Assembly: GCA_027600665.1 (NCBI GenBank)
Contig: JADGJL010000310.1
Coordinates: 1 to 23,327, forward strand
DNA from: Irineochytrium annulatum
Taxonomy: Eukaryota; Chytridiomycota; Chytridiomycetes; Chytridiales; Chytridiaceae
Direction of reading: 5' to 3'
DNA length: 23,327 nucleotides
Position numbers and translations under genes: made by a program. The notes under the pieces are model-generated. The model had not been told where the DNA came from. It worked only from the letters and a program-made list of their open reading frames with translations, and ran no database searches. Positions 1-23,327 of the stretch are shown here, piece after piece. The number at the start of each line of letters is the position of its first letter. The stretch's first letter is position 1.

Positions 1-1
1 G

Positions 2-88
2 GTTGGGGGAGCAAGGCGGACGCGGGGGGCAGATTCGTCAGTGGGCGGTGGCGGGGACATGATGAGCAAGGCAATTGAGGATGTTTGA
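2..88 (+). CDS. Possible C-terminal end of an upstream gene
   Basis: The reading frame is open from the window edge to a TGA at 86-88 and encodes 28 residues, Gly/Arg-rich and ending in MSKAIEDV. The GC-rich third positions resemble those of neighbouring genes, and a cluster of AATAAA hexamers lies about 100 bases downstream. No domain can be recognised, and a short open frame in GC-rich DNA can arise by chance. The product is unknown. Confidence 0.3.
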   Translation, partial: VGGARRTRGADSSVGGGGDMMSKAIEDV

Positions 89-189
89 CAGCCCAGAAGG
101 AGGGCTCACCCGTTCTTACCGGACGCACAAACAGAGGTGAAAGGTTAATACATCGATTCTCTCCTAAACTCCAGCTCGCACAAGAGGAA

Positions 190-207
190 AATAAATAAAT
201 AAATAAA
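190..207 (+). repeat. Overlapping AATAAA / (AAAT)n tract, possible polyadenylation signal
   Basis: Four overlapping AATAAA hexamers are formed by an AAAT-type microsatellite. The position, about 100 bases past the TGA at 86-88, fits a polyadenylation signal for an upstream plus-strand gene. A simple microsatellite is the alternative explanation. Confidence 0.4.
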
Positions 208-1204
208 CATAAAAATATGAATTACGCGACGCGTTTTCAGACGAGGGCCAAGCACGAAGGGATTTAAGCAGTCGAGAAGTTCCAGCATCTGGCTAAATAT
301 TTTCCCCAGCAACGCGCTTGTCGTTGACTCAAAAATAGTCCTTGGGTTTAGGGTCAACCCCATCAAACACAGATGGGAAGGCCCACGACATTCGCTGGCC
401 TGTGATCATTCGCGAGGTGCGCCTTGACGATCATTGAACCTCCGCACCGTTCACGACCGTCGCCAGAATGTCCTCATCAGCATCCTGATGCTCAACACGA
501 CCGTGCTGGAACCGCCAGCAGACTTTCCGAGTGGTACAGGTGGCTGCTCGCCTGCAGGTCTAGGAGGAACCTCGCATCCATGAGTTTGCCGGCCGAGGTT
601 TTCGGGGAGATCCCTAAGAACAGGAGCGGTCGTGGACCGTGCTTGGTAGAGGAACAGCTCGGGGCGGATGGGTTTGTCGTCCTTACCGTAGTCATCGCTG
701 TGGGAATACCCCTGGGACTTCCTGCGAAAACTCGGAGGTTGGTTCTGCGGCAGTAGGTTCGCCGTCGGGGAGGCACGACGGGCTTGCCGATAAGCAGCAT
801 GCAAGGCAAGCGATTCAAGATATTAATACATTGCAGCAGAGCAGTACACCAACCTTGTTGAAGTGACCATGGAGATCGACATACTTTCGTTCTCAATCGT
901 CCCGGGGTCGGGCCAAGTCTCGCGATAAGGACGGCAGGACCTTACGGGGCGGTGTCCTGGCCGCGAAGGCGGTCATGGGCGCAGCGCACGCGGTCAGGAG
1001 TCTTTCCGTCCTCGAAATTAAATCAGTTGCGCGGGCTGCTTCCTCCCCAGCACCATCGCAGCATCACCTGCTCGCGTCCACTGTCCTCACCGGCCTCGGC
1101 GCTCCTTGCAACCGTTTGTGGTGTCCTTCGCAACCACCTCCATCATTCGCGGTTCTCCACTCCCACCAAAATCTTCATCGCCTCCCGCCACCGCGACTCA
1201 TGCG
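208..1204. other. Intergenic region with no convincing gene; 5' flank of the arrestin gene
   Basis: Several open frames of 60-130 codons exist on both strands, but none has a recognisable domain or a plausible start and splice structure. Between about 490 and 760 the minus strand has two different frames with GC-rich third positions, one after the other without a splice signal joining them. This could be an eroded coding block or a composition effect. The last 250 bases are pyrimidine-rich and are probably 5' UTR/promoter of the gene starting at 1205. Confidence 0.4.
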
Positions 1205-3903
1205 ATGATGAAGCCCTTCACAAACCTGCGCATCGTGCCCTCGGAGTGGACAGAGGACGGGGTTGCAACCCGGGACGAGAATGAGATTGCGGGTGCGGCG
1301 GATGGCGACGGAGATGGCGTCGAGGTTGGGACGGACTCTGGAGTCGCGATAAGCGATGCGGCGAACGAACACGGCAGGCCGAGGTCCAGCATGGCTTCCG
1401 CGCGTGTGGGCGCGGATGGAATCGCGCGCGATAGGAGGGGGGATGCGCCGTTCAGGATCGAGCTGCACTCCGGCGGGACCGCTATCATAAGGGTGAGTTA
1501 AGCATTTATATGGCTGGCTCGAGCATGACTAATTAAGAATTCTTCAATTCTTGTCCTTCTCCAGGGATTCGTTGAATTCGAGCAGCGAGGTCCCATGCTG
1601 TTGCCGCACATCCACATCGAGTTCTCGGGCGTGTCGAGGGTTTGGTGGGGGGAGATGAAGCATCAGAACGTTGAGCGGCCGCTAGTTTCGCTCAAGGTAT
1701 ATCTCTATGTTTTTGCTCCGTCACCTCGTCACTAACTTATCCCCCTCGCAGTCCATTCTCCTCGCAGAAGGAGAACCTCTGCCGCCACCTGTCCCGTCCA
1801 CAAACCTCATCCGCATCCCGTTCTTTATCCAAGTCAACTCGCCACACCATCCTCGCGGCTTCCCGCTCTCGTTTCGCTCGAAGCACGGCAGCATCTCCTA
1901 CAGACTCCGCGCGACGCTCGTCCACGTCCTGATCATGCCCGACGCGACGTCCTGCGAGGCCGAGGTCGAGGTCGCGGCTCCCTGGGTCGACGCGCGCCCG
2001 CCGCCGGCGGAGGACTTGAGGGCGACGGACGGTGCGGAAGGCGTTGTGAGGGACATGGACGACGTGGCGCCGGACGAGATCGTGCAGAGGCCAAGGGTGC
2101 TCTCGAATCTGCCGTCGACGGGGTATGGGACCGCGAGGAGGGTGTCGTTCTCGGCGCTTGGGAGGAGGCCCGTGCTGAGCGATCTGCTGCCGATGGCGCC
2201 GGACCCGAGAGACGCGTCGCCGGCGCCGTCGTCGTCTTTGGCGTCGTCGCTGCCGGGCTTGGCAGCCGGGGGTTTGCCCGCAGATCCGCCGCCGTCGTTT
2301 GAGGTTGCGGTTGCGACGCCACTCGAGGAGGCGAGAGCTGCAGACATACGGCACGATATAGTGGCAGAGGAGCGGGAGGAGGCTGCGGAGAGGGAAGAGC
2401 CGCCTGCTGCAACAACTATCTCAACCGCGTCGATGGCCCTGGCCGCTGCGCGAAGATACCTGTGGGGAGCGTCCCCGGAGGTCGCATCGCCATTGCCGAC
2501 GAGGAGGGAGGGGAGCAGGCGGAGCTCATTCTGGTTTCTACAGCGAAAGGAAATTGATCAGGACGTAGAGAGACTCGCAACCGCGGTCGGGTCGGCCTCG
2601 AGCTCGCAGGCACCTTTTTCGGAACCCCAAGACGTCGACGTTCCGGCTGTGACACCGGAGCCGCCGGAGGAGTTAACTGCTCATGCCCCGCCAGGACCGG
2701 CGCCCGTTGCTGATTACGTGGACGTTCCGTTTGTTGACGATGAGGTCCCTACGAGCTCGACATCAACGGCCCCATTAAAGCGTCGCATGACGCTCTGGGC
2801 CAAGCAGCACGAGCCGCGGTCAAGCCTTTTCTCCCTCATGTTCGCTCGCAGGTCTTCCATCGGATCCCGATTCCGCCCAGCCGATTACACATTACCCAAC
2901 CTTTCGACACAAACGCCGGTCCACCCACACGCCGTTCGCTCCCAAACCGTCTTCCCAATTCTCCACCACCCCCGCGCGTCCCTAGACACAAACCCCGCAC
3001 GCACCAGCGAGCCACTTCTCTTTCTCCGTCGACCGTCCCTCTCGCACTCGCTCACCCCCGACACAGGCACACCGCCGTCACCCTCACCGTCCTCACTCCA
3101 CTTCTTGCACCCGCACCATCAATTCCGTCCCCAGCGGCCATCATCCCGCGCGTCCGTGGCCTCGACGATCTCAACAACACCGTCTCTCGTAAGTCGTCGG
3201 ATTCGCCGCCAGCCGCTGGCGGAGGACGAGAGCGCGATTGACGATGATTTCGACGACCTGTACGACCTTCGCATCGACGACGAAGACGAAGACCAGCCCG
3301 CGTACGAGAACTTCGACCGCTACCCTTCCGCCGTACCGATCGACATCATCGCTCCAGGCCGCGCCTCCATTTCCTCCTGCCGCTCCTTGCCCGTCAGCGC
3401 CGCCGCCGCTTCAACGCGGACCGATCACCCGCACTTCCGCGTCGTCCTGCCGCGAACCATCGCGTCCCCGTCAACCAGCATCCCGCTTCTGTGCCACATC
3501 GCGGCGCTGCCGCCTAACCGCGTCATCGAGGCACTCGAGGCGAGGCTCGTGGCGGAGGTGGTGTGCGAGGGCGCGGGGAGGGTCCTGAGGGAGGAGAAGG
3601 TGCTGGGGGAGACGACGGTGAAGTGTGAGAGCAGCGCGGAGATGTGGAGGCGGAGGATCGAGGTTGCCGTGCCAGGGGAGGAGGAGTGTGCAGGGTTTGG
3701 GGTTGGTTTTGAGGCGGTAGGCATCCGGATGGGACATTATGTGAGTTTCGGTTGCCTGATTCTGGGTGAGATGCTGTGTTCTGAGCATGCGTTGCGAACA
3801 GGTGAAAGTAGAGCTGGTTTTGAGCCACACGAACGTTCTGGGGATCAAGAGGAAGGAGAGCTACGTGCTGGGCAAAACGTCGATTATCTTGCTGCGGGCG
3901 TGA
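1205..3903 (+). CDS. Arrestin-domain protein (alpha-arrestin-like)
   Basis: The model has four exons: 1205-1492, 1565-1696, 1752-3740 and 3802-3903. All introns are phase 0 with GT-AG ends, giving 836 residues. Residues about 82-205 match an arrestin N-terminal fold: a G-x-V-E-F strand, then IEFSGVSRVWW, then PFFIQV and SFRSKHGSISYRLRATL. A C-terminal arrestin half covers about 700-836 and ends with VELVLSHTNVLGIKRKESY. Between them lies about 500 residues of low-complexity, Ser/Pro/acidic sequence. The start is the first ATG of an ATGATG pair; an upstream in-frame ATG at 1106 would add 33 residues. Fungal alpha-arrestins (ART family) are adaptors linking membrane transporters to ubiquitin ligases. 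No canonical PPxY motif was seen (only QPAY), so Rsp5 recruitment is unsupported. The arrestin fold call is strong; the role is inferred from the family. Confidence 0.85.
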
Positions 3904-4298
3904 GGGTATTTTTGCGGTGGTAACCGTCTAATTTTTTGTTGTTTATCTAATTTCTTAATTGCACTATGCGTTTTGTGAGCAGTCTGCTGTTGCCTTTTGT
4001 TCCTCATCGCTGGTAGCAATTTGCCGGGTCACATCGTTCCCTTTTTCAGCAGCTCAATTCCTTTTCATACCATTTATCATTACCTTTGAATATTGCTCCG
4101 TCGTTTGGCAAGTTCTTTTCCATTCAAATACCTCTTTGACGGCATCAACCTCATTTTAGAAGCTGCCTTTGCTTTTCTTTCGTTGTTGGGGTTATTCAGA
4201 TGAGTTCGGGCAATACGACTTATGGGGCCATGGATTACATTTCCATTCATTAGTCTGACAAGCCGCTTCATTTGTATAACGAGCTAATTACGCTCCAG
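3904..4298. other. 3' flank of the arrestin gene
   Basis: The region is T-rich just after the stop and shows no recognisable gene. It is probably the 3' UTR and terminator region of the arrestin gene. No clear AATAAA was seen close to the stop. Confidence 0.4.
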
Positions 4299-4573
4299 TC
4301 GACTCAAGGTGGTGGCAGGCTGGGAGGATATTCGGCGGGGCGGGTGGCCGCGTCGCCGGTGCTCAAAGCTGAGGAACTGCTGCCATATGTGACGCGTTCG
4401 ACGATTTGCCACGACGAGGAGAGTATTGCACTGTTTCAATCCTCATTGGCGCGGTATTGAATCGGTGTACATGCGAAACCTACGTTCCTCAAGCGCCTCC
4501 GCCCAACATTGCTTCAGCAGCCGTTGGAGGAGTACCTCGCCATGACGCGCCGTTATCCCCCGGCACTGACTTG
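4299..4573 (+). pseudogene. Orphan exon-like block with an in-frame stop
   Basis: One reading frame with GC-rich codon use runs through the block and encodes stretches such as KAEELLPYVTRSTI and LKRLRPTLLQQPLEEYLAM. A TGA at 4458-4460 interrupts it in frame. The block is preceded by a branch-site-like GCTAATT and a CCAG acceptor, and followed by a GTAAGC donor at 4574, so it looks like a single internal exon. No start, neighbouring exons or identifiable family could be found. It may be a relic of a gene disrupted here. A chance open frame remains possible. Confidence 0.3.
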
Positions 4574-5096
4574 GTAAGCAATTTGTCCCAACGTCGCATA
4601 TCCGCCTCGTTTCCAGCAATTATCCCTCAAAGTTTACCTTTGCGTGCGGGTCTATCCGCTGTGCTCGCAATAGCTAAGAGCTAATTGATGGCTAGGTGGT
4701 TCAAAGCCTTTTAAGCAGGATGTAACCATACATAGTCACGATTGCAAAAGGCATTATCACAAGAGCGAGTGAAATATGCCCAACCTTTGCTTTGACACTC
4801 CCGACATTAATTAATTTATTATCTGTCTTTAAATATTCGTTGTTTTGTACCGTAAATGTGATGTGATAGAAGTGGGTGGAGAGGGGAAGACGGACGGGAT
4901 AGTGCTGATTGGGAGCAATTGGGACGAAATGCAAAGAAAAATACAAGAGAATATGTAGAGCTACAGAGTTATTATGTGAACGCAAAAAGGTTAGAAGGGT
5001 AGTGCTAACGACACATACATCAGCAAAAAAAAAGCGATAGCAAGAGCAAGTGCAATATGACAGACGATAGGTGAAAGAAAGCCTCTGTACCTTAAA
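4574..5096. other. AT-rich convergent 3' region
   Basis: No gene is seen here. It separates the plus-strand block at 4299-4573 from the minus-strand coiled-coil gene, and probably contains that gene's 3' UTR. Confidence 0.4.
4815..4820 (-). terminator. Possible polyadenylation signal of the MIT/coiled-coil gene
   Basis: The minus strand reads AATAAA in an AT-rich stretch about 280 bases past the TGA-type end of the gene at 5097. This is the only such hexamer noticed in the flank, so assignment is by position only. Confidence 0.3.
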
Positions 5097-7953
5097 CTAC
5101 TCAATCCCACCGTCCCCGTCAACGAAGGAATAAAACATGCTACCTCCCATCGTCGTTGCCTGGCTTGCCTCCATCCCCTTACCCCCCATCGCACTCCTAT
5201 CCATCCTCTCCTTCCCCCTCACACTACCTCCACCCCGCCTCCCAAGCTGCGACCCCATGACGACCGATCCCGATGACGGCGCTCCTGCTGACCCAAACGA
5301 TCCGGCGGACCCAGACCTTGGCATTGGAATGCCCGGTGCCTCGGCGGACACGACCGAACCCCCGCCCAATGAAGTCGTCGACGTCCCGCTTCGCAGCGAC
5401 GCGCCAGACGATCGACGAGACGTCAGCGGGAACGTCGTCGCGCCGCCGCCAACGCCCTGGTGCGCCGATGTATGCACACCATCTGCCCTCCTACCTGCGC
5501 CGCCTCCGTAATGCTCCTCCTCTACCCTCCCAGCCACGATACCGCCGCCACCGCTCGCGCTCCCCGTCGTACTGCTCGCATCCGAGCTGTATCCTCCCAA
5601 TGTGACCGGCGATCCCGTTGACGCCCTCTCCTGACTCCTGACACCCGAGAGTTGCCCAGCAAGACCACCGGAGTCCGGCACCCCGATTGACGGCGACGCC
5701 GGTATGGACGAGTTCCCCTCGACACCCTCGGCCTCCTTCCGCTCCCGCTTCCGCCGCTGACTCTCCTTCAGCTTCGACCACCGCTCGCGCCACCGCTCGA
5801 TCTCAGCCGCTCGCGACTCGCTCTCAAGGCGGACGTCTTGCAACTCCCGCTCGAGAGATTCGATGCGCGCGGCCAACTCGGCCGTGCCGGCGGAAGGCGT
5901 GTGCGCGCCGCCGGGGAGGGGCGGGGCGGCGCTCATGGAGGAAGAAGGGGAGGTCGAGATGGGACTGCTCTGCTGATTGACGCCCGTCGAGGGCTTCCGG
6001 GTGTAATGAGGCCCAACGGAGCCGCCAAGAGGGTTCGCGGTTTGGGGAGGTGGAAGGTTGTGCAGGCTGGTGACGCCGAAGCGTTTGGCCTGCTTCTGGA
6101 GATCCTGACGGAACTGAATGATGGACGACCTAAGCATCGTGTTCTCCTCAGCCGCCTAATTAATGAAACAGTGTCAGCTTAGCTAACGTAGCAAAGAGGT
6201 ATCGCAAGCATAGCAAGCAAGAGCACGAACCCTCTCCAACAACGCCATTCGCCTCGTCAAGAAATCCACCGTCTGCTTCAACTGCTCGTTCTCGACGTGT
6301 AGCTCCTCAACCGTCTTCTCCCCAACCACCCTCACGGGCCCCTCCCTCGTGATCACGGGGCTTCCCTCCCTCCCTGGCGGCCTCACCGCAACACCGCCGG
6401 CAACCGTCCCTGCTCCGCCAAAAAAGTTCGAGTCAACGCTTAGCGCGCCCGCATCCATCATCGTCGCGACCGGCGCTGGAAGCGCAGCGTCCCGGTCGTG
6501 ATTCGTGATAAACCCGCCCCCGATCGGCGCGTTCGCCGCGCCCACGCCAGCATCATACGACACAACCCTCCCGCCACCCTGATGATGCGGCCCGACTCCG
6601 CCTGCCGCCGCAGCCGCCGCCGCAGCCTCCGCACCGAACGTCGACGCAGCCATGGATGCCTCCCCACCCCCGACTACGAAGTACGAGTTTAGCAGCGCGT
6701 TCGTCCGCAAAGTGTCGGTCATATTGCCCCCCGTAGCGGCTGCCGCTGCCCTGCGTTCCTCCCAGCCCTGGTAGTACGGCATCGTCGCCCTTCCACCATT
6801 GTGCGCGCCCGCCTGTTGATTCGCCACCAGCGGTGCGGTGGCGAAGGCCACGGGGGCGGGCACCGAGATGCGCTGAACCAGGTTCTCGACCACGTCCCAG
6901 AACTTGTTAAAAGGGTCCTCGGGCTCATCCTCGCCCTGCTGCGGGTGCTGCCCACCAAGCCCGGCCGCGAACGACGGCGACAGGTCCTCCGGCCGATCGC
7001 CGAGGACGAGGTATGAGCGGTCGATCGAGTCCGAGGGGTTCCGCAGTGCGGGCCGTATCGTCGGTGGCGCCGAGTTCCGCCCACCCCTCCGCCCCAGTTG
7101 ACCCGACACGTCAAGCGAAATCACGGGCACCGTGGCGGCCTCCCCTCCGTCGTTCGCATACCTGCCCCTGCCCCCTGGAGCGGACGTCATGTGCCGCGGC
7201 GGATCCCGCGAGGTCGTGAACAACACGCTGTCGCCCGACCCTCCAGCGGCCCGCTGCTGCCCGACGAAGAAATTCTGCGACCCGTACGCGGAGGCAGAGA
7301 TCTCCTCAAACGTGTTCGCCTGCGGTGGCGGCGCGGCCGTGGATGCATGCCGTCCAAGGGGGCTGCTGACGCGCGGCGTCTGCACCTCCTGGAAGCTCTC
7401 AATCAGCTTCTGACCTCTCAATGTCGTCTCAGTAGGGTCGCTCATCCTGGGCACCGCCGAGGCCGGATGCGGTTGACCGATGGCGGGAGACCCGGGGACC
7501 CTGGCGCTGGCAGGCGACGCGGCCAGACGGGCCTGGATCCTTCGCTGGAGATCCTTCCCTTGCCTCGTGTGGTTGGAGTAAAGCAGCTTGAGGGTCTTGA
7601 CGGCCTCCGGGTCCGATGTATAGCTGGTGGCGAGGAGGAACTGCTCTGCGGGGTGAAGCTGTCAGTCGTCAGAGGCGGGGACCTGGGAGCTCACCTGCAG
7701 CTCGGAAGTGGGCCTCGACGGCCTTCGGGTACTGGCCCCGCTCGGCGTAGTCTTCGGCCGCCGTTGCAAAGGAGTTGCCCTGCAGTTGGGAGAGCAGTCA
7801 GATCCGGTGGCCAAGGAGCCCCTCACACCCCCGTCACCCGGCCGCCCTCCCCATCCCGACGACTCAGTCCCCAGCATCCCCTCGTCCTCCAACGGCATCC
7901 GGCGGCAACTCTACCTTGTTGACGGCGTCCAGGTTGTTCCCGACGTCAGCCAT
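5097..7953 (-). CDS. MIT-domain and coiled-coil protein, Atg38/NRBF2-like
   Basis: The exons, 5' to 3', are 7953-7915, 7779-7695, 7645-6231 and 6155-5097 (865 residues). Introns have GT-AG ends and restore one frame throughout. Residues 1 to about 85 form a helical hairpin like an MIT domain: GNSFATAAEDYAERGQYPKA, then AEQFLLATSY, then a TLKLLYSNHTRQGKDLQRRI helix. A conserved-looking patch DPFNKFWDVVENLVQRI sits at about 285-301. A coiled coil spans about 475-540 across the last intron, and a second covers about 605-656. The rest is low-complexity Gly/Ser/Ala sequence. An N-terminal MIT domain plus a central coiled coil is the plan of Atg38/NRBF2, the autophagy subunit of the class III PI3-kinase complex, although those are usually much shorter. 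The domains are seen; the autophagy role is inferred. Confidence 0.75.
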
Positions 7954-8430
7954 GATGGCGGCTCGGCTTTGGATGCTTGATTTCCTCCCAGCTGGCAAGC
8001 CTTCCGTTTATTGGATTACCAGTTTCCACCTTGTCCTCATCTCAGACGTTATCTTTACTGCCACGTTGCTGATATTTGCGAGGAAAGATCGGGTTTCTTC
8101 CACAAGTTGATAATTCCACAAGTTGATAATTCACTGTTATTAGAGAGAAGCGACACCGATGCTCGTGAATGTGGAAAAAAATGGACGAGACGAGGAAAAC
8201 CAGAAATAAAAAAGGTGATGTTACGATGTGACTGAGTAAATCCGACTGAGGAGATCAACAAGTCCGAGCTTGGTCAAAAACGGGCTCGGATTAATAAAGG
8301 AAGGTGGTATTCGGAGCCGACCAAATTAAGAAAAGGCGATTAAAAAAGGGGCTAGTAGAGAAGCAAGAAAGGATGAAGCGGTTGGATAAAGGTTCGAGTT
8401 CGTGAAGGACGTAACTTTCTTTCCTTCGCG
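7954..8430. other. Tandem-gene spacer: promoter of the MIT gene, 3' flank of the LIM gene
   Basis: Both neighbours are on the minus strand, so this 477-base stretch must hold the LIM gene's terminator and the MIT gene's promoter. It contains a 16-base direct duplication at 8101-8132. No additional gene is seen. Confidence 0.5.
8101..8132. repeat. 16-bp perfect tandem duplication
   Basis: The 16-base unit CACAAGTTGATAATTC occurs twice in direct succession (8101-8116 and 8117-8132). Each copy holds a TTGATAA, i.e. a GATA core. It lies about 150-180 bases upstream of the MIT-gene start on its strand, so it could be a doubled transcription-factor site or simply a replication slip. Confidence 0.7.
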
Positions 8431-9401
<971 letters not shown>

Positions 9402-10764
9402 TCACAGACGCGCGGGAAGCGGTCGGCGGAGGTCGGCGGCGTGTGGTGAGGATGCAGGCGAAGAAGTCGGAGGAAGGCCGGGAAGTCGGGTGCACCGTGA
9501 TCGGGCGTTCTTAACGCGATTGGGGACCGGTTTTGTGCGCCGGCGCTCCAGCGGCGCCAATTACGGACGCGAGGGCTGTCCCTGTCAACGAGATTGGGAG
9601 AACATCCCGAGCTGGAAGGAATGATTGGAATAACGTCTCGTTGCTCAAAGTGAGCCACGCGATCAAATAACCTTACGATCGCCTGCCAGCTAACATTCCC
9701 CAACGGCCGTAGTAATCAAGAATGAAAAAGGAGAGGATATGAGCTGTCAGTATCACTAGTCAGGGACCCCCAACAGTCACCGTTCTACGAGTAAACACGC
9801 AAAAGCGCTCGCTGGCGCCACATAAGGAGAAGGGCAGAGAGCAAAGACTGCATCAATCTTTTACCACGAACTATCTTGAAAACAAGCAAGTTCGACAAGT
9901 ACTTCGCGTAGAAATCTTGGAAAAGTGCTTGAGCGCGATGCTATCCAGCAGGCTATCGGCGTTGACCGCACTTACTTGATCTGTTGGATCGAGTAGTCCG
10001 CGCCGACGCCTCACGCCGTGGGCGCCACTTGGTCGGGAGCGCCTCACAGCCCGTAGGTCCTCTAGCTAAGCGCAAGGCCCGTCCACGCGTCCTTTTCAAA
10101 TTTCCGGTTGTGCCTTCACCTGGCAGTATTTTCTGAGCGCGAGACGAAGGCACCGATCCGTGTCGACGCACGCCTCCACCTCCGGTCCTGGGTCGCATAA
10201 TGCGCGTTTCCGCCTGCCACCAGTCACGTTCGAGCCCATCCGCAGGCCCCTGGAGAGCTTCCGTTGGCGGATTCACCAGGCGAGGGCCTTTTTACTTCAG
10301 TCCCACGCGGCGACTCGGCCTCACGATTTGTTAGCCAGGTGCAGCCTACTTCTGTGATGGTTAAGGGCAATTTTGACAGATGAGGGGTAGAACGGAACCA
10401 CACATAATGTGCGCCTTCCGCGATCACTCGGGGACAGGAGATACGCGGTCAAGTGCGATCAGGCGCGATCAGGCGTGGGTTCGTGCTAGGTTCGCGTGGA
10501 GTCAGTCCAGAAATAGCGTACCAAATCGCGTGGCGCTTTACCCACTTTGAGCTTGAGTGGATCATTTGGGACTCTTAATTGCGAGGCAGGGAGTGGCGTG
10601 CAGCGGCAGGTCTCCCACAGGGCACCGGGTCCACGCTCTCTCCGATATACTATCTCTCATTGTGTAAATCGGCTACCCTGACAGGACAGATTTTCACCCG
10701 CACCTCGACCTCGGCCCTCCCCATCAGCTCATCTTCATCGCTCTCCCCAGCTTCCAGGGAGACG
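9402..10764. other. Divergent intergenic promoter region
   Basis: This 1.36 kb stretch lies between the starts of the LIM gene (minus) and the VWA receptor gene (plus). It contains a CCAAT at about 9555, a 10-base tandem duplication at 10455-10474, and a TATA-like TATACTATC at about 10643, some 120 bases before the receptor start. The open frames in it (for example 9953-10276 minus and 10160-10357 plus) have no recognisable domain. No tRNA-like structure was noticed. Confidence 0.5.
10455..10474. repeat. 10-bp perfect tandem duplication in the receptor promoter
   Basis: The unit GCGATCAGGC occurs twice back to back, about 300 bases upstream of the VWA receptor start. A related GCGATCA-like stretch lies at 10421-10428. 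It may be a doubled protein-binding site; function is unknown. Confidence 0.55.
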
Positions 10765-13700
10765 ATGAAGCCCTTCGTCTCCCCCGACGATGGGACGGAG
10801 CCGACGTCCACTTTGAACAATATGACCAGAACGACCTCACGACGCCCTCGCCGCCTTGGCCTCGGAACCGACCTCATCCTTCCCCTGACCCTCATCACCC
10901 TTCTCTTGTCCACCACCGGCAACCTACTTGTACCCGGAGCCCACGCCCGCGATGTGGAAGTGTGCAACAGCTACACCCAAACCCTGCCGGCGGACTTCCT
11001 CTTTCTCATTGACGGCAGCGGGTCCATGTGCCCGTACATCAACACTATCGAACAGAGTCTCCAGAGCTTTATTCAGCAGCTGACGCAGCAGGGAGTGGAT
11101 GCCACGTTCGCCGTCGCGGCGTTCGGAGGCGTGCCGACTCTATTGCAACCATTCTCGGTATGTTTTTGGGGTTGATGAACGGGAATAGAATAGGCGTGGG
11201 AACCCCGGGAGGGTGACGAACGGTGTAGTCGATGGCGGGAGCTGGGTTGAGCTGGACAGCTAGGAGTGGCTGTAGTCTTTTGGCCCAGATTGCTAACAGA
11301 TTATGTGACAACAGGCAAACGGCACATTGACACAGGGCACGATTGGTGCCATTGGATGCACGAGAGGTGGGCAGGAGGCCGGCCTCGAAGTCATCCGTAT
11401 GTCGCTCGCCAACAACTCCGGTTCCGACTTCAATAAAAACTGCGTGAAGCCTTACAACACGCAGGCAGCCTGCGTCCTGAACTGGAGGGCAAACGCAAAA
11501 AAGAACATCATTATTGCCACGGATGAGGACTCTGACTTGCCGACTTTGTCGTAAGTCCGCTTTGATTACCTTGATTCATTGTGACACCACTTATGTTTAA
11601 AATTACCACGCAGGAAATACATGGTCGGTACGCAATCCGCGTCCACAGCCCTCTGCCCGACCCAATACAACTCCCAGGGCACCTTTTGTTCCGAAGCTCA
11701 ATTTGAGCCCCCATTCCAGCCTCGCGTCTTCTGGTCCCCGGGGCGTCAATACTTCCGCAACACCTCCACCCCGCTCACGATCGACAGCTCCTACGTGACC
11801 GAAATCGCGACGACGGCCCAAATCGTGGTTGAGAACGGCGCGCGGGTCTCCATGTTAATCAAGTCCGACTTCAACGCGAATCGAAATGGTCCAATCAGTA
11901 ACTACGACTCCTCGTCCACGTGGTTCAACCAGAACGCGCCGGACAAGTCCGTCACATCCGTCATCCACACGACCATCTACCAGTACGGTGACCCGGCCGT
12001 CCAGTCGGAGGACCCTAATACTTTTGCAAACTTTAACAACACGGCCACGCTGGCGGGGTTGCAGGGGGAGGGGCTAGGGAACTCATTTCAGGCGCAGGTG
12101 CTGGCGAAGGGGGGTTATGTGAGGCTGTTCAGGATACAGGACATCGTGGATAGCGGGCAGTATGTCATCAACAACATCTATCAGGCGATCGCGCAGCAGG
12201 TGCAGAACTGCAGTTACCAGTACGTGCCGGATCCGGTAAGTTGCCCTTTGGCTTTGTAAAATTTCGTTGCGGGCGTGGCTGACGCGTGCGTTCCGGTTTT
12301 TGGTAGACGACGACGACCTCAATCGCGACCTCGACGGCCCTCACGACGTCAACGTCCACGTTCGTTTTCAACAACTTCGCGTCCGCCGTCACCACAACCC
12401 GCGCCACAACTACGACCGTCATCTTCCCGTTCCTCGCCGCAACGACCACAGTTACTACTAGCTCCGTCTACTCGGCACCCGGCTCTGGCACGACGACGAC
12501 GGCTAAATCGTCCACAGTCTCGTCGACGGCGTCGACCGTGAGTCCCGTGTACCTCCCGCCCGCCGGTACAACGACGACCATAACGGTGACGGCGACGGCG
12601 AAGTCATCGTCCGTTAGCAGCGTTTCCGCGACCTCTACGGCTGCCACGTCTTCGATCAGCACCCCGGTGTACTTGACTACAACCACGACGGCGTCGACAA
12701 CGACGGTAAGCCCCTTATTCGTCTTCCCCGCAACTACCACGACGACGACGACAATCGTGGCCTCGACAAGCAAATCCACGACCGTGTCATCTACCGGCTC
12801 GGGTACGACTTCCACGATCACCGTCACCGTTTCAACGACGACCACTAGTGCCGCGGCAATCTACCTACCGGCGCCCACAGCCACAACGACTGCGACGACC
12901 TCGACCGCCCCGGTCGTCTTTTATCCGCAGAGCTCGGCGTCCAGCACCCGTACTTCGACTACGTACATCAGTACACCGGTGGGACAGTATCCTGCAACGA
13001 CTTCGAACACAAGCGCGGCCGCTTGGCCCTATGTTTCACCGTCCGTTGGAACGACCGCGACCAGTACGGCGGCTGTCTATATCGGCGCGTCTCCTAGTTC
13101 GTCTGGTCCAACGACGACGGCGGCGGCTGCTAACTATGGCACAACTGCCGCGGGTGCGAGCAGCAGCACGAGCGCCGGTGCAGGTGTTTATCTGCCAGCG
13201 GGGACGAGTACGGCGTCAACGACCACCACCACGGTCGTGCCCCTGTGGTTTGCGACGGGGACAGCTTCGGGAACTAGCACGACCGCGGCGGCAGGGTCGG
13301 CCACGGGATCTCCTGTATACCTGCCGGCCGGCACGTCAACAAGCACGGCCGCGACTGCGACCGTCACGGTCTTCCTGACCGCCACTGCCTCAATTGCCTC
13401 GACGTCTTCTGTCACGAGTGCGCCTGCATGGTATGGACCTTCTCCGGGTACATCCACGACGACCACGGCCTCGTCTGCCCCTGTATATCTGGCCCCGATT
13501 GCGACGTCCGGCACTACGATGTCAACAGCCTCGTCATCCCCGTCGGTGCCCACCTTCACCGTCACAATCGCAACTTCATCGTCGTCTACGCCGGCTGCTG
13601 TGTTCTGGTGGGGTACTTCTTCCACGGCGTCGTCCTCGACGCCGGCAGCATACCTCCCTTTGAGCACGGGCTCGGCGACGACCACGGCTTCTGCACCCGG

Positions 13701-16700
13701 TTATATGGCTCCGATCGCGACCTCTGATAGCACGTCCTCGGCCGGTGCTCCGACCACCACCACCGATGCTGTCATGTATTTCCCTGGCAATGGCGCACCT
13801 TCGTCCACGGGCTCGTCCGTCGCCTCCTCCGCCACCGTATGGCCGGTATTGTTCGCGACGTCGACGGCCAGCTCGACCGCGAACAATGGCGCTTTTACGG
13901 TCAGCTCGACGGATTCGCAGTCGACCACGGCTGAGACCTCGACCTCGTCCACACCGGCGTTTGTCTACGTCCCGCCGTCCGTGAGCACGACGACGTCGAG
14001 CACGGCAGCTGCCTACTCGCCGTTGATCCCATCGCCGACCGATGGAACGACAGCGGCGGGATCGACAGCCTCTTCCACGGCGGCGGCCACGCCGTTCATC
14101 CCGAACATTTTAACTGTAACGACCTCGACGGATTTGCTGCCAACCTCCGCTCCGACGTCGACTTCATCTTCGCCAGCCTTCATTTACATCCCATCGTCGG
14201 CGACCACGACGACGACAACCTCCGACTTTGCGTATATGCCTATCAGCCCGGTAACCACTGATGCGGCGACGGTTATCTCCACGACCGGGTCGACTGCGCA
14301 GCCCACGCCGTTCATCCCGATCTTCGCTGGGACGACATCGACGGATTCGCAGTCAACCTCCGCTCAAGCGTCCACTTCGTCTTCTCCTGGCTTCGTCTAC
14401 GTCTCACCGTCCGTGACCACAACAACGACAAGCACGGCGGTCGCATACGCGCCGTTGAGCCCGTCTTCTACCGATGCAACGACGATAGCGGAATCAACTG
14501 CATATTCCACGGCGGCGGCCACCCCGTTCATCCCGTACATCTTTGCCACGCCTGGTAAGTGACTTACTTTTTGATTGCTTCCTCTCGTGGTTCCCATGGA
14601 CTAACGCCACGCAGTGACTACAACCACGGCATCGAACTCTGAGAGTGCCTCGACAGTCATTACGACCGCCGCGTCGACCACGACTTTAGGGTGGTGGTCC
14701 AGCGTTCTGGGATACGGTTTATCGACGTCCACGGACTCTGGCAGCGCGACGTCGACTGACAGCCCGGCATCTACGACGATCTTATCGACGACCACTACTG
14801 TGTCGACGGCGTCTGACTCTTCGGCGAGCGAAACGACGACAACTAGCCCTTCGGCCTCTGCACCTACACAGACGACTGCTGCAGCGACTTCGGATACGAG
14901 CGCGACTACGACTACGACTGATATGGTCTATGTTCCCGTGGCTTCGACAACGACTAAGGCTTCTGTGACGACGGTATTCAGCTCGTACATTTACGCCCCG
15001 GCTGGTGAGTTAATTGGTCAAGATTCACTTATTGGTTAGTTTACTGATGTCGCGTTGTAGTTACCACCACGGAGTCTGCGACGGAGAGCACGTCGACCGT
15101 TACTGTAACGGTAACGGCGGCATCGGCGTCCACGACGGCGGGCAGCTGGTGGTCGAGCGTGTTGGGCTACGTTGCGCCGACGACGACCGATGTCAGCACC
15201 ACAAGCACGACGGACTCTGAGCCCTCAACTACGACGGCTTCAGAGTCCGCTTCGACGTCTACGAGCAGCACCGCGGACTCGGCGACGACCTCATCGACGT
15301 CTACGAGCAGCACCACGGACTCGGCGACGATCTCATCGACTTCAGAGTCCCTTTCTTCGACGAGTAGCACGACGGACTCGGCGACGACCACGTCGACTTC
15401 GGTGTCCGCCTCGACGTCGACTAGCAGCACAACGGACTCGGCGACGACCACGTCCATTTCAGTGTCCTCCTCTGCGTCCGCGAGCAGCACGACGGACTCT
15501 GAGTCGTCCACGACCGATACGCCGTTCACGCCTCTCAACCTCGCTACTGCCGGTACGTCCTCCATTGTCCTTATCTCTTTCTTGGCACATCACTAACGCC
15601 TCGCCCTACAGTCACCACGAGCGCGACCTCGACAGAATCGCTATCTTCTTCGATCACGGAGACCCCGACGACCATAGGATACGTGGGCCTCGCTTCTAGC
15701 ATCTGGAGTTACCTCGCATCGTCGACCACCGCTTCTTCCACCTCAAGCAGTACTTTGACTGATTCCAGCACGTCATCTATGGCGGCTGCGTCTCCCTCAT
15801 CGACCACGGACAGCGATACCTCCTCGATGTCGACAGATACCTCCGTCACCACGACGCCAACCACCGAGGCTAGCGTATCCAGCACCGCCGTGACCTCAAC
15901 CGTGACGCTAACAGTCACAACAGACTCGCCGTCAACAACGACCGGCAGCTGGTGGTCAAGCGTCTTAGGCTACGTGTCTTCTCTAACAACGGATTCCGGC
16001 GCCACGACGAGTTCGATATCGATCGCAGCGACCAGCTCCTCGTCTACGACGCAGGCTACGTTGTACATGCCGCTAGTCACCAGCACCAGCACGCAGGCGG
16101 CGACAACCACCGCCAACTTCGTCGCATATCTCCCGAGCGAAGCGCCGATGACCACTAGTGTCACCGCTTCATCCACCGCGGCGGGTTCGACGAGCACGAG
16201 CACCGGTACTTTGGTCGTCTACCTGCCGGTTGTGCCAACGACGACGTCTACCCAAATGTCGCCCATAGACGCCGTCACGTCGAGCTCCACGGACGTGCAG
16301 TCTACCACCGCACGGACGACCGGCTACGTCTACATGTCGCCGTCCGCGACAACAACTGCGACAAGCACAGTCGTCCCGTACCTGCCCTACAGCGCGTCCT
16401 CTGCAACGACCGGAGCGACTAGGTCCACCAGTGCGCCGTCGACGGATGCGACTGACATTGCGACAGAGACGTCGTTTATCCCGGACAACTTTGCCACGGC
16501 TGGTGCCACGACTGGTAAGTCAATTTTTATCGAAAAACTGGAGCCATCTTGCTAACGGGTAAGTGCAGCTGCAGAGACGGAGTCTGCGACGGAGAGCTCC
16601 TCGACCGTCACGGTCACGGTAACGACGACGGCCTTGCCCACGACGTCGGGCCGCTGGTGGTCAAGTGTGTTGGGCTACATCTCGGCAACGGGATCAAGCG

Positions 16701-17923
16701 ATGCGACAACCTTGGCGTCGACCCTCACGCCGACTGGTAGCGCGTACTCGACATCGGCCTCGGTTTCCTCGCCCGATAAAACCTCTACAGGCGCGCAGAC
16801 GACGAGCTCGGTTTTGACCACGAGCACTGTCAGGGAGGTTCCCTTCTTGCCCGCAGTAACCGGAACGTCGTCTACGCTCGTTACCGTGGCCCCTGCTGGT
16901 ACGCCTTGTCATTTTTTTTTGTCCTTTTTCGTCACTAGTTCTCTTGTGCTCACGGTTTGACTATTAGGTGCTCCTGCGACATCTATGGATACCGATTTGT
17001 CCCCGGCTTCCTCTACCGTGGTGCCGACGGCCTCCATTTCCGCAGTCCCGACGTTGTCCGATACCGCGACCGCGACGGCATCCGGATACGTGAACCTTGT
17101 GTCCAGCATTTGGAGCTATTTCGCCTCCTCCACCACCTCGAGCACCGCGACGGCCACGGTAACGTCAAAGATAGCAGATGCTATCTCCACCACTTCCTCG
17201 GTCCCCTCCACGACTGCAAACGTCCCGCTCACATCAGCTGGCTCGTCCGAAAACGGTGACGGTACCTCGGACGCGACGACCGATGCTACGACCGTTGTCT
17301 CCACTTCAACGTCCCCTGCCCTCGTTCTCGTCTCGAACCAAACACCCGCCGCTACGCTCCCGTACACGCTCGTCGGTACCTCCTCGGCAACGCTGACCGA
17401 CCCGCTCAACAACTTTGCGGGCACGGACGCCCAGATATCCGTCACTGGTACGCCGTCGTCATCCACTGACTTTACGGGCGCGACCACCGACGCCGAGTCC
17501 AACAGCTTCACGCAAACGACGTTCAACCCTACCGACGCCGGCTCGCAGCACACCACCGTGACCCTCGCGGGCGCCGCTAATGCCACCACCTCCCTTCCAT
17601 CCACCATTGTCATGTCGGCCCCACCCACCGCCACAGCCGGCGATAACGGCAGCAGTAGTCCGCCAATCTCCCCGCCCGTCACGATTGGCCTCTCTGTCGC
17701 TGGCGGCGTCGTGGCCGTCGGCGCTGCAGGCGCGCTGGCGTTTATGTACAAGGCCGGCGGAACTGGCGCGAGCGCCATGGGTGTCCACGCGACGTCGGAC
17801 CCTATGTTCCAGATGGCGAAGGGGAACCCATTGTATGAGGGCCCCGGCGGCGTGCATGAGAACCCGCTGTATGAGCCCGGGGGAGGGGATGCGGGAGGAG
17901 CATGGGGTGAGCAGATGGTCTAA
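10765..17923 (+). CDS. Integrin-beta/Sib-like VWA adhesion receptor with mucin-like stalk
   Basis: The nine exons are 10765-11157, 11315-11550, 11614-12235, 12307-14554, 14615-15004, 15061-15552, 15612-16514, 16569-16898 and 16968-17923, giving 2189 residues. A start at 10822 would give a tighter signal peptide (RRPRR, a LILPLTLITLLL core, AHA cleavage site). A VWA domain follows from about residue 75, with MIDAS DGSGS at 83-87 and TDEDSD at 200-205. All eight cysteines seen lie before residue 418. Residues about 418-2106 are a Ser/Thr/Ala-rich, mucin-like stalk with repeated VYLP and WWSSVLGY islands. One membrane span (about 2109-2131) has GxxxA/SxxxG packing motifs. The 58-residue tail carries NPLYE at 2158 and 2170, so the tyrosines are 12 apart, as in integrin beta tails. 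Integrins and Dictyostelium Sib proteins use such motifs to bind talin. The domains are seen; adhesion and talin binding are inferred. Confidence 0.85.
13894..14541 (+). repeat. Three-copy 216-bp (72-residue) tandem repeat in the stalk
   Basis: The copies are 13894-14109, 14110-14325 and 14326-14541, each exactly 216 bases and in frame (residues 947-1162). Each runs from a STD(S/L) stretch through a hydrophobic FVYVPPS/FIYIPSS/FVYVSPS island and an AY-x-P island to TPFIP. A diverged fourth copy, with QSTTARTTGYVYMSPS and ending SFIPDNFATAG, closes exon 7 at about 16283-16505. The perfect length conservation points to recent duplication by unequal exchange. Confidence 0.85.
14692..17119 (+). 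repeat. Dispersed WWSSVLGY and SSIWSY stalk modules
   Basis: The octapeptide WWSSVLGY is encoded once in each of exons 5-8, at 14692-14715, 15147-15170, 15950-15973 and 16655-16678. A related GYVxLxSSIWSY(L/F)ASSTT occurs at 15677 (exon 7) and 17084 (exon 9). Upstream of three WW motifs is a beta-branched STVTVTVT or STVTLTVT run. These are almost the only tryptophans in the stalk. Codons differ between copies, so the peptide rather than the DNA is what has been kept. Confidence 0.8.
15252..15500 (+). repeat. Degenerate TDSAT / STSTSST minisatellite in exon 6
   Basis: Five copies of a STSTSST(T/A)DSAT-like unit follow one another at spacings of 14, 19, 20 and 20 residues, encoded mostly by ACG, TCG and AGC codons. 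This is the most homogeneous Ser/Thr stretch of the stalk and a candidate for copy-number variation between strains. Confidence 0.65.
17678..17746 (+). other. Transmembrane segment of the VWA receptor
   Basis: This codes for about 23 uncharged residues, TIGLSVAGGVVAVGAAGALAF in the core, followed by YK on the cytoplasmic side. Small residues repeat at four-residue spacing (GxxxA and SxxxG pairs), the kind of face used for helix packing in integrin and Sib membrane spans. Confidence 0.8.
17825..17875 (+). other. Tandem NPLYE motifs of the cytoplasmic tail
   Basis: AAC-CCA-TTG-TAT-GAG at 17825-17839 and AAC-CCG-CTG-TAT-GAG at 17861-17875 encode two NPLYE motifs with different synonymous codons, so they were not created by a very recent slip. 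The 12-residue spacing equals that of the two NPxY motifs in integrin beta-1 and beta-3 tails. NPxY motifs bind PTB/FERM-type domains such as that of talin. Confidence 0.85.
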
Positions 17924-18586
17924 TGACAAGAGTGTTTTTTGTTGGTCGCGGCTTTACATATGTATACACAAAATCCCTCATAGGTAGATTAGATGCTGAC
18001 AGCGTATTGAATGTTCCTCCTGACCTATTAAGTTCTACACCCCAAATCCCTCATAGACCCACTTCAGAACTTAGCCACCTAATTAATTTGCAGTTTATAC
18101 CACTACTTTAGCAGCACACCAACTTTAATCCCTATCATAGTATTACTTAGTAACTTAGCCCTAATTCTTATCACCCTAATTAATATACCTTTCCCTTTTT
18201 ACCAAAACCTTTCTGACTTTCGGGAGTCGTTGGCCTCCTGCTGCAGTTGAGGTTCCTTCGCTTTTCGTTGAAGGTGATTTGCTTCACGGCTTCTTGCTCG
18301 ACTTTTGTTGCGTTGTAGGATGCTTCAGGTATGGTTTCGCGTAAATGACTTGCTTCGCAATTGGGTACAGTGCTGCAGGCAGACTAAGAACTTTCTAAAA
18401 TGCTAGACAATAAAACGTGTGATTTTTCGTATTGAACATATCCTTGTGTTTTAAGTTACTCTTGACTTCAAATCACAATTGAATAGATTGGCCCATTTTC
18501 CATCGTTAAGACATTCCTTGAGCACGATAGTCGACACATTTACACTGAATTCTCTGCATTTAGCCACTTTAATAACTTATATCTCG
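17924..18586. other. AT-rich convergent spacer
   Basis: This separates the 3' ends of the receptor gene (plus) and the cyclase-like gene (minus). It is visibly AT-richer than the flanking receptor gene. It holds a 13-base direct repeat (17971 and 18044), several TAATTAAT stretches, and one AATAAA at 18409-18414. No open frame here has a recognisable product. Confidence 0.5.
17971..18056. repeat. Pair of 13-bp direct repeats in the receptor 3' flank
   Basis: AAATCCCTCATAG occurs at 17971-17983 and 18044-18056. Each copy is preceded by a TACAC, so the similarity extends to about 20 bases with a small length difference. This may be a remnant of a duplication or a target-site-like footprint; no mobile-element features were seen between them. 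Confidence 0.5.
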
Positions 18587-21500
18587 TTACGTTTCCGACC
18601 ACTTGATATACAGCTGCATGCCCATGTCTGTAAACAGCTCTCCTGCAATCTCTTTGCACCCTACATGTCCTGAGTACTTCCCAATGATTCCGTGATAGAG
18701 AGCTTTCATGACTCTGAATGTGTCGAGTTCGCGTCCTCGTCGAGATTTAAGCTTCAACTTCAGCAGACGGACAGCTGCAGCATTTCTTCCCCTAAGAAAC
18801 AGGAGGAGTGCCTGAAGGCCGCAAACGCCCCAGTACGCTGCCACGGCCCTTTGGAGGCTCTTCGCTTTGCCTATCATTCTCCGCAACATTTTTTGGAAGT
18901 TTACCGTTTCCTGGGCGTTCCAGCTCACCGGCTTATCACAGACGACACCCGAGCGAGGAGGATCAACCAGAAGCACGACTAATGTTGGCATTATGACAAC
19001 GAAATCCAAGTTGTGAGGGCCTCTTGATTCAATGTCTAGCTTCTCTACAGACTCGGTCCAGCACAGCAAGGCTCCCCGAAAATCACCCATAATCGCTTTC
19101 GCCCAGGCCCTGTAGAAATAGCAATGCCACACATTGACATTGGCTAGTGTGTGAACCGCGCCGTACGTCTCAAAGTACAGCAGGCGCTTCTCAACTTCGG
19201 CTCGTTCGCCAACGTACAGCGCCGCTCGTAGGTAGAATCCTGTCGCCATATAGGATGCTATTTGATTCTCACGAAGTAGCGGACTCTGCTGGAAGATCGG
19301 GAATACCTGTTTTTCGACATACTGAATATCACCGTACCAGGAGGCTACCCCAGTCGCCATCATCAACGCCATCACAGCAGTGCCCAGGTCCCCGCGTGCC
19401 TGACAGAACTGCGCGGTCTTCTCCCAGAGCAAACGGTCTTTCGGGGTGTCCGCTGTTAAACTGCAGTTCGCTGCATACCCCCAGATGACTTTAGGGTCGT
19501 CCGATTCAGTGCGGCTTGCAACCTTCAGAAACATTCCATGAAAACTCGGCGCATACTATTGCGAGAAGTAAGCAACTCTTGAGAAGCCAGACCATCCTAA
19601 TTAAGAATTAGCAAAACAAGGGAACAAACTTTTACATATATATACTCACAAGACGGTCTCATCCTTGTTGTACGTCAATAAAAGATTCAAATGCTGGAAC
19701 ATCAGCATTTCAATTTCCAAAAGAGAGACGCCCTGTCCCGAGAAAAGCAGTCGACGAAATGAATGTTAATCATATGAATTAACTCATACACCTCTGCATC
19801 GGATACTTCAGACACTTGCGTAGTGCTGGCCGCCTTTAACAGCTTTAAGGGCCGTCTGCCTCCTTTTGTTATTGCCCAAAGCCAGGCCGTTCGCATCTGC
19901 AAGCGGCGTACAGCCGCCTTCATCGCCTTCGAGCTTTGCGGCCAGCGGGCTCTGTAAAATAATTCTAGAGCACCTCTTGCTGTGTCTTTCTCCTTCGGAA
20001 ACACACTCATGACGCAATAGCCAACGCAGAGATGTGAAAGCCAACGCGCTCGCCGCAACGGCGAAGCGCCACTAGCTGCATGGTGATTTTCATTTTGAAT
20101 GTCGGACGTAAATTGAACGAGAGATTCGAGCATTCGCACGCCCTCCAGGCATTGATAGTTCCTGATTAATTGGCACCTGCGAACCAATGAGATACCACCA
20201 TAACGCATGGATTCCCAGTACCCTATTTTCTCCCTGTATTCGATGATTTTGTCCACATCACCAGATCTCGAATAGTGAAACTCGATAGAGGGCAGGAGTT
20301 GTGCCTTATTATCATTATTTACCAAGCCCTCCAGCAGTTCTGCCACGTAGCGGTTCATCCCGATGCGCTCCTCGAATGACAAGCAGTCATAAATTGCAGT
20401 CAGGATTCTGATATGCCGGAAGGACACATTGACGCTGAGGTGCTCGCCCAAAGGCTCGCTCTCTCCATCGGAGATCTCCTTTGGATACAGTAGAAACTTA
20501 TACTTGTCATTTCTTCGCAAAAATTCTAACGTCTCGTTCTCTGACATCTGGAGACTTAGAATATCGAGGACATCAGAAAGAATGAAGTACTGGAGCTCAT
20601 TTTTAGTTTGCCATAATAATATGCAACGCGCTATACCTGTCCTAAAATCGATGCAGCTTTTAGTATGCTTTGGAACGTCGGATCAAGGCGATCATACTGG
20701 AACAAAACTGCTGAACTCAGGTCCCCAAGGAGGTCGTTGGGGTTCACATTACGATCGACAAAGGTGAGTTGGTGATTGTCATCAACCTTCAAGGTTGTCC
20801 CGATCTTCTCGACGACAACTTCGATCGTCATTTGAAGATGGAGTGGACTCCCATTGGTTTTGGCAAAAATTGCTAAGTCTCCGTCAGCTTATCAGCTCAT
20901 AAGTACAGCTACTCAAACCTCGATACAGTTGCTCATCGATTGACTTCATTACAGTGGTCAAAGTCCCCAATTTGAATTCCTTTGGATGTTTGTTAGATGG
21001 TACGGGTTGTATCGCAGACTTACAATCATTTTGAGTGCATCATTTTCCGTCAACCCGGACAGAGAAATGTGATTTGTATCTGGAAGATTGGCAACGAGGT
21101 TCAGTAGTTTGTTTGCAGAGTCTGCGATTGGCCGGGTGAGGATTTGCAAGAAGATCTACGACACCATCAAAAATGGTTTCAGGCTTCCTTACGCTACCTT
21201 TGGACAAAATCGTGATAGAAGCATAATAATCTCCAGTGTATTTGCATCCAGCCACTGCGCGTCGTCGATTTTTGAGCAAAGCTCGATGCATAAGTTGTTT
21301 TACCTTGCGATAAGCACACTGGGATCGTAACCAACACAGCTTCGTCCATGAGGAAATTTGCCAGCGATGACTTGCCCAGACCACTGCCTGCTTCAATCAC
21401 AATCACTGTCCTAGTCGCCATGCTCTGCCAATTGACAAACTTCGATTTGATCAAGGCCCTCTCATTCTCATACCCAAATACAGCAGCGACCTGGCTCTTG

Positions 21501-23061
21501 TCCGTTTGGCGAAGGCCAAAAGTGTGTAGCTTGTCTGTGCGACCCGTAACTTCTACAGATCCAAGGTCCTCCGTATCGTTATGAAGCTTCACGTGCTCAT
21601 ACGTTTCCTCATCCATTAGAAATAAACGGTGTGTCTTCTTTGCCACCGACGCAAGCCTCGCTGCAATGATAACGACTTCACCTTAATAGTGTTGTGTAAG
21701 TGGCTATGGAAAAAAAGCCTGCGATTAGCAACCTAATAGGCCGGCTTCGGCGCGAGAGCTGTTTCCAATGGCGGTAAACAGAAGTTCGCCAGTAGCTATC
21801 GAAATGGCGATGTCGGCGACTCCGATACTTTCGCGAAGGTCTTTAACAAAAAATCGCATCGACTGCACGCACTGATCCGCGTTGTTCACGTGCGCAAACG
21901 GCTATATTGATCAATCTTAGACACCACCGATTGGTTCACGAAGAGGTGAATGAACGCCGACTCTTCCTCCTCCCGCTGAAAGATCTGCCGATGATTTTCG
22001 GGTAGGACGTAACGGGTGTCCCACTTACTGTTGTAGCGCCTAACAATTTCGTCCTCCTTCATGTAGTTAATTTCTTGCATGTCGGCAGTGAAGACGTTCT
22101 GCGCCAAGGTCGAGAGGGCGTGCTCGCTGAAGACGGTGTAGTTCGTTACCTCAACCTCCCTCGTAATCACTGTTGACCTCCCCAAGAGGATTCCAAGCTG
22201 TACCAGCACATCCGAAGTTAAGCCAAGCTCCCCTGCGAGAAGAGTTAATATGTAAGGCCCCGTCACTCCCAGCGCACACCTTTCTTTGTGCCGTCAAGAA
22301 TCGATCCAAGCGAGGTTAGGCAGTCGCCATAGATGGAGAAGTCCAGCCGGCTTGTCCAATCCCCCGTGATTAATCTGCTTACCCGCCCTGCCGCGACGGC
22401 CACATGGAGGTGGAGTGTCGTCATCATTGGCCTACCCGTTCCCGTCGACGGCCGAGCCGGTGTGTTTTCACCGGCTGGAAGCGCCGTAGAGGCTTCAGCG
22501 AGCGACATGTCGAGGTCCATCGGCGCGCACCGCGTGATCACCGTTACGCAGCAAGCGACGGCGCGCAGGACGACAAGGTCGAAGGTTTCGTTCGCATGGC
22601 GACTGGAAAAGACCACAAGGACCGCGTCACCTGCACAAAATGTACCTTGTTAGCAAATTATCATCGCGGCGTAGACTTCACCGAGAAACTTGACGATGTC
22701 CCCATCAAAGAGCGATTACGTCGATAATCTAGAGCAGCGGGTCAGTTCACGTCGCTTCTGACAATACTTTGCCTTATTCGAGTAGGCACCGACGGATTTC
22801 GTGATGACCTCTGACGCCATCTTACCAAGGAACGTCTGCGGTTGCAACGATTAGCGCTCATACAACCTTAAAAACATCTTCAGCCCTTACCAGGTCTGCA
22901 GCCATCTTGGAATAACCCGAAATATCAATCATGGCCACTGCTAACGCGTCCGGATCCTCAAACGCGACGCCGCGCGAGAGGAACGACGCTACCCGGGCCC
23001 GGAGAATCGCGTCCCGGGCAATTCGGCGGACGTAGGCGCTCGTGTACCTAGCGAGGCTCAT
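18587..23061 (-). pseudogene. Soluble adenylyl cyclase (ADCY10-type) gene, apparently degraded
   Basis: Exons inferred, 5' to 3': 23061-22891, 22835-22773, 22728-22682, 22630-22280, 22232 to about 21926, 21901-21733, 21681-21304, about 21289-21198, 21155-21024, 20979-20919, 20872-20637, 20589-19792, 19732-19650, and about 19544-18587. The order is cyclase C1 (MIDISGYSK with metal-binding D46, then DGDIVKFLGDAV), cyclase C2 (PFAHVNNADQC to VVIIAARL), an NTPase with Walker A (EAGSGLGKSS) and Walker B (KIDDAQWLD), and a long helical TPR-like C-terminus. This is the plan of bicarbonate-regulated soluble adenylyl cyclases. Lesions: a frameshift at 22705-22710 in C1; about 45 residues missing from C2 near 21902-21926; and the stretch between Walker A and B missing near 21290-21303. 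The last junction (19545-19649) is also uncertain. Introns are short (42-59 bases where clear) and the region is AT-richer than its neighbours. Assembly error is the alternative to a pseudogene. Confidence 0.7.
22729..22772 (-). other. Probable GC-AG intron in the cyclase-like gene
   Basis: The upstream exon ends AAG and the next bases are GCAAAG; a CTGAC branch-like site and a CTCTAG acceptor follow. Joining AYSNK to IIDVIAL here lines up exactly with the class III cyclase segment before the GGD metal site. A GT donor five bases downstream would put a stop into the next exon. The intron is 44 bases long. Confidence 0.55.
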
Positions 23062-23327
23062 CGCAAGCGACCGTGGGTGTTCTCGGGCGTGGCCTGACTA
23101 CTGGAGAAGTGACCGTACGAACGAGCGAATCTGGAAATCATGTGATCGTAAATCGCAACGGTAGTTTCCTTCCCACACAGCAAGTACCAATTGTAAATCC
23201 CGCAATTAGCATCGGGTTGTTATGTCCCTTCTGCCTACGTTTTAATGCATTTGTGGAACGTCCAACGACAACGCCGTACTTTTAACAAAGCATACGCGGA
23301 AAAAAGAAAAAAAAGAAAAAAAAAAAA
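23062..23327. other. Upstream region of the cyclase-like gene; A-rich window end
   Basis: No gene is recognised here. On the minus strand it would be the promoter and 5' UTR of the cyclase-like gene. The last 30 bases are nearly pure A with scattered G, which may be a natural purine tract or mark the edge of an assembled contig. Confidence 0.4.

Follow-up and report, generated by a model that had tools for sequence, protein, structure and literature searches.

Between positions 10765 and 17923, on the forward strand of the window (the whole 23,327-nucleotide stretch of Irineochytrium annulatum DNA analysed here), lies a gene of nine exons (10765-11157, 11315-11550, 11614-12235, 12307-14554, 14615-15004, 15061-15552, 15612-16514, 16569-16898 and 16968-17923). 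Removal of its eight GT-AG introns, of 54-157 nt, leaves a single open frame of 2,189 amino acids from the ATG at 10765 to the stop codon at 17921-17923. The start codon is uncertain and could be Met1 (10765) or Met20 (10822), the latter directly ahead of a hydrophobic stretch with its hydropathy peak at residue 38; counted from Met20, a probable signal sequence (10822..10947) would end in ...GAHA. The predicted product continues with a von Willebrand factor A (VWA) block carrying a MIDAS, a Ser/Thr stalk, one membrane span and a tail containing NPLYE twice, so that the VWA-stalk-span-tail polypeptide announced in an earlier note on this DNA is recovered as one spliced frame. Elsewhere in the window, an Rfam scan gave nothing at gathering score, and six other open reading frames tried against Pfam gave no match better than E 0.04, the weak ones being to HPS6 (E 0.042, 18590-19534), CENP-F_leu_zip (0.089, 5100-6137) and Arrestin_N (0.21, 1707-3920).

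The predicted secreted head, the VWA block, spans residues 62-417 and exons 1-3 (10948..12235, forward strand) and is matched by Pfam VWA_2 and VWA below their curated cut-offs; its homologues align over 88-100% of the block. The DxSxS MIDAS motif expected from the letters is present as DGSGS (11011-11025) and is conserved in the alignment. Exon 2 supplies the other MIDAS-type residues, the Glu of GGQEAG and the Asp of ATDEDSD. The third MIDAS-type position is thus refined to Glu, not Thr, and is Glu in all 21 aligned rows (12 fungal-type, 9 bacterial-type), which we take to be the integrin-beta type. A single-sequence search of PDB with the block returned no relative.

From the VWA block to the span, exons 4-9 (12307..17683) encode a mucin-like stalk of 1,689 residues, 27% Thr and 22% Ser. 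The protein has only eight Cys, the last at residue 409, and the stalk has none. The single membrane span (residues 2111-2131, 17684..17746) is 48% Gly, Ala and Ser; among ten spans, those of the window protein and its relatives, a small-xxx-small pattern occurs in all ten and GxxxG in two, the window's not being one of them. The cytoplasmic tail follows, 58 residues long (17747..17920), with a membrane-proximal NPLYE (17825..17839) and a membrane-distal one (17861..17875). The two NPLY, at residues 2158 and 2170, are the sole NPxY motifs of the entire protein. All three earlier expectations for this part of the protein, a stalk of about 1700 residues, a single small-residue-rich span and an NPLYE pair exactly 12 residues apart, therefore stand. 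A single-sequence PDB search with the tail found no integrin. When a profile of tails was compared with PDB, the four best matches were integrin beta tails, at weak scores (best E 0.0013), and the spacing of 12 recurs in the integrin beta-7 and beta-1D rows of those matches. The DNA folding of the tail exon is ordinary (z 0.44).

Sequence comparison indicates that the receptor is one of a family of chytrid surface proteins present in several genera. Of 14 relatives, nine have a C-terminal span followed by an NP[LM][YF] pair at a spacing of 11-12; the remaining five comprise two partial proteins, two without a stalk or ending early in it, and one differently built. In the window protein and the nine pair-bearing relatives, the first motif stands 25-28 residues past the span. 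A pair recurring at near-constant spacing and span distance is beyond chance, and the conservation on which the earlier note had made its reading depend is found among these relatives. The window and Dinochytrium proteins are 60% identical in the VWA block and 69% in the span plus tail, while the stalk aligns no better than shuffled sequence. The relatives differ widely in stalk length, P0008 and P0009 having stalks of about 70-80 residues. The head, span and tail are thus conserved together while the stalk drifts. Further members may have been missed, because relatives were scored only among the 7,998 length-limited candidates sharing most words with the query; Spizellomyces, Batrachochytrium and Allomyces were not searched by name. 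In the I. annulatum genome itself, the four VWA proteins that came up first (L001-L004) lie at loci of 2.8-3.5 kb, whose listed open frames (at least 150 residues long) show no NPxY, nor is there one at a weak tail match on contig C567 (E 0.1).

The plan recalls two known types of receptor. Like the integrin beta chain of metazoans and Capsaspora, the chytrid protein has a VWA head with a Glu-type MIDAS, one membrane span and, in the window, two tail NPxY motifs 12 residues apart, with talin and vinculin encoded in the genome; unlike it, it has a Ser/Thr stalk and, judging from Cys count and composition, lacks the PSI, hybrid and Cys-rich EGF-like legs, it gives no Pfam Integrin_beta match above cut-off, and no alpha chain is established. 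The Sib receptors of Dictyostelium (SibA-SibE) are described as type I proteins with an extracellular VWA domain, a small-residue-rich span, two NPXY motifs and talin binding (PMC9197732, PMC9453864). They share the type I plan, the VWA domain, the small-residue-rich span and the NPXY pair with the chytrid protein, whose genome also encodes talin, but differ in having a Cys-rich domain, bacterial-type R1-R4 repeats and a GxxxG span, whereas the chytrid protein has its Ser/Thr stalk, lacks GxxxG in the window span and has no Pfam vWA_SIBA-E match.

Pfam was searched with both family models. Neither Integrin_beta (PF00362) nor vWA_SIBA-E (PF24909) matches the window VWA block at E 10. Across the whole genome both gave no match, the controls being likewise silent. 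Within the family, PF00362 picks up two of 21 aligned members, neither of them reaching its cut-off or scoring better than E 0.13, and PF24909 picks up one of 21 at E 0.016; the tandem-VWA relative P0002 reaches 26.1 bits against a PF24909 cut-off of 27. On this Pfam evidence we reject membership of the integrin beta or Sib families, so that of the label "integrin-beta/Sib-like" given earlier, the plan and the probable mechanism hold and the family assignment does not.

Chytrid fungi have been reported to lack integrins yet to retain talin, an integrin partner. The talin gene that the earlier note had proposed to look for, and whose absence it had named as a ground for refutation, is indeed there: the genome encodes a complete talin whose PTB/F3 domain is conserved, being 63% identical to that of talin-1, and it also encodes vinculin. 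Eight FG-GAP matches fall on four contigs, C317 (4), C1026 (2), C872 (1) and C547 (1), and were considered as possible integrin alpha chains. Those on C872 and C547 belong to rhamnogalacturonan lyases; those on C1026 belong to a protein that matches FG-GAP and FG-GAP_3 and nothing else above cut-off. The propeller piece of C317 has 55 PDB matches up to E 0.01, all of them integrin alpha chains (best E 1e-9). Just upstream of its FG-GAP repeats, on the same strand, lies a zinc-dependent phospholipase C piece that may belong to the same gene. GPI-phospholipase D combines a phospholipase C piece with a propeller, and because of that upstream piece we read C317 as GPI-phospholipase-D-like and claim no alpha chain.

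As to ancestry, the closest relatives that the VWA block has outside fungi appear to be bacterial secreted VWA proteins. P0014-P0026 are 26-31% identical to the window over most of the block; the bacterial status of P0014-P0027 is read from PEP-CTERM-type ends and kinship, P0018 alone bearing an organism name. Like the chytrid block, they have the Glu and TDEDSD-type motifs; unlike the chytrid receptor, several have PEP-CTERM-type ends (eight aligned rows), and no NPxY pair occurs in P0014-P0027. A scan for bacterial loci with two short peptide patterns matched 64 stretches, of which 11 were confirmed; nine were submitted to the tree and eight gave rows (L049 and P0027 have none; L048 and L050 were not entered). 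In the resulting tree of VWA blocks, from which integrin and Sib sequences are absent, the fungal-type rows group apart from the bacterial ones, and the fungal status of six fungal-type proteins is taken from this tree.

Since the nearest non-fungal relatives of the head appear bacterial, the evidence leans towards convergence or a composite rather than a retained receptor. We tentatively propose that an integrin-like receptor may have evolved, or been put together, within the chytrids themselves, uniting a VWA head whose closest kin outside fungi look bacterial with a double-NPxY tail of integrin-beta type, which would anchor a talin and a vinculin kept after the loss of integrins. That the protein is instead a retained, much changed descendant of an ancestral integrin beta chain, an origin compatible with the same adhesive function, seems rather unlikely to us: the Glu-type MIDAS, the retention of talin and vinculin, a tail profile that points to integrin beta and a fold model that may do so argue for it, but the failure of PF00362 on the window block, its poor scores in the two family members, the apparent bacterial kinship of the head and the want of Cys-rich legs argue against it.

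Whatever its origin, we consider it likely, judging from sequence, that the protein serves chytrids as a single-chain receptor for adhesion and force coupling, working like integrin beta or Dictyostelium SibA. The Ser/Thr stalk, flexible and probably O-mannosylated, would hold the VWA head outside the cell and, where it is as long as here, past the wall or coat, so placed that the head would bind a surface ligand by way of a metal ion in the MIDAS. The small-residue-rich helix would cross the membrane; inside, the fungus's own talin would bind the first NPLYE with its F3/PTB domain, and its rod together with vinculin would link the receptor to actin. Such a receptor would probably serve to attach zoospores and cysts, or to hold the plasma membrane to the wall as the fungus grows.

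In animals NPxY acts as a signal for endocytosis as well, and the tail is short, with no motif besides the NPLYE pair recognised by eye or Pfam. The pair might accordingly be a clathrin-adaptor signal in the style of the LDL receptor, on a cargo or recycling receptor that takes up ligand with no force coupling. We consider this improbable: a search of the genome for PID-type PTB proteins gave none, the controls being likewise without match; the sole IRS-type PTB match above cut-off is that of talin (another, on C142, falls short of the cut-off); and the doubled motif keeps an integrin-type spacing of 11-12 that a single endocytic signal would not need.

Just as improbable is a wall-stress sensor, in which the stalk would act as a wall spring, the tail would signal to Rho and the VWA head would only bind wall polymers. 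Yeast Wsc1 and Mid2 do share the plan, in which a long Ser/Thr stalk is followed by a single membrane span; to our knowledge they have neither a VWA head nor an NPxY pair. In PMC6685044 they are proposed as functional integrin analogues in yeast, with an actin link through Sla1/Sla2, not through a true talin. The conservation of the tail around the NPxY pair and the presence of true talin speak against a sensor, as do the stalks of P0008 and P0009, which are short for crossing a wall. Finally, although the gene model is predicted from the DNA and the middle of the gene is of low complexity, a tail exon borrowed from another gene is very improbable, given a single frame across eight ordinary introns and predicted proteins of Dinochytrium (P0028, a long-stalk VWA protein from a separate NCBI gene model), Synchytrium, Polychytrium and metagenomes that join the VWA block to the same type of tail.

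No report of a chytrid VWA/double-NPxY family was found among the literature matches listed or in passages of PMC12686525, PMC5042518, PMC10846614, PMC5461030, PMC9197732, PMC6685044, PMC6023273 and PMC9453864, although an earlier mention may exist. With both ends of the putative receptor conserved and its partner gene in the same genome, the question reduces to a pull-down and a gene removal. This family offers a specific candidate for the receptor still missing from the link between the surface of the fungal cell and its actin skeleton. The family also bears on the relation of talin force coupling to integrins (PMC12686525), and on the question of a repeated origin of integrin-like receptors. 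If the proposal is true, the family would provide the functional homologue of integrins that has been sought in basal fungi, and would add another solution to those of integrins and Sib receptors.

The window corresponds to contig 338 in an assembly of 26.9 Mb. Its receptor gene (10765..17923, plus strand) is split into nine exons by eight introns, all of the GT-AG type and 54-157 nt long. The spliced frame of 2,189 residues is open throughout and ends at 17923; among the ORFs of the window, no single unspliced frame spans the whole length of the gene. A putative signal sequence (residues about 20-61) precedes a VWA block (residues 62-417) that is weakly recognized by Pfam (VWA_2, E 1.2e-4; VWA, E 3.7e-4, both below the cut-offs). 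There follow a Ser/Thr stalk of 1,689 residues (27% Thr, 22% Ser), a single membrane span with 48% Gly/Ala/Ser, and a tail of 58 residues with NPLY at residues 2158 and 2170. The VWA head, Ser/Thr stalk, small-residue-rich span and NPLYE pair 12 residues apart described in the earlier note are thereby confirmed on the spliced frame. Elsewhere in the window (1707-3923, plus strand) lies a 738-residue ORF whose sole Pfam match is a weak Arrestin_N (E 0.21).

Three protein searches, pooled, yielded 14 relatives of fungal type, from Phlyctochytrium, Rhizophlyctis, Synchytrium (three proteins), Polychytrium, Dinochytrium and Irineochytrium itself (a paralogue), plus six more. The conservation of the NPLYE-type pair in orthologues, which had been named as a check, is borne out in nine of them, where the C-terminal end is formed by a membrane span followed by an NP[LM][YF] pair with a spacing of 11 or 12; in all 10 pair-bearing proteins, including that of the window, the first motif lies 25-28 residues C-terminal to the span. 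The pair is missing in P0001 and P0011, both labelled partial by NCBI, in P0013, which terminates with stalk sequence and a basic stretch, in P0012, a model departing from the stalk frame, and in the metagenomic P0002 (1,609 aa), which has three tandem VWA blocks of this family and an ice-binding-like adhesive domain. P0012 (HK101_010770) is the Irineochytrium annulatum paralogue, four pieces of which match contig C849 at 98.75-100%; this locus (about 1,740-5,716) encodes a VWA block whose separate pieces show 48-51% identity, together with a Ser/Thr stalk, and NPxY was not seen there in any plausible frame.

In the comparison with the Dinochytrium relative P0028 (2,003 aa), identity reaches 60% in the VWA block (211 of 350 aligned positions) and 69% in the span plus tail (57 of 83), whereas the stalk, with 440 of 1456 (30%), falls within the 28.4-32.0% obtained from ten shuffles of the Dinochytrium stalk. 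As judged from these alignments, selection maintains both ends, while the stalk retains only its length and make-up; the conservation of both ends also argues that the tail exon and the VWA exons form one protein. Conserved ends with a drifting stalk constitute the strongest single result of the analysis.

Stalk exons 5-8 (window 14615-16898; 390, 492, 903 and 330 nt) are each symmetric, phase 1 to phase 1, and divisible by three, so that any of them could be skipped without breaking the frame, which would leave a shorter stalk. Furthermore, between residues 1193 and 1922 (exons 5-9) WWSSVLGY occurs four times and SSIWSY twice, which suggests exon duplication.

Membership of the integrin beta or Sib families is not supported by Pfam: at E 10 the window VWA block matches neither Integrin_beta nor vWA_SIBA-E, and among 21 aligned members (12 fungal-type, 9 bacterial-type) two match Integrin_beta (E 0.13 or worse) and one vWA_SIBA-E (E 0.016), all below cut-off. 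The tandem-VWA protein P0002 reaches 26.1 bits against the Sib family, the cut-off being 27. On the same alignment, the DxSxS Asp is present in 19 members (2 gaps), the first Ser position is occupied by Ser in 13, by Thr in 7 and by a gap in 1, and the second Ser is present in 20 (1 gap). One Glu and one Asp elsewhere in the block are invariant (21/21); Glu at the conserved site is a mark of the integrin-beta type MIDAS.

The nearest non-fungal sequences to the VWA block are secreted VWA proteins, apparently bacterial, and PEP-CTERM ends occur in 8 of the 21 aligned rows. Scanning a bacterial and archaeal genome collection with two peptide patterns gave 11 loci, in Verrucomicrobiota, Proteobacteria (including Nitrosomonas), Nitrospira, Planctomycetota and one further bacterium. 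These loci (L040-L050) and the proteins P0014-P0026 make up a sparse, apparently bacterial secreted family, several members having PEP-CTERM ends, which has Glu and TDEDSD-type motifs in common with the chytrid receptors. Among 38 VWA blocks placed in one tree, 17 fungal-type and 21 bacterial rows are separated by a branch with support 100/98, a split compatible with transfer in either direction or with common descent.

A talin gene in the same genome, also named as a check, does exist. The Talin_middle search revealed one talin (C821:23501-33400, minus strand), much like animal talin in its domain set: FERM_M, IRS-type PTB (E 1.1e-26 on the joined piece), Talin_middle, R4, VBS2, IBS2B, a rod segment and I/LWEQ. 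It is identical to talin-1 at 84 of 148 positions in the F2-F3 piece and 63 of 100 in F3, where the KRWA stretch is unaltered. Vinculin is also encoded (E 4.2e-28). A PID domain was not matched in the genome search, nor were that search's controls. A second I/LWEQ gene lies on C195 and a second FERM gene on C48. Downstream of the latter, in the same orientation, inspection by eye shows proline-rich sequence and Sel1-like repeats, which may belong to a separate gene.

As for the integrin chains, the genome search gave no integrin beta match, its controls likewise remaining without match. FG-GAP matches fall on four contigs, with no integrin alpha established among them. Two, C872 and C547, carry rhamnogalacturonan lyases in long uninterrupted frames and are, at a guess, perhaps bacterial contigs within the assembly. 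The FG-GAP repeats on C317 (minus strand) form an integrin-alpha-like propeller, whose PDB matches are all integrin alpha chains, and lie downstream of a piece of zinc-dependent phospholipase C; this is probably a GPI-phospholipase-D-like gene.

Basal fungi have been described as retaining the scaffolding proteins without integrin, a functional homologue yet to be identified being left open (PMC5042518). Another study indicates that Sib-type receptors are missed by BLAST and advises the additional use of domain plans (PMC9453864). Among the matches listed in the accessible literature, there was no published report of this chytrid receptor family.

In Dictyostelium, the proximal NPXY of SibA binds talin A (PMC9197732), and without SibA talin was not under tension (PMC12686525). 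By analogy, the VWA head would bind a surface ligand, the stalk would project this head beyond the coat or wall, and the tail would be coupled to actin through talin. The integrin-beta/Sib-like reading of the earlier note is supported as plan and probable mechanism and, by Pfam, is not supported as family membership. At its shortest (~70-80 residues, P0008 and P0009) the stalk would be suited to wall-less zoospores, and at its longest to a walled stage. Altogether, the data support a chytrid receptor that is integrin-beta/Sib-like in its plan and probable mechanism, with putative roles in talin binding and adhesion.
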